64,000 nucleotides of DNA, taken from the IMG/VR virus record IMGVR_UViG_3300013212_000072, positions 1 to 64,000 of that record; one strand, given 5' to 3'. The stretch comes from a virus. The position numbers and the translations under genes were made by a program. Below, piece by piece: positions 1-64,000 of this stretch. The notes under the pieces are model-generated. The model made no database searches, had not been told where the DNA came from, and saw only the letters and a list, made by a program, of their open reading frames with translations. How positions within the stretch are numbered: position 1 is the stretch's first letter; every line of letters begins with the position of its first letter.

Positions 1-1
1 C

Positions 2-31
2 GGTTTCTCTGTAAGATTAATAAAAGATTAA
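2..31 (+). CDS. C-terminal end of a preceding tail-fibre-type protein (partial)
   Basis: The first bases read in frame as G-F-S-V-R-L-I-K-D followed by TAA at 29-31. Endings of the form GFSVRL[IV][KR]D are typical of the Fib_succ_major lectin-like domain found at the C-terminus of many Bacteroidota surface proteins and phage fibres. A further fibre gene follows 5 bases later, which fits. Only nine residues are visible, so this is a suggestion from a short motif and not a domain assignment. Confidence 0.4.
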   Translation, partial: GFSVRLIKD

Positions 32-36
32 ATAAC

Positions 37-1482
37 ATGATAAAAATAAAAAAATACCAGATTGAGAACTACATATCAGATGCGACACAGGACGCGTTAG
101 ACCTAAAGGCAGACCTGGTAAACGGTAAGGTTCCAGCAAGTCAGCTTCCATCATTCGTGGACGACGTGATAGAGGTTGCGAACTACGCAGCACTTCCAAT
201 ACCTGGAGCGACTGGTGTTATATACATAACGCTAGACAACAACAAAGTGTTCAGGTGGACTGGCAGCGTGTATGTTGAGATAGCATCTGGGGTTACGAAT
301 CTTTCGTACACACCTGGCGTGTCTAACGGAACTGTAAACAGTGATACTGGATCCGATGCAACAATACCGCTAGCTGGTACTGTGAACGCTGGTCTGTTCT
401 CAGCAGCAGAGAAGTCTAAGCTAGAGGGTATCGCACCTAATGCAAATGTAGGTGTTGTACCAAACGCACCAATAACTGGGGCCACGAAGACAAAGATAAC
501 GTATGACTCTAAGGGTCTTGTAACAGCAGGAGCAGACGCAACAACAGCAGACATAGCGGACTCAACAAATAAGAGGTACGTTACAGATGCTAACCTAACC
601 GTAATAAATAATACCAGTGGGACTAATACTGGGGATCAAACTCTTCAACAAGTAACTGAATTAGGAAATACAACTACAGAGGGAATTATTATTATCCCCC
701 CTGCCGGCACAATTGGATTATCTGTGACAGCAACGGAATTTACAATTATTGACGCGGCAATACGGGCTGAAACAGAGCAAGGCATAGGGGTAGAAGCAAT
801 TTCTTTAGATGGCATTGGTCTTAAGGCTTTTTCTGATAACGGAGCAGCAATATTTGCAAGTACACCTGAAGGAACAGCAATATCTGTAGATACGGGCCTG
901 TTATTTGGTAAAGGGTTAGTAATAAATAGCGGAACATCCTCAACTGGAAATGTTATTGAATTTAATAAAAATGGAGTTGATAAGTTAACGATAAATCAAC
1001 AAGGAGACATAGCCGCTAATTCCTTTATTAAAACAGGAGGTAGCGATGCAGAGTTGCTAGCCGCTAATGGTACAGTCGTAACAGCAGGTACAAATATAAC
1101 AATAGCAAATGGCGAAATATCTGCTTTAGGCGGTAGTGGCGGTAGTAGTTCTGTAAATTTCTATTTAAACGGAAGTATTGCAAGTGGTGTTGCAGGGTAT
1201 CAACAAATAGGATCAACTGCTGTAATTGGAGGAGGAACACTGATTTGGACAAGAACAGGAGTTGGTGCTTATGACGGAACATTAACTGGAATATTTCCAG
1301 ATATTAATAAAGTTTTTTGTATTTTTGGAATTGGTCAAACGATGAATAATTATGGTGATAATATAAATTTATTTTGGCAAGTAGTTAGCAATAATGCAAT
1401 AAACCTAACTACTGTAAAAACAAATAGTAATCAGGATAATGTATTGGTAAAAAATCCAATAGAAATAAGAGTATATAACTAA
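37..1482 (+). CDS. Tail fibre / receptor-binding protein, mosaic
   Basis: A 481-residue virion protein with the low-complexity, Ala/Thr/Gly/Asn-rich make-up of phage tail fibres. The first ~190 residues hold widely shared fibre-shaft phrases (a KVPASQLPSFVDDV segment near 30-45, an L-x-N-N-K-V-F-R-W-T-G segment near 65-80, an A-E-K-S-K-L-E-G-I-A segment near 125, then NTSGTNTGDQTL near 190-205). The last ~100 residues, after a G-G-S-G-G-S-S-S linker, probably form the receptor-binding tip. Base composition changes abruptly near base 600: I counted 28/60 G+C at 61-120 against 19/60 at 901-960, so the 5' part looks recently acquired. No catalytic motif is seen. Assignment to a specific fibre is inference. 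Confidence 0.75.
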   Translation: MIKIKKYQIENYISDATQDALDLKADLVNGKVPASQLPSFVDDVIEVANYAALPIPGATGVIYITLDNNKVFRWTGSVYVEIASGVTNLSYTPGVSNGTVNSDTGSDATIPLAGTVNAGLFSAAEKSKLEGIAPNANVGVVPNAPITGATKTKITYDSKGLVTAGADATTADIADSTNKRYVTDANLTVINNTSGTNTGDQTLQQVTELGNTTTEGIIIIPPAGTIGLSVTATEFTIIDAAIRAETEQGIGVEAISLDGIGLKAFSDNGAAIFASTPEGTAISVDTGLLFGKGLVINSGTSSTGNVIEFNKNGVDKLTINQQGDIAANSFIKTGGSDAELLAANGTVVTAGTNITIANGEISALGGSGGSSSVNFYLNGSIASGVAGYQQIGSTAVIGGGTLIWTRTGVGAYDGTLTGIFPDINKVFCIFGIGQTMNNYGDNINLFWQVVSNNAINLTTVKTNSNQDNVLVKNPIEIRVYN

Positions 1483-1507
1483 TAAATAAAAATAAACAAA
1501 TAAAACA

Positions 1508-1855
1508 ATGACAACATTTAATTGGACAATTTCAGCTGTAGAAAGAGCTGTAAGTTTAAACGGATTATCAGACGTAATCCAAATAGTACACTGGAGATAT
1601 CGAGGTACTGATGAAAATGGAACAAGTGCTGAAAATTATGGAGCAACCACAATAGGAGACCCAAATCCAGAAGACTTTACTCCTTACAATGAAGTAACAG
1701 CATCTGATGTAGAAGGATGGTTAGAATCAATTTTCTCTGTTGGAGATATTGAAGGATCAATATCAAGACTCGATCAAATGAAGTTTAATATACAAGATCA
1801 AATAGAATTATTAATTAATCCAATAACAATTGTAGGACCGCTTTATAGTTCATAA
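1508..1855 (+). CDS. Small fibre-associated phage protein (DUF7936-like)
   Basis: 115 residues, 25 bases after the fibre gene. The start MTTFNWTISAVER, the central I-V-H-W-R-Y-R and the Y-x-E-V-x-x-x-D-V-x-x-W-L segment match a family of small phage proteins that commonly accompany tail-fibre genes and begin with M-x-T-F-x-W-x-I. Function is not known to me; an accessory role in fibre assembly or attachment is inference from position. No signal peptide or membrane segment. Confidence 0.6.
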   Translation: MTTFNWTISAVERAVSLNGLSDVIQIVHWRYRGTDENGTSAENYGATTIGDPNPEDFTPYNEVTASDVEGWLESIFSVGDIEGSISRLDQMKFNIQDQIELLINPITIVGPLYSS

Positions 1856-1932
1856 TCACTACTTTATAATTAAAAATAAATACTTGTAATGTTCAAAACA
1901 AAATCAAAAAGATTTGTATAATATATAAATCT

Positions 1933-2484
1933 ATGATAAAAGAAGCCTACACTACAGACAAAATTCTTATTTTCGATATCGATGATACTATAGCGATCAC
2001 ACCTGCGAAAATTATAGTCACTGACACCAAAACAGGTAAAACCTTTGAACTGACTCCAGAAGAGTTTAACTCCTATGAAAAGGGTCAAAACCACTTGGTT
2101 AATTTTGACCAGTTCAGATCTATGGAGATTATGAAAGCAGGTCGGTTAATTGATAAATACTTCAAAGTACTTACAACAAACTACAAAAATGGAGTTGCAA
2201 TTGGAGTTATTACAGCACGTGATAATAGAGACATGATATACGAATGGTTCCGTTTTCACTTAGGATTCCATATTGATAAAAAGTTGATTTGGGCAGTTAA
2301 TGACCCTGTTCACGGACTCACCGGAAATATACAACAAAGGAAACAGGATGCAATGCGCTGGTTTATTGACCAGGGTTACACGGATATCACGTTCTTCGAC
2401 GACGATAGAAACAATATAAAACTAATAAAACAATTAGAGAGTGAACTCGGTCAATCGATCAAGACACATCTCGCGAAACACTAA
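1933..2484 (+). CDS. HAD-superfamily phosphatase
   Basis: 183 residues. HAD motif I is ILIFDIDDT (nucleophile Asp15, Asp17, Thr19), motif II Thr94 lies in GVITARD, and motif IV is FFDDDRNN at 154-161. This is the layout of small phage HAD phosphatases related to the phosphatase half of T4 polynucleotide kinase (PseT), but there is no kinase P-loop here. It may act on nucleotides or nucleic-acid 3' ends; the substrate cannot be read from sequence. A late-type TATATAA box lies about 15 bases upstream, and the next gene starts 6 bases after its stop. Confidence 0.8.
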   Translation: MIKEAYTTDKILIFDIDDTIAITPAKIIVTDTKTGKTFELTPEEFNSYEKGQNHLVNFDQFRSMEIMKAGRLIDKYFKVLTTNYKNGVAIGVITARDNRDMIYEWFRFHLGFHIDKKLIWAVNDPVHGLTGNIQQRKQDAMRWFIDQGYTDITFFDDDRNNIKLIKQLESELGQSIKTHLAKH

Positions 2485-2490
2485 TAAATT

Positions 2491-3672
2491 ATGGCAACAG
2501 TAGGAGATTTTAAAACAAGATTTGAAGCGGCATTAAACGAGGCCAATGCTAATCCAACAATACAGGAATCTATAGATTCCCCATTAAATGAGGCAAAGAT
2601 TTCTGCAGATACAATGCAAGGAGAGGTGGATAATCCAGGATCTCTTCATGGAAATATGGCATTAATCAATGCAATTAATACACTAGGAAAAATTACAAAT
2701 TATAAAGATTTTGCAAAAAACTATCCAAATGGAATTCCAACAACGTTTATCTTAAATTATTTTGCATCGCTAAATCCAAAGGAATCAGTAGAACTTGCAG
2801 GATATTTATATTCAGCAACTGCACCAAAGGACTTAAAAACAAATATGTACTCAAACCGAAATTCAGTACTTGGTAAATTATTTGACCAAAAACCAACCGG
2901 ACTTGGAAAGGGAGAAGCCCTTATTGCATGGTTAATTAAAGGTGCAGTAATTCAAGGTGGTGGAGAAAGCTATGATGTTATCATTAATGGAAAGGATACT
3001 TTTGAAGTTAAAGATTATAGTAGTGGAAATTCAGCAATCCGAGCTGGTGTAAAATCAAAGGTTAGTAACTTTGAATTTTGGAGAGAAATCGGAGATACAC
3101 TATCAAGAATCGATAAATTGACAGGATATTCTGCTGGAAAACCTAAATTTGATATTAGCAAATACTTCTCTACTGAAATGACAACAGCCTCAAATTATCT
3201 AATGGGCAGAAAGGGAACTATTATGTCAGGTGAATGTAATTTAACTGACTTTAAAAACCTTAATAAATTCTACGAAGAGGCCGCTAAAGTTGAAAATACT
3301 CTACAAGGGTATACCAATGTTATATTAAGAGGACCAAATTCAAAACCAATCGAATTAAGTATTGACCTATTAGACCCTTCTCAGATAACAGGAGATACAA
3401 TTACTTTTAATATTGCAAAAGGAGACCAAACAGGAACATACGTCTTAGCAGAATTAAAGAGATTAAAATATGTCCGAAATCCAAAAGACTTACAAGTAGA
3501 CATGCAAACTGCAGTTAACCAAATTCATGCTGGACTGGTTTATATCGTCTTCCGTAAAAACACAATAAATATCACAACAGATTTCGTACCAGCTGTGGTT
3601 TCAACATCATCTTTATATTTCGTAGAAAAAAGCATTAAAGAACCTACAATAGACCATAATTTGGATGACTAA
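2491..3672 (+). CDS. PD-(D/E)XK nuclease-like protein, possible internal head protein
   Basis: 393 residues, not recognised as a named family. Residues 138-176 carry the spacing of a PD-(D/E)XK nuclease core: Glu142 in GKGEALIAWLIKGA, Asp162 in S-Y-D-V, then Glu172-x-Lys174 in FEVKD. The N-terminus has F-x-x-R-F-E-A-A-L-N-E-A, ending in an L-N-E site like the shared leader of the genes at 3855, 4316 and 42435. One reading is a nuclease packaged with the genome; another is a structural protein with a degenerate nuclease fold. The nuclease call is motif-based inference. Confidence 0.4.
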   Translation: MATVGDFKTRFEAALNEANANPTIQESIDSPLNEAKISADTMQGEVDNPGSLHGNMALINAINTLGKITNYKDFAKNYPNGIPTTFILNYFASLNPKESVELAGYLYSATAPKDLKTNMYSNRNSVLGKLFDQKPTGLGKGEALIAWLIKGAVIQGGGESYDVIINGKDTFEVKDYSSGNSAIRAGVKSKVSNFEFWREIGDTLSRIDKLTGYSAGKPKFDISKYFSTEMTTASNYLMGRKGTIMSGECNLTDFKNLNKFYEEAAKVENTLQGYTNVILRGPNSKPIELSIDLLDPSQITGDTITFNIAKGDQTGTYVLAELKRLKYVRNPKDLQVDMQTAVNQIHAGLVYIVFRKNTINITTDFVPAVVSTSSLYFVEKSIKEPTIDHNLDD

Positions 3673-3835
3673 GAAGGAATGGAATAAGTATGTCGACACT
3701 GGATATGTACCTCAAAAATACATAAAGGAGATAGTAACCCGAATCAAGCACAATATGACTCTCGATACTCGACACATACAAGTATACATGACTCATAGTT
3801 CAATCATAGAACTCTATCTAAAAATAGATAAATAG
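3665..3835 (+). CDS. Small basic protein, 56 aa, unknown
   Basis: ATG at 3665 overlaps the end of the upstream gene by 8 bases and the reading frame runs 56 codons to TAG at 3833. It starts MTKKEWNKYVDTGYVPQKY and is Lys/Arg/His-rich with no Cys. The frame fills the gap between two genes with typical phage overlap, which supports its being real. No family recognised. Confidence 0.6.
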   Translation: MTKKEWNKYVDTGYVPQKYIKEIVTRIKHNMTLDTRHIQVYMTHSSIIELYLKIDK

Positions 3836-3854
3836 AATAAATAAAAACCACATT

Positions 3855-4319
3855 ATGAAAAAAATTAAACTATTCGAACAATTCTTAAATGAATCTAAAT
3901 ATACAGGTTCATTATACCATGGAGGGGATGTTGATTTTAATAAACCAATGTACTTTACGAATAGTCCCATAATAGCACAATCGTATGGTAAGGTTACAGG
4001 GCCATACCAAATCACCTTTAATAAATTTGTTACCCTTGATTTCAGTACAGCTGAAGGTTGGTGGTTACCTGAAGAGGCCACCAAAAGTGAATGTAAAAAA
4101 TTCGGTATGAAACCCGAAGATTTTAATAAATACAAGCAATTTCCAGAAGTTAAATCAATAAAGACTGACCATTTTGTTAGAGCAGCCATAGATAAAGGAT
4201 TAGATGGAATAATCTTCCAAAATATCATGGATGCAGGAAGCCACCCAGTAAAAGGTGACAAATACATAAGAACGGATAATGTAGTTGCCTTAAAACCAAA
4301 AAAGTCCGTACTACTATGA
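3855..4319 (+). CDS. ADP-ribosyltransferase-like protein with capsid-targeting-like leader
   Basis: 154 residues. After the leader MKKIKLFEQFLNES comes S-L-Y-H-G-G (about 18-23), then M-Y-F-T-N-S-P-I-I-A-Q-S-Y-G, then a C-terminal K-G-L-D-G-I-I-F-Q-N block with D-N-V-V-A-L. This pattern (YHG, YFT..A..Y, DGII.N) is that of small ADP-ribosyltransferase-fold domains of the kind found in phage polyvalent proteins. T4 also packages and injects an ADP-ribosyltransferase (Alt). The leader is nearly identical in DNA to that of the next gene although the bodies are unrelated, and L-N-E fits the L/I-x-E cleavage consensus of T4-type prohead protease. It overlaps the next gene by 4 bases (ATGA). Transferase activity and packaging are inference. 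Confidence 0.5.
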   Translation: MKKIKLFEQFLNESKYTGSLYHGGDVDFNKPMYFTNSPIIAQSYGKVTGPYQITFNKFVTLDFSTAEGWWLPEEATKSECKKFGMKPEDFNKYKQFPEVKSIKTDHFVRAAIDKGLDGIIFQNIMDAGSHPVKGDKYIRTDNVVALKPKKSVLL

Positions 4320-4723
4320 AACCCGTAAAACTATTCGAACAATTCCTAAATGAATCCCAAAAACAAACCGAAGCCCTTCAAAAGGTAGAAGGACTTCTAA
4401 AGGGTTCTATATTTGATGATGCAAAACGAATAGACACTATCTTCAAAATGAACAAACGACCCTGTCACGAAATAGTAGCCACATGGGAACAGTACGGGGA
4501 TGCCGCCCAAACCAAAACCATTAACCCAACCGATATCCAAATCACTCAACCTAATATACAACTCAATAAGGTCAAGGAGATGATATTCAGGGACACTAAG
4601 GTTAAAACAATAAATGTAATCCAATTCCCAGAAGGACCTGTAATCTACGACGGACATCACAGACTTACAAAGGCATGGGCCCTAGGAGAAACCCGTTTAA
4701 AAGTAAACCTCTTAAAAGCATAA
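4316..4723 (+). CDS. ParB-like domain protein with capsid-targeting-like leader
   Basis: 135 residues beginning MKPVKLFEQFLNESQKQ, the same leader as the upstream gene. The body has the ParB/sulfiredoxin-like layout: I-N-P-T-D-I-Q-I-T-Q-P (about 75-85), a helix with K-V-K-E-M-I, then I-x-x-F-P-E-G-P-V-I-Y-D-G-H-H-R-L-T-K-A, with DGHHR as the signature loop, ending in L-K-V-N-L-L. Phage ParB-like proteins of this size include nucleases and nucleotide-binding proteins; which applies cannot be decided. It is followed directly by a terminator, so the 3855-4723 pair ends a transcription unit. Packaging in the head is inference. Confidence 0.6.
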   Translation: MKPVKLFEQFLNESQKQTEALQKVEGLLKGSIFDDAKRIDTIFKMNKRPCHEIVATWEQYGDAAQTKTINPTDIQITQPNIQLNKVKEMIFRDTKVKTINVIQFPEGPVIYDGHHRLTKAWALGETRLKVNLLKA

Positions 4724-4730
4724 CCACACA

Positions 4731-4756
4731 GAGGACCCCTAAAGGTCCTCCCTTTT
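4731..4756 (+). terminator. Rho-independent terminator after the ParB-like gene
   Basis: A 7-bp stem GAGGACC / GGTCCTC with a 6-base loop is followed by CCTTTT. It lies 8 bases after the stop codon. Confidence 0.75.
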
Positions 4757-5065
4757 ATTCAGGTCCGGCACGTCCGGAATCCACCCCTCCCCCACAATAA
4801 AAAACCGATAGAAATAGTAATCTAAAACAAAAACATCCCAATCTCTATATAGATATACAGATACAAGAATAACAGTATAAGGATATAAACCCCCTATAAA
4901 GAATCCACCCCTCCTCCCTAACCCCCATACCTGTCCAGATTCTAAGCCCCTTATGGTCCTACCAACCCTCCCTAACCCCTTTCAATTCCCAGTCAACCAG
5001 GTACCCCAGTTCTACCCCTCTTATTAAAATGATATATAGTAGACCTTCAGGAGACCAAGGGCCCC

Positions 5066-5153
5066 TCAATGTTCCCTATAGGGCCAAGTCAATGTTCCCT
5101 ATAGGGCCAAGTCAATGGTTCCTCAATGGTTCCTCAATGTTCCCTATAGGGCC
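5066..5153. repeat. Tandem repeat of a 20-23-base unit with truncated copies
   Basis: The unit TCAATGTTCCCTATAGGGCC occurs at 5066 and 5089 (both followed by AAG) and again at 5134. Between them are two shortened copies, TCAATGGTTCC, at 5112 and 5123. Each full unit contains the palindrome CCCTATAGGG. Confidence 0.9.
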
Positions 5154-5256
5154 TTAAACCTCTCGTCGAGTTGGGTCACCCTCCGAGGCACACCGGACCC
5201 TCTCTATGCCTTCAGGGCACTCTGGGCACCACTAAAATCAACCGCCAATCCCGTTA

Positions 5257-5418
5257 CCCCTTGCCCCTGCGGGCAAAACAATTCTGCCTCAACCGGGCAT
5301 TGGTGCTACCATGGGACTGCACCCCCGCTGGTTGCAACCAACCACGGGTTATTGGTTACTATACAACCGACCCTACCGGTCCAACCGGTTCCCCTTGCCC
5401 CTGTTGTGAAAACAATTC
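5257..5418. repeat. Dispersed direct repeat pair in island A
   Basis: Two 28-base copies at 5257-5284 and 5391-5418 share CCCCTTGCCCCTG at the start and AAAACAATTC at the end, and differ only in the central five bases (23/28 identical). Confidence 0.8.
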
Positions 5419-5477
5419 CCTAAGGGCCGGCCAATAAATTTGCATTGGAAATCCGAAACTGCCAAGTCGGCAAACAC

Positions 5478-5504
5478 AAAAAACCCAGGCCACCACAACC
5501 TGGG
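5478..5504 (-). terminator. Terminator of the leftward RadA-like gene
   Basis: On the minus strand, CCCAGG, a 9-base loop, CCTGGG and then six T residues. It lies about 40 bases past the stop of the gene ending at 5545. Confidence 0.75.
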
Positions 5505-5544
5505 AATCTCTATCTAATGGCAGTTTCGGGTGCCAGCCGGTATA

Positions 5545-6648
5545 TTATAGTTCTACCATCGTCTTTAATTCCTCAGGTACGGCATCCTTGTCGAAACCGA
5601 ATAACTTGTCGAAGGCGTTGGATTCTCCTGTTAGGGCTTTACGTTCTTCAGCCAGGACCTCGTCGTTAAATAGGTCCCTTGTATATCTTCCTTCGTCGAA
5701 TGTAACACCGTCTGATAATTCGAAATATAGTTTTTTACCGACCTGACCTGTACGGTTTTTAGAGAACTCCATGAATCTTCTACCACTATTTTCAGAACCG
5801 TCCCAGTCCAACATCATCATCGCGGTCGTCATGTGTTTTAGTTTATTAGAACCTACAAAGTTACCACCTTTACTGAGTTGCAGGATAGTTACGAAGGTTG
5901 TATATGTTTTCGTACTGTTACCACCTTTGTTATGCTGAGTCATTAGGTCTAGGAACCATTTTTCGGTTTTACCTCTGGTCATGTTACATTCCTCCTTAAT
6001 GGTATCGTTTACTTCGGTATATGAATCGGTAAGTACAACGTCCCATCCTTGAAGGAGTACACCTTCAATTACCCCTTTTGGACAAGATTCCGTATAGTCA
6101 GATAGGAATAGGATAGGTAATTGTCCCCAATGTGGGAAACGTTTAAGGTAACGGGCCATATCTATCTGGTTCATTTCGGCAGAGATGAACAGGACTCGTT
6201 TACCTTGAGCAGATAGTTTAGAAAGTAATTCTAATAGCACTGTAGTTTTACCGACACCAGGGGCTCCAGCAGCCATTATATTAGTTCCAGGTAGGAATCC
6301 ACCTTCAGTCGAACAAAACTGGTCAAAGACTGTTCCAGTTGGAAGGCTGGTAAATAGGGAATCATCGATATTTAAGTCGTCCAATTTGGTTAGTTGGACC
6401 TCAACTGGAGCGCAAGGGTTTTGGGATTGAACTGATGTTGAGGTCCCATAATCGTTATTATAGTCCTTATTACTTGTCCATCTACCAGTTTCGGTGATGT
6501 TGATAATACGGTTTTGGTCTTGGTTTTTAACCCAAGTATATTTTGAATGACCTGGCTCGATTAAGATAGTGTCAATTGGGTTTTTCGTGTTTACTAAAAC
6601 GATGAATTCGTTAGGTTGTGTGCGGATTAAGTAAGATTGTCTGTTCAT
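5545..6648 (-). CDS. RadA/Sms-like RecA-family ATPase
   Basis: 367 residues with one RecA-type ATPase core. Walker A is GAPGVGKTT (128-136), followed by FISAEMN (154-160, like the SGEE segment of RadA) and Walker B VVLTDS (204-209). The segment from LQLSKGGNFVGSNKLKHM to FSKNRTG (about 256-301) parallels RadA's THVTKEG..AGP..LEHMVD and KNRFG motif. It lacks the N-terminal zinc finger and C-terminal Lon-like domain of bacterial RadA; its first ~100 residues are unlike both. Likely roles are branch migration or helicase work in phage recombination and replication. A DnaB-type helicase is the alternative, but the KNR-G motif favours RadA. It is expressed from its own early-type promoter just upstream. 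Confidence 0.75.
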   Translation of the reverse strand: MNRQSYLIRTQPNEFIVLVNTKNPIDTILIEPGHSKYTWVKNQDQNRIINITETGRWTSNKDYNNDYGTSTSVQSQNPCAPVEVQLTKLDDLNIDDSLFTSLPTGTVFDQFCSTEGGFLPGTNIMAAGAPGVGKTTVLLELLSKLSAQGKRVLFISAEMNQIDMARYLKRFPHWGQLPILFLSDYTESCPKGVIEGVLLQGWDVVLTDSYTEVNDTIKEECNMTRGKTEKWFLDLMTQHNKGGNSTKTYTTFVTILQLSKGGNFVGSNKLKHMTTAMMMLDWDGSENSGRRFMEFSKNRTGQVGKKLYFELSDGVTFDEGRYTRDLFNDEVLAEERKALTGESNAFDKLFGFDKDAVPEELKTMVEL

Positions 6649-6655
6649 AATGTGG

Positions 6656-6683
6656 TGTTTTAATTAGATATGTAAATATAATC
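6656..6683 (-). promoter_or_regulatory. Early-type promoter for the RadA-like gene
   Basis: Reads on the minus strand as GATTATATTTACATATCTAA followed by TTAAAACA. This core is shared with at least seven other sites in the window, always just upstream of a gene. A GTTAATAACTTT box lies upstream of it, as at several of the other sites. Confidence 0.75.
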
Positions 6684-6729
6684 AATAAGTTTGAAACGGG
6701 AAAACTTTAAGTGTTAAAGTTATTAACAA

Positions 6730-6903
6730 TTAGAAGCACAATTTACCTTCTATTCTTTCTGAGGTATACCAGTATCTGATTACGTTCGGCTCTGCATTAG
6801 TAACTTGATAGCTTATTCCCCATGCAGACATTGCAGTTAATACGTCTTCCATGTTAGACATTTTGCTGAAACGGGCAATTTGAGATAATATTAGATTTTT
6901 CAT
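6730..6903 (-). CDS. Small unknown protein, 57 aa
   Basis: ATG at 6903-6901, stop TAA at 6732-6730. The protein starts MKNLILSQIARFSKMSNMED and ends in I-E-G-K-L-C-F. The repeated early-type promoter stands directly upstream, and the 14 bases before the start are identical to those before the RadA-like gene, which supports its being a real gene. No family recognised; an early host-takeover role is possible by position only. Confidence 0.7.
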   Translation of the reverse strand: MKNLILSQIARFSKMSNMEDVLTAMSAWGISYQVTNAEPNVIRYWYTSERIEGKLCF

Positions 6904-6910
6904 AATGTGG

Positions 6911-6938
6911 TGTTTTAATTAGATATGTAAATATAATC
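6911..6938 (-). promoter_or_regulatory. Early-type promoter for the 57-aa gene
   Basis: Same core as at 6656-6683. It is part of a 74-base stretch (6911-6984) that is repeated exactly at 7211-7284. Confidence 0.75.
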
Positions 6939-6984
6939 AATATCCATGAAAACGGAAACTATTTATTGTTAAAGTTTTGTTAAA

Positions 6985-7203
6985 TTATCTGTTAAGAAAT
7001 TCTCTGTAACGCTCATTATAATTACCTTTTCCAAACATTTTACCGTTGTCATGACACCATTGTAAGAAGGGTATGATATTGTTCCATTGGTTAGACGTTA
7101 AGTCCTCTTCGAAAAGGTAGCTAATAACAGATGGGTTATAAGTACCGTGAGTGTTAATAGCTCTGGCAATAAAGGTGTAAAGTGGTGGTGAAAGTGATAA
7201 CAT
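6985..7203 (-). CDS. Small unknown protein, 72 aa
   Basis: Leftward gene flanked by the two copies of the 74-bp promoter repeat. The protein starts MLSLSPPLYTFIARAINTHG and contains W-x-x-I-I-P-F-L-Q-W-C-H, with several aromatic residues. It has no clear membrane segment and no family I recognise. It sits in a series of single small genes, each with its own early-type promoter, a pattern typical of phage early genes acting on the host. Confidence 0.75.
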   Translation of the reverse strand: MLSLSPPLYTFIARAINTHGTYNPSVISYLFEEDLTSNQWNNIIPFLQWCHDNGKMFGKGNYNERYREFLNR

Positions 7204-7210
7204 AGTTCTT

Positions 7211-7238
7211 TGTTTTAATTAGATATGTAAATATAATC
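7211..7238 (-). promoter_or_regulatory. Early-type promoter for the 72-aa gene
   Basis: Second copy of the promoter in the 74-bp repeat, 8 bases upstream of the start codon of the 6985-7203 gene. Confidence 0.75.
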
Positions 7239-7293
7239 AATATCCATGAAAACGGAAACTATTTATTGTTAAAGTTTTGTTAAAGTTTCACAC

Positions 7294-7318
7294 AAAAAAA
7301 GGGACCTTTCGGTCCCTT
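7294..7318 (-). terminator. Terminator of the DUF932-like gene
   Basis: Minus strand: AAGGGACC-GAAA-GGTCCCTT, an 8-bp stem with a GAAA tetraloop, followed by seven T residues. It is located 20 bases past the stop. Confidence 0.9.
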
Positions 7319-7338
7319 GAACTAATGACTACCAAAGA

Positions 7339-8475
7339 TTAGTTCAATAAAGCACCTGCTTGAGATAATTCGCGACCAGCAAATAAATCTGGCATCGTGT
7401 TTTCATGATCGAAAGATTTTTTACCAAATAGGTTACCAGCTTTAACCATTAAGTCCGATGCATTATAATCTTGCATGTTAGTATCGATAATACCAGCACC
7501 GTGGGTTGCGAAATGGGTTATAGCATTTGTTAACGCCCAGACTGAGGTGTTAGATTTAGCATGTTTCATTTGTTGACCAGATATGTTATCAAAACCAGCA
7601 TTATAGAATGCATTCATGTTTTCAGCATAAGGAATCCAAGTGTTAGAACGTTCTCCAGCATATGGTTCAATAAGGTTATGTGCAAACTGTAATTCGCTTA
7701 AGGAAGCAGGAGTGTTATGAGCCATTCTTACGCGGTCAGCAAAACCAGTAGGAGCAAAGTTATTCTTACGTAAGTCGTTCATATTTTCAAAGAACTTCTC
7801 CATAGAACCTTGGTCCAAAGATTGAAGAGTATAAGCCTCTTGAGCCATAGCAGTAGTTAAACCATTAGTACAAAACTGACGGTTAATATAAGGAAGAACT
7901 TGGAAACCATCTTTAGGAGAGTTTTGGAAAGTAACACCTCCAGTAAATACCTCATCAGATAAACCTTGTACTGCGAAATTCGCTTTAGGGTTAAATGCAT
8001 TAATGGTTACGATACCAGTTCCTGGGTCTACTGACCAGTTTGTTACGTTCATACCGTGGTTATCTATGATATTCTCAGCAACTCCCATGAATTGTTGATT
8101 AGATATACCAAATTGGTCTTTCTTAGTGATAGCCACTACCGATTTACTAATAGGGTTAAGTACAAGGGTTACTTCAGAAAGTTTACCACTATTAGATGCC
8201 ATTGCATTTTTCATAGTGTTAATAAACTGAGACTTAGCCTCTTTAGTAAAGAGAGTTTCGAATTTCTGAGCAAATTGGTTACTCATACCTAATAGACCTA
8301 GTAGGTTTTTGAATGCTGATTTGGTAAGATTGATTTTCTGACCGTTATATTCGATAGATTCTCCATCGATTAAATTGATATCGCGGAAAGGTACTACTTT
8401 ACGAAGGTTTTGAGCCTCCAATGTAGCTACTTTACGTTGTTCAATTAAGGTGTTAGAAAGAGTTGCAATTGCCAT
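7339..8475 (-). CDS. DUF932-like phage protein
   Basis: 378 residues, no membrane segment, rich in Asn and Phe. The segment F-T-G-G-V-T-F-Q-N-S-P-K-D-G followed by R-Q-F-C-T-N-G-L-T-T (about 175-205) recalls the NS.DG...R.VC.N.L pattern of the DUF932 phage/plasmid family, which is often plasmid- or phage-borne and of unknown function. It has an isolated transcription unit with its own strong terminator, suggesting abundant expression. The leader carries a TATATAAAT stretch and not the early-type core. Family assignment is tentative. Confidence 0.5.
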   Translation of the reverse strand: MAIATLSNTLIEQRKVATLEAQNLRKVVPFRDINLIDGESIEYNGQKINLTKSAFKNLLGLLGMSNQFAQKFETLFTKEAKSQFINTMKNAMASNSGKLSEVTLVLNPISKSVVAITKKDQFGISNQQFMGVAENIIDNHGMNVTNWSVDPGTGIVTINAFNPKANFAVQGLSDEVFTGGVTFQNSPKDGFQVLPYINRQFCTNGLTTAMAQEAYTLQSLDQGSMEKFFENMNDLRKNNFAPTGFADRVRMAHNTPASLSELQFAHNLIEPYAGERSNTWIPYAENMNAFYNAGFDNISGQQMKHAKSNTSVWALTNAITHFATHGAGIIDTNMQDYNASDLMVKAGNLFGKKSFDHENTMPDLFAGRELSQAGALLN

Positions 8476-8524
8476 AGTTATAAGATTTTAGATTTATATA
8501 TTAAAAATTGGTTTTGTTTCAGTA

Positions 8525-8719
8525 TTATTTGTTAAATTTTTCGAATGAGCAGATGAGTAATCCAACACCTATCATAGTGGTGCACATTGCAGTTGCAAAT
8601 TCATTAAGGGTACCAGCGAACGGTACGAATTTTTGAGCGGTTCCAGTTAATAAGGAATACGTAACCCCGAACGCGATTAGGGTACCTAAGGCTGGAAGGA
8701 TGTTGATGGTGATTTTCAT
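8525..8719 (-). CDS. Small membrane protein, 64 aa
   Basis: Two hydrophobic helices, residues 4-25 (ILPALGTLIAFGVTYSLL) and 42-58 (ATAMCTTMIGVGLLICSF), with a short polar loop between and a C-terminal F-E-K-F-N-K. It is likely an inner-membrane protein made early from its own promoter. Phage proteins of this type include superinfection-exclusion and lysis-timing factors, but nothing here identifies which. Confidence 0.75.
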   Translation of the reverse strand: MKITINILPALGTLIAFGVTYSLLTGTAQKFVPFAGTLNEFATAMCTTMIGVGLLICSFEKFNK

Positions 8720-8726
8720 AGTTCTT

Positions 8727-8754
8727 TGTTTTAATTAGATATGTAAATATAATC
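8727..8754 (-). promoter_or_regulatory. Early-type promoter for the membrane-protein gene
   Basis: Same core as the other early-type sites, 7 bases before the start codon, with GTTAATTTTTTG-type sequence upstream on the minus strand. Confidence 0.75.
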
Positions 8755-8938
8755 AATAGTTTCAAGAACCGAAACTATTTTATGTTAATTTTTTGTTAAA
8801 GTTTCTAGTGGCGTTTCAGATCTCTAAATAGAAGACGAACTGGAGTCTACTCTTCCTCCCCTGGTTTAAAGGACCGCCCGTGTCGAATCTTCCGATTCTT
8901 GGTGCTGTACAGCCTGTTATGTCATTTTGCTATTTTTC
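8755..8938 (-). other. Untranslated stretch downstream of the left divergent promoter
   Basis: Read leftward from 8938 this stretch has no open frame but contains stem-forming sequences: the palindrome GCTGTACAGC, GAATC-GGAA-GATTC with a GGAA tetraloop, and GGTCCTTTAAACC. It could be a small regulatory RNA or the leader of the 8525 gene. Evidence is limited to the promoter and short hairpins. Confidence 0.3.
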
Positions 8939-9075
8939 ATATGTAAATATAATCATTATTTGTGATTCCGGAAACTGTTTCTCAAAAAACTTATGAACAA
9001 CAATTGTTAATAACTTTCTGAAAATACTTGCGCAAACAGTTTCCGGAATCACAAATAATGATTATATTTACATAT
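8939..9075. repeat. 42-bp perfect inverted repeat with divergent promoters
   Basis: Arm 8939-8980 is the exact reverse complement of arm 9034-9075, with a 53-base spacer. Each arm contains the early promoter core (ATTATATTTACATAT when read outward) and an identical upstream segment with TTCCGGAA. The right arm drives the 9099 gene. The left arm points leftward into 8720-8938, where no frame longer than eight codons starts, so its transcript would be non-coding or a long leader for the membrane-protein gene. Confidence 0.9.
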
Positions 9076-9087
9076 CTAATTAAAACA
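9060..9087 (+). promoter_or_regulatory. Early-type promoter for the 9099 gene
   Basis: Core GATTATATTTACATATCTAA with TTAAAACA following, and GTTAATAACTTT at 9006-9017. Start codon 12 bases downstream. Confidence 0.8.
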
Positions 9088-9098
9088 AAGACACCATT

Positions 9099-9530
9099 AT
9101 GACAAATTTAGTAAACATTGCCGGAATCAACACAGTAAACGTATTAGGAGCTTACTCAAATACCAAAGGGAAATTCAGAATAGTTTCCAAATGTAGAGCG
9201 GGTTGGATGACCATAACAGATTGTAGAAGCTATGATAACGAGTATTTCATACAATACCCAGAATCAATAATCACAGCATATAAGAAAGGTGCCTTACAAA
9301 CAGTTGAATTCCAACCAGAGGGATGGGACACCTATTTAACTATATTCGCCCGTAAAGGGAACAAAATCGTCCTAATAGATGAGACTATATTAGGTAACCT
9401 AACAGTAGGTACTATTAATCAACTATATAGAAATACAAACCTTTATAACCAAGCACAGTATACAGCAGTAGGTGCCCGTACTTGGGCTGATAGAGCATAC
9501 GTTCCTTACCAAGTTCCAGTAGTTGCTTAA
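9099..9530 (+). CDS. Unknown protein, 143 aa, first rightward early gene
   Basis: Starts MTNLVNIAGINTVNVLGAYS. The central part is rich in beta-strand-type residues (G-K-F-R-I-V-S-K-C-R-A-G-W-M-T-I-T-D-C-R-S-Y) and there are two cysteines 14 apart. No transmembrane segment or catalytic motif. It has a strong early-type promoter shared, as an inverted repeat, with a leftward transcript, so both are probably made at the same time in infection. Function unknown. Confidence 0.75.
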   Translation: MTNLVNIAGINTVNVLGAYSNTKGKFRIVSKCRAGWMTITDCRSYDNEYFIQYPESIITAYKKGALQTVEFQPEGWDTYLTIFARKGNKIVLIDETILGNLTVGTINQLYRNTNLYNQAQYTAVGARTWADRAYVPYQVPVVA

Positions 9531-9559
9531 TATATAAGGTATAACTAAAACACCCTATC

Positions 9560-9700
9560 ATGGATATCGAATTAAAGATTGCTCAACTTAACAAGGAGAT
9601 ACTGGAAACCAAAATGACAGATCCAACAAACTTCCTAAAAATCAGAAAGCTCCAAATGGAACTAGACAAATTATATGCAGATAGGTATAAAACAGATTAG
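9560..9700 (+). CDS. Small coiled-coil protein, 46 aa
   Basis: ATG 9560 to TAG 9698-9700. The protein starts MDIELKIAQLNKEILETKMT and continues with a second heptad-like stretch (F-L-K-I-R-K-L-Q-M-E-L-D-K-L), so a short helical hairpin or coiled coil is likely. It overlaps the next gene by 26 bases in another frame. No family recognised. Confidence 0.6.
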   Translation: MDIELKIAQLNKEILETKMTDPTNFLKIRKLQMELDKLYADRYKTD

Positions 9701-10379
9701 TATATCAGATAGAGTAAATGCTGCTAAGACACAAACCAGTAATAAGACAGATACATCATCTGTTCCTAGCAGTATAAATCCATCTCCAGGAAATTCCAAT
9801 ATAGCCAATCCAGATACTTCTCAACTAGATAGTGCTGGTGCCAATGTTAATCAACAAACACAACAGGGTAATAAGGCAACAAGTGATAGCGTCCGTAAGT
9901 CAAATAACCCAGCCAACCAAAATGTTCAATATGATAAACAAACCCTATCAGCAGAGGACCAGGCACCTACAGCATCTAAAAAAGAAGAGTTATCTAATAC
10001 ACCTCAACCCAAATCCAAAGGGTTTAAAGAATCCCTTATAGATGCACAGATGGCCAATATGATGGGAGATAAAACCGGCGGAAATAAGGGTTCTATAGAT
10101 AGTGATTTCGGGCATAATAATGGTAATCCTAGCGAAAATATTAATGGGGCACCAGAGAGTGAACCTATAAAGAGAACACAAACTCCTCCATATGACCCAT
10201 CGCGTATCGGGGTTAAAGAACCTCAGAAGTTCCCTATAACAAGTTTTGACCGTTCTCCTAATGGTCCCCAGTATACTGCACCAGAACAATACTTAGGTCC
10301 TCAGTATGTGCAAAAGGGAATATCTGCCCCTAAGGTCCGTTTCAACTCTCCGAAAATCAATACTCCCCGATTCAATTAA
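9675..10379 (+). CDS. Low-complexity, probably disordered protein, 234 aa
   Basis: Composition is dominated by Asn, Ser, Pro, Gln and Gly, with few hydrophobic residues, except a short helix around FKESLIDAQMANMMG (117-131). The C-terminus is Pro/Tyr/Asn-rich (YDPSRIG, PQYTAPEQYLGPQY). ATG at 9675 lies inside the preceding small gene. Such proteins often act as linkers, scaffolds or virion decorations, but no role can be assigned. It is the last gene before GC-rich island B. Confidence 0.6.
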   Translation: MQIGIKQISISDRVNAAKTQTSNKTDTSSVPSSINPSPGNSNIANPDTSQLDSAGANVNQQTQQGNKATSDSVRKSNNPANQNVQYDKQTLSAEDQAPTASKKEELSNTPQPKSKGFKESLIDAQMANMMGDKTGGNKGSIDSDFGHNNGNPSENINGAPESEPIKRTQTPPYDPSRIGVKEPQKFPITSFDRSPNGPQYTAPEQYLGPQYVQKGISAPKVRFNSPKINTPRFN

Positions 10380-11762
10380 CCCCCAGGAACAATCCCGGGA
10401 TCAATGCCCGGCTCAATGCCTAGAGGCAATATTCAATACAGGATCAATGCCCTCATGGGTTGAATATACCCTACAGACACAATATGCCTATAGGCACTCC
10501 AACGTGTACACCTATGATGCGCCAATCAACAGTTGCAATAGGCAATGCAGGTTGTTGCAGGTCAATGCAGGAGAGGTATCTGCACAAATAGCACCTATAG
10601 AGTCCTACTGATCCAGTGGCCTAGGCCCACCGGTAGGACCCTGTGAACCGAGGAGTTCTGGAGTGCCCCGCGCTCCCCTTCAATACCGGTGCCGATTAGA
10701 CACTACAGGGCCTGCGGGCCGGATCGCAAATAATTAAAAAGCCGGGTCTACGTTTTTTTGTAGGGCTCCAGGGAAGGGGTACATGACTCTCTAACACTCC
10801 TAACTAATATAGACCTTTGATAAATGTGTTTCACATAAGTGGACGAATTATCCCTGGCCGGGAATGGGTCCCCCCAAGCATTGAAGTACCCTCCCAGCCC
10901 AATGGCTCTCCGATGGTCCTCGAATGGTAGCCAATGGTCCATCCCGCCCTCAGAGTACTTCAATGTTGCCCCTACCCAAAAAATTATCCCGTCCGGAAGT
11001 GTCCAAAAATACCAATAAGAACCGATAGAACCGTTACCACCGTTACTAGATACACAGAGAACCTATAATTAACCAATAAGCGGGTTACCAATAAGGGATG
11101 GTTGGCTCAGATTGACCTGAGGGTACTGTGAAAATAAGGAGACCCCATTGAAACTAAAAGGCCCTATGAGGATATAAGAGGTGTCCAAGTCTCGAAGGTG
11201 AAAGGTACGGTGACTCACCCAACTCTCACCCATCTGAGGTACTCCAAACCCTCAAAGGTTCTCTAAGATCCCAAAAAATTCCTATAGAAACAAAAAAGAG
11301 TCCCTCCTATCCCATAAGGTCCCAAAGGGGCGGGGTGGGGGCGTGCTGTAGGGATTTTAAATAAGGAGAGAACTATAACAACATATAGAACTGGATATTT
11401 AAAAACCCCTATAGGGATACCGTCGTTATTAATAAAGGGTACTGGGAGGGACACACATTCTGATACCTCTATAAAGTGACTCAGTGGACTGTGACGGATA
11501 GCGCACAACAATGGGTATTAAGAAGGGCCGCCCAATGGTCCCTCAATGTAACTTTATGTATTTCAAACGGCCTCAACGGGTCAATCGTTCTGGTAGATTT
11601 TTTAGTTTTTTTTGCGATTGAAACCCAAATTTTCCCACGCAATAGGAGGGTGTGCTTGGGCCTGAATTAGAGAAATAAAAATTTTCACTCAACTCAAAGG
11701 TTCTTTAAGTCTACCCTGAAACAAATTGGAATTACTCAATATAAATCTAAAATAAATATACT
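10380..11762. other. GC-rich non-coding island B
   Basis: Nearly 1.4 kb without a credible gene. I counted 40/60 G+C at 10621-10680, about double the value of nearby genes. The words CAATGCC and CAATGG recur: three TCAATGCC copies lie at 10400-10472, and CAATGGT[CA]C-type words at 10850-10945 and 11530. Short palindromes include CCCGGG, CCTAGG, ACCGGT and GGCCTGCGGGCC. Open frames here (10306-10611, 10748-10963, 11263-11511, 11476-11670) have no phage-like composition. It resembles island A in style. Base 11640 onward becomes AT-rich and carries the leader of the next gene. Confidence 0.6.
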
Positions 11763-11963
11763 ATGTGGAAAACTAAAGAAACTGAAGTTAAAGGCCGTAA
11801 GGTCATATCGATGATTTGTCAGAACTCCGAACCGGAAAAGAGTAAATGGGCAGAATTTGGACCTGAAGATGGACCATGCGAGAACTGGACTGTTGTAAGT
11901 CCTGAAACTACTGCATCACTATGTCCTGAATGTGTGCAACGTTCTGTTAATAATATCAAATAA
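11763..11963 (+). CDS. Small cysteine-containing protein, 66 aa
   Basis: Starts MWKTKETEVKGRKVISMICQ. Four cysteines (19, 39, 54, 57; the last two as C-P-E-C) could form a small zinc-binding knuckle. The middle is acidic (E-F-G-P-E-D-G-P-C-E-N-W). It is the first gene after GC-rich island B and stands 62 bases before the Clp ATPase gene. No family recognised. Confidence 0.65.
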   Translation: MWKTKETEVKGRKVISMICQNSEPEKSKWAEFGPEDGPCENWTVVSPETTASLCPECVQRSVNNIK

Positions 11964-12025
11964 CCCATTCATAACAGGGATCCGCGCATATTATAATATT
12001 ACCATAATAAATTAATCTACACAAT

Positions 12026-13996
12026 ATGACCAAAAAAACAAATACTCCATTCATTGACCAATTCGGAGAGGACTTAACTAAACTAGCAGCGGATGGGAAA
12101 CTTGACCCTATCATCGGCCGAGAAAAAGAGGTCTATAGAATATGCCAAATCCTTTCTCGTAGAAAGAAAAATAATCCAATTATTTTAGGGGATCCTGGCG
12201 TCGGTAAAACTGCCCTAGTTGAAGCAATTGCCCAGCGAATTGTTGAAAAGAAAGTTGCAATGACTCTTCTTAATAAACGCATAATCGCGCTTAATATAGC
12301 AAACGTAGTTGCAGGTACAAAATACCGCGGAGAATTCGAGGAACGAATGAAAAATATTGTTGATGAACTTAAAGAAAACCCAGACGTTATTGTCTTTATT
12401 GATGAGATTCACACGATTGTAGGAGCTGGTGGTGTAAGTGGTTCATTAGATGCAAGTAATATCTTAAAACCTGCATTGGCAAGAGGACAAGTACAATGCA
12501 TTGGTGCTACAACAATCGATGAGTATCGTGAAAATATTGAAACAGATGGAGCCCTTACTCGAAGATTCCAAGAAATCTTTATAGACCCACCATCTCTTGA
12601 AGATGCAATTGAAATATTGGATAGAATCAAACCAAATTACGAAGACTTCCATTCGGTATCTTATACTCCTGATGCTATCAAAGCATGTGTAATGTTATCT
12701 GACCGATATATTACACAAAGAGAATTACCAGACAAAGCAATCGACACCATGGACGAGGCTGGAGCAAAAGTGCATTTAAAAGAGGTAAAAATTCCGGAAA
12801 TTATTAAAGAACTTGAAATTGAAGCCGATAAATTAAAATCCCAAAAATTAAAAGCAGCAGATTCTACTGATTATGAAAAAGCTGGGAAATTAAGAGACCT
12901 TGAAATAAGTAAGCGAGAAGATATATCAAAAAGAACCAAAGAATGGGAGGAGACTCTTAGACTAAATAAAAAAGCAGTAACTTATGAAGATATTGCTGAA
13001 GTAATTTCAGAATCTACAGGAATTCCAGTAACTAGAATGACTGATGACGAGAGCAGAATTGTTATTGATATGGAAAATGAATTAAAAGCCATGATTATCG
13101 GACAGGATACTGCGGTTGAAGGTCTATGTAGAGTTATTAAAAGAAGCCGAACTGGTGTAAGTTCATCTAAAAAACCTATTGGTTCATTTATGTTTATTGG
13201 ACCTACTGGAGTTGGTAAAACTGAAACTGTTAAAGCTCTTTCTGAATATTATTTTGGAAGCGAGGATTCTTTAATTAGAATTGACATGTCTGAATACCAA
13301 GAAAAATTTAATGTAAGTAGACTTATTGGTTCTCCTCCGGGATATGAAGGACATGAGGATGGTGGACAGTTAACAGAACAAGTCCGACGTAAACCGTATT
13401 CGGTAGTATTATTTGATGAGGTTGAAAAAGCACATCCAGATATTTTTAATGTCTTATTGCAGGTTTTGGATGAGGGTCGTTTAACTGATACTCTTGGTAG
13501 AACTATTGACTTTACAAATACTATTATTATTATGACAAGTAATGTTGGGGCAAAGCGAGTTGCAGAATTTGGAGCTGGAATTGGATTCTCAAGTTCAAGT
13601 TCTACTGCTACCCATAAAATGGAAATGGAAACAGTTATTAGAAAGGAACTAAAAAACAAATTTGCTCCAGAATTCTTAAATAGACTAGACGAAATAGTAT
13701 TATTTGACGGGTTAAAACAAGAAGACGTTGCTAAAATTGCAGAAATAGAAATTCAAAAGGTAATTGAAAGAATGGCTGAGCAAGAGTATACTATTAAAAT
13801 TGCAAAAACTGCAGTAGTATTTTTAGCAGAACATGGATATGATGCTCAATATGGTGCCAGACCTCTTAAAAGAGCAATTCAAACTTATGTTGAAGACCTA
13901 TTAGCTGATGGCATATTAGCTAAAGAAATTGTTAAAGGAAATAAAGCCTACACAATATCTCATAAAAAAGGAGATGAGAAACTTTCTGTAAAATAA
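12026..13996 (+). CDS. ClpA/ClpC-type AAA+ unfoldase lacking the N-domain
   Basis: 656 residues with two AAA+ modules. D1: Walker A GDPGVGKT (55-62), Walker B VIVFIDE (121-127). D2: Walker A GPTGVGKT (392-399), Walker B VVLFDE (460-465). The linker carries a UVR-like helix (D-Y-E-K-A-G-K-L-R-D, 282-291), as in ClpC. An IGF tripeptide at 519-521 matches the loop that docks onto ClpP. The usual ~140-residue Clp N-domain is absent; the protein starts directly at the D1 lead-in I-D-Q-F-G-E-D-L. A matching ClpP is encoded 1.3 kb downstream, so the two probably form a phage protease. Without an N-domain, substrate choice must rely on the pore or other adaptors. Family call is firm; partner and targets are inference. 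Confidence 0.95.
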   Translation: MTKKTNTPFIDQFGEDLTKLAADGKLDPIIGREKEVYRICQILSRRKKNNPIILGDPGVGKTALVEAIAQRIVEKKVAMTLLNKRIIALNIANVVAGTKYRGEFEERMKNIVDELKENPDVIVFIDEIHTIVGAGGVSGSLDASNILKPALARGQVQCIGATTIDEYRENIETDGALTRRFQEIFIDPPSLEDAIEILDRIKPNYEDFHSVSYTPDAIKACVMLSDRYITQRELPDKAIDTMDEAGAKVHLKEVKIPEIIKELEIEADKLKSQKLKAADSTDYEKAGKLRDLEISKREDISKRTKEWEETLRLNKKAVTYEDIAEVISESTGIPVTRMTDDESRIVIDMENELKAMIIGQDTAVEGLCRVIKRSRTGVSSSKKPIGSFMFIGPTGVGKTETVKALSEYYFGSEDSLIRIDMSEYQEKFNVSRLIGSPPGYEGHEDGGQLTEQVRRKPYSVVLFDEVEKAHPDIFNVLLQVLDEGRLTDTLGRTIDFTNTIIIMTSNVGAKRVAEFGAGIGFSSSSSTATHKMEMETVIRKELKNKFAPEFLNRLDEIVLFDGLKQEDVAKIAEIEIQKVIERMAEQEYTIKIAKTAVVFLAEHGYDAQYGARPLKRAIQTYVEDLLADGILAKEIVKGNKAYTISHKKGDEKLSVK

Positions 13997-14100
13997 TCAT
14001 ATAATCTTTTGTAAAGAGAACAAATTACCATATTCTATTTTAATTAAGAAACTTTCACCATGGAACGAATATAAAGTACTAACTATTAATAATAAATAAA

Positions 14101-14952
14101 ATGAATGCCGCAGAAACACTTGTACAAATTATTAAAGATATTAAATTAAATAAATCAGATTCAAATCCAAGAGATTTAAAAGTTAAAGAATTAATGTATG
14201 GTAGTTATACTTTTAATCCTACTATGCCCATTATTAATACAATCTCAAGGCCATTCGATTTCCGCTATTTTGCCGGTGAATTAGCATGGTACCTTTATAA
14301 AGATACCAATATTGATTACATCAATAAATTTTCTGGATTCTGGAAAAACATAACAAATCCTGGAACAAACGAAATTAATTCAAATTACGGTTCTCTTCTT
14401 TTCGGAGAACAATTACAATGGGTAGTCGATTCTCTTAAAGCAGACAAGAACACTAGACAAGCAATTGCTTTCTTAAATCAGCCAAAATACCAGTTTAAAG
14501 GTAATAAAGATTTTGTATGTACTATGTACTTAAACTTTTCAATCAGAAACAATAAGTTAGATATGAAAGTTCAAATGCGTTCTAATGATATATTCTATGG
14601 ACTTACGTTTGATGCCCCTTTCTTTGCATTTGTACATCAACATGTTTATCTTTGGTTAAAGTCAATTTACCCAGAATTAGAACTTGGAGTATACCATCAC
14701 TATTCCGATAACATTCACTTTTACGAAAGACATTTTGAATTAGCTGAAAAAATCGTTATGGAGCCTCTCCATGAGAAACAATACACAATGAAATTAACGG
14801 AACCAATTTTCAATATTGAAAATGGTGCAATGAAATTAACTAAATGCGGAGTTTCGATGATAAATAACATAAATTTTGCAATCAATAATGAATTGCCTAA
14901 AGAAAAGTATATTAACATATTATCTGAATATCTTAATATACAAGAATTATGA
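14101..14952 (+). CDS. ThyA-family enzyme, probable dCMP hydroxymethylase
   Basis: 283 residues. By comparison with E. coli thymidylate synthase the catalytic Cys is Cys140 (C146 in E. coli), Arg160-Ser161 match R166-S167, and His206/Tyr208 match H207/Y209. The key Asn177, which selects dUMP, is replaced by Asp171 in G-L-T-F-D-A-P, with identical spacing from Arg. In T4 dCMP hydroxymethylase (gp42) the same position is Asp and gives dCMP specificity. The C-terminal tail of thymidylate synthase is also missing. This suggests synthesis of hydroxymethyl-dCMP, hence modified cytosine in the phage DNA; a dCMP deaminase is encoded at 29948. A dCMP-specific methylating variant is an alternative. It overlaps the next gene by 4 bases. 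Confidence 0.75.
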   Translation: MNAAETLVQIIKDIKLNKSDSNPRDLKVKELMYGSYTFNPTMPIINTISRPFDFRYFAGELAWYLYKDTNIDYINKFSGFWKNITNPGTNEINSNYGSLLFGEQLQWVVDSLKADKNTRQAIAFLNQPKYQFKGNKDFVCTMYLNFSIRNNKLDMKVQMRSNDIFYGLTFDAPFFAFVHQHVYLWLKSIYPELELGVYHHYSDNIHFYERHFELAEKIVMEPLHEKQYTMKLTEPIFNIENGAMKLTKCGVSMINNINFAINNELPKEKYINILSEYLNIQEL

Positions 14953-15254
14953 TTGAGTGTATGAAAACCAGATTAAATATTCCGGAATTCTATATAGATG
15001 GAAAGAATTTTGAATCAATTAAAAATGATTCTGAATTCCACGATAGAATTGTCGATTTTATCGAGATGAATCTTAAAAAAGAATGCGAAGATACTTTACT
15101 CTGTTATTTTGTTTATGAAAATGGAGCTATACAATATGCAGATCTTCCAAAAAGCTCGTACAAACAATCAATATTAAAAAGCTTGGAATTCTATACCTTT
15201 CATGAAAAATATGAAAGATGCGCACAAATTAAAAAACTATTAAAGAAACTATAA
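14949..15254 (+). CDS. Small protein with UVR-like C-terminal tail (1 of 4)
   Basis: 101 residues, no known family for the body. The C-terminus, F-H-E-K-Y-E-R-C-A-Q-I-K-K-L-L-K-K-L, is shared in pattern with the genes at 20409, 21784 and 22133 and resembles the UVR helix (FEKAA.LRD.I..L) of UvrB, ClpC and McsA. It lies between the hydroxymethylase-like and ClpP genes, overlapping the former by 4 bases (ATGA) and the latter by 1 base. An alternative start is Met5. An adaptor role for the Clp protease is speculative. Confidence 0.7.
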   Translation: MIECMKTRLNIPEFYIDGKNFESIKNDSEFHDRIVDFIEMNLKKECEDTLLCYFVYENGAIQYADLPKSSYKQSILKSLEFYTFHEKYERCAQIKKLLKKL

Positions 15255-15940
15255 TGAATCACGGAAAAGAATTCGAAAGATACGCAATGCTAGACAAGGG
15301 CATAAGTTCAATGAACATGCATTACTATAAAAACCAAATTGAATCTTCAATGACACCTTATATCCTAGAAGAGAGGCAATTGAGAGCTACTCAAATGGAT
15401 ATTTTCTCAAGGTTAATGATGGATAGATTATTATGGGTTGCAGGACCTGTTAATGACAATATGTCTACGATAGTACAAGCTCAATTGATGTTTTTAGATA
15501 GTACCGATGACCGAGATATAACTATGCATATTGATAGTCCTGGAGGTTCTGTAAAATCAGGGCTTTCTATGGTTGATGTTATGGAATGGATTAAATCCGA
15601 TATCAAAACTGTAAATACAGGAATGGCTGCTTCGATGGGTTCAGTATTATTAGGTGCTGGAACTAAAGGCAAGAGAAGTTCATTAAGACACTCGACTACT
15701 ATGTTACACCAATCTTCAGGAGGATTCAGCGGAAATATACAAGATGCTGAAATAGACTGGGCAGAATGGCAAAAAGTAAATAAAGAACTTTTTAATTTAT
15801 TAGGAGCTTATTGTGATAAAAAACCTGAACAAGTAATGGCCGATGCTACTAGAGATTTATGGTTAAGCGCAGAAGAAGCACTTAAATATGGTATAATTGA
15901 CGAGATTATTAATCCTGTTAAATCAAAATCTAGAAAATAA
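15254..15940 (+). CDS. clpP: ClpP-family serine protease
   Basis: 228 residues. The catalytic triad is complete: Ser127 in G-M-A-A-S-M-G-S, His152 in M-L-H-Q-S-S-G-G and Asp201 in A-T-R-D-L-W-L-S. The substrate-strand motif is H-I-D-S-P-G-G-S-V at 92-100. An N-terminal extension of ~30 residues precedes the usual ClpP start and may be a propeptide or a gate element. It should assemble into a barrel and be fed by the phage Clp unfoldase (12026) or host ClpX. A prohead-protease role, for which some phages use ClpP-like enzymes, is a less likely alternative. Confidence 0.93.
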   Translation: MNHGKEFERYAMLDKGISSMNMHYYKNQIESSMTPYILEERQLRATQMDIFSRLMMDRLLWVAGPVNDNMSTIVQAQLMFLDSTDDRDITMHIDSPGGSVKSGLSMVDVMEWIKSDIKTVNTGMAASMGSVLLGAGTKGKRSSLRHSTTMLHQSSGGFSGNIQDAEIDWAEWQKVNKELFNLLGAYCDKKPEQVMADATRDLWLSAEEALKYGIIDEIINPVKSKSRK

Positions 15941-16138
15941 ATGAAAATTCATTTTTACATACATGAAGGAGAACTTGAATACTTAGATAAAATAATTAAA
16001 GGAAAATTAGATGCAGAGCTATATCCAATTACAATATCCCCAACCTACTTTAAAGATTCATACTTAATAGATATTTCCTACTCTGATTTTGTAAGATTAA
16101 ACGATAAAAATACATTTATTTCATTAATTTCATTATGA
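15941..16138 (+). CDS. Small protein, 65 aa, related to the 19103 gene
   Basis: Starts MKIHFYIHEGELEYLDKIIK directly after the ClpP stop. Its C-terminal part (S-Y-L-I-D-I-S-Y-S-D-F-V-R-L) parallels G-W-I-E-M-T-I-S-Y-D-R-Y-L-K-L in the 72-aa product at 19103, so the two are probably members of one small phage family. It overlaps the next gene by 4 bases. Function unknown. Confidence 0.65.
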   Translation: MKIHFYIHEGELEYLDKIIKGKLDAELYPITISPTYFKDSYLIDISYSDFVRLNDKNTFISLISL

Positions 16139-16446
16139 CAAACCGAGAAAAACAAAGAGAACTTTTTGTTGAATTGATTAACTATCAACTTAAAGACCAT
16201 GGAGTAACATACGAAGATGTTAAAACCAATCCATCATGGTATATGGATTATAAAACTACTCCAGAGAAAGAAGAGGCATTTATTAAATATTCTGTGGAAA
16301 GAATACGAGAAGTGCTTAAAATATCAAAAGTTGCTGCTGAAAAAGAAGCAAGTTGGTTTATTCTACAGTGGGGATTAACTACTATTAATCCTAGAAAAAC
16401 TACAAGCAAAGTACAAAGTAATGTTAACAAAAGAACTAAGTCTTAG
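16135..16446 (+). CDS. Conserved-type phage protein, 103 aa, unknown
   Basis: Charged, helical protein beginning MTNREKQRELFVELINYQLK, with P-S-W-Y-M-D-Y, E-E-A-F-I-K-Y and a final S-W-F-I-L-Q-W-G-L before a basic tail. This pattern (NYQL..HG.T.EDV...P.WY...S.FIL..GL) is familiar from small hypothetical proteins of T4-like phages. No function known to me. ATGA overlap with the preceding gene. Confidence 0.7.
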   Translation: MTNREKQRELFVELINYQLKDHGVTYEDVKTNPSWYMDYKTTPEKEEAFIKYSVERIREVLKISKVAAEKEASWFILQWGLTTINPRKTTSKVQSNVNKRTKS

Positions 16447-16468
16447 ATTATAGTAATATAAACAAAAA

Positions 16469-16509
16469 ATACCTATATAATTTAGTATACTTGAGATAGA
16501 TATAGGTAT
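16469..16509 (+). promoter_or_regulatory. Start-codon hairpin upstream of the 16508 gene
   Basis: ATACCTATAT (16469-16478) is exactly complementary to ATATAGGTAT (16500-16509), which overlaps the first two bases of the ATG at 16508. In RNA reading through from upstream, the start codon would be paired. Confidence 0.55.
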
Positions 16510-17209
16510 GAATGTCTTTGCACCAAATTGGCTAACAGAGCCGCCTCATGACTATGAGTTAAAATATTACAAGCTACTTGCTGGAATCGATAAAATTAAA
16601 AAAATGATTTCTGCCAATAGCTTGTATTCTGCTATTTTAGAAGTAGAGACCGAACTTGAAAAACTATACAATATTAAATACGGAAAAGACGAAATTGAAA
16701 GCAAAACCAGAATAATTACTGGAATTGATGTTGATACAATGTCTTTAAAATATGAATATCCAGAAGAAATTGATGGCGTCAACTCAATGTATGATGTTTG
16801 TGACACTGCAATTGAAAAACTAGAAGACCTATACCGAATTATTAGAGATAAATGGAGACTAGTTGAATCACAGTGCACTATTACCGAGATTCCAGAGAAA
16901 AAGCACCTCAATACTAAAGGGTACATTTTTTATATCGATATAATAAATCAAAAAATTCACGTCTATTCTTATATAGAACCTTCATCTTTTAAAATAAATT
17001 GGAGTGAGTTTAATTTAAAGAAAGTTGAAGAGCTAGAAAATTCAACCAAAGAGATTTCTGAGTTTATTAAAAAAATAGAATTAGAAAGTACTTCTTACAG
17101 ATTTTTTAGGTTTGATACAAAATTTAAAACTGCGCTACCTCCATATAATGATTGTATGTTACCAATAATGAAGAGCATGTTGTTTAACCGAATCAAACAC
17201 GGCATCTAA
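16508..17209 (+). CDS. Unknown protein, 233 aa
   Basis: Starts MNVFAPNWLTEPPHDYELKY. The N-terminal half is helical and charged, with a likely coiled coil (about 30-60 and 90-115); the C-terminal half is mixed. There are no catalytic motifs and no membrane segment. The N-terminal E-P-P-H-D/Y phrase also occurs in the 19103 product (A-E-P-P-H-Y), which may be coincidence. It stands between the ClpP cluster and a glycosyltransferase and has its own promoter-like region with a start-codon hairpin. Confidence 0.65.
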   Translation: MNVFAPNWLTEPPHDYELKYYKLLAGIDKIKKMISANSLYSAILEVETELEKLYNIKYGKDEIESKTRIITGIDVDTMSLKYEYPEEIDGVNSMYDVCDTAIEKLEDLYRIIRDKWRLVESQCTITEIPEKKHLNTKGYIFYIDIINQKIHVYSYIEPSSFKINWSEFNLKKVEELENSTKEISEFIKKIELESTSYRFFRFDTKFKTALPPYNDCMLPIMKSMLFNRIKHGI

Positions 17210-17259
17210 ATAAATACTAAAAATATATAAACTAATTTTATTTTTATAATATAATTAGT

Positions 17260-19110
17260 ATGAAAATTAATATAATAACTCGAGCTACTCGTCTGCAAAA
17301 TTTAAAGACTGTTAAAGAATCTGTTTTTAATAATATTCCAAGCGGATGTGAAATTAATTGGCACTTAGTATTTGACACTAAAAATCTTAAAGATATTGAT
17401 GCAGAATTACTATGTGATTTAAAAGATGATTCAACAACATATCATTTTGAAAAGGGAGACTCCATAGGAATGTTATATCCTCAATGTTCTGATATAATTT
17501 CAAAATTTGGAGAAGGTTGGGTTTATTTTTTAGATGATGACAATATTATTCATGAAGGTTTCTATGAATATGTTTTACAATCTTCATTAGAGAATCCAGA
17601 CAAAAAAGTTCATGTGGTTTCGCAGAATGTCGCAGGAAAGGATTTTACCAACTTAACATATAGAAAGGCAGCTCCTAAATATACAAAAGTACAGTGTATA
17701 GATTTAGCACAATATATCGTTAATACCGAAGTTTACAATAAATACGGATATAAATATTTACCTGACTATCGAGCAGATGGAATCCTTATAGGAACTATCC
17801 ACGCAGAACATCCTGAGTGGTTTACATTTACTGAATTAACATTATCACACTACAACTATCTCCAGAAAAACGCAAAAGCAAAACTTCCTAAAGTATTATA
17901 TATTGGTGATGATGAACCTGAATTAAAATCACTTAAAATACTAGATTACGAGGATGATAGTCTAGAGATTAAATACTTAAAGAATGATAATGATATTGCA
18001 ATATCATTAGCTTCATTTAAACCAGATGTTATTATAACCAGAGGGAAATCTTGGGAAGATTTCCCGGAAATGGCAAGCATGTCACTTCAATTTAGACGAA
18101 AATGGTTAAATCTTGACAAAGAAATTTCTATTGGAGATGTTGGACAAACTGCGTATCAATGTTCAATGGAAAGTATGTTGAACCCAGATGGATTAGAAGA
18201 TAGTTCAATGATTTCATACTTTACCCCAATATACAATACTGGTGAAAAACTATTCAATACGTATCAATCCTTACTAGACCAAACATACGGTAATTGGGAA
18301 TGGGTATTAGTAAATGATTCTTCCGATGGTGGAAAAACATTAAAAATAGCAGAATCTATTGCAGCAAAAGACCCAAGAGTACGTCTTTATGATTTTAGAG
18401 AAAAAAGCGGTGGAAATATTGGTGAGGTTAAATGGAGATGCTGTGTAATGGCTAAAGGTTTTATTTTAGCTGAATTAGACCATGATGATTTATTAGTTCC
18501 ATGGTGTACTGAAGATCTTTATAAAGCAGCTAAAAAACACCCAGAAGCCGGATTCTTTTTTAATGATACCGTTGAAGTTGATGAGAACTGGAATTCTTTA
18601 ACCTATCCAGAAGGATTTGCGCTCGGATACGGATCATATAGAAAAGAAGAGTATGCTGGACAGATAATGAATGTTTCTAATCAACAGAATATTAATCCAA
18701 AAACAATTAGACATATAGTTGGCGTACCAAATCATGTAAGAGCATGGAGACGATCTACATATTTTGAAGTCGGAGGACATAATAGAAGTCTTGTAATAGC
18801 CGACGATTATGAGTTGGTTGTGAGAACGTTCTTAAAAGCAATAACTTGTAAAATACCAAAATTAGGATACGTTCAATTCTTATACAATAATGCGAATGGA
18901 CAAAACACGCACAATTTATCTAGAGCAGATATCCAAAGGCGTGTAAGAACAATAAGTTATTATTATAACGAACAGATTAAAAATAGATTTGAAGAATTAG
19001 GATTAAAAGATTGGGCGCATGAAGAATGTCCATGGGCTCCTTTAAATACTGTCTCAAGATTTGGTCAAGAAGAGATGGCAGCAAATATAATATACAACGA
19101 AAATGAATAA
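17260..19110 (+). CDS. Two-domain GT-A glycosyltransferase
   Basis: 616 residues. The C-terminal half is a family-2 type GT-A domain: I-S-Y-F-T-P-I-Y-N-T-G near 318, L-L-D-Q-T-Y-G-N-W-E-W-V-L-V-N-D-S-S-D, and the metal-binding A-E-L-D-H-D-D. The N-terminal ~230 residues look like a second GT-A-type domain (M-K-I-N-I-I-T-R-A-T-R, V-Y-F-L-D-D-D-N with a D-D-D motif). Sugar donor and acceptor cannot be read off. Glycosylation of phage DNA bases, virion proteins or host surface are all possible; the nearby dCMP-hydroxymethylase-like gene makes the first worth testing. It overlaps the next gene by 8 bases. ATACTAA (17214-17220) can pair with TTAGTAT across the ATG. Confidence 0.85.
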   Translation: MKINIITRATRLQNLKTVKESVFNNIPSGCEINWHLVFDTKNLKDIDAELLCDLKDDSTTYHFEKGDSIGMLYPQCSDIISKFGEGWVYFLDDDNIIHEGFYEYVLQSSLENPDKKVHVVSQNVAGKDFTNLTYRKAAPKYTKVQCIDLAQYIVNTEVYNKYGYKYLPDYRADGILIGTIHAEHPEWFTFTELTLSHYNYLQKNAKAKLPKVLYIGDDEPELKSLKILDYEDDSLEIKYLKNDNDIAISLASFKPDVIITRGKSWEDFPEMASMSLQFRRKWLNLDKEISIGDVGQTAYQCSMESMLNPDGLEDSSMISYFTPIYNTGEKLFNTYQSLLDQTYGNWEWVLVNDSSDGGKTLKIAESIAAKDPRVRLYDFREKSGGNIGEVKWRCCVMAKGFILAELDHDDLLVPWCTEDLYKAAKKHPEAGFFFNDTVEVDENWNSLTYPEGFALGYGSYRKEEYAGQIMNVSNQQNINPKTIRHIVGVPNHVRAWRRSTYFEVGGHNRSLVIADDYELVVRTFLKAITCKIPKLGYVQFLYNNANGQNTHNLSRADIQRRVRTISYYYNEQIKNRFEELGLKDWAHEECPWAPLNTVSRFGQEEMAANIIYNENE

Positions 19111-19321
19111 TACTTACGTAAAAATATGGGTTCATAATAGAGAATCTGACTTAATGATGGATTTCTTATTAGATAGAGTTGCTGAGCCTCCTCACTATAT
19201 AATTGACTATAAAGAAGTACCCAAATCCATTACAGGTGGATGGATCGAAATGACAATATCTTATGATAGGTACCTTAAACTTCGGCAGTCTCATGACCAT
19301 GTAGATACTACGCATCTTTAA
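19103..19321 (+). CDS. Small protein, 72 aa, related to the 15941 gene
   Basis: Starts MNNTYVKIWVHNRESDLMMD, then F-L-L-D-R-V-A-E-P-P-H-Y-I-I-D-Y-K and G-G-W-I-E-M-T-I-S-Y-D-R-Y-L-K-L. It shares its C-terminal pattern with the product at 15941. Small soluble alpha/beta protein of unknown function, translationally coupled to the glycosyltransferase by an 8-base overlap. Confidence 0.65.
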   Translation: MNNTYVKIWVHNRESDLMMDFLLDRVAEPPHYIIDYKEVPKSITGGWIEMTISYDRYLKLRQSHDHVDTTHL

Positions 19322-19352
19322 ACTTTTTTATTTTCTTGTGTATAATTAGTAT

Positions 19353-19601
19353 ATGGCAAAAAATATAAAAGAACCCAAAGTATATGTGGTTAAACCAAAG
19401 GTTGGAGAAAACTATTATTTTAAATTTGCGGGGAGTATTATGCATGGTGAATTAGTTTCCTTAAACGAAGCACTAACTAAATTGCATGGAATTCCACACT
19501 ATTGGATGAATGAAAAGTCAGACAGAAGTGTAAAAAAATGCGTATACCCAATATCGATTTATAAGATTTTTAAAGATTTAAACGACTCAAGATATGTATA
19601 A
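19353..19601 (+). CDS. Small SH3-like phage protein, 82 aa
   Basis: Begins MAKNIKEPKVYVVKPKVGEN, followed by Y-Y-F-K-F-A-G-S-I-M-H-G-E-L-V-S-L-N-E, a strand-rich segment reminiscent of small SH3-like barrels seen in T4-like phage hypothetical proteins. A basic, Cys-containing segment follows (K-K-C-V-Y-P-I-S-I). Overlaps the exonuclease gene by 8 bases. No function known to me. Confidence 0.6.
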   Translation: MAKNIKEPKVYVVKPKVGENYYFKFAGSIMHGELVSLNEALTKLHGIPHYWMNEKSDRSVKKCVYPISIYKIFKDLNDSRYV

Positions 19602-20325
19602 CACTAGCGAATTAAAGTCAATGTTATTTATTGACATTGAAACCTCTTCAGAATACCCAAATTACGAAGAATTTTGTATTAAAAGGCCAGGCGCCATAAA
19701 GCATTGGGCTAAAAAAGCAGAACAGCACAGAAATACTGAATCGCATTTAGTAAAACTTACCGATGCAGAAATGTATACTCACATGTCGGCACTTAGTCCA
19801 GAATTTAGTAAGGTTATTGTAATTTCTATGGGACAAATTAAATTCCAAGATGGTATTACAACCTCAAAAATTCGTTCTTTCTATAAGGGTAGTGAAACGG
19901 AAATTCTTAAAGAGTTTATGGGTACTGCTCAAGCTGTTTTTAATCAAAGTCCTTCAGTTCAATTTACTGGACATAATATTAAAAACTTTGATTTTCCATA
20001 TCTAATAAAAAGATCCATTGTAAATGGAGTAGCTATACCTCATCAATTTCATTTACAAAAGAAAAAACCTTGGGAAAACTGTCTTGTAGATACTTATGAA
20101 ATTTGGAAATTTGCAGGTTGGAATAGCGCATCATTAGATTTAATTTGTGACACTCTTAATATTCCATCTCCTAAAACTATAATGGAGGCAAGTAGTACTA
20201 CTGAAGAATATTGGAATGGTAATATTGAAAAAATAAAAACGTACTGCGAAGGAGATGTTAAAGCAACAATGAATGTGATGCTTAAAATATCAGGGATGGA
20301 TATGGTTGATGAGGTACCATTTTAA
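19594..20325 (+). CDS. DEDDy 3'-5' exonuclease (PolB-exo2-like)
   Basis: 243 residues with the RNase H-fold exonuclease motifs. Exo I is F-I-D-I-E-T (Asp14, Glu16), Exo II is G-H-N-I-K-N-F-D-F-P-Y-L (about 130-141), and Exo III is Y-C-E-G-D-V-K-A-T, with Tyr four residues before the Asp, the DEDDy arrangement. The overall layout, including W-N-S-A-S-L-D-L-I-C-D before a helix, matches the predicted PolB-related exonuclease family (DNA_pol_B_exo2). No polymerase domain is attached. It probably trims DNA or RNA 3' ends in replication, repair or nucleotide recycling. Confidence 0.85.
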   Translation: MYNTSELKSMLFIDIETSSEYPNYEEFCIKRPGAIKHWAKKAEQHRNTESHLVKLTDAEMYTHMSALSPEFSKVIVISMGQIKFQDGITTSKIRSFYKGSETEILKEFMGTAQAVFNQSPSVQFTGHNIKNFDFPYLIKRSIVNGVAIPHQFHLQKKKPWENCLVDTYEIWKFAGWNSASLDLICDTLNIPSPKTIMEASSTTEEYWNGNIEKIKTYCEGDVKATMNVMLKISGMDMVDEVPF

Positions 20326-20373
20326 ATTGTTAATAACTTTTTGATAAAAAGTTTTACCGTGTCAAGAATTTGT

Positions 20374-20400
20374 ATTATATTTACATATCAAATTAAAACC
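20374..20400 (+). promoter_or_regulatory. Early-type promoter for the 20409 gene
   Basis: Core ATTATATTTACATATCAAA with TTAAAACC following; GTTAATAACTTT at 20329-20340, directly after the exonuclease stop. The start codon lies 8 bases downstream. Confidence 0.8.
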
Positions 20401-20408
20401 TTATAATC

Positions 20409-20702
20409 ATGGACGAAGACTTTAACAATTTATTTGAAGAACAAGAAAACGAAATCGACACTATTAAAAAAGAAGCCGAAATGAATAACGTAATGTATGA
20501 TTTGAAAATCAAACTTGCAAATGAAAATTATGAATCAATAATTTCTAAAGGGGTTGATTTTAAATTAATGGAAAAACAAGAAATCGATATTAGACCCATT
20601 GTTAAAATACTGGGAGATATGTTAGAACTTTTTGAAGAACGCGAAGAGTACGAAAAATGCGCAAAAATAAATAAGATACTTAAGAAAGCAAAGGTCCTAT
20701 AG
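20409..20702 (+). CDS. Small acidic protein with UVR-like C-terminal tail (2 of 4)
   Basis: 97 residues, strongly acidic at the N-terminus (MDEDFNNLFEEQENEIDTIK). The tail L-F-E-E-R-E-E-Y-E-K-C-A-K-I-N-K-I-L-K-K matches the UVR-like pattern of the genes at 14949, 21784 and 22133. It has its own early-type promoter, and a terminator overlaps its stop codon, so it is a one-gene unit. Predicted to be almost all helix. Function unknown. Confidence 0.75.
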   Translation: MDEDFNNLFEEQENEIDTIKKEAEMNNVMYDLKIKLANENYESIISKGVDFKLMEKQEIDIRPIVKILGDMLELFEEREEYEKCAKINKILKKAKVL

Positions 20703-20716
20703 GACCTTTTTTTTTT
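20690..20716 (+). terminator. Terminator overlapping the end of the 20409 gene
   Basis: The perfect palindrome AAAGGTCCTATAGGACCTTT (20690-20709) runs into ten consecutive T residues. The stop codon TAG lies within the loop and stem. Confidence 0.95.
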
Positions 20717-20747
20717 AATATATAATGTACTAATAAAGTATATCGAT

Positions 20748-20957
20748 ATGAACGAAGAATTATTAAAAAAGATTGCAGATAGTCTGGAAAGAATTGCAAT
20801 TTGCATGGAAAACAAACAGCTAAGAGAAATTGCGACTTATAGAAAAGGTCAAGCTTCATTAATTGCCGAGAAAAAAGAAGCTAGCAAGAATCAGGTAAAA
20901 TCTGCTCCGATTCCTATAGTAAAGCAGACGGTTAGAGTTAGAAATTCTAAAAAATAA
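20748..20957 (+). CDS. Small basic protein, 69 aa
   Basis: Starts MNEELLKKIADSLERIAICM; an N-terminal amphipathic helix is followed by a Lys/Arg-rich, probably disordered tail (V-K-Q-T-V-R-V-R-N-S-K-K). It could bind nucleic acid. Six bases before the DnaJ gene, so probably co-transcribed with it. No family recognised. Confidence 0.65.
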   Translation: MNEELLKKIADSLERIAICMENKQLREIATYRKGQASLIAEKKEASKNQVKSAPIPIVKQTVRVRNSKK

Positions 20958-20963
20958 ACTCTA

Positions 20964-21791
20964 ATGAATTATTACGAAACTCTTAATGTTTCAAAGAATG
21001 CTACTCCTGAAGAGATTAAAAAATCTTATAGGAAACTTGTAAAAGAGCATCACCCTGACAAAACAGGGGGAGACGACACACAATTCAAAAAAATATCTGA
21101 AGCATACGAAACTCTTTCTGACTCTGTCAAAAAAGAGCAGTATGATAATCCATCTAGAGGACATAATCCTTTTAACAATTTCCATGGATATCAAGATACA
21201 TCAAATCCATTTGCGCACGCCTTTCGAGGATTTGGTGGAGATTTTGCTGATATGTTTAATCAATCGTTTGGCGGAGAAGCAAGAGGATCTGACGTTAGAG
21301 TTATGCTCAACATAACTCTTGAAGAATCTTATGATGGTTCGAGAAAATATATTGATGTTGGTACTGGTGGATTTAATATCAATATACCTCGAGGAATTTT
21401 GAATGGAACAAAACTTAAAATTCCAGGTAAAGGAGCTAACCATCCTGTAAATTCATCTGCACCTCCAGGCGATATTATTCTAATTGTCAATGTTTTACCA
21501 GACCCTGAACTTATTGTTAACGGTAGTGATATTTATGTTGATTTAAACTTAAGTTGGATTGACATCTTGCTTGGAGGAGAATTTGAAATTCGTACCAAAC
21601 TAAAGTCTATTAAAATAAAAGTTCCTCAAGGTTCTCATGAGTCACAATTGCTGCGAGTAGTTGGGCAAGGAATGCCAATATATAATTCAGAAGGATTCGG
21701 AAATCTTATGGTAAAATTAAGAACTCTTCCTATAACTTTAACCGAACCCGAAATAGAATTACTTAAAAAGATAAAAAATCAAAATGAGTAG
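20964..21791 (+). CDS. DnaJ-family co-chaperone (CbpA-like, no zinc finger)
   Basis: 275 residues. The J-domain occupies 1-65 with HPD at 30-32. A Gly/Phe/Asn-rich linker follows (about 66-105: N-P-F-N-N-F-H-G, F-R-G-F-G-G). Two beta-sandwich substrate-binding domains come next (L-N-I-T-L-E-E-S-Y-D-G onward; I-P-R-G-I-L-N-G-T near 138; V-P-Q-G-S near 220). There is no CxxCxGxG zinc repeat, as in CbpA. It should stimulate host DnaK and direct it to phage clients. With ClpP and the Clp unfoldase it makes a phage proteostasis set. Overlaps the next gene by 8 bases. Confidence 0.92.
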   Translation: MNYYETLNVSKNATPEEIKKSYRKLVKEHHPDKTGGDDTQFKKISEAYETLSDSVKKEQYDNPSRGHNPFNNFHGYQDTSNPFAHAFRGFGGDFADMFNQSFGGEARGSDVRVMLNITLEESYDGSRKYIDVGTGGFNINIPRGILNGTKLKIPGKGANHPVNSSAPPGDIILIVNVLPDPELIVNGSDIYVDLNLSWIDILLGGEFEIRTKLKSIKIKVPQGSHESQLLRVVGQGMPIYNSEGFGNLMVKLRTLPITLTEPEIELLKKIKNQNE

Positions 21792-22038
21792 CATTGAAGA
21801 AAGCCCGGAAGAATCAAGAAAATTTATAAAAAAACTACACGAAGCATCCAAAGAAGATATGATGGATGTTATGTACTCTTCTATTGTCAATGGTAAAATG
21901 GGAGCATTAAAGCACGATGGAACCATTGAAGAAAAAATAGAAGGAGTAAAAACGGTTCTTAATTTCTTTAAAGATAAAGAAGATTATGAAAAATGTAAAG
22001 AACTCAAAAAAATAATCGAAAAGTTGTCAATAATATAA
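21784..22038 (+). CDS. Small protein with UVR-like C-terminal tail (3 of 4)
   Basis: 84 residues. Starts MSSIEESPEESRKFIKKLHE and ends F-F-K-D-K-E-D-Y-E-K-C-K-E-L-K-K-I-I-E-K-L, the same tail pattern as the genes at 14949, 20409 and 22133. It overlaps the DnaJ gene by 8 bases, so it is likely translated with it. Entirely helical by composition. Confidence 0.75.
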   Translation: MSSIEESPEESRKFIKKLHEASKEDMMDVMYSSIVNGKMGALKHDGTIEEKIEGVKTVLNFFKDKEDYEKCKELKKIIEKLSII

Positions 22039-22098
22039 TATAGTAACCTTTTTAGCCCGGTTATATTAAAAGTGCTTAGCTAAAAATATATATTATAT

Positions 22099-22112
22099 GT
22101 GGCTATAGCCAC
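22099..22112. other. Palindromic hairpin between two UVR-tail genes
   Basis: GTGGCTATAGCCAC is a perfect 14-base palindrome in the 94-base gap before the 22133 gene, without a T-run. It could be an operator or a processing site. Confidence 0.35.
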
Positions 22113-22132
22113 TTTAAAAACATTAAGGCAAG

Positions 22133-22390
22133 ATGGGAGATATTACAGGGGAGGAAAGAGATTCTCTGATGAGGTCCAGCTACTATATACTTACTAGAAA
22201 TTTTACTAAAACCATTAATAGATTTGTTGTTTATAATGATGGTAATCACACAATCGATATTCCACATGGAATCGGACAGCGAAGCAAATTCGTAGATGTC
22301 CTAATAGAATATTTCGTTGAGTTAGAGGAATATGAAAAATGCGATTCGCTCAAGAAATTAAAAGAACTAGTCATAATGACTGGTGATTAA
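22133..22390 (+). CDS. Small protein with UVR-like C-terminal tail (4 of 4)
   Basis: 85 residues. Starts MGDITGEERDSLMRSSYYIL; the tail Y-F-V-E-L-E-E-Y-E-K-C-D-S-L-K-K-L-K-E-L fits the shared UVR-like pattern. Second in a row after the DnaJ gene and just before phoH. The N-terminal body differs from the other three, so only the tail is conserved. Confidence 0.7.
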   Translation: MGDITGEERDSLMRSSYYILTRNFTKTINRFVVYNDGNHTIDIPHGIGQRSKFVDVLIEYFVELEEYEKCDSLKKLKELVIMTGD

Positions 22391-22394
22391 ATAT

Positions 22395-22408
22395 ATACAA
22401 ATTTGTAT
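22395..22408 (+). promoter_or_regulatory. Palindrome across the phoH start codon
   Basis: ATACAAATTTGTAT is a perfect palindrome whose last two bases are the first two of the ATG at 22407. It may modulate translation, in line with other start-codon hairpins in this window. Confidence 0.4.
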
Positions 22409-23156
22409 GCAAAAAAGAACAGTGGAAAGTAAATCAAAAACAACTAAAGCAAAACCCACAACTACTAAAAATCCAATTGGACGTCCTAAAAAAACAGTAG
22501 TAAAAGAATTAGATTTAGTAGGAGTACAATTAAAGCCGTCTCAATATGATTATTTTGAAAAAATTAAAAAAAATGAAATAACATTCTGTTCTGGTCCTGC
22601 TGGAACTTCAAAAACATTTACGGCATGTTATACTTCCCTATGGTTGCTAGCAACAAAAGGAGTTTCAAAAATTATTTTATGTAAACCAATTCAAGAATCC
22701 GGAGAAAAACTTGGATTCCTACCTGGAGATATTGCAGACAAGGTTGACCCTTACATGCAATCATATATTTCAAATTTTAAAAAAATAGTAGGTGATGAAT
22801 TAACCGAAGGTTTAATTGCTTCAGGTGCTATTGAATTTAAGCCACTTGCATTTATGAGGGGTGATACATTTGATGATGCGTTTATGATTCTAGATGAAGC
22901 GCAAAATGCTCCATGGAATGCTCTTATACTATTTATTACTAGAATGGGTAAAAATTCTAAAGTACTAGTATCTGGAGATATAAGTCAGTATGATATTGCA
23001 AAAGATAAGGTAACATTTCATAAATTCATAGAAATGTATAAACCAGTACATGGTGTTGGAGTTCATGAGTTTGGGATTAAAGACATTGTGCGTGCAAAAA
23101 TATTACAAGAAATTGTAAGCATTTATGATAAATGGAAATCCGATAATAATCTTTAA
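22407..23156 (+). CDS. phoH: PhoH-family ATPase with replaced C-terminal end
   Basis: 249 residues from ATG 22407; a GTG at 22383 would add eight residues but overlaps the upstream gene. After a basic, Thr/Lys-rich N-terminus come Walker A G-P-A-G-T-S-K-T, I-I-L-C-K-P-I-Q-E-S-G-E-K-L-G-F-L-P-G, Walker B A-F-M-I-L-D-E-A-Q-N and V-S-G-D-I-S-Q-Y-D-I. PhoH proteins are RecA-like ATPases/RNA helicases common in phages. The last ~50 residues, after Q-Y-D-I, end in K-D-I-V-R-A-K-I-L-Q. A second version of exactly this end lies 0.9 kb downstream behind a homing endonuclease, so the tail here is probably a substitute brought by the invader. Confidence 0.9.
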   Translation: MQKRTVESKSKTTKAKPTTTKNPIGRPKKTVVKELDLVGVQLKPSQYDYFEKIKKNEITFCSGPAGTSKTFTACYTSLWLLATKGVSKIILCKPIQESGEKLGFLPGDIADKVDPYMQSYISNFKKIVGDELTEGLIASGAIEFKPLAFMRGDTFDDAFMILDEAQNAPWNALILFITRMGKNSKVLVSGDISQYDIAKDKVTFHKFIEMYKPVHGVGVHEFGIKDIVRAKILQEIVSIYDKWKSDNNL

Positions 23157-23165
23157 TACATAAAT

Positions 23166-23229
23166 AAAGTTGCGTATGAGATGTTGATTTTGTAGTTATT
23201 TTCATGAAATTTTCATATGCAACTTTTTT
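23166..23229 (+). terminator. phoH terminator whose loop is complementary to the endonuclease leader
   Basis: AAAGTTGCGTATGA (23166-23179) pairs with TCATATGCAACTTT (23213-23226, one G-U), followed by T residues. The 33-base loop contains 23180-23198, which is complementary to 23254-23278, the bases immediately before the ATG of the GIY-YIG gene (19 pairs with one 6-base bulge). Confidence 0.75.
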
Positions 23230-23240
23230 ATAATTTTTTG

Positions 23241-23258
23241 GTGATATATAATCTAACT
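23241..23258 (+). promoter_or_regulatory. Late-type promoter of the first GIY-YIG gene
   Basis: GTGATATATAATCTAACT; the GATATATAAT[A/C]TAA form recurs before the endonuclease at 25048 and the giant structural gene at 57758, with near matches before 28232, 29398, 32943 and the right-edge gene. It lies between two complementary arms. Confidence 0.55.
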
Positions 23259-23278
23259 ACAAATATATTATCAACATC

Positions 23279-24073
23279 ATGAAAAACTACAAATATTATT
23301 ATGTTTATAGAATAACTAATACTTTACATAATAAACATTACTACGGCTACAGATCTTCTAATACCTCACCTTTATTAGATATTGGTATTAAATATTTTTC
23401 TTCGAGCAGAGATAAAGATTTTATAAAAGACCAAATTGAAAATCCAAATAATTATAAATATGTTGTTGTTAGGGTTTTCGAAAATAGGGAAGATGCACAT
23501 AATTTAGAAATAGAACTGCATGCAAAATTCAATGTAGGTATTAATCCATCATTTTATAATAGAGCAAAAGCAACTAGTTCTAGATTTTCAATAACTGGAA
23601 CTTCTCTATCAGATGAAACCAAAAAAAGAATGTCAATATCACATAAAGGCAGGATTGTTTCTCAAGAAACTAGAGATAAAATATCGAATGCTAACAAAGG
23701 AAAAAAGCATACGGATAAATTTAAAGATAAAATTAGAAATCGAGCGCAAGGAAATTCATATCATAAAAATAAAAAGCATACTGAAGATTCAAAGGTTAAG
23801 ATGAGCAATTCACTTAAAGGAAAGAAAGCATGGAATAAAGGTATAAAGACTCCGGATGAAGTTAAAGCAAAACAATCATTAGCTAAATTAAATATGACTC
23901 AAGAGCAAAAAGATAAAATGCATTCTTGGAAAAAAGGTCGACCATTATCTGAAGAAACTAAGAAAAAATTATCAAAACCTCAAACAAAGGTAGAATGTCT
24001 ATATTGTAATAAAATTGGAGGTATTTCTGCAATGAAACAATATCATTTCGATAATTGCAAACAAAAAATATGA
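23279..24073 (+). CDS. GIY-YIG homing endonuclease (in phoH)
   Basis: 264 residues. The GIY-YIG core is Y-Y-V-Y-R-I-T-N-T with K-H-Y-Y-G-Y-R-S-S (about 7-27). NUMOD3-type helical DNA-binding repeats follow (S-L-S-D-E-T-K-K-R-M-S-I-S-H-K-G and further K-G-K-K-H-T copies), then a C-terminal C-x2-C...H-x4-C finger (V-E-C-L-Y-C-N-K...Y-H-F-D-N-C). The stop TGA lies inside TATGATAT, the phoH insertion site. Free-standing homing endonucleases cut related phage genomes and spread by repair. It has its own promoter inside a structure that can hide its start codon. Confidence 0.92.
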   Translation: MKNYKYYYVYRITNTLHNKHYYGYRSSNTSPLLDIGIKYFSSSRDKDFIKDQIENPNNYKYVVVRVFENREDAHNLEIELHAKFNVGINPSFYNRAKATSSRFSITGTSLSDETKKRMSISHKGRIVSQETRDKISNANKGKKHTDKFKDKIRNRAQGNSYHKNKKHTEDSKVKMSNSLKGKKAWNKGIKTPDEVKAKQSLAKLNMTQEQKDKMHSWKKGRPLSEETKKKLSKPQTKVECLYCNKIGGISAMKQYHFDNCKQKI

Positions 24074-24239
24074 TATACCAAAAGCAAGTGCAGGTCTTCC
24101 AGGATTCATGCAGCTAATGAAGGGAATTAAAGGAACAGGAGAACATGTTTTTGAGAATAAAGATATTGTAAGAGCTAAAATACTTCAAGATGTTGTAGAC
24201 AGATACGACAAATGGAGAGTTGAAAATCCTGAAAAATAA
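24069..24239 (+). pseudogene. phoH: Orphaned 3' end of the original phoH
   Basis: In frame from TAT at 24069, 56 residues plus TAA: Y-D-I-P-K, then K-D-I-V-R-A-K-I-L-Q-D-V-V and Y-D-K-W-R-V-E-N. This corresponds to the end of the intact PhoH (Q-Y-D-I-A-K ... K-D-I-V-R-A-K-I-L-Q-E-I-V ... Y-D-K-W-K). The ten identical residues KDIVRAKILQ use different codons at six positions. It has no start codon of its own at the boundary. It is best explained as the displaced native tail of phoH. Confidence 0.85.
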
Positions 24240-24253
24240 GAAACTATCTGGAA

Positions 24254-24289
24254 TCCATCTATATAATACGTATAAAACATATAGATGGA
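24254..24289 (+). promoter_or_regulatory. Promoter-like box within a start-codon hairpin (rnhB)
   Basis: TCCATCTATAT (24254-24264) is exactly complementary to ATATAGATGGA (24279-24289), which contains the ATG of rnhB at 24285. The TATATAATACGTATAA stretch between and within the arms looks like the late-type promoter. Confidence 0.55.
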
Positions 24290-24917
24290 AACCAGACAAA
24301 TACTACTTAAGCACTCCTACACAGGAGATGAATCAATTATAGAAATTGGTGTTGATGAGGCTGGCCGAGGTTCACTAAGTGGACCTGTTACGGTAGCCGC
24401 ATGTATAATGCCATTTGGATTTGAAAACCCCCTGATCAAAGATTCAAAACTATTAAATGAGCAACAGCGAAAAGAGGCTCGTCGAATTATCGAGGAAAAC
24501 GCTATTGCATATCACATTGAACATATATCTCCCGAAGATATTGAGGCAACTAATATCTTAAAAGCAACCTTAATTGGAATGCAACGATGTTTAGAAGGTG
24601 TAAAGAATAATGCATTATTTGACTTTATATTAGTTGATGGCGACCAATTCCACGGATTTGAAGGAATTCCTTTTGAAACAGTAGTTGGAGGAGACAATAA
24701 ATATATTTCAATTGCTGCTGCAAGTATTCTAGCCAAAACCGAACGGGATTCAGTTATGAAAGATTTGGATATTGAGATTCCCGGATATGGCTGGAATTCA
24801 AATAAAGGGTATGGCACCGCGGCACATTTAATTGCAATTAAAGAATTAGGCCCAAGTAAGTATCATAGAATGAGTTTTATATCGCATTTGTTAACATCAA
24901 CTAATTCTTTATTTTAA
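24285..24917 (+). CDS. rnhB: Ribonuclease HII
   Basis: 210 residues with all RNase HII signatures: I-G-V-D-E-A-G-R-G-S-L-S-G-P-V (Asp24, Glu25), K-D-S-K-L-L, F-I-L-V-D-G (Asp118), I-A-A-A-S-I-L-A-K-T-E-R-D (Asp155), and G-Y-G-W-N-S-N-K-G-Y-G-T near the C-terminus. It removes ribonucleotides and RNA primers from DNA:RNA hybrids. T4 uses an unrelated FEN-type RNase H for this task. It lies directly after the phoH remnant and before the frameshifted endonuclease. Confidence 0.95.
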   Translation: METRQILLKHSYTGDESIIEIGVDEAGRGSLSGPVTVAACIMPFGFENPLIKDSKLLNEQQRKEARRIIEENAIAYHIEHISPEDIEATNILKATLIGMQRCLEGVKNNALFDFILVDGDQFHGFEGIPFETVVGGDNKYISIAAASILAKTERDSVMKDLDIEIPGYGWNSNKGYGTAAHLIAIKELGPSKYHRMSFISHLLTSTNSLF

Positions 24918-24926
24918 AATATTTTT

Positions 24927-24997
24927 AAAGGGTCTCTACTTATACATATATTTTGTTTGTCGTTATTCTAAAATAGTTTGTCTAGAGGCCCTTTTTT
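24927..24997 (+). terminator. rnhB terminator whose loop is complementary to the next leader
   Basis: AAAGGGTCTCTA (24927-24938) pairs with TAGAGGCCCTTT (24983-24994), followed by T residues. Its long loop includes TTTTGTTTGTCGTTAT (24951-24966), exactly complementary to ATAACGACAAACAAAA (25020-25035), 12 bases before the next ATG. The layout is the same as at 23166-23279. Confidence 0.75.
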
Positions 24998-25047
24998 CTT
25001 ATGATGTGAGATATATAATATAACGACAAACAAAAATATTATATTAA

Positions 25048-25690
25048 ATGTACATCTACAAGACAACAAACAACAAACAACATCAACAACAAAATTTATA
25101 TTGGACTATCTACTAGATTAGTAGAAGAGTCGAAAGATTACTTTGGTTCCGGATTAAAATTAAATAAAGCTATTCAAAAATATGGCAAAGAAAATTTTAC
25201 TAAAGAAATAATAGAAAGTGGTATAGCAAATAAAGAGTTATTAAATGCTCGAGAAGTGTATTGGATATCCTATTACAATTCGACTGATAAATATGTTGGA
25301 TATAATATTTCAAATGGAGGTACTGGAGGAGATATGATAACTAATAATCCTAATAAAAATAAAATTTTAGAAAAAATATCTATTGCGGTAAAAAAATCAT
25401 GGAATGATGACCGTAAAGAACATTATAAAAAATTATGGGAAGGTTCTAACAATCCTAATTATGGTAAAGAATTCTCAGAGGAACACAGAAAAAAGATTAG
25501 AGAAGGTGGGATTGGAAATACTAATGCAGCAGTACCTTGCTCAAACGAAAAGAAAAATAAGATTAGTAAAAAATTAAAAGGAATTAAACAGATTGTGGTT
25601 GAATGTCCACATTGTAAGTTAACCGGAGGAAACCCTATAATGAGAAGATACCATTTTGATAATTGCAAGCAAATAAAAAATAAAAAATGA
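25048..25690 (+). pseudogene. GIY-YIG homing endonuclease, frameshifted near its start
   Basis: From ATG 25048 the frame reads MYIYKTTNN and then hits TAG within 25 codons. The remaining gene is open in the +1 frame, giving I-N-N-K-I-Y-I-G-L-S-T-R and on to a C-x2-C...H-x4-C finger like that of the 23279 endonuclease. The cause is visible: AAACAAC is repeated in tandem at 25068-25074 and 25075-25081. Removing one copy restores M-Y-I-Y-K-T-T-N-N-I-N-N-K-I-Y-I-G, a standard GIY-YIG start. A downstream GTG at 25256 could still make a C-terminal fragment of 144 residues. A late-type GATATATAATATAAC box lies upstream. The stop overlaps the next gene (ATGA). Confidence 0.85.
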
Positions 25691-26031
25691 GATCGTTAAT
25701 TTATGGTATTCTATTGTTCCTATTTGGACAATCGTTTATATGGTTCCAAACAAACGGACAGTTTATGTGGCCATGGTTTAAAAAGAATCCACTCCTAGTT
25801 GCAATAATTGGAGGGTCTACAATATCATACGTTTTTATAGAGGCAACCAGAATGATTGCAGAATATTATGACGGACAATTATGGCCTGGAAGATTTATTG
25901 GATTTTCAATGGGCATGATTTCATTCTCTATATTAACATATTACATAATGAATGAGCCACTAAACGCAAAGACCATAATCTGTTTGATACTTTCATTAGC
26001 CCTAATCTGTGTCCAAATATTTTGGAAATAA
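25687..26031 (+). CDS. Membrane protein with four helices, 114 aa
   Basis: Hydrophobic segments at about 3-20, 36-54, 70-87 and 94-112; starts MRSLIYGILLFLFGQSFIWF. Charged loops are short (F-K-K-N, E-A-T-R). Probably an inner-membrane protein; similar four-helix proteins occur in T4-like phages without a defined role. Its ATG overlaps the stop of the frameshifted endonuclease, and it ends just before a strong terminator. Confidence 0.8.
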   Translation: MRSLIYGILLFLFGQSFIWFQTNGQFMWPWFKKNPLLVAIIGGSTISYVFIEATRMIAEYYDGQLWPGRFIGFSMGMISFSILTYYIMNEPLNAKTIICLILSLALICVQIFWK

Positions 26032-26061
26032 CATTAACAAAAAATTAACATAATTTTAACA

Positions 26062-26089
26062 ACCCAGATTTTCGGATCTGGGTTTTTTT
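26062..26089 (+). terminator. Terminator directly ahead of an early-type promoter
   Basis: ACCCAGAT-TTTCGG-ATCTGGGT followed by seven T. The same hairpin with loop TTTAGG occurs at 42368, in both cases immediately before an early-type promoter. Confidence 0.95.
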
Positions 26090-26117
26090 GATTATATTTA
26101 CATATCTAATTAAAACA
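26090..26117 (+). promoter_or_regulatory. Early-type promoter for the 26128 gene
   Basis: GATTATATTTACATATCTAA followed by TTAAAACA, identical over 28 bases to the 9060 copy. Start codon 10 bases downstream. Confidence 0.85.
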
Positions 26118-26127
26118 AAGAAATATT

Positions 26128-26388
26128 ATGAGTTACACAAGATTTGATAGACAAGAAAACATGGTTGCAGAAACTAGAACTGAAATTATGGGAATCATTA
26201 GAGAAATTGGAGACAATGATTACTCTAGAAACCTAGAAAATATGATGTATGGTTTATTTGATGGATATTTATACGCTGAAATTCAAATTGAAGCCCTTCA
26301 ATTACCTACCGAACTGGCTTCAAAAGTTATGAGAATCTTCGATATCTGTAACCGTTATCCTAAATACGAACCTCAAACAAATTATTAA
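26128..26388 (+). CDS. Unknown acidic protein, 86 aa
   Basis: Starts MSYTRFDRQENMVAETRTEI and is helical, with many Met and Glu residues; ends R-Y-P-K-Y-E-P-Q-T-N-Y. It has an early-type promoter. No family recognised and no Cys cluster or membrane segment. It leads a run of four small genes ahead of uvsE. Confidence 0.7.
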   Translation: MSYTRFDRQENMVAETRTEIMGIIREIGDNDYSRNLENMMYGLFDGYLYAEIQIEALQLPTELASKVMRIFDICNRYPKYEPQTNY

Positions 26389-26389
26389 G

Positions 26390-26521
26390 ATGAAAACTTT
26401 TAAAAAAAGATTTGATTTTCTTTGGATTCCGAGTTATCCGGGAATGTTAACTTTAATGTGGATGTGCATATTATTTGCAATTGCAGAAATTATAACTATA
26501 GTATTAATATTGATAAATTAA
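26390..26521 (+). CDS. Small single-helix membrane protein, 43 aa
   Basis: ATG at 26390, one base after the preceding stop, to TAA at 26519-26521. A basic start MKTFKKRFDFLWIPSYPG is followed by one long hydrophobic helix (L-T-L-M-W-M-C-I-L-F-A-I-A-E-I-I-T-I-V-L-I-L-I-N). The positive-inside rule puts the N-terminus in the cytoplasm. Short enough to be missed by automatic annotation. It may be a membrane regulator or a lysis-related peptide; role unknown. Confidence 0.65.
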   Translation: MKTFKKRFDFLWIPSYPGMLTLMWMCILFAIAEIITIVLILIN

Positions 26522-26525
26522 ATAA

Positions 26526-26837
26526 ATGGAAACTTTCAAAAAAATAGAAGTAGTAAAAAACTTAGTTGCAAAATATCTTAAGGAAAACGGCGAACATGCT
26601 GGACTAAGCGAATTAGATTGTCAAAATGCGCATATTGTCGAAATAGGAACATCAATCTTATGTACCAAATGGCAAGTTGGATATGCTGGAGGTGGATTCG
26701 TTCAAGCAGTTGTAGATAACGATTTACAAGGTGCTATTGGTAGAGCAGATGGTACTAGTATTCGGGCTCTTAAATTCTATTGTCAATTAATGTATAATGT
26801 CGGGATGCCTTACTTTAATGAGGAACTATTAAAATAA
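26526..26837 (+). CDS. Unknown protein, 103 aa
   Basis: Starts METFKKIEVVKNLVAKYLKE. The central L-S-E-L-D-C-Q-N-A-H-I-V-E-I-G-T and the Gly-rich Y-A-G-G-G-F-V-Q-A-V-V are well formed but match no family I know. Soluble alpha/beta protein; four bases after the small membrane-protein gene and likely in the same operon. Confidence 0.65.
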   Translation: METFKKIEVVKNLVAKYLKENGEHAGLSELDCQNAHIVEIGTSILCTKWQVGYAGGGFVQAVVDNDLQGAIGRADGTSIRALKFYCQLMYNVGMPYFNEELLK

Positions 26838-26844
26838 TAAAAAC

Positions 26845-27231
26845 ATGGACATAAAAAATTTTAAATGTAATGGCATTAGTCTTAATTCAAATGCCGATAA
26901 AGTAAAACCCTTTATTCAAACTGCAATATCTTTATATAGAATGAGAAACTCTTCTCATGAGATAATTGAAAAACTGGTACAAAATAATCCTAAGTATGAT
27001 TATTACCCTGGCACTAGATTTTCTAACAATGAAGCAATTGCTATTCGAATATGCTCAGGTCTTGTAGAATTAGCTTTAAATTCTGGCAAACAAGATAATA
27101 CAATTGAAGAGAATATCGAATCATTTGTGAATTCTCTATCTGGCACAGAACTAGACCAGATAATTTTAGAAGCTATGCGAGATTGTGCAAGTGCCGACCA
27201 CTGGTATGCTTTTGAAAAAGAATGGGATTAA
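26845..27231 (+). CDS. Unknown helical protein, 128 aa
   Basis: Starts MDIKNFKCNGISLNSNADKV and has long predicted helices, including E-E-N-I-E-S-F-V-N-S-L and L-D-Q-I-I-L-E-A-M-R-D-C; ends W-Y-A-F-E-K-E-W-D. No catalytic motif. In the small-gene run between the 26090 promoter and uvsE. Confidence 0.65.
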   Translation: MDIKNFKCNGISLNSNADKVKPFIQTAISLYRMRNSSHEIIEKLVQNNPKYDYYPGTRFSNNEAIAIRICSGLVELALNSGKQDNTIEENIESFVNSLSGTELDQIILEAMRDCASADHWYAFEKEWD

Positions 27232-27260
27232 ACTTTTTAAATTAACTTAATATAAAATAC

Positions 27261-28169
27261 ATGGGAGCTAACTACGGATATTGTTGTATAAATCTAACTC
27301 TAGACAAGAGTGGTATTAAAATCGGGCGTTCAATGATTAAAAAGACCTTTGACGCAAAAGGTATCAAATACGCTGGAGAACTTGCCGAGGCAAATATCCG
27401 TGACATGATAGAAATTATTAAATGGAATCATAAAAACGGTGTTACATTATATCGTATGTCCTCTAGTATGTTTCCATGGATGTCAGAATACGAGCTTACT
27501 GATTTGCCAAATTGGTCAACAATTTCAAATCTACTAAAGGGTGCTGGCACACTAGTGCAAAAATACGGACAGCGTGTTGGTTTTCATCCTGGACAGTTTT
27601 GTGTACTTCCAAGTCCAAATCAAAAAACCGTAGACAATTCTATTAAAGAACTCGACCAACATGCATTTATTCTTGATACTATGGGTCTACCGGTTAATCA
27701 ACAATACTCTATGAATATTCATGTTGGTGGTTCTTACGGAGATAAAGAAGCTGCAATCCTAAGATTCATTGAAAACTTTAAATTGTTATCTCCTTCTGCA
27801 CAGTCTCGTTTAATCCTTGAAAACGACGATAAACCTGCGCAATATTCGGTAAGCGACCTTTACCGAATCTATCAAGCGGTTGGTACGCCTATCACCTTTG
27901 ATTACCATCACCATCGATGTTACAATGACCCGATGTCCGAACAAGATGCTCTTCTTTTGGCAGCTCGTACTTGGCCTAAAGGTATTCGCCAATTGTGTCA
28001 CTACTCAAGCGCTAAAAAATTACACGAGGATGCTTCTGTTATTATAAGAGCACATGCTGATTATTTGTATGAATTTATTGATACTTACGGTATGGAAATA
28101 GACATTGAACTTGAAGTAAAAATGAAAGAGCTAGCTTTATTAAAATATTTTAAAGATTACTTACATTAA
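27261..28169 (+). CDS. uvsE: UV damage endonuclease UvsE/UVDE, with replaced C-terminal end
   Basis: 302 residues, the usual length for bacterial UVDE. TIM-barrel metal-binding motifs are present: Y-R-M-S-S (about 64-68), G-F-H-P-G-Q-F (His109), N-I-H-V-G-G (His154), I-L-E-N-D-D (Glu187), T-F-D-Y-H-H-H-R (Asp214, His216). It nicks DNA 5' of UV photoproducts and starts excision repair. The last residues, V-K-M-K-E-L-A-L-L-K-Y-F-K-D-Y, recur in altered form after the downstream endonuclease gene, so the present 3' end is probably a substitute. Confidence 0.93.
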   Translation: MGANYGYCCINLTLDKSGIKIGRSMIKKTFDAKGIKYAGELAEANIRDMIEIIKWNHKNGVTLYRMSSSMFPWMSEYELTDLPNWSTISNLLKGAGTLVQKYGQRVGFHPGQFCVLPSPNQKTVDNSIKELDQHAFILDTMGLPVNQQYSMNIHVGGSYGDKEAAILRFIENFKLLSPSAQSRLILENDDKPAQYSVSDLYRIYQAVGTPITFDYHHHRCYNDPMSEQDALLLAARTWPKGIRQLCHYSSAKKLHEDASVIIRAHADYLYEFIDTYGMEIDIELEVKMKELALLKYFKDYLH

Positions 28170-28231
28170 AATCAATAAATTTCAATAAGTAAGGTAAGGC
28201 AAAAGATATATAAAGTAAAGTAAAATAAACT

Positions 28232-29002
28232 ATGTATACTAGAAACTGTCCTACGTGCAATAAAGAAATTTCATATTCAAATAAAGGTAATGCAGATAGA
28301 GCTATAAATGGTAAAAAGGTTTGTAAATCATGCTCGGTTAAACTTAGAAATAATGACAAAACATATTTAAACAAAATATCTGAATCTAGAAAAAAATACT
28401 TTAAAGAATTGTCTGAAGAAGATAAAGAAATTTGGAAGTCTAATAACTCAAAAGCTCAAAAGAAAGCATGGGAGAATAAAAGTGATGAAGACAGAGAAAA
28501 ATATGCAAAAAATGTAAGTGAACAATCAAAAGAAAGATGGAGTGACCCTGATTATACAGAAAGAGTTTCAACATCTATGAAAGAAAACCCATGGCCTAAA
28601 AATAAAACTCCTGAAGAAATTATTGAAATAAATAAAAGAACAACCACTACTAAATATGAAAAGTACGGAACATTATTTCCAGGAGGAGGAAACAAACAAA
28701 AGAAAACTATAATAAAAGGATTGATATGTGAAAGTTCATTTGAGTTAAAATATATTGAATCTTTAATTTCTAAAAATATAGAGTTGCCAAAAAATGCAAA
28801 ACGTATTGAAACTCCATTTGGATATTATACTCCAGATTTTGAATATGAAGACAGATTTATAGAAATAAAGTGTGAGTTTACCTATAAGGTTTTAATTGGA
28901 GAATCTTCATTTAGTAAAAGTGGAAATTATAATCCAAAGCAATTAAATAAAATAAAGTGGGTTAGTGAAAATATTAAAAATGTAGAAATAATAGTTCTTT
29001 AG
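28232..29002 (+). CDS. Homing endonuclease with PD-(D/E)XK (Vsr-like) nuclease domain (in uvsE)
   Basis: 256 residues. N-terminal zinc finger C-P-T-C and C-K-S-C (6-9, 29-34), then a long charged helical region with NUMOD3-like repeats (residues ~50-130). A nuclease domain follows: E-S-S-F-E-L-K-Y-I-E near 167-176, Y-T-P-D-F-E-Y near 201-207, and R-F-I-E-I-K-C, with Asp in PDF and E-x-K as the active site. This type is unrelated to the GIY-YIG enzymes nearby but occupies the same kind of site, the 3' end of a conserved gene. A GATATATAAAG box lies about 30 bases upstream. Confidence 0.85.
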   Translation: MYTRNCPTCNKEISYSNKGNADRAINGKKVCKSCSVKLRNNDKTYLNKISESRKKYFKELSEEDKEIWKSNNSKAQKKAWENKSDEDREKYAKNVSEQSKERWSDPDYTERVSTSMKENPWPKNKTPEEIIEINKRTTTTKYEKYGTLFPGGGNKQKKTIIKGLICESSFELKYIESLISKNIELPKNAKRIETPFGYYTPDFEYEDRFIEIKCEFTYKVLIGESSFSKSGNYNPKQLNKIKWVSENIKNVEIIVL

Positions 29003-29064
29003 CAAAATCAAAAGAATTGGCTCTTCAAAAATACCAAAAAGAATATATACTCTGTGAAAAATAA
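29002..29064 (+). pseudogene. uvsE: Orphaned 3' end of the original uvsE
   Basis: Directly after the endonuclease, the frame from 29002 reads A-K-S-K-E-L-A-L-Q-K-Y-Q-K-E-Y-I-L-C-E-K then TAA. The intact UvsE ends V-K-M-K-E-L-A-L-L-K-Y-F-K-D-Y-L-H. K-E-L-A-L is identical in protein but written GAG CTA GCT TTA in one and GAA TTG GCT CTT in the other. The remnant overlaps the start of the next gene, the likely arrangement before insertion. Confidence 0.7.
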
Positions 29065-29371
29065 AACAATTGAGTTAGACAAACTAAAAAAGGAAGTTAA
29101 CCTATTTTTAGAGGCTCTTAAAAAAGAGGGCATTGAAACAAAATCAATGTCTAAACTTTTAACAACATGTGTTATAGAACGCAGACCTTTAACTGATGAA
29201 GAGGGTAAGAAGTTTGCAAATCAATTAAAAAATCTGGTTAAGACTCTTGGACTGGCAACAATAATCCTAATGCCAGGAGGTTCAATATTCTTTATATTAA
29301 TACACTATCTTAAACTTCGAGACTACTTTCTTTCAGACAGTTTTAATTATTTAAAAAATAAAGATATATAA
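29054..29371 (+). CDS. Membrane-associated protein, 105 aa, GTG start
   Basis: GTG at 29054 gives MKNKTIELDKLKKEVNLFLE. A helical N-terminal half is followed by one hydrophobic segment (T-I-I-L-M-P-G-G-S-I-F-F-I-L-I-H) and Y-L-K-L-R-D-Y-F-L-S-D-S-F. The layout after L-T-D-E-E-G-K-K-F-A distantly recalls the LETM1-like domain, but this is not certain. It overlaps the uvsE remnant by 11 bases. Function unknown. Confidence 0.65.
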   Translation: MKNKTIELDKLKKEVNLFLEALKKEGIETKSMSKLLTTCVIERRPLTDEEGKKFANQLKNLVKTLGLATIILMPGGSIFFILIHYLKLRDYFLSDSFNYLKNKDI

Positions 29372-29397
29372 AATCTAAACAAAAATACAAATATATT

Positions 29398-29880
29398 ATG
29401 GCAAGTATTAAAAGATTCGAAGAATTTGTCTCAGAAATGGACAGAGCCGAAGAAATAGAAGCAGACGTTGTTGCTAAAGGAACTCCTGATGTTAAATCTG
29501 AAGAAGAAACAGAAGAGGAAGCAGAAGAGGTTCAAGGATTAGACGAAGCTGTCGAAGCAAACATTGGAGATGACGCTGAAGAAATTAAAGAAGAGACTAA
29601 ACCTGTTTCAGAACTATTAAAAGATTGCTACGAGGCAGTTATTGCAGAGGCTAAAGCATGGGAAGAAGATGCGCACGATGAGCATACTGTAGAAACATAT
29701 ATGGCTGAAAATGCAGCACTTGTTGCAGGTATGGCAGCTAATTGTGTTAAAGAAATGAAAAAAGACATGGCTTCTGAAGCATATGAAGCATGCTTAAACA
29801 AAATGAGCGAGGCTTTCAGTAAGAAAATTAATGAAAATAAAGAGGCCACTGCAGCTACAGACGCTGAAGATATTAAATAA
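29398..29880 (+). CDS. Acidic protein with capsid-targeting-like leader, 160 aa
   Basis: The start MASIKRFEEFVSEMDRAEE follows the pattern of the leaders at 3855, 4316 and 42435 (F-x-x-F-[LV]-x-E). Residues 35-70 are almost entirely Glu/Asp/Thr. The C-terminal ~90 residues are Ala-rich helices with three Cys. Highly acidic helical proteins with such leaders occur in T4-type phages as head-core or internal proteins. A GATATATAAAATCTAA box lies upstream. Packaging is inference. Confidence 0.65.
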   Translation: MASIKRFEEFVSEMDRAEEIEADVVAKGTPDVKSEEETEEEAEEVQGLDEAVEANIGDDAEEIKEETKPVSELLKDCYEAVIAEAKAWEEDAHDEHTVETYMAENAALVAGMAANCVKEMKKDMASEAYEACLNKMSEAFSKKINENKEATAATDAEDIK

Positions 29881-29908
29881 TAAATCCGGTCCAACCGGTA
29901 AACTAAAT

Positions 29909-29947
29909 AAAAAGTCTATATATAATAAACATATATAGACTTTTTTT
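29909..29947 (+). terminator. Hairpin abutting the dCMP deaminase start codon
   Basis: AAAAAGTCTATATA (29909-29922) is exactly complementary to TATATAGACTTTTT (29932-29945), followed by two more T and then the ATG at 29948. It can terminate upstream transcription. It also contains a TATATAATA promoter-like box, so RNA starting there would lack the left arm. Confidence 0.75.
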
Positions 29948-30463
29948 ATGCCAAAAATTCCGACAGAGATAATTTATATGCAGTGCGCATATCAGTTCGC
30001 AAAACTTAGTTATGCTGAACGCAGAAAGGTAGGATGTGTTATTGTTAAAGACAAACAAGTAATTTCATTTGGCTACAATGGTACTCCCCATGGATTCGAA
30101 AATGAATGCGAAGATATTGAAACTAGGCATTATGATAATCCAGCCGCTGCCGAAATGTTAGAAGATATGGGTTGGACAATTCCCCATGACAATAGCTGCA
30201 CGTGCTATAGAAGTATTACTAAACGAGAAGTCTTACACGCAGAATCCAATGCAATTATGAAAGTTGCAAAATCTACAATGAGTTGTGAAGGAGCTGATTT
30301 ATATACTACAACATGCCCATGTTTTGATTGCGCAAAATTAATTATACAAGCTGGAATTAAAAAGGTATACTACACCGAAGATTATAGAGATATGAGTGGT
30401 GTTGAACTACTTAAAAGAGCAGAAATTGAAGTTGAACAAGTAATAACATGGAATGAGCATTAA
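29948..30463 (+). CDS. dCMP deaminase
   Basis: 171 residues of the zinc-dependent cytidine/deoxycytidylate deaminase family. V-G-C-V-I-V-K-D-K-Q-V-I-S-F-G-Y-N-G-T-P-H-G is followed by the catalytic H-A-E-S-N (His97, Glu99) and P-C-F-D-C (Cys125, Cys128), which bind the catalytic zinc. An extra Cys-containing insert (E-C-E-D, C-T-C) resembles the second zinc site of T4-type dCMP deaminases. It converts dCMP to dUMP for thymidylate synthesis. It overlaps the next gene by 11 bases. Confidence 0.92.
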   Translation: MPKIPTEIIYMQCAYQFAKLSYAERRKVGCVIVKDKQVISFGYNGTPHGFENECEDIETRHYDNPAAAEMLEDMGWTIPHDNSCTCYRSITKREVLHAESNAIMKVAKSTMSCEGADLYTTTCPCFDCAKLIIQAGIKKVYYTEDYRDMSGVELLKRAEIEVEQVITWNEH

Positions 30464-30653
30464 TAATATATTTGTCCCGGCAAAGAAAGAGTTAAAACAA
30501 TTTCTTAAAGATAATGGCAGTGAACTATTTTATGTAAGATATGTGAAAAACGTCGATGCATTAATTGGTAGTTCAAAGTCTGTAGATTACATAGATAAAT
30601 TTAAAAACAAATATCGAAATGAAAGTGATTCAGTCTTTTTTGAATTGGACTAA
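30453..30653 (+). CDS. Small phage protein, 66 aa, unknown
   Basis: Starts MSINNIFVPAKKELKQFLKD; the phrase R-Y-V-K-N-V-D-A-L-I-G-S-S followed by Y-I-D-K-F looks like a small conserved hypothetical protein family of T4-like phages. Overlaps the deaminase gene by 11 bases. Function unknown. Confidence 0.65.
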   Translation: MSINNIFVPAKKELKQFLKDNGSELFYVRYVKNVDALIGSSKSVDYIDKFKNKYRNESDSVFFELD

Positions 30654-30699
30654 GAAACATTTTTTCAAAAAGCAATATAATTATAAAAATACATTAAAA

Positions 30700-31224
30700 A
30701 TGGAACTAGTGAAAGACACTGTAAAAAAATATCAATGGAAAGCTGGAGATGACTTTGGTAAAATAGTTGAAGTCGAATCAAAAGATGGAGAATTTACAAA
30801 CTTCACAGATGGTAGTAGAATATTTAATGAAGTTTTACCTGAATTTCTAGAAGAAATTATAGATGGTGTAATTCCACTTCCAGGAATAGATCAATTATCT
30901 GGAATGGCGCAAGGAATTAAAGTAACTCAAAACAAAAAACCAGCAGATACTAAAATAGTCCATGTTGAACCTAAAGAGTCTCCGTTAGAACAATTAGTTA
31001 ACAAACTTTCTAAAAAGAACGTTGAACCCTTTGAAGCTAAAATTAATCTAAACATACCAAATAAAAAGGTATTTGAGATGCTAATAGATAATGCAGATGA
31101 AGATAGAGAAGAATTAATTAAGACCATTGCAAAAGTGGCAGTGTCTCAAATCGAGATACATAAACTACAAGAATATTTAACTGAAGAAGTATCAATTTTT
31201 ATAAACAATTACTATAATGACTAA
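30700..31224 (+). CDS. Unknown protein, 174 aa
   Basis: I chose ATG 30700 (MELVKDTVKKYQWKAGDDFG) over an in-frame ATG at 30619. The latter lies inside the previous gene and would add a basic, unrelated 27-residue stretch, while an A-rich leader precedes 30700. The protein is acidic and has a long helix-rich C-terminus ending I-F-I-N-N-Y-Y-N-D. No known motif. Overlaps the next gene by 8 bases. Confidence 0.65.
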   Translation: MELVKDTVKKYQWKAGDDFGKIVEVESKDGEFTNFTDGSRIFNEVLPEFLEEIIDGVIPLPGIDQLSGMAQGIKVTQNKKPADTKIVHVEPKESPLEQLVNKLSKKNVEPFEAKINLNIPNKKVFEMLIDNADEDREELIKTIAKVAVSQIEIHKLQEYLTEEVSIFINNYYND

Positions 31225-31609
31225 AACAGAAACGGTCTCTAGAAGACAAAGAAGAGCTCAATTGAAAGCAATGGGTTATCTAAAAATTAAAAACATGTTA
31301 AATCCACTTTCTCCTGAAGGTAGAGAATTACGCGAAACTCTTCGTTCAAATTCTAAAGCAACAACAGAAGCTTTTGAAAAAAGAATGATGGAACAATTAG
31401 AAGAGCAATTAGCACAAAAAGCTGAAAGTAGAAAAGAAACCTGGAAGCAAATTGGTTATAATGATGCAGAAATTGAAATGCTAAGCGAGGCATTTTTTAC
31501 ATTGACTGTTAAAAATAAACAAACTCTTAGAGAGGACAAAAAAGCGGCTAGAAAACTAATGAAAGACGCTAAAGATTCATTAATGCAAAGAGTAAATGCA
31601 AACAGTTAA
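31217..31609 (+). CDS. Basic helical protein, 130 aa
   Basis: Starts MTKTETVSRRQRRAQLKAMG; two charged helical regions (E-K-R-M-M-E-Q-L-E-E-Q-L and D-K-K-A-A-R-K-L-M-K-D-A-K) suggest a coiled coil or nucleic-acid contact. Part of a run of overlapping genes (30453-32899) in which each stop overlaps the next start, so translation is probably coupled. Function unknown. Confidence 0.65.
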   Translation: MTKTETVSRRQRRAQLKAMGYLKIKNMLNPLSPEGRELRETLRSNSKATTEAFEKRMMEQLEEQLAQKAESRKETWKQIGYNDAEIEMLSEAFFTLTVKNKQTLREDKKAARKLMKDAKDSLMQRVNANS

Positions 31610-31931
31610 GATAACACTAGCAGACAACGGTGTTATTAAAACGGTAGTAGATGATAATATTAATGCTGGAGGGGAAAGTTATGAATCAACAGTAGTATAT
31701 GATTTTTCTGACCAAATTTCCAAAATTAAATTCATTGAAGACCTTTGCATCGACATAGGTCTTTCTTTTGGTAATTCCAAAAGTAAAAACCAAATCAAAA
31801 TTATTGAATCATGGGGAGTTGATTATATTCCGAATGATAAAGATAAAAATGAAAAAATAGAAGCTATTAAGTCCGATCTTAAGAGATTATCGGGTGGCAA
31901 GTTAACAGTTAATGAACAACCTACAAATTGA
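31596..31931 (+). CDS. Unknown protein, 111 aa
   Basis: Starts MQTVKITLADNGVIKTVVDD. A strand-rich N-terminal half is followed by S-K-S-K-N-Q-I-K-I-I-E-S-W-G and a Lys-rich C-terminus. No motif recognised. Overlaps its upstream neighbour by 14 bases and its downstream neighbour by 20. Confidence 0.6.
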   Translation: MQTVKITLADNGVIKTVVDDNINAGGESYESTVVYDFSDQISKIKFIEDLCIDIGLSFGNSKSKNQIKIIESWGVDYIPNDKDKNEKIEAIKSDLKRLSGGKLTVNEQPTN

Positions 31932-32319
31932 TTGCATTTGGTGCCCATCACGAAGAGATTTTAACAGGTTTATTAAAGGTACAATAAAAGAGTCGACTAA
32001 AATAATTGACTTTTTTAGTATTAAAAATAAACTTATTAAAGCTGACCCGTACTGCGGAGACCCGAATGACTCAATCATTGGATTAACAATAATAAATGAA
32101 ATTACGCGATGCTTACGTTCCGATACAAAGGATGTAGATCGCGTAATTTATGTTTTTAGAAACCTTGATTATGATATTATAAGCAACTTCAAAACATTAA
32201 TTCAAACAAATACTGAAAGAGAACTTCAAATCTCTTTAATCGTCATCGATAAACATAAAATTATTGATGATACAGTATCATCTCAATTCGACAGTATTCA
32301 ACTAATACAAAATGATTAG
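31912..32319 (+). CDS. Unknown protein, 135 aa
   Basis: Starts MNNLQIDCIWCPSRRDFNRF, then F-F-S-I-K-N-K-L-I-K-A-D-P-Y-C-G-D-P-N-D-S-I-I-G-L, a distinctive Cys- and Pro-containing segment, then D-V-D-R-V-I-Y-V-F-R-N-L-D-Y. An alpha/beta fold is likely. No family known to me. In the coupled gene run before the tail genes. Confidence 0.6.
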   Translation: MNNLQIDCIWCPSRRDFNRFIKGTIKESTKIIDFFSIKNKLIKADPYCGDPNDSIIGLTIINEITRCLRSDTKDVDRVIYVFRNLDYDIISNFKTLIQTNTERELQISLIVIDKHKIIDDTVSSQFDSIQLIQND

Positions 32320-32899
32320 ACATAAACTTTTTTCAAAGGGTGAATACATCAATGTTCTAATAACTAATAATAGATATAGCAATATTGTTTTCCCTGTTAA
32401 AGCAATAATCCACGATATTGAGTTTAACGATAAAATGCCCAGATATCAGATTAGAATTGTTAAATTTTATGATGACATAGACTTTCTTAAAAGATACATG
32501 TTTGATATGAAATTTGACCGCTCATTTGAGGGTGGACATACCATCTTTAGAATTTCCAGAACAAATATCCCAAGTGTAAAAGAACTTCAGAACTATATTG
32601 ATTCAAAGTGGGAAACCTTCTTAATAGTTGTAGACTCTGTGATGTGCGTTAGAACTTATGATGAACTTAATGAGTTACAGAACAACATCCAAGACTTCTT
32701 AGTTGAAAAGTCTATTAGAGACCTTTATGAACTTACATCTCGGTCAACATATTCAAAGGGTAAATATTATTATGAAAGTCGAGGAGTATTTGAAGCACAT
32801 ATTAAAAAGTTTCTAGACAAAAGAGCCGGAACCCAAAAGGATTATTTTGATAAATTATTGTATAGACCTCTATCTATTGACTACGATAATTTAGAATAG
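32312..32899 (+). CDS. Unknown protein, 195 aa
   Basis: Starts MIRHKLFSKGEYINVLITNN; rich in aromatic and charged residues, with no Cys cluster apart from V-M-C-V. It ends the coupled run; the first large structural gene starts 43 bases later behind a GATATATACTTAAAC box. It could be a tail assembly factor by position, but no motif supports this. Confidence 0.6.
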   Translation: MIRHKLFSKGEYINVLITNNRYSNIVFPVKAIIHDIEFNDKMPRYQIRIVKFYDDIDFLKRYMFDMKFDRSFEGGHTIFRISRTNIPSVKELQNYIDSKWETFLIVVDSVMCVRTYDELNELQNNIQDFLVEKSIRDLYELTSRSTYSKGKYYYESRGVFEAHIKKFLDKRAGTQKDYFDKLLYRPLSIDYDNLE

Positions 32900-32942
32900 C
32901 CAGTTTCTATGATATATACTTAAACAAATATATTTAATAGGA

Positions 32943-34820
32943 ATGGCTGGAGAAAAAGGCTGGTTTGATAAAGCAAAAGAAAAGGTTGGATCTGCGTTTA
33001 AAACTACTAAAGATTCCTCAATAGGAAAGGGTTTTATTAACATTGTTAAAAATGTAACTGGATTTGACCTTGAAAATTTAGATGGAACAAATCCCGATGG
33101 GGTGCATTCTGGATCTGATAATTTGTATAGAAGACCTGTTGGAGCTAATAAAAAAAATCCAGATCTAACACAGTTACGAGCCGCGGCGCAGGATGCTCCT
33201 TTTGCAATAACAGGTTCGAAAACAGGTTCTAAATACTATACTGAAATTGTTGATTCTGAAATATATACATCAACTTCTCCAACATCAAAAGGCAAACGGT
33301 TTGATGTTGGCAAAAAACCATATTCTCATTTTAATAAATATTCGCTGATTAACTATAGAGGTACTCCGCTAGACATAACGCCAAATGGATTTGAATCTAA
33401 TATTGGAGGAAATACGGTTTATCAAAAAATAGATATGCAGACTCTTCAAAATCCAACGGTAACTCAGATTATAGAAAGAACTTCAGCAATTGCTATTGGA
33501 ACTGGAAAAGATGCACAAACTGCTGATAATTATGCATACAGATACCAATATTCAGATTTTGCACTAGCAAAATACTACGGCAAAATACCAAACAATATGC
33601 TTATTACTCTTCGTAGATTTGCATACCCTGCTCCTGACGATATTATAACTCCAAAAGGTTTACATAAAGATGGAAAAACTATGGTAAGCATTCAACAGCC
33701 GGATATTGCGAGAGCAGTAACATGGATTGGTGAAGCACCTGGAAATGCAATTGGAGAAATAATAAAATTTAAAAATGGATTTGGATGGGATGAAGCAGAA
33801 TCTCAGGCACAAGAGATAACTTCAAAACAACAAGCCGCTTCAGGATCTTTTGGAAATGCTGTTCAAAGCAATATGATACTGTCTGCAATGGCCAACGCAG
33901 GTGCAGGTAGAGATGCAGTTGCATCAAATATGAATAAACAAAATGCAGGATATGATTCGTTTAAAGAAACATATCCAAATCATGTTTTTGGTCCATTAAA
34001 TGTTATTAAAAAAGTATTAATTAGAAAGCAGGGTCTTGAATTTGACCAAACATTTACACTTAAGTTTGAATATGAATTAAGAGCATTTGAAGGAGCAAAC
34101 CCTAAAATTATGATGCTGGACCAACTTGCAAATATTTTGGCATTAACATATAACAATGCTCCTTTTTGGGGAGGATCTGTTAGATATATTAGTGATGGGG
34201 CGGTTGCAAAACCATTAGGTAATCTAGAAAAACTTCGAGAAGGAGATTATCTTGGATTTGCTGGAAGCATTGCTGATGATATGAGTAAAATGTTCACTGG
34301 AGTTGGTGCTGGTGTTGGAGGTGCTGTAGGAGCATTAATGAGAGGCGACTTTAGCGCTGCACTAGGAGCTCTTAAGGATAATAAGTTTTTAAATAATCTT
34401 ATTGGAGGTGCTGCAATGGAAATGTTTAATACTCCGCAAGGATCTATGGCAGTTCAGTCATTGCTTACTGGTGACCCCACCGGACAATGGCATGTAACTA
34501 TAGGTAATCCTCTTAATCCAATAATGGTGATTGGAAATTTATGCATGCAAGATTGTGAAATTACATTTTCAGGTGGCATGGGAATTCAAGATTTTCCAGA
34601 ACACATGTCTGTTGTTATTACATTAAAACCAGGTCGACCAAGAGATAAAGCTGAAATTGAATCAATGTTTAACTCAGGAAGAGGTCGTTTTTATGTTCAA
34701 CCTGATGATACTGCTGATATTAACAAAACAGTGGATGTTAGTGCATATGGAAATAAGGATAGAAAAGGATCTGGTACAGATACATTCATAAACAATTTTA
34801 GAAAATTAAGCAACGGATAA
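32943..34820 (+). CDS. Baseplate/tail structural protein, 625 aa
   Basis: Starts MAGEKGWFDKAKEKVGSAFK. A Gly/Ala-rich hydrophobic stretch (G-V-G-A-G-V-G-G-A-V-G-A-L-M near 460) sits before a conserved-looking C-terminus (W-H-V-T-I-G-N-P-L-N-P-I-M-V-I-G-N-L, then D-F-P-E-H-M-S-V-V-I-T-L). The last part resembles a tail-tube-like beta fold. It heads the baseplate gene block and overlaps the wedge gene by 1 base. A tube-initiator or gp48/gp54-like role is possible; not provable here. Confidence 0.7.
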   Translation: MAGEKGWFDKAKEKVGSAFKTTKDSSIGKGFINIVKNVTGFDLENLDGTNPDGVHSGSDNLYRRPVGANKKNPDLTQLRAAAQDAPFAITGSKTGSKYYTEIVDSEIYTSTSPTSKGKRFDVGKKPYSHFNKYSLINYRGTPLDITPNGFESNIGGNTVYQKIDMQTLQNPTVTQIIERTSAIAIGTGKDAQTADNYAYRYQYSDFALAKYYGKIPNNMLITLRRFAYPAPDDIITPKGLHKDGKTMVSIQQPDIARAVTWIGEAPGNAIGEIIKFKNGFGWDEAESQAQEITSKQQAASGSFGNAVQSNMILSAMANAGAGRDAVASNMNKQNAGYDSFKETYPNHVFGPLNVIKKVLIRKQGLEFDQTFTLKFEYELRAFEGANPKIMMLDQLANILALTYNNAPFWGGSVRYISDGAVAKPLGNLEKLREGDYLGFAGSIADDMSKMFTGVGAGVGGAVGALMRGDFSAALGALKDNKFLNNLIGGAAMEMFNTPQGSMAVQSLLTGDPTGQWHVTIGNPLNPIMVIGNLCMQDCEITFSGGMGIQDFPEHMSVVITLKPGRPRDKAEIESMFNSGRGRFYVQPDDTADINKTVDVSAYGNKDRKGSGTDTFINNFRKLSNG

Positions 34821-35311
34821 TGGAGTTTTATACACTAAATAGTAAAAAAATAGTAAATGATAAATTTAAGTTTACCAAGCCTACTCTTGTATTTTTAAAT
34901 ACAAATGAGACTATTGCAGAGCATACAGTAACTGAGGATCAGGTTGGTAGAATTGATTTAATTTCACTACTATATTATAGAAGTGCAGATTATTGTGATT
35001 ATATATTAAAATGGAATGGAATTTCAAATCCATTCTGTTTAAAACTTGGAGATGTTATTAACATTCCAAATCATAGAAATTCAATTCAAAGTATTACAGA
35101 AATTAAAGTCTTAAATACAACAAATGAGCCTTCAATTAGAGACCAGTTTGTCGATACTAAAAGACTTTCGGTTAAAGATGCTGCACGAATTGAGTATCTA
35201 CAAAGAAAAGCTACACAAAAACCAAATGGAGCAAAACAAATTTTACCTCCAAATATCTTAAAAGAAGGAGACACTAATATTAAAATCGGTAACGGTCAAA
35301 TTGTAATCTAA
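34820..35311 (+). CDS. gp53/LysM-like baseplate wedge protein
   Basis: 163 residues. The central block L-I-S-L-L-Y-Y-R-S-A-D-Y-C-D-Y-I-L-K-W-N-G-I-S-N-P-F, followed by L-K-L-G-D-V-I-N-I-P, matches the pattern shared by T4 gp53-type wedge proteins and LysM-like tail proteins (short helix, W-N-x-I, final I-P strand). The tail is Lys/Pro-rich and probably extended. Its position directly before the hub gene fits a baseplate role. It overlaps both neighbours by single bases. Confidence 0.65.
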   Translation: MEFYTLNSKKIVNDKFKFTKPTLVFLNTNETIAEHTVTEDQVGRIDLISLLYYRSADYCDYILKWNGISNPFCLKLGDVINIPNHRNSIQSITEIKVLNTTNEPSIRDQFVDTKRLSVKDAARIEYLQRKATQKPNGAKQILPPNILKEGDTNIKIGNGQIVI

Positions 35312-36858
35312 TGGCATCAGTTAATAATCATATTCTTACAATAACAGAGCCCGCTATTAAATTAGATACGGTTGCTTTTGAATCATTTGGAGAGGGTGAA
35401 CCAAATGTTACACGAGCGAATATTAGTAAAGGTTATCTCTTAATGGTTTCTATTAATGGATATATTTTTACTGATAAAGATATTTTAAGAATGACATTAA
35501 ATTGTGGTGGTCCTCTTCCAACAATAAACCTTACTATTTCAGATTCATTAGGTCTATTTAATATCGATACCTTTCCTAGAGATGGAGACGTTATCAATTT
35601 TAGAATGGGTACTCTTGACAAAACTACGTATAAAGATATTAGAATTGATTTTGATATTACAAGTGCAGATCAACCTCGACAAAACTCAGACGTTAGAGGA
35701 GGAAAGTATAATTTTTCAGGAAGAATTAAAGTGCCTGGACTATATGCAGATGAATGTAAGTCTTATGGAAAAGGAACTTCATTAGACCATATTGAAGCAA
35801 TTGCAAATGATTTAAAACTTGGAGTTGCAACAAACATTGATTCAGCCAATGATAAAATGAACCTGATTTTACCATATAGTACTAGATTTGATACATTGCA
35901 AGATTTGGTAAGACACTCATATATTGATGAGGATAGCTTCCAGACATATTGTATTGACCAATACTATTATATAAATTATGTTAACTTAAACACTTTATTA
36001 GAATCAGAAGAATCTTTTGAAGAGATGATTTACGCATACGATAAAGAATTTAATGATACACCTGGAAGCGGATCAGATGATTCAACTAATCAAAGTAAAA
36101 AAACACTTTTATTAACTAATCATAAAAGAGATATCGGTACAAATTTATTTATTGAAGCTCAATCTCTAATAAATAACGCTGGTAGTAAATTAAAAAAGAA
36201 TGGTTACAAAAGAACTCTTCAATTTTTTGAAAATGATTCAGATGAAGGATTAGTAAGTCATGAAATTGAACCCCTTTCCGGTAAAAACATGTCAGATATT
36301 GAAGAACCTATGAAAGGTAGAAGAGGCGAAGAGCGTTATAAAGGTGAAACTAAAACAAAATATACCGGTAGAAAAAACGCAGATCTAGAAACTTCGCATA
36401 CACATCTAAACTATGAGTATGCTGCAATAAGTAATGCGCAAAACATAGACGAGATTAAAAAAATGTCGTTAGAAGTTTCATTGGCAGCTTTTAATCCTGC
36501 AATACATTTATATCAAAAATTGCCTGTATTGATTTACACAGGACATCAACAAAAGTTAGGAGCTGATAAAGTTATTAAGGATGCTAAAAAAGAAAAAGGA
36601 TTTGATACTGTTGTAGATGAAGATGCTTCAATGCTCAATTCTGGAAGTTATGTAGTTGACGAATTTTTATCAGCATTCTATATTGTCGGAGGTATTGAAT
36701 ATACTTACAAATCAGGGGATTCTTCTGTTAAACAAAAATTAAGATTGCTAAGAAGAGAATGGCCAAGTAGGATTAATAACCTTAATCCAGAGACTGTTGC
36801 ACCAGCACCAACTTCCTCTATTACACCGGATCCTGTTGCAACTCCACCTAAGAATTAA
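35311..36858 (+). CDS. Baseplate hub protein (gpD/gp27-like)
   Basis: 515 residues. The first ~200 follow the gpD/gp27 hub pattern: F-T-D-K-D-I-L-R-M-T-L-N-C-G-G and D-G-D-V-I-N-F-R-M-G, then L-D-H-I-E-A-I-A-N-D-L-K-L-G-V-A-T-N and R-F-D-T-L-Q-D-L-V-R-H-S-Y-I-D-E. A charged disordered insert (about 250-275) separates this from the C-terminal domain, which carries H-L-Y-Q-K-L-P-V-L-I-Y-T-G-H. It would form the trimeric hub that carries the spike encoded 1.2 kb downstream. Confidence 0.8.
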   Translation: MASVNNHILTITEPAIKLDTVAFESFGEGEPNVTRANISKGYLLMVSINGYIFTDKDILRMTLNCGGPLPTINLTISDSLGLFNIDTFPRDGDVINFRMGTLDKTTYKDIRIDFDITSADQPRQNSDVRGGKYNFSGRIKVPGLYADECKSYGKGTSLDHIEAIANDLKLGVATNIDSANDKMNLILPYSTRFDTLQDLVRHSYIDEDSFQTYCIDQYYYINYVNLNTLLESEESFEEMIYAYDKEFNDTPGSGSDDSTNQSKKTLLLTNHKRDIGTNLFIEAQSLINNAGSKLKKNGYKRTLQFFENDSDEGLVSHEIEPLSGKNMSDIEEPMKGRRGEERYKGETKTKYTGRKNADLETSHTHLNYEYAAISNAQNIDEIKKMSLEVSLAAFNPAIHLYQKLPVLIYTGHQQKLGADKVIKDAKKEKGFDTVVDEDASMLNSGSYVVDEFLSAFYIVGGIEYTYKSGDSSVKQKLRLLRREWPSRINNLNPETVAPAPTSSITPDPVATPPKN

Positions 36859-36887
36859 TTCTATTAAATAAAAATAATATATAATAC

Positions 36888-38099
36888 ATGTCAGATTTTA
36901 AAACACCAGTGGATTTTAGAAAGGGTTCCTACAGGACATACCCTTACCAAGATCCAACGTACCTTTCTTTTGCCTTATTATTCGATTTTTATGATATAGA
37001 AAGCTCACCTCTTCTTGCCGGAGGGGCTGAGGCATTTTTACTAGATTTAGCAGGAAGAGAAAGTAAAGATTCTTTTTATTTGGAAAGGCTTAATGACCTA
37101 GAAGCTTTTATAGAAGCATTAAAGCAAATTAATAAAGAATTGCCTTGGTTTTGGCAATCATTAAAAGGACTTGAAAGATTACAGCAATACAATCCTGAAA
37201 ATGCGTATATGGGAGGTGATGATGCAAAACTAGAAATTGAAACCTTAGAATCTTTAAATCTTACAATTTCAGGTTTAATGCATTTATATAGAAGAGCAAT
37301 ATTTGATGAAAGAAAGTGGAACTATATAATTCCAGCTAACTTAAGAAAGTTTAGAATGTGGGTATATGTTACTGAAGTACGTACAATTGCAATTGTTGAA
37401 GACGTAAAGGTAAATGGTATTCCTAAAAAAATGGATAAAAGTGCCGTAACTGGATTTCCCGGTAATTTTAAACCATCAATCGATACTGAAAATAAAAATG
37501 CTGGTATTTCTGGGCCAGAAGCCCGTCCTTATTTTATGATAGGATTAAAATATTGCGAGTTTGATTTAGCATCAGGAACTACTGTTTTTGCAGATCTTAG
37601 TAAAAATCCTGAGATGGCAAAAGAGGCACTTAAGATAAAATATGAAAAACTCGAAAAGGTTGAAGCTCGGGTATTAAATGGAATTATTAAAGAAACATAC
37701 CAAGCGGGTCAATTATCTCCCGCGCCTGACGCGGAAATGTTTTCATCTTCAAAGAAAACTCCTCTTGAATTCGCTAAAGATAAACTTAAAGGTAAACTTG
37801 ATAGCGTAGTTTCGAGTGCAAAGGAAGACCTTAAAGCACTTGCAGAAAAAAAGAAAGCAGAAGTCCTACAAAGATTAAAAGATGAAACAATTAATAGAAT
37901 TCCTAAATTTGAAAATGTATTTTCAAATTTTATAAGAAAGGTGGATCAACAAAGCACAACAGCCTTAAATAATGCAACTTCAAAAAGAAGCATAGGAGCT
38001 GCAATTAATGCAAATGTGTATGGTGTAGAACCAGGATCTACAATAGAACAAGGACTTAATAAAGCGGCAATTAATAGTTTAGGTAACGTTTATAAATAA
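36888..38099 (+). CDS. Baseplate/tail structural protein, 403 aa
   Basis: Starts MSDFKTPVDFRKGSYRTYPY. The middle (N-L-R-K-F-R-M-W-V-Y-V-T-E-V-R) suggests a beta domain; residues ~290-350 are a Lys/Ala-rich helix that may be a coiled coil. It lies between the hub and spike genes and overlaps the spike gene by 1 base, so it is probably a hub-associated or tube-initiator component. No named family recognised. An AATATATAATACATG leader holds both promoter-like sequence and start. Confidence 0.65.
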   Translation: MSDFKTPVDFRKGSYRTYPYQDPTYLSFALLFDFYDIESSPLLAGGAEAFLLDLAGRESKDSFYLERLNDLEAFIEALKQINKELPWFWQSLKGLERLQQYNPENAYMGGDDAKLEIETLESLNLTISGLMHLYRRAIFDERKWNYIIPANLRKFRMWVYVTEVRTIAIVEDVKVNGIPKKMDKSAVTGFPGNFKPSIDTENKNAGISGPEARPYFMIGLKYCEFDLASGTTVFADLSKNPEMAKEALKIKYEKLEKVEARVLNGIIKETYQAGQLSPAPDAEMFSSSKKTPLEFAKDKLKGKLDSVVSSAKEDLKALAEKKKAEVLQRLKDETINRIPKFENVFSNFIRKVDQQSTTALNNATSKRSIGAAINANVYGVEPGSTIEQGLNKAAINSLGNVYK

Positions 38100-38818
38100 T
38101 GGCAACAGATACTGAATTAGAAAAAGATAATATTAGGGAGACTCATTGGATAGGTGAAGTTGTTGATAATGCAGATCCAAAGAATTGGGGTAGATGCAGG
38201 GTTAAGGTATTTGGAAAATTTGATAAACTTCCTAACGATGCTATTCCATGGGCAACACCAATGAATAGAGATTTAGTTGGAGCTCACAATACTCCAAATG
38301 TTGGAACTATCGTTGCTGTCCGTTTTGATAATGGTAATCTCTATCACCCGGAATATTGGTTTCAAATCAATCAAAGTAAAGCTCTTAAAAAGGATGTCTT
38401 AGATAAATCAGGTGCGGCGCATAATGTTGTTTCACTTATATATGATGAAGTAAGAAATATAAGAATCTATCATTCGCCTGAAGATGGATTGGTAATTACC
38501 CGAGGAACCGGAGCCAAAGAACGTCCATTGATTCAAATTGATGAAAAGGGATTTATTAAAATTTCAACTAAAGACAAGATATTCTTAGACTCTGGAAACA
38601 TATTCTTAAGTAATACTGGAGAGGGAAGTGAGAATGAATCTGAGCCTGCGGTTCGTGGAGTTTCTTTAGAAAAATGGTTAAATAAATTATTGGATGACTA
38701 TAAAGCCCATATCCATCCAACACCGACGGGCCCTTCAGGTCCTCCTTCGCCACCGACTCCTTCGACAGTTTCAAGTCTTAAGAGTTCGCATATAACATAT
38801 CAGCAAAAGAATAAATAA
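38099..38818 (+). CDS. Central spike protein, gp5/gpV-type OB-fold
   Basis: 239 residues. The N-terminus, E-T-H-W-I-G-E-V-V-D-N-A-D-P-K-N-W-G-R-C-R-V-K-V-F-G, with A-I-P-W-A-T-P-M and P-N-V-G-T-I-V-A-V-R-F-D-N-G, is the gp5 OB-fold signature. A beta-helical region follows, and a C-terminal Pro/Ser/Thr-rich tail (T-P-T-G-P-S-G-P-P-S-P-P-T). Unlike T4 gp5 it has no lysozyme domain, so cell-wall cutting must come from elsewhere. Confidence 0.9.
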   Translation: MATDTELEKDNIRETHWIGEVVDNADPKNWGRCRVKVFGKFDKLPNDAIPWATPMNRDLVGAHNTPNVGTIVAVRFDNGNLYHPEYWFQINQSKALKKDVLDKSGAAHNVVSLIYDEVRNIRIYHSPEDGLVITRGTGAKERPLIQIDEKGFIKISTKDKIFLDSGNIFLSNTGEGSENESEPAVRGVSLEKWLNKLLDDYKAHIHPTPTGPSGPPSPPTPSTVSSLKSSHITYQQKNK

Positions 38819-38849
38819 TTGGGATAAATATCCTATAAATTAACACAAT

Positions 38850-41084
38850 ATGCCTGCACAGTGGCCAATATTTATTAATAACGTTTCCAAAAAACTGGCC
38901 AGTAGAACTTCTAAAGGTCCAGATGATATTGGTACGTTTGTTGCTAATGAATATTTTAATGCTGTTAAAACCGCACAAACTCCATTTGGAAATATCCATA
39001 AATCTGGACAAAAGCCAATACTTGAAGAGGGATTTAAAAAGGCATTCAATATGTTATTCAAATCTCTTGAACCTCAATTAGAAGATAAATTTGGAAATCC
39101 ATTATATGATGACATGTTTGAAAAACTTCCTGGAGTAGATTTAAGCACAAATCCGGATTGTGACTTTGAAGAGTGGACAATAAAGAATAAAGAAACGATA
39201 ACACCATTTGAATTCTATCCTTTATTTCCTACGACATGTATAATTCCAAAACCAATTGTTTCTCCAACTAATCTTTTTGGAGATATTGATATAACTTCTG
39301 AAAATGTAGATAACCAACCGGAACTTCGATATGTAACAATGTCCGTTTTTGGCGGTGATGGAACTTCTCCATACGAATTTACATATTCATTAAATGGAAT
39401 CGTACAACCAACATTGACTTCTGATAGCCAAGGAGTTGTAAAGTTCTTAGCTCCTACGGATCCTGGTAAATATGAGTATATTTTTATTAGTGCAATGGAT
39501 GCATCTAAACTGGCAGAAATTAAAAATATAGATAGAAGTGCTTCAATAGAAATAAAAGAAGACACAAAGGCAGTTGAAATTAAAGTCGATCCACCTGTAG
39601 CTTTTCAACTTGTAAAACCTATGACTGAAGCTCAGCAAGTTGATGAACTTACAAATAGAGTATTATACCAAAATGATGGAACTGAAACATATTTAGATTG
39701 GGTTGAAAGACTTCCATATCACGGGGATTTTGCTAGAAAAGTAAGTAAACAAGTTTTAGAATTTTTAGATAAAGAAACCAACTCTATAAAAACAGGAACT
39801 GGAATTAATGGACTTCCACAGACTAACGCAATTAGTCCAATCAATGTTACTAGATACAATTACGAAAGTCAACTCAATTCCGCGACTGAATCTATTAGAA
39901 AGGCAAAAGAAAAATATAATAAATTAGTTGAAAAAGATAATTCATCTAAGGTTAAAGTTGATTCAATTCAGAAAACGCATGCACGCGTTGAAGTGCTCCG
40001 ATCTGAAATTTTGCTAGAAAGAATTGAATTAGAGTATAAAAAAAAAAACGATTATAATAATTTTGGCACTAATGTAGTTTCAACATCTACATCCCCTAGA
40101 ATTGAAAGTTTAAATGAACAACTTGCAGTAGAATTACAGTTAATTAATATTGATGTTCTTAAAAAAAATATTAACAAGATTAAAGATATTGATTCAATTG
40201 ATTTTATAATGGCTAAGATTAAGATATACCAAAATGAATTAACAGTTGCACAATCAAATTCACGAAGAGATACTAATAAAATAGATACTTTAAATAGAGA
40301 ACTAACAGTACAATCTCTTCGTGTAATAAAACTTAAGAATAAAATCAAAAAAGAAGCAGCCACAAATGATAGATTATTTCAAGAAGAATATGATGATAGA
40401 CCTGATAGTATACCAAAATTCATAACTTCAAAATTGATATGTATATTTACATATGTTAAAGGAATTGATAATAATCAAAAAAACGCGCCAAGTAAGAACC
40501 CAATACTTGCGACTAATACTACTAGTTATAATAGTGGTTACGGTAACTTAAATGGAAATACAAAAAATGAAACATTTGGTCAATGGTCTAAGAGAACCGA
40601 ACCGGGCCGTATAAATGCAAAATTGACTAGGTATAATCTTGAAAAGGTTAAATATAGAGACCTAAAAATAAGACATATTAATCAAATAGCGGAAGATAAT
40701 AAAAAAGCTGGGAATGCATGCGGCGCCGATGATGCGTATTGCGTAATGTCAAAATGTATACTTGACTATTGGAAATCTACAGCAGCGCAGCCATTTGCAA
40801 CATCACCACCTATATTACCGTGTTTAATACCATCTCCTGGAAATTACATTCCAATATATTATGGAGATGAATCAAAATTAGGGGCAGATTTAAGAAGAGC
40901 ATGGAATACTGGTAAAAGATTTAAAATTGAACCAACTCTACAGACTGCTACAAAAGCAGTTGCAACTGCAGTTGCGGCATCATGCGCAAAGCATCTCTTA
41001 GATCTGAAATTCATATACAATGGACAAATACCAACACCTAGCGGTCCTGTTCCAATGATTGGTTTTTCACCATTGGCCTTATAA
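38850..41084 (+). CDS. Large virion structural protein with coiled coil, 744 aa
   Basis: Starts MPAQWPIFINNVSKKLASRT. Residues ~160-240 look Ig-like (M-S-V-F-G-G-D-G-T-S-P-Y-E-F-T-Y-S-L-N-G). Residues ~340-520 are a long charged coiled coil. The C-terminal ~120 residues are Cys-containing and end P-M-I-G-F-S-P-L-A-L. By position it is a baseplate or tail-tip component; it could also be a tape-measure-like or whisker protein. No named family. Confidence 0.7.
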   Translation: MPAQWPIFINNVSKKLASRTSKGPDDIGTFVANEYFNAVKTAQTPFGNIHKSGQKPILEEGFKKAFNMLFKSLEPQLEDKFGNPLYDDMFEKLPGVDLSTNPDCDFEEWTIKNKETITPFEFYPLFPTTCIIPKPIVSPTNLFGDIDITSENVDNQPELRYVTMSVFGGDGTSPYEFTYSLNGIVQPTLTSDSQGVVKFLAPTDPGKYEYIFISAMDASKLAEIKNIDRSASIEIKEDTKAVEIKVDPPVAFQLVKPMTEAQQVDELTNRVLYQNDGTETYLDWVERLPYHGDFARKVSKQVLEFLDKETNSIKTGTGINGLPQTNAISPINVTRYNYESQLNSATESIRKAKEKYNKLVEKDNSSKVKVDSIQKTHARVEVLRSEILLERIELEYKKKNDYNNFGTNVVSTSTSPRIESLNEQLAVELQLINIDVLKKNINKIKDIDSIDFIMAKIKIYQNELTVAQSNSRRDTNKIDTLNRELTVQSLRVIKLKNKIKKEAATNDRLFQEEYDDRPDSIPKFITSKLICIFTYVKGIDNNQKNAPSKNPILATNTTSYNSGYGNLNGNTKNETFGQWSKRTEPGRINAKLTRYNLEKVKYRDLKIRHINQIAEDNKKAGNACGADDAYCVMSKCILDYWKSTAAQPFATSPPILPCLIPSPGNYIPIYYGDESKLGADLRRAWNTGKRFKIEPTLQTATKAVATAVAASCAKHLLDLKFIYNGQIPTPSGPVPMIGFSPLAL

Positions 41085-41123
41085 AACAAATATATAATTT
41101 ATTAACCTTTAAAAATAAAAACA

Positions 41124-42338
41124 ATGTCACAAGACGTTTTAACTAAACAAACAGAGAATCAACTAAACGATATCTCTAACTTTGATTGGGATTTGTATTC
41201 TGCAGATTGCCCATCTACTCTTAGAAAGATAAACCACCATGTAAAAGCTCCAGAAGGTGTTAAGGTGTATTCAAGAGAACCTTATGCCCAAGAACTTCTT
41301 AATTTAATGGAAAGTCACTGGAGTGAAAATACACAAACTCATATTATACATGCTGGAGAAACCCACACTGGTAAAGTGTACGCAGTAGATATGGAATGGG
41401 CATCTATCGATATTGGATATCGAGAAATGGTGTATGTTCAATTGTCAAAAGAATCTGCAATCTCAAGATCAAAATTAATTCCTGGAACTGAAATATCTGT
41501 TGAAATTACGGCAGAAAAAAGTAAAAGTACCAGAGGATTTGTATTAGGTTCCGTTGAAGCTGGTATTAAAGCTGCTACATTAAGAGAAATTTTAGCATCT
41601 GCTGAAACTGGAAATACTGCCTATATGGGAACTGTAACAAGTATGATTCCAGGTGGAGGTTACTTTGTTAATGTGCAAGGAGTCGATTGTTTCATGCCGG
41701 GATCCCTAGCAGGTATTAATAAACTTGCAGATTTTGGTTCTGTCATTAACACACAAATGTATGTAGTACCGATGAGTTACTCTCCTGAGAAAGGAACAGT
41801 AATTGTATCTCATAGAAAATATCTTCAAGCACTTATTCCAAATGCGATTGAAGACCTTAGAAATAATCCTGGAGAAACTAAAGAAGGTAACGTAACAGGT
41901 TCTACAAAATACGGAGTATTTGTTGAATTTGATAATTGTTTAACTGGAATGATTCATGCAAATGATTTAAACCCTGAAATGGCAAGAAAACATAAGGCTA
42001 GAGAAATTAATCCAGGTGATGTTATTGATTTTAAGATTAAAGAAATAATCAACAATGATAAAATAACATTGACTCAATTAGAGCATGTTGAAATTAACGA
42101 CCCATGGTCTGATGTTGCTACTAAGTATAAAAGCTTTCCAGTTGAAGTTAAAGGTACAATAAAATCTGTTAAAGATTATGGAGTATTTGTAGATGTTGGA
42201 GATGGAATTGTTGGATTACTTCACGTATCCGAACTTCCTGATAATGTTAAGGTTGATTCGCTTACAAAGAACGATAATATTACCGTTCAAATAACAAGAA
42301 TGGACGTAGCTACTAGAAAAGTTTTCTTGAAACTATAA
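41124..42338 (+). CDS. Ribosomal protein S1-like RNA-binding protein (four S1 domains)
   Basis: 404 residues with four S1 OB-folds at roughly 78-145, 163-235, 252-320 and 338-404. The last two are canonical (K-E-G-N-V-T-G-S-T-K-Y-G-V-F-V-E-F and V-K-G-T-I-K-S-V-K-D-Y-G-V-F-V-D-V...G-L-L-H-V-S-E-L). Bacterial S1 has six and helps load mRNA on the 30S subunit. Phage leaders here are A/U-rich with little Shine-Dalgarno, the kind of mRNA that depends on S1. It may favour phage translation or protect RNA; both are inference. It stands alone among virion genes and ends just before a terminator and an early-type promoter. Confidence 0.93.
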   Translation: MSQDVLTKQTENQLNDISNFDWDLYSADCPSTLRKINHHVKAPEGVKVYSREPYAQELLNLMESHWSENTQTHIIHAGETHTGKVYAVDMEWASIDIGYREMVYVQLSKESAISRSKLIPGTEISVEITAEKSKSTRGFVLGSVEAGIKAATLREILASAETGNTAYMGTVTSMIPGGGYFVNVQGVDCFMPGSLAGINKLADFGSVINTQMYVVPMSYSPEKGTVIVSHRKYLQALIPNAIEDLRNNPGETKEGNVTGSTKYGVFVEFDNCLTGMIHANDLNPEMARKHKAREINPGDVIDFKIKEIINNDKITLTQLEHVEINDPWSDVATKYKSFPVEVKGTIKSVKDYGVFVDVGDGIVGLLHVSELPDNVKVDSLTKNDNITVQITRMDVATRKVFLKL

Positions 42339-42367
42339 TTGTTAATAACTTTAACATAAAATTAACA

Positions 42368-42395
42368 ACCCAGATTTTAGGATCTGGGTTTTTTT
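42368..42395 (+). terminator. Terminator after the S1-like gene
   Basis: ACCCAGAT-TTTAGG-ATCTGGGT followed by seven T; same stem as the 26062 terminator and again directly before an early-type promoter. Confidence 0.95.
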
Positions 42396-42422
42396 GTTTA
42401 TATTTACATTATAATTAAAACA
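42396..42422 (+). promoter_or_regulatory. Early-type promoter for the 42435 gene
   Basis: GTTTATATTTACATTATAAT followed by TAAAACA; GTTAATAACTTT at 42341-42352. The start codon is 12 bases downstream. It is the only early-type promoter inside the virion gene block. Confidence 0.75.
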
Positions 42423-42434
42423 GATATATAAAAC

Positions 42435-43223
42435 ATGAACAAATTTAAAACATACGGACAATTCTTAAATGAGTCAAATCAAGATAATATTGTTAATGTT
42501 ATTTTAGATTCGTTGGAACCTACAATTGTTGAAATGTTAGCTGCAACCGAAAAATGGTTTGTTGAGACCTTTAAACAGGAGTTTACTAAATATGACAGAG
42601 AGTATGCTAGAATCAATTTAACATACGATATGGTTAAATCTATTGAAATGTATACCTTACCAACCGATTCACTATTATCAATGAACGTGCGTAAGAGCGT
42701 TAAAGGAAATATTCAAATTGATGCTCAAATCCAAAGAGGAGAAAACACTTATAGTTTCCAAACTGAAGCGATTTATGCAGGAGGACATAACATTCAGAGA
42801 CTTCACTATAGATATATTGTTAAGACCAGCATTCCAAAAACTGGAGCTACCGAAATTGCTAAAGAATATGCAGACAAAATTAAGAAAATGTCTAAGCTTG
42901 AACAAATTAATAAAGAAATAAATAGTTACAAGCAACGTATTAAAATAGAACAAGAAAAACTTGAAGTTAACTCTAAATTAACAGATGATGAGATTAAGGC
43001 AAAAAGTGATTATGTATGGCCGACTTGGAAAGAAATTGTAAAGAGAGATGCTGCTAAAAATTATAATAATGACGAAGCATACTACTATCAAGAACAAGAA
43101 AGAAGCATCCAAGCTCAAATCGATAGTTGGAAACGAATTAATGTTACTTCAATACAAACGTGGTTAGTAAGCGTTAACAAATCACTTCAAAAACTTATAG
43201 CAAAACGGGATTCTATGGTATAG
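42435..43223 (+). CDS. Protein with capsid-targeting-like leader, 262 aa
   Basis: Starts MNKFKTYGQFLNESNQDN, matching the leaders at 3855 and 4316, with L-N-E as the possible prohead-protease site. The body is not recognised: a mixed alpha/beta half (T-Y-D-M-V-K-S-I-E-M-Y) and a long charged helical part from ~145 (K-K-M-S-K-L-E-Q-I-N-K-E-I-N-S). It is a candidate internal head protein, injected with the DNA, but it also has an early-type promoter, which would be unusual for a purely late virion protein. Confidence 0.6.
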   Translation: MNKFKTYGQFLNESNQDNIVNVILDSLEPTIVEMLAATEKWFVETFKQEFTKYDREYARINLTYDMVKSIEMYTLPTDSLLSMNVRKSVKGNIQIDAQIQRGENTYSFQTEAIYAGGHNIQRLHYRYIVKTSIPKTGATEIAKEYADKIKKMSKLEQINKEINSYKQRIKIEQEKLEVNSKLTDDEIKAKSDYVWPTWKEIVKRDAAKNYNNDEAYYYQEQERSIQAQIDSWKRINVTSIQTWLVSVNKSLQKLIAKRDSMV

Positions 43224-43234
43224 TTATTTTTTAC

Positions 43235-43270
43235 TTGGATATATAACCTAACTTAAGTTAATATATCCAA
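43235..43270. other. Hairpin with promoter-like box upstream of the fourth endonuclease
   Basis: TTGGATATAT (43235-43244) is complementary to ATATATCCAA (43261-43270); the left arm and loop include GATATATAACCTAAC, close to the late-type promoter form. Confidence 0.5.
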
Positions 43271-43296
43271 ATTGAATGAATACTCTATAAAAAATA

Positions 43297-43345
43297 ATGA
43301 GTTTGGGTTTTATTCTTAGATATATAGAATAAAACCCAAACTCAT
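43297..43345 (+). promoter_or_regulatory. 20-bp start-codon-sequestering hairpin with promoter-like loop
   Basis: ATGAGTTTGGGTTTTATTCT (43297-43316) is the exact reverse complement of 43326-43345, which includes the first two bases of the ATG at 43344. The 9-base loop is TAGATATAT, so an RNA starting just after this box would contain only the right arm and leave the start codon free. Confidence 0.8.
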
Positions 43346-44033
43346 GTTTCATTATGTTTATATTGTAAAACATCCGCAAACTGGTGAATTTTACTATGGA
43401 AGTAGAACTAGTTATGTTTTGCCAGAATTAGATGATTATAAAGGCTCGATGTGCAAATGGAAAGTTAATAAATTTGAATTAATTAAAACAATAGTTAAGA
43501 CATTTAATTCCAGAGAAGAAGCATATTTATTTGAAAGAGAAATAATATTAAAAAATATAAGACATTCATTAAATAGAAATTATGCAATTCCATCAAAACA
43601 CGGTGCCGGCGCACTACCTGGTCCAAAAAATTCTTTTTTTGGTAAAAAACACACCGATGAATCTTTAATTAAAATGAAAGAAAACTCAAATAATGCAGGC
43701 GTTAATAATCCAATGTTTGGAAAAGAGCATAAAGATGTATCTAAAAAGAAAATGTCTATTAAAAAAATAGGCCTTTACAATGGCGTAAATAATCCGATGT
43801 CTAAAAAACTATATCAATATGATATAAATGGAAATCTAATGAATATATGGGATTGTGCAACTCTATGCGTGAAACATTATGGTGATATTGGTATTAATTT
43901 ATCTAGAGGTAATATTTCCAATAGCGCAAAAAACAATTCAATTGAAGATACTTCGTTAAAAAGATTAAATGTATTTATCTTTTCATTTTCAGAGATAGAT
44001 ATAGTTAGATTTAATAAATTTAAAAATAAGTAA
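43344..44033 (+). CDS. GIY-YIG homing endonuclease
   Basis: 229 residues. GIY-YIG core Y-V-Y-I-V...F-Y-Y-G-S-R-T (4-21), then NUMOD3 motifs (N-S-F-F-G-K-K-H-T-D-E-S and N-P-M-F-G-K-E-H-K-D) and a NUMOD1-like segment (K-L-Y-Q-Y-D-I-N-G-N-L...W-D-C-A-T). It is located between a leader-bearing gene and the amidoligase-like gene; no displaced gene end is visible on either side. Expression is probably delayed by the hairpin covering its start. Confidence 0.92.
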   Translation: MFHYVYIVKHPQTGEFYYGSRTSYVLPELDDYKGSMCKWKVNKFELIKTIVKTFNSREEAYLFEREIILKNIRHSLNRNYAIPSKHGAGALPGPKNSFFGKKHTDESLIKMKENSNNAGVNNPMFGKEHKDVSKKKMSIKKIGLYNGVNNPMSKKLYQYDINGNLMNIWDCATLCVKHYGDIGINLSRGNISNSAKNNSIEDTSLKRLNVFIFSFSEIDIVRFNKFKNK

Positions 44034-44037
44034 TATA

Positions 44038-45330
44038 ATGAATAATCTAAATGAATCTGACATTTTATCTAAATCTCTTATAGGTTGTGAATTTGAGTTC
44101 TACTCAAATTTTAGTGCTGAAGATACTGCAAAAAAACTTGAAAAACTGCTTGGCAAAAAGATTCACGTCGAGGATAAAGCACATAGCGATTTTGAAGTAA
44201 CTCGCGATGAATTTAAAATAGAACCTGACATGTCGGGTGGAGCTAAACTTCTTGAGTTAGTTACTGGAGCCCTTCCATATACTGCAGCCAGACTAATGAT
44301 AATTAATGTTTGTCAATGGATTCAAGAGAATGGATATACAAATGATAGGTCTTCGATTCACTTAAATCTTTCATTTGATAAATCAAAAATTGAAAACAAG
44401 TATCGTATTTCTAAGATGAATGTTCTTAAATTCATTTTAGATTTTAATGAAGAGCAAGTATTCAAATTCTTTCCTAAAAGAGAAAACTCAGCCTACGCAA
44501 AATCTATTAAATTTGTCCTACCAAAAGAGGACACGTACTTCTTTGATGGAAAGCATATCAATCAACAAAACTTTATCTACCCTGATACAAAATATTATGG
44601 GATAAATTTTGACAAAAGACATAAAAATTATCTGGAATTCCGCTATATTGGAGGAGAGGACTGGGAAAAGAAAACAACTACAATTCTTTATTTAGTTGAC
44701 CGTTTCCTACTTCAATTATGGAAATCAACCGAAAACCCAGACTTTACGGAATTAAATGCAATTGAATTAAAAAAAATAGTTGCAGATAACCAAAGAATAA
44801 TCGATGCTAGAAAGGACTGGAAAACAATTAAAGATAATTGGAAAAATGTTAAGTTCACTGTCGACATGGATGACAATCCTAAAGTAGTAGATTTATATTG
44901 GACTTCTGTCAAAGAACGTGTAATGAAATTATTTACACATGGAGACCTTAGCAAAGGACATATTAATTATGATACTGACGCTGGTAAAATCCAAGTAAAT
45001 GGAGGTCGTTTAGAATATTGTGTTGACCTTAGAGGGTATGAATTTGTGAATTGTTTCTTGCGAGGAGAATTTACCGAATGCGATATGTATGGATGTGATG
45101 TTAACGGTTCTGATATTCATTATTGTAATTTCTACCAATCAACACAACTTAATAGTTCTAAATTAGATGGTTCTTATGTTCATGGAACATGTACCGCAAA
45201 TGATTGTTATGTCTATGGAAAAGGAACTTTTAAAGGAACAATGAATGGAGGAATCTTTAGAGAGGGTTCATTTGATAAAAAACTGGCTAGATTTAATGAT
45301 GTTGAAATTATTAAATCTAGAGCAATATAA
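44038..45330 (+). CDS. Amidoligase-like protein fused to pentapeptide-like repeats
   Basis: 430 residues. The N-terminal part has features of the glutamine-synthetase-like amidoligase family: I-G-C-E-F-E-F-Y (15-22), I-E-P-D-M-S...L-L-E-L-V-T-G (61-77), S-S-I-H-L-N-L (105-111), and Y-L-E-F-R-Y-I-G-G-E-D-W. Such enzymes join amines to carboxyls of peptides. From ~325 on come irregular five-residue turns (N-C-F-L-R, E-C-D-M-Y, G-C-D-V-N, G-S-D-I-H, Y-C-N-F-Y) as in pentapeptide beta-helices. It lies in the late region just before baseplate genes. Enzyme activity and target are inference. Confidence 0.65.
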   Translation: MNNLNESDILSKSLIGCEFEFYSNFSAEDTAKKLEKLLGKKIHVEDKAHSDFEVTRDEFKIEPDMSGGAKLLELVTGALPYTAARLMIINVCQWIQENGYTNDRSSIHLNLSFDKSKIENKYRISKMNVLKFILDFNEEQVFKFFPKRENSAYAKSIKFVLPKEDTYFFDGKHINQQNFIYPDTKYYGINFDKRHKNYLEFRYIGGEDWEKKTTTILYLVDRFLLQLWKSTENPDFTELNAIELKKIVADNQRIIDARKDWKTIKDNWKNVKFTVDMDDNPKVVDLYWTSVKERVMKLFTHGDLSKGHINYDTDAGKIQVNGGRLEYCVDLRGYEFVNCFLRGEFTECDMYGCDVNGSDIHYCNFYQSTQLNSSKLDGSYVHGTCTANDCYVYGKGTFKGTMNGGIFREGSFDKKLARFNDVEIIKSRAI

Positions 45331-45345
45331 AAATAAAATAAAAAG

Positions 45346-46176
45346 ATGGGTAATATATTAGTAGGTGGAGAATCAATTCAACAACATCCTGAATGGGATA
45401 ATGAATGTTTTAACAATTTTGTAAATGAACTTGCAGACGATATAACAGGTTCATGTATGATACCGATGAATCTTCCAAGACAAGAGGTTCAAAACATAGT
45501 TAGACGAGCAAAGAAATGGTTCTATAAAAATTATGAGTATTCAGTACAAGAAAACTTTTTAGTAATTCCAGCATCTGCGTTTCTATCAGATCATTTTAAA
45601 TATTCTAGGTCTTTCACTCTTCCTGCAATGGACCCTCTTACCGGTGGCGGTGAAATATTTTCAGTATTTGCGGTGCTTGAAAGAGGAAACACATGGGGAG
45701 GAAGTATGGACATTAACTTTACTCAAGGAGATTTTGCAATTGAAAGAATGTTAATGGGTGGAATTTATGGAGGTTCTAAAACTGGACAGGCTGCAGAAAA
45801 TTTACAATACTACGTAATCAATGAATCTTTCTTTGATTTAGCACGACAAATTTTTAAGAATCCGTATGGTTTTCATTATAGCCAACTTACACATGAATTA
45901 AAATTCATGGGAGAAACTCCTAAAAAAGATACAATTCTAAAGGTTTATCAAACAATTCCAGAATGTGCGCTATTTCAAGATGAAGCATTTTTTAGATATT
46001 GTTCGGCTAAGATTAAAATTTCGTTAGGACAAAAACTTGGAATATTTGGATTCTCTCTTCCTGGAAATATTCAAATTAATCCAGATGTAATTAAATCGCT
46101 TGGCGAAGATGAACTAACTGCAGTAATTGAAGAAATCAAAAGCGAAGAAGGTACTGACTGGATGTTCCATTCTTAA
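45346..46176 (+). CDS. Virion structural protein, 276 aa
   Basis: Starts MGNILVGGESIQQHPEWDNE. R-A-K-K-W-F-Y-K-N-Y-E-Y-S-V-Q-E-N-F-L-V-I-P near 55-76 and F-K-Y-S-R-S-F-T-L-P near 85-94 are typical of conserved baseplate/neck-type proteins of T4-like phages. No enzyme motif. Immediately before gp25; I cannot assign a T4 counterpart. Confidence 0.65.
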   Translation: MGNILVGGESIQQHPEWDNECFNNFVNELADDITGSCMIPMNLPRQEVQNIVRRAKKWFYKNYEYSVQENFLVIPASAFLSDHFKYSRSFTLPAMDPLTGGGEIFSVFAVLERGNTWGGSMDINFTQGDFAIERMLMGGIYGGSKTGQAAENLQYYVINESFFDLARQIFKNPYGFHYSQLTHELKFMGETPKKDTILKVYQTIPECALFQDEAFFRYCSAKIKISLGQKLGIFGFSLPGNIQINPDVIKSLGEDELTAVIEEIKSEEGTDWMFHS

Positions 46177-46192
46177 ACAAATATATATTATT

Positions 46193-46546
46193 ATGGAATT
46201 GTACATAAAATCGCTAGAAGACCCAAATTACGATGAAGACCAATTACAAATCGACGAAGATATTGCTCTAATAATATCCCAGATCGAAACGCTGGTATTT
46301 ACAGAAAAAGGCGATGTGATGGGAGACCCTGAATTTGGGCTTAATCTTGAAGATTATGTATATTCTTTTATGTACAATGATACAATGTTACAAGGAGTAG
46401 TTCAAAGTGCTATTTCGCGATATGTTCCATTATCCGCAAAAATACCAGTGCATGTTACTGTTGAATTTGCAGAAATGACCGAAAGAAATGTAGTTTTTAT
46501 AGATATTGCTATTGACTATAGGTTTGGAATAACAATCGCTATATAA
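46193..46546 (+). CDS. Baseplate wedge protein gp25
   Basis: 117 residues from ATG 46193 (MELYIKSLEDPNYDEDQLQI); a longer in-frame start at 46127 lies inside the upstream gene and is unlikely. G-D-V-M-G-D-P-E-F-G-L-N-L-E-D-Y-V-Y-S-F is the gp25 signature (G-x-P-x-F-G-x-x-L), with Asp-Pro-Glu near the usual Glu-Pro-Arg position. gp25 anchors the sheath to the baseplate wedge. Followed by gp6, the order found in other contractile systems. Confidence 0.9.
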   Translation: MELYIKSLEDPNYDEDQLQIDEDIALIISQIETLVFTEKGDVMGDPEFGLNLEDYVYSFMYNDTMLQGVVQSAISRYVPLSAKIPVHVTVEFAEMTERNVVFIDIAIDYRFGITIAI

Positions 46547-46559
46547 AAAAATAAATGAG

Positions 46560-48380
46560 ATGACTGAATTAAAATTTTTATCAAAAGCCAGAATTAAGGC
46601 TACTGAAATGATTGCCGATACTCGAACATATATTTCGAGAGTATATGGGCGATCAAGCGATTTATTTACAACAGCTTCACCGTATTCTCAAATACTTGAA
46701 GTACTAGCTGAAATTACTAATTTAGTATTCTTTTACATTGAAGATGCTACAGTTGAACAAAATATATTAACAGCACAAGACCCGGAATCTATATATGGAC
46801 TTGCAAGACTTGCAGGACACGACGCATTTAGAGGTTCATCTGCCTTAGGTGAATTAAAAATAAGACTAAATACTAGCGCATTTAATGATATTGAAGGAGA
46901 TACCCTAATTATTCCTGCAAATTCAATAATTAAGGCAAGTAAAAATGGTTTAGAATATATCTTAAAAACAAACAATGATCAGTTTGTAATTCAAAAAAGC
47001 AGTCCTGATTATATGTATATCCCTATTATTCAGGGTAAAATTGAAAAGCAGACACTAACAGGTACTGGCGAAAAATTACAATCATTTAACGTAATTATTA
47101 AAAAACAAACAGACAATGATTCGGTTCGGGTTAGTGTTAATAGCGAATTGTGGAGCAAATATGATTCATTATATGATATGCACGTTGGAACTAAGGGATA
47201 TCTTGTTAAGACTGGAATCACCGGAGGTTTAGATATTTATTTTGGTAATGGTTCATTTGGAATGATTCCACCTGAAGGTTCTACAATTGATATTGAATAT
47301 ATTGTTTCAGATGGAGTCAAAGGTAATTTAACAGGTTCTAAAGACCTTAATTTTAAATTTCAAACTGAAGGTTTTGATTCTCTTGGAAATTCATGTGACT
47401 TAAATAAATTATTAGAATCTTCATTTACGGTTGCACCTACAATGGGATCTAACCCTGAAAGTATTGAACTTACTAAATTGATTGCACCTTTGCAAAGTCA
47501 CTCATTTGTATTAGCAACACCGGACAATTATGAAGCATTTCTATCAAAATATGGTATGTTCTCATATCTAGATGCTTACAATACTACCGATGACGGATAT
47601 ATTGATGACGACAATGTGATTTACTTATTCATGTTACCAGATACTAAAAGAAAATTAACTAAAAATAATGACTATTTTAATCTGCATAAAGAGGAATTCT
47701 TTTTCTCAGAAGAGGAAAAGAATGGAATTCTTAGAACTTTAGAAAATTCAGGTAGACAGATGGTAACAACCGAAGTTAAGATTGTAGAACCTAAAGTTCA
47801 ATATTTTAGAATGGATGTTAAAGTAAGATATTTCGAAGGATTCAATAAGATTAACCTTTTTGGAGAAATAAGAACTAAAATATCACAATACTTAATTAAT
47901 ATAACACGTAGAGACCGTTTACCAAAATCAGATATTATTGCACTATTAGAAGGAATTGAAGGAATCGATTCGGTTAATGTTCGATTTGTTTCTGAAAAGG
48001 AAGAAACTGCAAGAAGACTAGGATATTATGTAAGTGAAACAGTTACAGTAACTCCTTCAACTACAACGCTAGAGGATATTGGAAATGGAAAACAAAAATA
48101 CGTTTTCTTTAAAAGAAACGTATCTACTACTTTGGTTAATTTTGAACCAAATGCTGCACTTCCAGAAAATGTAATTAATCTAGATTCCTTTGGAGATATT
48201 ATTTTAGAAAAAGAAGAGGTTGCCCTATTCAGAGGAGGATGGATAGATAGAGACGGTGCATCAGTTTTAGATGATGCTAAAGTTGGAGAGATGGCAGCGC
48301 TATCTGTTTACTTTGATGAACCTGCAGTACCAAATACAGTTTTTAGTAGAATTCAAGCTCAAAATAGAAAAGCACTATAA
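46560..48380 (+). CDS. Baseplate wedge protein gp6 (baseplate J-like)
   Basis: 606 residues. The N-terminal helical bundle (Q-I-L-E-V-L-A-E-I-T-N-L-V-F-F-Y-I-E-D-A near 42-62) is followed by beta domains, then by K-V-R-Y-F-E-G-F...I-R-T-K-I-S-Q-Y-L and L-P-K-S-D-I-I-A-L-L-E-G-I-E-G-I-D-S-V-N-V, which are baseplate J features. It overlaps the next gene by 1 base. The C-terminal ~100 residues appear to be an additional beta domain. Confidence 0.85.
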   Translation: MTELKFLSKARIKATEMIADTRTYISRVYGRSSDLFTTASPYSQILEVLAEITNLVFFYIEDATVEQNILTAQDPESIYGLARLAGHDAFRGSSALGELKIRLNTSAFNDIEGDTLIIPANSIIKASKNGLEYILKTNNDQFVIQKSSPDYMYIPIIQGKIEKQTLTGTGEKLQSFNVIIKKQTDNDSVRVSVNSELWSKYDSLYDMHVGTKGYLVKTGITGGLDIYFGNGSFGMIPPEGSTIDIEYIVSDGVKGNLTGSKDLNFKFQTEGFDSLGNSCDLNKLLESSFTVAPTMGSNPESIELTKLIAPLQSHSFVLATPDNYEAFLSKYGMFSYLDAYNTTDDGYIDDDNVIYLFMLPDTKRKLTKNNDYFNLHKEEFFFSEEEKNGILRTLENSGRQMVTTEVKIVEPKVQYFRMDVKVRYFEGFNKINLFGEIRTKISQYLINITRRDRLPKSDIIALLEGIEGIDSVNVRFVSEKEETARRLGYYVSETVTVTPSTTTLEDIGNGKQKYVFFKRNVSTTLVNFEPNAALPENVINLDSFGDIILEKEEVALFRGGWIDRDGASVLDDAKVGEMAALSVYFDEPAVPNTVFSRIQAQNRKAL

Positions 48381-48649
48381 TGGGTATTTTAAGTAATTTA
48401 TTTAAAGTTCGTAAGGTTAAGAGTTACAACACTCGACTTTCGGTAATGGACAAAAGATTACATGAAGGTAATGATTATCGAACAAATATATTAAGCAATT
48501 CATTATCAAAATACATACAGAGAAATAATACAATGTATGATTTTATTACAATGATGCAACATGTTGTCGCTGATTGGGTTGATTCTGTAACATATTTAAA
48601 AGCCTACAAATCATATACAATTAGAAAAGACGATAAAAAAGTTAAGTAA
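48380..48649 (+). CDS. Small protein between gp6 and the large wedge gene, 89 aa
   Basis: Starts MGILSNLFKVRKVKSYNTRL; basic and helical, no membrane segment. Overlaps gp6 by 1 base and precedes the 922-residue gene by 2 bases, so it is made together with the wedge. Probably a minor baseplate part or assembly chaperone; inference by position. Confidence 0.65.
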   Translation: MGILSNLFKVRKVKSYNTRLSVMDKRLHEGNDYRTNILSNSLSKYIQRNNTMYDFITMMQHVVADWVDSVTYLKAYKSYTIRKDDKKVK

Positions 48650-48651
48650 GA

Positions 48652-51420
48652 ATGGCGAATCCAAATTTAAGATTTTTTGATAGTGAATCAAATGACCTAA
48701 ACCTTCTATATAATTCTGATACGGATATATGGGAGGGAGTTTGTTATTTACCAAAAGTATCTACTGGACTATATGAAACCCTTACAATTTATATATTAGA
48801 ACAAGTAGAAGGTAAATTAGGCGGTGAAAAGTTTATTACTCCTATTGGAACTGGAAATACTACAAGTACTTTTAAATTCAAATTTTTTAGCGGTTATGAA
48901 TTTAGTGAAGACATATTTATGTATAGCGCTAAAAATAATAATGGAGTTCTTGAAATTCAAAAAGATGATATTCAAACTCATACTATATTAAACGCAAATA
49001 CTGCAGTAGGAACAAACTCTGATGGTTTTAAAATTATTGATAGTAAAATTCTAATGATTCCCGTTAAGTGTAACATTGCTCTTATGAGTGAGGAAGATAA
49101 TTACCATACAAGAATCCTTGATATTTATGAAATAGCCGATAATGACCCAGAAGTATTAATTGCAAGTATAAGAATATATGGAGAGACGGAATCTGAAGAC
49201 GAAAGATTATCGGTTCTTCTATCAAATATGGGAATGTCACTATCTGAGGAAGAGTATATCATACTTAAAGATTCTAACATTTTAGAAATGTCTCCAGACT
49301 GGATTTTAATGAATCAAAAGAGAAAAGAACTCTTATTACAAGCTTCCCAGATAAAACCATTTGTTGGTACTTATAAAGCCCTCCTAAATGCTATCGATTT
49401 TTACGGTTACAATAAAATAACAATCAAAGAATATTGGTTGAACATTAATGAACAGGCAGAAAACTTTGGAAAACTACAAGCAATTGCCCTTCCAAATCAA
49501 GATGTTGTTGGATTTCTTGCAAATAAAAACCAAGGAAACCAATTACCAAGTTCTAATTTAAAAAAGACCAGCAGATTTTCTCTTGTCTATAGATTAAATG
49601 AGGCTGATGGTAATGTTGATGAGTGGGATATCCCAACTGTAGTTGAATCAACTGACTATAGTCCGGATGAAGTACTTATAAAACTGTATGGACTTAAAAA
49701 TAAACTACAAGCAACGTATTTGCCGCTTCAGGCTAAAATTGTAGATATTACAGGAGAAGGTGATTATTTTGCACAATTTAATTTAAACGTTTGGAATAAT
49801 CAACATTCTATTAAAGACCAAACTGCCGGACAGAGGGTTGATTTTAGTAGATACCCAATAGATAAACAATTATTCATCGAAGACTTAAGAAAGGTTGACT
49901 ACAGATTAACCGGAATTGGTCAAGACTTTTCTGCTCTTAGTAATACCAATAGAGAAGAAATTTCAGAATCTATAATAAATTTTTATGATGTCTATTATAT
50001 TGATGACCTATCTAGTTTTAATACACTTGCTGGAATTCCAGTAGGATGCCCCGTTATTTTAAATGCAGACTCGTTTATAGGAAGTTGGGATTCGGCAGAA
50101 TTTACATATATGGATGCAGAAGATACTGGAAATCACTTATTAACTTGGGATAACTGGTGGAGACAGGGAATCTATGAAATGGAATGGACAATTCTTGGAC
50201 CTAGAGGTTATTCAAAATCCTTTAGAGGTGGAGTTGGTTATTACGATGGATCTGGGGTTTTTCATCCAGAATATCAGAAGTTTCCAATAGTACTTCCATA
50301 CTCTGGAGTATATTCGGTTGAATTGTCTATATTTGATTTATATAATGTGCGAAGTTCTTATAGAAAACCCGATTATTTTGAAGTAAAAAACAAAAATGTT
50401 GAGGTGTATGGAATATTCCAAAGAATGTTACCTCAATTAAATTGGAATGAGTATAAGTACTCTTATGATGTTGCGGGTAGTGACTGGGATTGGGCTAGAG
50501 AGAACACTGCTGATGTTGATAGTATTATCGCAACATATTATTTAACATTAGACCGCGCAAATTATGTACACGACGAAGAGGATGGTCCGGAATTTTCTAC
50601 AGTAAGAAGATATATTGACCCAGATCCAAGTAACCCTACTGGATTTGCCGAAACTCCGGGACCATATCAGTGGAGAGAATTAAGAACTCAATTATGGGAA
50701 GATGGTGACGAGGTTAATTGGAATATGATGAGAGTCGGTGCTGATATAAACTCATCATTCAAGATGGATTTATTACAATCTAACGGTTATGTTAATGGCT
50801 ATACTTTTTACATGACACAATATGACGTTAATTCACATTTATTAATTACTGATTCATATGAAATCCAATCAACCTATCCCGTTGATAACACTGATTTAAG
50901 TGCATGGAGAGCAATTGCAAATGAACTTTCTCAATTAGATCAGGTAGAGCATCCAATATTAACTAAATTTAATTACAACCCGATATTAGTTGACAATGAT
51001 ATTAATGGAACTGAAGATGTTTGCGATTATATTTTAGTAGTTGGCGAAGAACCCGCAAGAACTCATGATTATTTTAGTGTTGGATTTACTGCAACGGGTG
51101 GAGAAATACTACCAGATTCTGAAACACATTTTGAAAGTTTTAATCCTGACTATCAAGACTTATGTGTTATTGATAGTCATGTCGAGGTTAAAAGATTAAA
51201 TCATGTTACATTTTCTTATGATATTACAAATATGCCAGGAATTATTGCCCAGAAATGGACGCTTAAAAATAATAACGAGAATGTAAATGATATATATTAT
51301 AGTAATACATGGCTGACATACCTATTCAAACATAAAGGTGATTATACTGTTGAATTAGAATTAACTGACGTGAATGGAAATAAAAACACAATAAATAAAA
51401 ATATATTAAAAATCATTTAA
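48652..51420 (+). CDS. Large baseplate wedge protein (gp7-like position), 922 aa
   Basis: Starts MANPNLRFFDSESNDLNLLY. The middle has helical segments around M-N-Q-K-R-K-E-L-L-L-Q-A-S-Q-I-K-P-F-V-G-T-Y. Several beta-sandwich stretches resemble PKD/Ig domains, clearest at the C-terminus (F-K-H-K-G-D-Y-T-V-E-L-E-L-T-D-V-N-G) and near residue 560 (L-P-Y-S-G-V-Y-S-V-E-L-S-I-F-D). Its place after gp6 corresponds to gp7 in T4-type wedges, but sequence alone does not prove it. Confidence 0.7.
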   Translation: MANPNLRFFDSESNDLNLLYNSDTDIWEGVCYLPKVSTGLYETLTIYILEQVEGKLGGEKFITPIGTGNTTSTFKFKFFSGYEFSEDIFMYSAKNNNGVLEIQKDDIQTHTILNANTAVGTNSDGFKIIDSKILMIPVKCNIALMSEEDNYHTRILDIYEIADNDPEVLIASIRIYGETESEDERLSVLLSNMGMSLSEEEYIILKDSNILEMSPDWILMNQKRKELLLQASQIKPFVGTYKALLNAIDFYGYNKITIKEYWLNINEQAENFGKLQAIALPNQDVVGFLANKNQGNQLPSSNLKKTSRFSLVYRLNEADGNVDEWDIPTVVESTDYSPDEVLIKLYGLKNKLQATYLPLQAKIVDITGEGDYFAQFNLNVWNNQHSIKDQTAGQRVDFSRYPIDKQLFIEDLRKVDYRLTGIGQDFSALSNTNREEISESIINFYDVYYIDDLSSFNTLAGIPVGCPVILNADSFIGSWDSAEFTYMDAEDTGNHLLTWDNWWRQGIYEMEWTILGPRGYSKSFRGGVGYYDGSGVFHPEYQKFPIVLPYSGVYSVELSIFDLYNVRSSYRKPDYFEVKNKNVEVYGIFQRMLPQLNWNEYKYSYDVAGSDWDWARENTADVDSIIATYYLTLDRANYVHDEEDGPEFSTVRRYIDPDPSNPTGFAETPGPYQWRELRTQLWEDGDEVNWNMMRVGADINSSFKMDLLQSNGYVNGYTFYMTQYDVNSHLLITDSYEIQSTYPVDNTDLSAWRAIANELSQLDQVEHPILTKFNYNPILVDNDINGTEDVCDYILVVGEEPARTHDYFSVGFTATGGEILPDSETHFESFNPDYQDLCVIDSHVEVKRLNHVTFSYDITNMPGIIAQKWTLKNNNENVNDIYYSNTWLTYLFKHKGDYTVELELTDVNGNKNTINKNILKII

Positions 51421-51421
51421 A

Positions 51422-52003
51422 ATGGCAAGTATAACAACAATTTTAGGAACCGACAGTGTTTCTTCATCTAGAATCGTATTAAATAATAATTTTGCAGCTC
51501 TTAATGATGAGTTAGCAGATATTGCAAACGTATTAAATACAAGCACTCAAGTTCTTACATTAACGGGATTAATTACCGGAGGTACTTTAAGAATTAATAA
51601 TGGCTCTGATCTCTTTAAAGTTGAATCAAATGAGATTAATGCAAATCTACCGATTAAACTTAATCAAGAAGTTGTTCTTGGTGATGGATTAATTTATTCT
51701 ATTGATTCTAATCCAACAAGTCTCCCACAGTCTGCGGTAGATTATCAAGATACTACTTATGTATTGAATTCGGTTGTGTTTAATACTACCGTTTCTTTAG
51801 CAGCTGCATCTGCTGGTCAAGAAATTACATTAATCGCAAACGGGGGAACAATTACTATTAGCAACAGTAATATAATAGGAGTTGCTGCATCTGTTGTAAT
51901 GTCCAATGGTGGTTCATTAACTTTAAGATATATTACGTCTCCTATTAATGGATTTGTGATAATATCTGCATTCAAATGTACTGTAAGTGGTACTGCAATA
52001 TAA
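51422..52003 (+). CDS. Short fibre-like structural protein, 193 aa
   Basis: The start MASITTILGTDSVSSSRIVL with N-N-N-F-A-A-L-N-D-E-L is a common N-terminal module of trimeric fibres in phages of this type (T-T-I-x-G-x-D...I-N-x-N-F-x-x-L-N). The rest is Thr/Ser/Asn-rich beta structure. Begins one base after the 922-aa gene. Probably a short tail fibre or baseplate spike-like trimer. Confidence 0.7.
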   Translation: MASITTILGTDSVSSSRIVLNNNFAALNDELADIANVLNTSTQVLTLTGLITGGTLRINNGSDLFKVESNEINANLPIKLNQEVVLGDGLIYSIDSNPTSLPQSAVDYQDTTYVLNSVVFNTTVSLAAASAGQEITLIANGGTITISNSNIIGVAASVVMSNGGSLTLRYITSPINGFVIISAFKCTVSGTAI

Positions 52004-52037
52004 ATGAACCAATACTAATAAAAACAAAATCGCTTAA

Positions 52038-53966
52038 ATGGCAACACCATTAATAAGAATACCCCAAGAACAGGGAGGTACTATGTATGCATTTTCAAGT
52101 GCTGCTCGAGATTTGACAAGGGCTTACTATAATCCTGACATAAATTTTGAGTACTCTAAGTTTGCATTAATAGATATTCCTGTTGTATCGGATCCAGGCA
52201 CTAGTGGTGCAAACTTTATTGAATTTAATAAATTATACCAAGCATCTAGTAGTCCGTATGATGATAATACAGTTGACAATGCAAATGTACATTTTGCGCA
52301 AACATTACAAAATTACGCACTTAACTTTGAGAATTTTATCCTAACCGATGATGATTTTGATAACACAATATATGCTAGTGATGCTGAAAAAATATTGTTT
52401 AAATGGTTGCATCATTTAGGTGCGTTTGAGGTTAAAACCGCGAATTCCCAGCAAGTTGTAAGCGGGTATTCTAGAGCTATAGAAAATGAAGATACAACAG
52501 ACACCGGAAATGCATATTCTAGAGTTGTAAAGTATATTGGAAATATCGACGTTTCAAACGATAAAAATTATCAAGGAAATACTTACAATGAAATATTCGT
52601 AAATGTTCCCTCTTCGGTGGGATATACTCCTGAAATATTATTTAAGTCAACTGAGTATAATACAACAGCAATTTCATATCAACCTCAAAATGAAATTAAT
52701 GGAAGAGATGGACAAACTCATCCTGACGCTTTTTTAAATCTAGATGCTCTTGCTGATAATGCTGCGGGTACTATAAGCTTGGATCCGGTAGATTTATATA
52801 ATTATGGAATTGAATGGAATTCAACTCTATACGCTAAAATTGCAAATGACCCTGGATTAAATAATTTTCAAGAATTTTCTAAAAGAGGAGGAGACTTTAG
52901 ATTTAATGCAATATTAGTTTACTATGACTTATATTCAAAATCAAATATTTCTAATAAGTCTACGAATCTTTATGGTATATTAATATTAGATAATTTTAAA
53001 AATGACCCTAACACCACAGGATGGTACATACCTGAACTTTCTAAATATAAACCGAATGATGTTACTGGATTAAATGGAAATGCATTTGCTCTTAAGTTAA
53101 ATGTAAAATTTAACTCATCATTAGATAATGTAGGTGTAGAATTAAATATAAATGATTACTCTACATTTTCGATGGATATTTTCTTGGACACAACAACTGC
53201 TCTTGAAAATGCCGCTAAATTGCTGGTTGATGCTGGAAATTCTTATGCTGCAATTGCGCAAAGAGTAGCGGAATTAGAAAATTTAATGGCATATAGTACA
53301 TCAACTGATTTTTCTGAAAGAATTGCGTTGCTTGAAACTGCTGTTGAAAATGCATCTTTAAATTATGCGTCATCCACTTCAATTTTAGATATGATTACTT
53401 CGGTAAATACAAGGTTGAACCAAATGATTAGTGGAGTTATTCCAACTGAAATACAATACAATACTAATGTACTTAGCGCTGGAAATGGGGTAAAAATTGA
53501 CAAATCAAATCCTAACATGATTAAGATAGTTAATGACAATAATGGATATACATTAAATTCTATTTTTGAATACAACTTTATATCGAGTACGTCTGGTTCT
53601 TTAATTGCGCCAAGTAATCCATTCAATTTAACTCTTACTGCATCTACTGGCTTAATCACAAGAATACGACCATTCGATAATTTGATTAGAATTAATACCG
53701 ATACAGGTACAATGACCGGAGACTTGAATATATACTTAGATGATAGTATTAATTCTTGGAAAAACGGGCAAACTATTAAGTTTTCTTTTAAAAATCAATT
53801 GTCAACTCTAGGAACTTACAAAATAAACATATACACAGATAAAAATAATAGTTATGTGTTAAAGGCTTCTATAGATAGTAATAATATTTTAAGCCTAAAA
53901 CCTTACTTTGAATTAATATGTATAGACGAAATAAACAAGACATTTGAACTTGAAATAATAAGATAA
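52038..53966 (+). CDS. Virion structural protein, 642 aa
   Basis: Starts MATPLIRIPQEQGGTMYAFS, then A-R-D-L-T-R-A-Y-Y-N-P-D, an N-terminus I associate with large virion structural proteins of T4-like phages. A helical stretch at ~395-430 is followed by a beta domain at the C-terminus (L-G-T-Y-K-I-N-I-Y-T-D). It abuts the next gene (ATG one base after its TAA). Likely a baseplate or fibre-attachment protein. Confidence 0.7.
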   Translation: MATPLIRIPQEQGGTMYAFSSAARDLTRAYYNPDINFEYSKFALIDIPVVSDPGTSGANFIEFNKLYQASSSPYDDNTVDNANVHFAQTLQNYALNFENFILTDDDFDNTIYASDAEKILFKWLHHLGAFEVKTANSQQVVSGYSRAIENEDTTDTGNAYSRVVKYIGNIDVSNDKNYQGNTYNEIFVNVPSSVGYTPEILFKSTEYNTTAISYQPQNEINGRDGQTHPDAFLNLDALADNAAGTISLDPVDLYNYGIEWNSTLYAKIANDPGLNNFQEFSKRGGDFRFNAILVYYDLYSKSNISNKSTNLYGILILDNFKNDPNTTGWYIPELSKYKPNDVTGLNGNAFALKLNVKFNSSLDNVGVELNINDYSTFSMDIFLDTTTALENAAKLLVDAGNSYAAIAQRVAELENLMAYSTSTDFSERIALLETAVENASLNYASSTSILDMITSVNTRLNQMISGVIPTEIQYNTNVLSAGNGVKIDKSNPNMIKIVNDNNGYTLNSIFEYNFISSTSGSLIAPSNPFNLTLTASTGLITRIRPFDNLIRINTDTGTMTGDLNIYLDDSINSWKNGQTIKFSFKNQLSTLGTYKINIYTDKNNSYVLKASIDSNNILSLKPYFELICIDEINKTFELEIIR

Positions 53967-53967
53967 T

Positions 53968-56900
53968 ATGAGCGCTAGCAATTCAATATCACAATTACTT
54001 GAACAGTTTCTTGAGTTAAATACTAACTCATTAGAAACATTTGTAAGAATTAACGAAGCTATCACTACCGATAAGGAAACTGTCAGTATTGACCTTTTTA
54101 ATAGTAAAACAAACAAGATGGAAACCATTCAAATACCTGCATTTGGGTATTTGAAAAGAGAAATCGATCGTTTGAATAGTAATGTGAGCTCAATTAGTGG
54201 TCTTGAAGGTTCAAACGCAAATGTAAGACTAAAAGACGGTTCTTTTAGAACTATACATACTTCAAGATTAAAAGGACCATCTCCTTCTATTACTTCTCTA
54301 GCATCTCCTACCCAGTTTTCGACTAAATTAAATGATTTTTTCGAAAACTTTTTAAATCCATTGCTTACAATAAATTTAGATGTAAGCAAACAAATTCCAG
54401 TAGAAACTGAAAAGGTATATGTTGAAAGATACATATTTAATGAAAATGATCTAACTTCAATTACTGCGTTTGATGAACTTTATAAAGGAGGTAGCGAAAT
54501 TGTTTATTCTGATTTTACAACGCAATTAAGTAACAATAACTTTGTTTATTATTTAGATTCTCAAGTTATTGATATGCCAATTAGAAAAATTCAATACACT
54601 GGATTTTTTGATGTGATTAAAATTGACAATGCTCAAAAAAATATTGTTATTGATGGAACAACTCAAACTAAAATAGTTAAGTTATTCACATTTAACAAAT
54701 TAACCTTTACAGATTCAACTAAAACTCTTAAAGACACTGAAACTTTAAAGACTGGAGATTCTCTTATTGTAAACTCTGGAAATTATAGAACAAGATACCA
54801 AATTCTTTCTATTGATGCTTCGACATCACAAGTTGAATTGTTATTACTTGAAGGTTCTGAATCTATTAAACTTGGAGTTAACCAACTTGGAATTTATAAA
54901 GCAATCGATACTGATTTGAATATAGAAATCAATGTTGCATTTAATGAACGTCAAGTTATCTTTGTTAAACCAATAGACCCTGTTTCAAAAATACCTGCTG
55001 AAGATTTTTCACCAGGGGTTGGATTCTATTCTAATAGTTTAGAAATGAATGATGTTGCTGGTAATAAAATGACCCTAGCTGAATACTATAAAAATGAAGT
55101 TGCGGATTTTGGACAGTTTCTTAAATCACTAAAGGTAGATTATATTCCACCTGCAGCTTCTGGAATCAAACCAACACCACCGGTCATTAATGTTGAAAAC
55201 TTTAAAGTTGTTCAAATTAATAAGCATTTAACTGATAACACTACAACCGATAAAATTAAACAATTAAAGTCTGATAAATCATCTACAGAGCAGTCATTAA
55301 AACAACTTGATGAATCTATCAAACAGAAAAAATCTTTAATTAATACTAAGAAATTTGCATCTCAGGCAGAAAGTGATACTCATAAAAATGAATTAAACTC
55401 TCTAGTTTCTCAAAGAGAATCTGAATCAAAACTTTTTTCATCTGTTGTTAGTGAAATAAAATCTTCAGCAGAATCTGCAGACCTACAAACAGCATCTCCA
55501 AAGTATAAAGTTAGAGGATTTTGGGCAGTTCCAGAACCAAAAACAATTGGAAACCAAGTATCACAAGAGGTTGTACAATTTAAAATTAGATACCGATATG
55601 TTTCTACTTCAGGTAAAACTTCAAATATCGATCAACTTAAATTTATAGATGCAACAAACCAAACTGAAAAAACAGCTGCTTTTTCAAATTGGGTAGAAGT
55701 TAACGGGCCTGTTAGAAAAAGAGCAATGGATGCTAATGGAAAATATGGTTGGATTCTTGAAAGTGAAGAAGATGCTAATGCGGTAAACTTTAACTCTTTT
55801 GATATTGCAATTAACCCTGGTGAAGTTGTTGAATTTATGATTAAATCAATTTCTGAAGCTGGATTTCCTGCGAATCCTTTAGAATCAGACTGGTCTCCAA
55901 TTGAAAAAATAGAATTTCCACAAGGTGAAATTAACACTGATAATTTAGGAAATGTTATTAAGGCTAATGAGCTTGACCTATTAAAAGTGCAAATCCAACA
56001 GGACCTAGAATCTGTAGGTGTATACAAACATGTTGGAGAATCTTTTACAGTTGGTAGTCAAACATTCGCGCATAGCGCAAATACAATAGCTTCTGGTTTT
56101 ATAACCGATGCTCAAGCCCCAATCACTGTTTATGAAAAGCTACTAGCTCTTCAAAATGAGGTTCTAAGCTTACGCGCGGTTATTGAAAAAACAACTGGAG
56201 AATTACTTGTAAGAATTATTGATGAAAATGGAAATGTTACACCAGTAACAAATAACTCAACTGTACAGTTGTTTGCAGGATACTATAGTCAAGAAATTCC
56301 AGCAGTTAATGGAAAAGGAGCAATTGTTACTAAAAACTTTAAAATTGAGCTATCAAATACTAAAGCAACCGACCTTGAGTTAATATCCCGAATTGTAGGA
56401 GATACAACGCAACCTGCTCCGGTTTCTACAAATAATACAAAGTTTGGACTTGGAACTGGAACGCCAGATCCGGTTTACAATAGTGATTATTATAGAGATG
56501 AAGCTAAGTATGATTTAGTTCCGGTAATTTATCAAAATATTAACAATCTTAATACAGATTATATTAATAGCGGTCCGGATCAGTCTTCTCAGTTAAAAGG
56601 ACAATTTATCTACTCTAGATTTAAAAATATTGCAAATGATGATAATTTATATGTAATTACTGAAGGTGTTAATAGTGATGGAAATATTAATACTGCTTTA
56701 CCAGCAACGGACGAGGGTATAAATAGTGCGTATGATAAATATGAGTATGGAATTTCATATGATTTTAGTATAGTTCCACAAGATACTATTAATCCTGAAT
56801 TTAAAAACTTTTCAGGAGTAGGAGTAACTGCAACTGCATATATTCCAATATCAAGTAGTCCAAATGATTTTGTTTGGAATGGTGGTTTTAGTGGAGCAAC

Positions 56901-57690
56901 ACCTCAAAAAGTTGCAATTGGAAATCAAATAACATATACGCAATACTCGAATGGTATTTATTTACATGTTGACCATCCTCTTTTAAAAACATATAATGAC
57001 GGTGCGGTTCCTGGTTCTACTTTAAAACAAATTGCAAGTAACGGATTAATTGGAATGCCAAAAACTGCTTCGCTAAGAGCAACTGATGCCCATGGTAAAA
57101 AACAAACGCCACTTAGAATAATTGATACAATAAGTACAATAGAACCACCTACTGTAGATAATCAAACTGGAATTGTACAAGGTCTAAGACAGACGGGTAA
57201 AGCAGGATTCTCTCCAGAAGACCAATACTTATTAGGAGGAAGATCGTGCGGTTCTTTTCTTTATATCTCTCCATTAAATGTTAATTCATTAGTAGTAGAC
57301 TCTTCTAATAAAAGTGGTAAAAAGTTAATTCCAGGAGGAAGCGCGAACGCAGTGTCAGTTGATTTGGTATATCAGTACCGTATGACTGATTATTATGGAC
57401 CTAAAGCCACTGGAACTGGTAGAGTTGGTGGAATTTTAGATAATACTTTTACAAACTTAAGTTATGCTAAAAAAATAGGTATTGATATAATTGATTTTGG
57501 AAATAATGATTTTAAATTTGATGTTGAAGTAACCTCTAAATATGCAGCAGAAGGTAGAAATATTAATAATGTTACAAGCACGATGCTAACAACATATAAA
57601 CAAAATTACCAACCAGGAAGAGGAAGACGTCGATGGTTATCTTCTAGCTTTTTAGATCTTTCTTTCCCAGATATTAATAAGTTCTACTAA
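53968..57690 (+). CDS. Giant structural protein, 1240 aa
   Basis: Starts MSASNSISQLLEQFLELNTN. The first ~330 residues are mixed. A coiled coil lies near 430-500 (K-Q-L-K-S-D-K-S-S-T-E-Q-S-L-K-Q-L-D-E). A fibronectin-III-like domain near 515-650 includes V-V-Q-F-K-I-R-Y-R-Y-V-S and V-V-E-F-M-I-K-S-I-S-E-A-G. A long beta-rich C-terminus follows, ending in a basic G-R-G-R-R-R-W-L. Probably a long tail-fibre or peripheral baseplate protein. Confidence 0.7.
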   Translation: MSASNSISQLLEQFLELNTNSLETFVRINEAITTDKETVSIDLFNSKTNKMETIQIPAFGYLKREIDRLNSNVSSISGLEGSNANVRLKDGSFRTIHTSRLKGPSPSITSLASPTQFSTKLNDFFENFLNPLLTINLDVSKQIPVETEKVYVERYIFNENDLTSITAFDELYKGGSEIVYSDFTTQLSNNNFVYYLDSQVIDMPIRKIQYTGFFDVIKIDNAQKNIVIDGTTQTKIVKLFTFNKLTFTDSTKTLKDTETLKTGDSLIVNSGNYRTRYQILSIDASTSQVELLLLEGSESIKLGVNQLGIYKAIDTDLNIEINVAFNERQVIFVKPIDPVSKIPAEDFSPGVGFYSNSLEMNDVAGNKMTLAEYYKNEVADFGQFLKSLKVDYIPPAASGIKPTPPVINVENFKVVQINKHLTDNTTTDKIKQLKSDKSSTEQSLKQLDESIKQKKSLINTKKFASQAESDTHKNELNSLVSQRESESKLFSSVVSEIKSSAESADLQTASPKYKVRGFWAVPEPKTIGNQVSQEVVQFKIRYRYVSTSGKTSNIDQLKFIDATNQTEKTAAFSNWVEVNGPVRKRAMDANGKYGWILESEEDANAVNFNSFDIAINPGEVVEFMIKSISEAGFPANPLESDWSPIEKIEFPQGEINTDNLGNVIKANELDLLKVQIQQDLESVGVYKHVGESFTVGSQTFAHSANTIASGFITDAQAPITVYEKLLALQNEVLSLRAVIEKTTGELLVRIIDENGNVTPVTNNSTVQLFAGYYSQEIPAVNGKGAIVTKNFKIELSNTKATDLELISRIVGDTTQPAPVSTNNTKFGLGTGTPDPVYNSDYYRDEAKYDLVPVIYQNINNLNTDYINSGPDQSSQLKGQFIYSRFKNIANDDNLYVITEGVNSDGNINTALPATDEGINSAYDKYEYGISYDFSIVPQDTINPEFKNFSGVGVTATAYIPISSSPNDFVWNGGFSGATPQKVAIGNQITYTQYSNGIYLHVDHPLLKTYNDGAVPGSTLKQIASNGLIGMPKTASLRATDAHGKKQTPLRIIDTISTIEPPTVDNQTGIVQGLRQTGKAGFSPEDQYLLGGRSCGSFLYISPLNVNSLVVDSSNKSGKKLIPGGSANAVSVDLVYQYRMTDYYGPKATGTGRVGGILDNTFTNLSYAKKIGIDIIDFGNNDFKFDVEVTSKYAAEGRNINNVTSTMLTTYKQNYQPGRGRRRWLSSSFLDLSFPDINKFY

Positions 57691-57697
57691 GAATTCT

Positions 57698-57757
57698 ACC
57701 TCTTTATGTTGTTCCATAATCTGGGATATATAATATAAATAAAAAGAGGTGTCCTAG
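57698..57757 (+). promoter_or_regulatory. Late-type promoter of the 1525-aa gene, flanked by short complementary arms
   Basis: GGATATATAATATAAAT at 57724-57740 matches the endonuclease promoters. ACCTCTTT (57698-57705) is complementary to AAAGAGGT (57743-57750), so a weak version of the promoter-in-a-loop layout exists here. Confidence 0.5.
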
Positions 57758-60700
57758 ATGGCTACAATTAATACTAGTACTGTAAACAATTCAATAGATA
57801 ATAAATCTTTTGTTTTATTAAGAACAAACCCAAAGTTAACAAGTAACTCAAAGTTACTTGTTAACTCTAATGGTGACCTATTCTTAAGTTCTTTTAGAGC
57901 AAATAAAGAACTTTCTAAAATTGAGTATCAAAAATATGAGGTTAAATCTTCTGGGATATATTCTATCGATATCGCTAATTTCTATAGAAATCTTCCACTA
58001 ACCCAAAGATATGAAACTCTTAGAGCATCTTCAGATATTACCCTATTTTCTGAGTATGAATTTCAATACGAAGACCAGTATCAATATGGTGCAATCCAAA
58101 ATACTACTAAATTATATGATGAGCAATATAAAATATTTGCTCCAATTTGGCTTGAAAAACAAGTACCTTCTAAATTTGTAATTTATAGAATCGAGGACGT
58201 TGATTATGCAACTAACTATAGTGAAGATACTATCGGACAAAATTCTAGGATTTTAGAACTTCTTAAAAATGCAACAATAATTAAAACAATTGATTTAGGT
58301 AAATCTTCAAAAATTGGAGAATACTTAAATACTCATGTTAACGATAAAAGATTTCCAAACTCAGCGCTTACTATAAATTTTAAAGAAGGTTCTCAATCAA
58401 CATTTAATGGTATTGATATTGTCAATGGTGGATTTACTGTTAAAACAGAGCAATTAGACAGAGATTATGTTCAAGTTGATTATCCTGAAATTTTTAGCAA
58501 CCAAACCATAACAAATGGATTTGAAAGAAATGGTATTGTTTCTGCTAATATAATTAATTTAGAATTTTTGTTTGATGATTATACTGCAGAAAACTATAAA
58601 ATTTATCGATACTTTGGTATTTATGTAGATGATATTGACGAGGGAGACTTTGGTTCTATTGGACTTGATTCTCATGGTTATTTGAATATTGAATATAATA
58701 GTTACAAAACATTTTATGACTTAAGTCAATTTTCAATTTCAATTACTGATATTAATATGTTTCCTGGAAACGATCAATTCCAAATTCCAACGCTTCAATA
58801 TGTTAAAGACAAAATAGGTACTTTTTATAATATAAAAAATTCAACTAGCAAATTAATTAATGCAGGTAATTCGGGACTTGGCATACCTCCAATATGGTCT
58901 TATAAGTTTTTAATCTCTCCAAATAACAATGATGAAAAATCTTTTATTGGATATGCAAAAAATGGTAAGAAAATAACAGCAGATCTAAAAAAACCAAGCT
59001 ACAAAGGATTTATTAAAGTAACTATAAAAGATATTCCAAGTGCTAATGATAGAGTTTTTATTGGAGATAAAACGGAACTTCAAATCTCGCAATACAATTT
59101 AGGAGACTATATTGTTGTTGCAAGTGCAGATCCTATGCTTCCTCCTGGTAGAGCAAATGGAAATAAGTTTTCAAACCAAGGAAGTTTACAACAAATAGCA
59201 ATCGCATTTGCCTCTGCTATTAACAATGGAGAAATTATAACGTATAAAACAAAAGTTATTGATACTTCGATAATTATTGAAGAGATAGTTTCTGGAAATA
59301 AAAGAAGACAAACAGCGTTTGGCGTATATAACCTTAATTTTGTTGATTTTATTACAGTTGAGGATAGTGAATTTAATGATATTGGTCTAACTCCATATAT
59401 CCCAAGCGATTGGAGTATATGGACAACTATAGCAGGATCAGTTGAAGGGCAATCAATTCTTGTTAAGTCTTCAGAAATTGGGAATGTACAGGTTGGAGAA
59501 TATTTAAAACAAAAAGATTCTGATAAATTTGTTAAAATTATAGAAATTAATCGGGACCCATTTGATACTGATTATTATAGAGTTATTTTAGATAGGGTCA
59601 CAAAACTTTCAAATGATAGAGTATATGAAGTTTACGATGAATATAAAACAGTTCATGGTAGATTTGCAGCATACGATTTTAAAGATTTCGATTTTGATTT
59701 TTATTCAACCAGAAACTCAGACTTAGGAGACCTTGTTTATGATAAAATTAAAATTAGAAAAAATAATCCAGAATTTATAAGCACAGCAGAAACACCTTCA
59801 ATACCTGAGTATATTGATGTTGTAGAGGATGTTAATGCACAATCTTTTTATTCAGGCCTTAGAGATATTTTATCTGGAGAAACTTCAAACACGGTCGTGA
59901 AAACAGAATTATTAAACGAATATGACCGACTTAAAGAAAATAGTCTTAAAGAAACCGCTCTTTTAAGTAGAGTTGTTCCTACTATTTGTAAATATGAACT
60001 TAAAGACGCATCAAACGCTAGAAATTTACCATACATTTTAAATGTTAATGAAGCGTTTGGAGATGATAATTTATCGCCAAATATAGAATTAGATTCAAAA
60101 AGAAATGTTGAATTTTTAAATATGGAACATTTCTATCTAAATAAGATTCCAACTAATATATTAAGTGATAGAAAAGACTTAAATAATTATTTAGATTTTG
60201 CAAATGATGGAGGTTTAACGGTTGATAAATTAAAAAGAACTGATTTCAATTTCTTTGATAAACATTTCAATTGGACTGGATATGTTAAATACGGAGCAAA
60301 TGAAACATGGTTTAATAATAAACCAAAAAGATTATGGTCTAAATTTGATATAGGTAATTTTGAAAAAAATTCATCAACTGTTTTTAGAGGCCTTCGATAT
60401 GTTTTCCAAAAAAGAAAAGAAATTACAAATGATATTCCAACTGAATTCTTAAAAGGAATCGATATTAGTGATTATAAATTTGGAGCATATCTTAATTATG
60501 TTAGTGATAATACTATTACTTCAAATTCAATCGTCTTTAATTGTATTAAAAATGACAAGTTTAAATTTATATGCGTTGAAATATCATTAAATGTTGAAGA
60601 AAATGATATAGCGGAAGATGAACTAAATCGATATTTATTGTATACTTTAACTGATTTAAAGGACAATATTACAGGCGATATTATTAATACTAGTATTCCA

Positions 60701-62335
60701 TTTCGTATTGATATTGCAGGAGCCTTTCCAGGGGTTGATGAAAATGGATTGGAAGGTGAAGACATTCCTTTTATTGTTAGAGCCCATGATACTTCAATTT
60801 CTGCAGGAGATGCAAAGTTTACTAATTTTGTTAAAAGGGATTCTTTTGGTGAATATTCTTGGATATATTTTGATGCGCCATCAGAAACATATGCCGTAAA
60901 GGTTATTGATGTTATTGATGACTATTCAATTTTAGTAAGTGGATATCCTTGGAAATTTAATATAGCTTTAGCCACACCAATTACAGATGAAAATGAACCT
61001 GATCCTCGATTAACTCCGGAACTTTTTTCATTAGTGCCTATTACAGGTCCTTTTTATTATTCACAAGGAGGTAAAAATGAATTTGCTAATTTACTAGATT
61101 CAATTAGTGCTTATAAATATTCTCAAAGATTTAATTCTTTTGGGCAGATAAATTATATTACAATTCCAGCGGATGGAACTCTAGCAACTGAAAATGATTT
61201 TATTCTTTCAGTAGAATCTGGAGTTGATGTTACAAAACCTTCTATTATCCAGCCGGCGGCAGATGCAGAAAGACCAAAGGCATATAGATTGTCCTCAAAT
61301 CAAATTGGTAATGTTATAGAAGAAAGAGAAGATGGAGGATATGTATCTATTTTAAGAAGAATGAATGGAGATTATAATCCTATATTCAATGATATTATAA
61401 CATTCTCTGATATTAATTCCGATAAAAAAGTTGAATTAGAATCTATATTCCCTCCGGAAGAACCTGAAGTTGAAGATGCTGCATTAGTTACTTACAATAA
61501 ATTAAATGGTAAGGGAATCTCTTTTGATTCTTTTAAAGAAAATACAACTAATTATGGTTTTATTAGTAACTATTTTTATCATAAAGTTAATGAACAGGAC
61601 TCAAAAAATATATTAAAACTTTCTCAAACAACTGATAAATTACCGTTGTACCCTTTGATTGGTGAAATTGCAATTGATAAAAAAGATATTAATGTTTTTA
61701 AATCTAAGTATTCAAATGATTATTTTACAAGAGCCCTAAGTGGCGGAGAATTTGAAGTAACAAATGGAACCCTAAGTCCTGTAGAAAAGAAAACATTCAT
61801 GACATCAACCATTATGAAAGTTAGAGATACTTATGACATAACAAAGTTTGATAATACTTACGAAGTTTCAATCGAAGTCCTAGATAAAATAAGATTTGCT
61901 CAATCAAATACAACATCTATACATTGGATTGAAGATGCATCTCAAGTTATTGCAGATTTTTATTTGCCAACTGCTATATTAAATGAACTAATTGAAGATG
62001 GAATTGAAAATAATTTTAGAAGGTATGTTAGTGCTGCAAATTCATATGGAGATAAATCTTCGATAAAAGATGATTTGCAAATATACTCAAAGTCAAATAT
62101 ATCTCCTCGTTTTATTATTGATTCAATTAAAATATATGGAATTGAGGCTAAAGGATTAGAGACTAATTTTGTATCGGTTACTCAAACTTCGCAATTGACC
62201 CTTGATAATTATGTAGAATTGACTAATTTTAACATTCAAAGTTATCAAAATGACGGATTAAGTTTTAGACTAATATATAATAAAAAACATGGGTATTCTT
62301 ATAACTTTAAAATACACATTAAAATACAAGCATAA
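57758..62335 (+). CDS. Giant structural protein, 1525 aa
   Basis: Starts MATINTSTVNNSIDNKSFVL. Very large, beta-rich, Asp/Asn/Ile-rich, without enzyme motifs; the N-terminal segment F-V-L-L-R-T-N-P-K-L-T-S-N-S-K is a recurring start in large baseplate proteins of Bacteroidota-type T4-like phages as far as I recall. Tandem arrangement with the 1240-aa gene suggests that both build the outer baseplate or the long fibres. It ends 3 bases before the collagen-like fibre gene. Confidence 0.7.
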   Translation: MATINTSTVNNSIDNKSFVLLRTNPKLTSNSKLLVNSNGDLFLSSFRANKELSKIEYQKYEVKSSGIYSIDIANFYRNLPLTQRYETLRASSDITLFSEYEFQYEDQYQYGAIQNTTKLYDEQYKIFAPIWLEKQVPSKFVIYRIEDVDYATNYSEDTIGQNSRILELLKNATIIKTIDLGKSSKIGEYLNTHVNDKRFPNSALTINFKEGSQSTFNGIDIVNGGFTVKTEQLDRDYVQVDYPEIFSNQTITNGFERNGIVSANIINLEFLFDDYTAENYKIYRYFGIYVDDIDEGDFGSIGLDSHGYLNIEYNSYKTFYDLSQFSISITDINMFPGNDQFQIPTLQYVKDKIGTFYNIKNSTSKLINAGNSGLGIPPIWSYKFLISPNNNDEKSFIGYAKNGKKITADLKKPSYKGFIKVTIKDIPSANDRVFIGDKTELQISQYNLGDYIVVASADPMLPPGRANGNKFSNQGSLQQIAIAFASAINNGEIITYKTKVIDTSIIIEEIVSGNKRRQTAFGVYNLNFVDFITVEDSEFNDIGLTPYIPSDWSIWTTIAGSVEGQSILVKSSEIGNVQVGEYLKQKDSDKFVKIIEINRDPFDTDYYRVILDRVTKLSNDRVYEVYDEYKTVHGRFAAYDFKDFDFDFYSTRNSDLGDLVYDKIKIRKNNPEFISTAETPSIPEYIDVVEDVNAQSFYSGLRDILSGETSNTVVKTELLNEYDRLKENSLKETALLSRVVPTICKYELKDASNARNLPYILNVNEAFGDDNLSPNIELDSKRNVEFLNMEHFYLNKIPTNILSDRKDLNNYLDFANDGGLTVDKLKRTDFNFFDKHFNWTGYVKYGANETWFNNKPKRLWSKFDIGNFEKNSSTVFRGLRYVFQKRKEITNDIPTEFLKGIDISDYKFGAYLNYVSDNTITSNSIVFNCIKNDKFKFICVEISLNVEENDIAEDELNRYLLYTLTDLKDNITGDIINTSIPFRIDIAGAFPGVDENGLEGEDIPFIVRAHDTSISAGDAKFTNFVKRDSFGEYSWIYFDAPSETYAVKVIDVIDDYSILVSGYPWKFNIALATPITDENEPDPRLTPELFSLVPITGPFYYSQGGKNEFANLLDSISAYKYSQRFNSFGQINYITIPADGTLATENDFILSVESGVDVTKPSIIQPAADAERPKAYRLSSNQIGNVIEEREDGGYVSILRRMNGDYNPIFNDIITFSDINSDKKVELESIFPPEEPEVEDAALVTYNKLNGKGISFDSFKENTTNYGFISNYFYHKVNEQDSKNILKLSQTTDKLPLYPLIGEIAIDKKDINVFKSKYSNDYFTRALSGGEFEVTNGTLSPVEKKTFMTSTIMKVRDTYDITKFDNTYEVSIEVLDKIRFAQSNTTSIHWIEDASQVIADFYLPTAILNELIEDGIENNFRRYVSAANSYGDKSSIKDDLQIYSKSNISPRFIIDSIKIYGIEAKGLETNFVSVTQTSQLTLDNYVELTNFNIQSYQNDGLSFRLIYNKKHGYSYNFKIHIKIQA

Positions 62336-62338
62336 TTA

Positions 62339-63952
62339 ATGGCTATTAATATAAAAGAACTTTTTGTAACTGATCTCGATCCAAATAGTGGAGCCTGGTG
62401 GTCTGTTGACAAGGTCGATAAGATTAATTATAATTTTAATCAGTTTTTAAACGGAGGTGCACCAGGACCTCAGGGTACTATCGGAGTAGATGGCGGGTTT
62501 GGTCAAACTGGACCCCAAGGAGACACTGGATATAAAGGTTCCCAAGGTTTTCAAGGGTATCAAGGCTCCGGAATTTTTAATGAGTGGGAATATTTTCCAG
62601 AGGGCGATGGTTTGCCAGGATATTTATCTCCTAGAAAAAATACTATTGGAGTAAATCAATCGGCACCAGTTGCTCTAAGAATAGGATTCCAAGGCAATGA
62701 TACTGGAGTATATAATGTAGGCTCTGCACAACAGGCTACACCTATTCAAATCGTAAAAGCTAGAGATAGTTGGGTTAATTTAAGAGTTGAAGATAACGGA
62801 GGTTTTAATGGTTATAATTTTGGGTTTGATATTGATTGTGGTTGTCCCGGTGATGCGCATTTTAAGATTTCTCCAGGGCTTGCAGGTACTGAATTTAGAA
62901 TTATTTATACAGCAGAAAATATAGTACTAAAAACAGGAGATACACATACTTCTTTAATAGATTCAATCACTATCACAAACTCTGAAATTACTGTAAACAC
63001 AGGAGGAAATTCCGGAGTTCCATTTTTTCTAGGAGAGCCTTCGGGTAAAACTACAAAATCTAAAGATGCATTTATATTTACTACAGGCGCTATAAAAGAT
63101 AGAGTTCTTGTTTCTAATAATACTAATGGAAACGTTGAATGGAAAGATGCTAAAAAAGTCTTTGGTACATTTCCAATAGGTTCTATAATTTCAATTAGGC
63201 CGGATGAATTTAATACTGATCATTTTTGGCTAAATGACTCAGTAGATGTTGCTTCAGGTTCTCTATTAAATAATATATATGGAAGAGGAAAGATAGGTAC
63301 AGATTTTGAAAGATGGTACCTTTGTAATGGAGAGACCTGGGAAACGGAAGAGGGGTTTAATCAATATTTAACGCCAGATCTAAATAATTTTAGTTATACC
63401 ATAAGCGCAAATGGAGGTGCTCAAAGTTTGGTTACAGCGCCTGAGCTGGATCCAATAGTAATTGGAGGATATGATTTAACGATGTATGCAAATACAGATA
63501 TAGATGGATTATACAAAATAGAATTTACTACCCGTATTTTAGATAATGACACATCACCCGGAAATAATACTATTTCTATGCCAATTTCTGGTTCTACGCA
63601 TACCGTAAGTTCGATGATTCATATTGTTTATTTAGAAAATCCAAATTTAAAATGGTCAGTTGGTGGAAGTAGCACTCCTCCGGTTACTGTAAATACAATT
63701 ACTTTAACAGAGCCAGGTGCTACCGACGCATTAACATGCAATTTACCACTGACATCTTATTATGATTGGAATGGACCTGATGCAACAACTTGGAATACTT
63801 TTGAAGTTTCTTCATCAGTATATAAATTGTTTAATCTTAATACCACAATATATGCCCCATCTGGATGGTATACTAATATTTATGGATATCCAATATATTG
63901 GAGCTCAAGCATTGGTAAATTTACTCAAAGAGGAACTTTATGTACTACGTAA
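62339..63952 (+). CDS. Tail fibre with collagen-like segment and collar-type domain, 537 aa
   Basis: Residues 40-78 are thirteen Gly-X-Y triplets (G-A-P-G-P-Q-G-T-I onward), a short collagen-like triple helix. The N-terminal ~40 residues (W-W-S-V-D-K-V-D-K-I-N-Y-N-F-N-Q-F) are probably the attachment module. From ~275 on, F-P-I-G-S-I-I-S-I-R-P and W-Y-L-C-N-G-E-T-W match the phage tail-collar domain. The C-terminal ~150 residues likely carry the receptor-binding part, with W-Y-T-N-I-Y-G-Y-P-I-Y-W-S near the end. Confidence 0.85.
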   Translation: MAINIKELFVTDLDPNSGAWWSVDKVDKINYNFNQFLNGGAPGPQGTIGVDGGFGQTGPQGDTGYKGSQGFQGYQGSGIFNEWEYFPEGDGLPGYLSPRKNTIGVNQSAPVALRIGFQGNDTGVYNVGSAQQATPIQIVKARDSWVNLRVEDNGGFNGYNFGFDIDCGCPGDAHFKISPGLAGTEFRIIYTAENIVLKTGDTHTSLIDSITITNSEITVNTGGNSGVPFFLGEPSGKTTKSKDAFIFTTGAIKDRVLVSNNTNGNVEWKDAKKVFGTFPIGSIISIRPDEFNTDHFWLNDSVDVASGSLLNNIYGRGKIGTDFERWYLCNGETWETEEGFNQYLTPDLNNFSYTISANGGAQSLVTAPELDPIVIGGYDLTMYANTDIDGLYKIEFTTRILDNDTSPGNNTISMPISGSTHTVSSMIHIVYLENPNLKWSVGGSSTPPVTVNTITLTEPGATDALTCNLPLTSYYDWNGPDATTWNTFEVSSSVYKLFNLNTTIYAPSGWYTNIYGYPIYWSSSIGKFTQRGTLCTT

Positions 63953-63973
63953 TTAAAATAATATATAATCTAA

Positions 63974-64000
63974 ATGATAATTAACCTTAAACAGATACGA
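63974..64000 (+). CDS. Start of a further gene (cut by the window edge)
   Basis: ATG at 63974 opens M-I-I-N-L-K-Q-I-R to the last base. It is preceded by AATATATAATCTAA, the late-type promoter form, 22 bases after the fibre stop. Product not identifiable. Confidence 0.55.

Follow-up and report, generated by a model that had tools for sequence, protein, structure and literature searches.

The internal proteins IPI-IPIII and Alt of phage T4 carry an N-terminal targeting peptide (CTS) that is cut by gp21; the T-even internal proteins share the CTS only, and this peptide allows foreign proteins to be packaged (PMC3012670). Head-packed and protease-processed ejection proteins are also found in giant phages of the SPN3US/phiKZ type, and most of the SPN3US propeptides are long ones, three of them of 124-127 residues, with no common short tag (PMC5694885). 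In phage P1, DarB is packed into the capsid by means of an N-terminal signal, to which a reporter can be attached (PMC9024508). This signal lies within the N-terminus of a single 250-kDa protein and possibly depends on tertiary structure, and a repeated short leader has not been described for it. Polyvalent proteins and MuF polymorphic toxins join their domains in one chain or to MuF, and ART, ParB/Srx and 2H phosphoesterase domains are typical of the injected polyvalent proteins (PMC5512222).

The window analysed here is the first 64,000 bases of a virus record of 81,298 bases, in which 92 genes were counted altogether. Like the T4 CTS proteins, several of its genes combine a common leader, 10-13 N-terminal residues ending in F/Y-x-x-F-[ILV]-x-E, with unrelated cargo; an S77 protease and T4-like head genes are encoded in related records. 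Unlike T4, which has a handful of tagged genes, the larger records have 16-36 each, the leaders form dialects that vary by phage, and some tagged proteins are chains of several modules. The likeness to SPN3US lies in a giant phage with head-packed, processed proteins, which in our case are predicted from genes. With the polyvalent proteins and MuF toxins the cargo has overlapping domains (ART, ParB/Srx, 2H phosphoesterase), and in L026 a minor head protein of the MuF type is joined with the ParB-like body; whereas those systems fuse their domains, here each module usually has its own predicted cleavable tag. The T4 CTS was thus already known; what is new is the scale, together with the dialects, tagged chains and module exchange. 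No description of an expanded tag set of this kind was found in the open-access literature searched, whose coverage was incomplete.

Leader genes of the record

The features of the window are as follows, with the evidence at the end of each line; G002, G003, G004 and G009 are related records, and an arrow marks a putative cut.

3855..3893, + strand: leader of gene 3855 (MKKIKLFEQFLNE), predicted to be cut after E13; sequence, which fits the consensus of the 176 leaders
3894..4319, + strand: body of gene 3855, 141 aa, weakly ADP-ribosyltransferase-like; Pfam ART-PolyVal, below the cut-off
4316..4354, + strand: leader of gene 4316 (MKPVKLFEQFLNE), predicted to be cut after E13; sequence
4355..4723, + strand: body of gene 4316, 122 aa, modelled ParB/sulfiredoxin fold, DGHHR motif; model, Foldseek, phrog_1033
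29398..29436, + strand: leader of gene 29398 (MASIKRFEEFVSE), less typical, with M at P1′; sequence
29437..29880, + strand: body of gene 29398, 147 aa, very acidic; sequence, the leader being kept in the G002-G004 orthologues
42435..42473, + strand: leader of gene 42435 (MNKFKTYGQFLNE); sequence
42474..43223, + strand: body of gene 42435, 249 aa, no family match in Pfam or PHROGs; leader-bearing orthologues in G002, G003, G004 and G009
2491..3672, + strand: 393-aa protein, speculatively a further processed one, whose first 34 residues contain three LxE-type sites (ALNE↓A, TIQE↓S and PLNE↓A); sequence

From their ATG codons, genes 3855 and 4316 read MKKIKLFEQFLNESKY and MKPVKLFEQFLNESQK, and the common leader is KLFEQFLNE↓S. 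The sequence-only reading had described nearly identical DNA at the two starts followed by full divergence, and this was borne out: 30 of 33 bases are identical from codon 5 on, with AAACTATTCGAACAATTC exact in both, and blastp detects no similarity between the two bodies. The stop codon of gene 3855 and the start codon of gene 4316 overlap as ATGA, so the two genes are probably co-translated. Genes 42435 and 29398, which start with MNKFKTYGQFLNES and MASIKRFEEFVSEM, do have the Q-F-L-N-E-S and E-F-V-S-E that had been ascribed to them, and the body of the latter may perhaps be a prohead core protein. A fifth leader gene, starting with MKTFLDYITEQN, lies beyond the window at L001:9081-9449 (record 73081-73449). 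The strict pattern [FY]xx[FY][LIVM]xE near the protein start is matched by 5 of the 92 genes of the record, against an expectation of 0.00 from the density inside proteins or 0.07 from shuffled N-termini (Poisson P ~1e-8).

Other parts of the window have features of their own. Directly after the leader pair, positions 5066-5153 hold 3.9 tandem copies of a 23-bp unit, TCAATGTTCCCTATAGGGCCAAG, with the palindrome CCCTATAGGG and no convincing genes, and only short, unconvincing ORFs are found at 10400-11760. Rfam families matched nowhere in the window. The protein at 44038-45330 matches Amidoligase_2 (Pfam E 7.4e-6) and has a weak pentapeptide-repeat tail. Those encoded at 23279-24073, 43344-44033 and L001:10194-10907 are similar to one another, with YYYVYR, YVYIVK and YHYIYR starts, and look by eye like GIY-YIG homing endonucleases.

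Leader sets, dialects and head genes of related phages

Long viral contigs were reached through the relatives of gene 4316. Three of them, G002, G003 and G004, align with the record over 86-88% of its length, at 83-86% nucleotide identity (88% and 85.6% for G002). The search for further leader starts that the sequence-only reading had proposed was productive, with 171 in eight related records beside the five of the record itself: 29 in G002, 26 in G003, 16 in G004, 36 in G006, 20 in G008, 12 in G009, 8 in G011 and 24 in the first 400 kb of LR756500, a 462-kb uncultured phage. These 176 leader genes fall by blastp into about 100 unrelated body families, of which a few singletons are probably chance matches. 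Many of the families are confined to a single phage, which indicates that the cargo changes fast between relatives. In LR756500 (L179-L198), seven leader proteins are related to one another, at least some of them with leucine-rich repeats (LRR), and apparently represent a paralogous expansion behind the tag. The alignment of 89 family representatives gives the consensus MKxIKxFExFxNE, with conservation only through E13. When 2.9 million viral contigs were scanned at the DNA level with a degenerate pattern for KLFE[QE]F[VIM]NE, 89 matches were obtained in 83 stretches, every one of them within 8 codons of a start Met. A convincing leader set was not found in PTm1 or MaF61 with the patterns used, tblastn of gene 4316 matched no named phage, and no relatives of its ParB-like body were confirmed in GTDB genomes. 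Since the nearest named relatives are phages of Tenacibaculum, Flavobacterium, Chryseobacterium and Prevotella, together with PAU, the host is likely a member of the Bacteroidota.

In 60 of 100 families the leader E is followed, at P1′, by S, A or G (binomial P=4.5e-22). The background frequency is 17% behind any E and 14% behind copies of the motif inside proteins, and from P2′ onward the leader proteins return to background composition. About 40% of the families, including that of gene 29398, have another residue at P1′. Because the bodies are unrelated, this preference, lost again one residue later, is best explained as the mark of a protease site. Between orthologous bodies of different clades the likeness of the leaders is 0.49, compared with 0.50 for unrelated genes within one genome; the leader therefore acts like a tag that can be swapped. 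Internal [LIV]xE[SAG] sites are denser in leader proteins (4.32 vs 3.11 per 1000 aa), but this was rejected as a signal, as the K control gave 4.68 vs 2.97, and among internal sites the ESxVxE linker alone stands out. The laxer N-terminal count of [LIVMF]xE[SAG] separates genomes weakly and exposed the PAU dialect.

The gp21-type protease to which the sequence-only reading had pointed was found in a related record. In the 81-kb record, a fragment with tail genes, no S77 protease was matched and no head genes were identified, but G002 encodes such a protease (Pfam S77) beside its portal and major capsid genes. The G002 cluster runs from the portal (phrog_213, E 1.7e-69) through a 116-aa protein starting with MKIIKTFEEF and the head maturation protease (phrog_207, E 1.5e-40) to the major capsid protein (phrog_138, with a PDB match to T4 gp23), an order that resembles 20-67/68-21-22-23 of T4. 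T4 gp21 and the proteases of 11 phages have in common the motifs GExxHP and S[ST]R, which we take to contain the active-site His and Ser. At L042:5510-7432, an S77 protease domain forms the N-terminus of a 640-aa protein whose remainder may be scaffold. The likeness to T4 internal proteins that had been claimed for the leader also holds, for ipII and ipIII carry MKTYQEFIAE, and among the called T4 genes of at least 60 aa the strict pattern matches these two and no other; this control left out 8.9 kb of T4, and ipI was not recovered. A six-frame search of T4 down to 50 aa brought up two further CTS-like ORF starts, MLLEFKQFLYEA at 114210 (+) and MKTFKEFIKED at 19130 (-).

Other phages have leaders of different wording. 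The more distant G001 carries MIKLKDLLKE on about ten genes and has the ART-like body in common with the window, and L200 has MTTFKKYDEFLNE. In the cultured phage PAU, 20 genes begin with an MKT[LI]xxLYE-like start where 0.38 are expected, and S or A follows in 16 of them. Two of these genes, PAU_142 and PAU_154, were named internal capsid protein by the depositors and a third, PAU_152, scaffolding; the neighbouring number PAU_151 bears the name capsid maturation protease, and in PAU_70, also named internal capsid protein, a PAU-type leader was not found. On the basis of N-terminal sequencing, the PAU capsid protein is reported to retain 520 of 585 residues (PMC5646251). This N-terminus lies one residue beyond an L-M-E site and not exactly on it. 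Two other cultured Bacteroidota phages possibly have leaders of their own, namely xxYIxE in pT24 (W03), in one case on a YHGT ART-like protein, and xxFINE↓A/S in MA9V-1 (W06).

Cargo bodies, module exchange and tagged chains

Names given to the cargo denote family resemblances. The body of gene 3855 matches Pfam ART-PolyVal (PF18760) with E=0.0074 and 17.5 bits, below the curated cut-off of 31.2; a profile search of PDB returned no ART and nothing useful, and the AlphaFold2 model, built from 3 sequences, has a pLDDT of 45.7 and no usable fold. The protein is thus weakly ART-like. For the body of gene 4316 the AlphaFold2 model reaches a pLDDT of 86.3, and Foldseek aligns it with sulfiredoxin, ParB and free serine kinase at probability 1.00 (best E 8.4e-4; TM by query 0.39-0.47). 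It also matches phrog_1033 (E=0.0014), and its DGHHR motif is invariant in 11 aligned sequences. Both the modelled fold and the active-site motif place this body in the ParB/sulfiredoxin superfamily. In L026, from an unrelated phage, a head morphogenesis/minor head protein encoded between portal and capsid genes carries the ParB-like body as a fusion, which on gene content constitutes a second, independent link of this body to the head; the MuF-type part is matched by PHROGs and not by Pfam. No MuF domain was matched in the leader genes of the window by Pfam or PHROGs, and genes 3855 and 4316, with 154 and 135 aa, are too short for more than one domain and hence not polyvalent. Elsewhere, the tagged bodies include an Acb1-like anti-CBASS protein (31.3 bits against a Pfam cut-off of 27, with two HxT motifs), a RimK ATP-grasp protein, an AAA/zeta-toxin-like kinase, a polynucleotide 3′-phosphatase, a DUF2201 metallopeptidase-like protein and LRR proteins. 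In family scans no cargo matched the T4 internal proteins.

Bodies that stand alone behind a leader in one phage recur inside longer ORFs of another, and in both settings x-E directly precedes the same residue. Thus FLNE↓SKYTGSLYHGG of the window corresponds to LLKE↓SKYSELLYHGG inside a 322-aa G001 protein, FVNE↓AKDATRDE of G003 to IVNE↓AKDATREE inside a 381-aa L005 protein, and FINE↓AKDVDSAM occurs in G006 and, internally, in L020. Of 41 junctions, 23 have an E exactly in front of the body, and 11 of the 12 families show this at least once, the junctions of related records not being independent; some junctions have no E at the exact aligned position. The ART-like body is found in copies of 75-80% identity behind the two different leaders of G001 and L200. 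A 1029-aa G002 protein, whose orthologue starts in the record itself (L001:15731 to the end), contains eight linkers that follow the pattern ESVVNE↓G/A/S, and five proteins with at least three linkers of this type occur in seven genomes vs none in shuffled sequences.

Function and significance of the leaders

It is very probable that the leaders are capsid-targeting propeptides like that of T4, borne by a much enlarged set of proteins that are packed into the head and probably injected. From the computed features, namely the shared leader, the P1′ preference, the conservation at the protein level, the protease, portal and capsid genes of the relatives with their order, and the junctions at module borders, we infer targeting, cleavage, packaging, injection and the activities of the cargo. 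By analogy with T4, the leader would dock the tagged protein into the prohead core (PMC3012670, PMC5694885). The P1′ signature and the presence of the protease suggest that a gp21-type (S77) prohead protease would then cut after the final E of [LIV]-x-E. The cargo would stay in the capsid beside the DNA and enter the bacterium at infection. With unrelated bodies and exchangeable leaders, any protein might be taggable in this way, and some cargoes would be strung as chains with further cut sites between the modules. Once inside, the cargo may act early in counter-defence and host takeover, as the ART-like, ParB/Srx-fold, Acb1-like, AAA/zeta-like and RimK-like bodies suggest, an assignment that is speculative for most of them.

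A head-targeting tag that is cut could also be borne by scaffold or core proteins, which act inside the capsid in assembly or DNA condensation and are not injected effectors. The leader gene annotated as scaffolding in PAU, the G001 ORF ahead of the capsid gene with its local leader MKDLLKEA, and the high acidity of gene 29398, as in core proteins, fit such a role. For Acb1-like, RimK, AAA/zeta-like and PNK phosphatase bodies among the 16-36 tagged genes of each larger record, however, an assembly role is not obvious, and the cargo turns over fast between relatives, with many single-phage families; as an account of the set we consider it unlikely. Much the same leader might serve as a cytosolic sorting signal, for example to a phage compartment, that the prohead protease leaves uncut, as a short amphipathic N-terminal tag could fit many sorting machines. 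This is very unlikely, given the sharp S/A/G at P1′ with conservation lost thereafter, the recurrence of the motif class at junctions within chains, the identity in type with the leaders of T4 ipII and ipIII, and the PAU leader on a scaffolding gene.

If the shared start were a DNA-level element, such as a hot spot for recombination or insertion, an enhancer of translation or the trace of a recent duplication, one could understand the 30 of 33 common bases of two adjacent genes and the clustering of leader genes (15 adjacent pairs vs 2.8 expected in G002). Yet synonymous codons in the leaders follow genome usage in seven genomes (0.62 observed vs 0.57 expected in G002, 0.54 and 0.54 in G003), so selection acts on the peptide and DNA-level conservation of the leader was rejected; leaders of other phages retain the amino-acid pattern only, near-identical leader DNA is confined to the pair 3855/4316 and conservation in general is at the protein level. 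Such an element is accordingly highly improbable as the source of the shared start. The common N-terminus and the clustering might also be those of one paralogous family whose bodies have diverged past recognition. Simple paralogy was rejected on account of the unrelated bodies, and even the diverged form is extremely hard to credit when the bodies match different folds and families (the ParB/Srx model, RimK, Acb1, LRR, AAA) and one body is found with several different leaders and also leaderless in the MuF-type fusion.

Returning to targeting propeptides on injected cargo, we would go further, with distinctly less assurance, and propose as somewhat probable that a general plug-in system operates in giant T4-like phages, whose hosts are probably Bacteroidota. 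Together with the prohead protease, a leader specific to the phage would make any protein or chain a head-packed cargo, which would be cut into modules in the capsid and injected. Dialects would match the core and protease of their own phage, and modules would pass from phage to phage, between the single-gene and the chain form, and between the tag route and MuF-type fusions.

It usually takes virion proteomics and infection assays to learn which proteins a phage injects. Should the leader prove to be a genuine packaging tag, sequence would suffice to read off the injected proteins of giant phages that have not been cultured. Dozens of mostly unannotated families, several of them resembling counter-defence enzymes, could then be ranked as candidates for a part in anti-defence and takeover. 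Dialects that differ on one and the same cargo would show what the prohead core and the protease recognise, and might furnish new tags with which to load proteins into phage heads.
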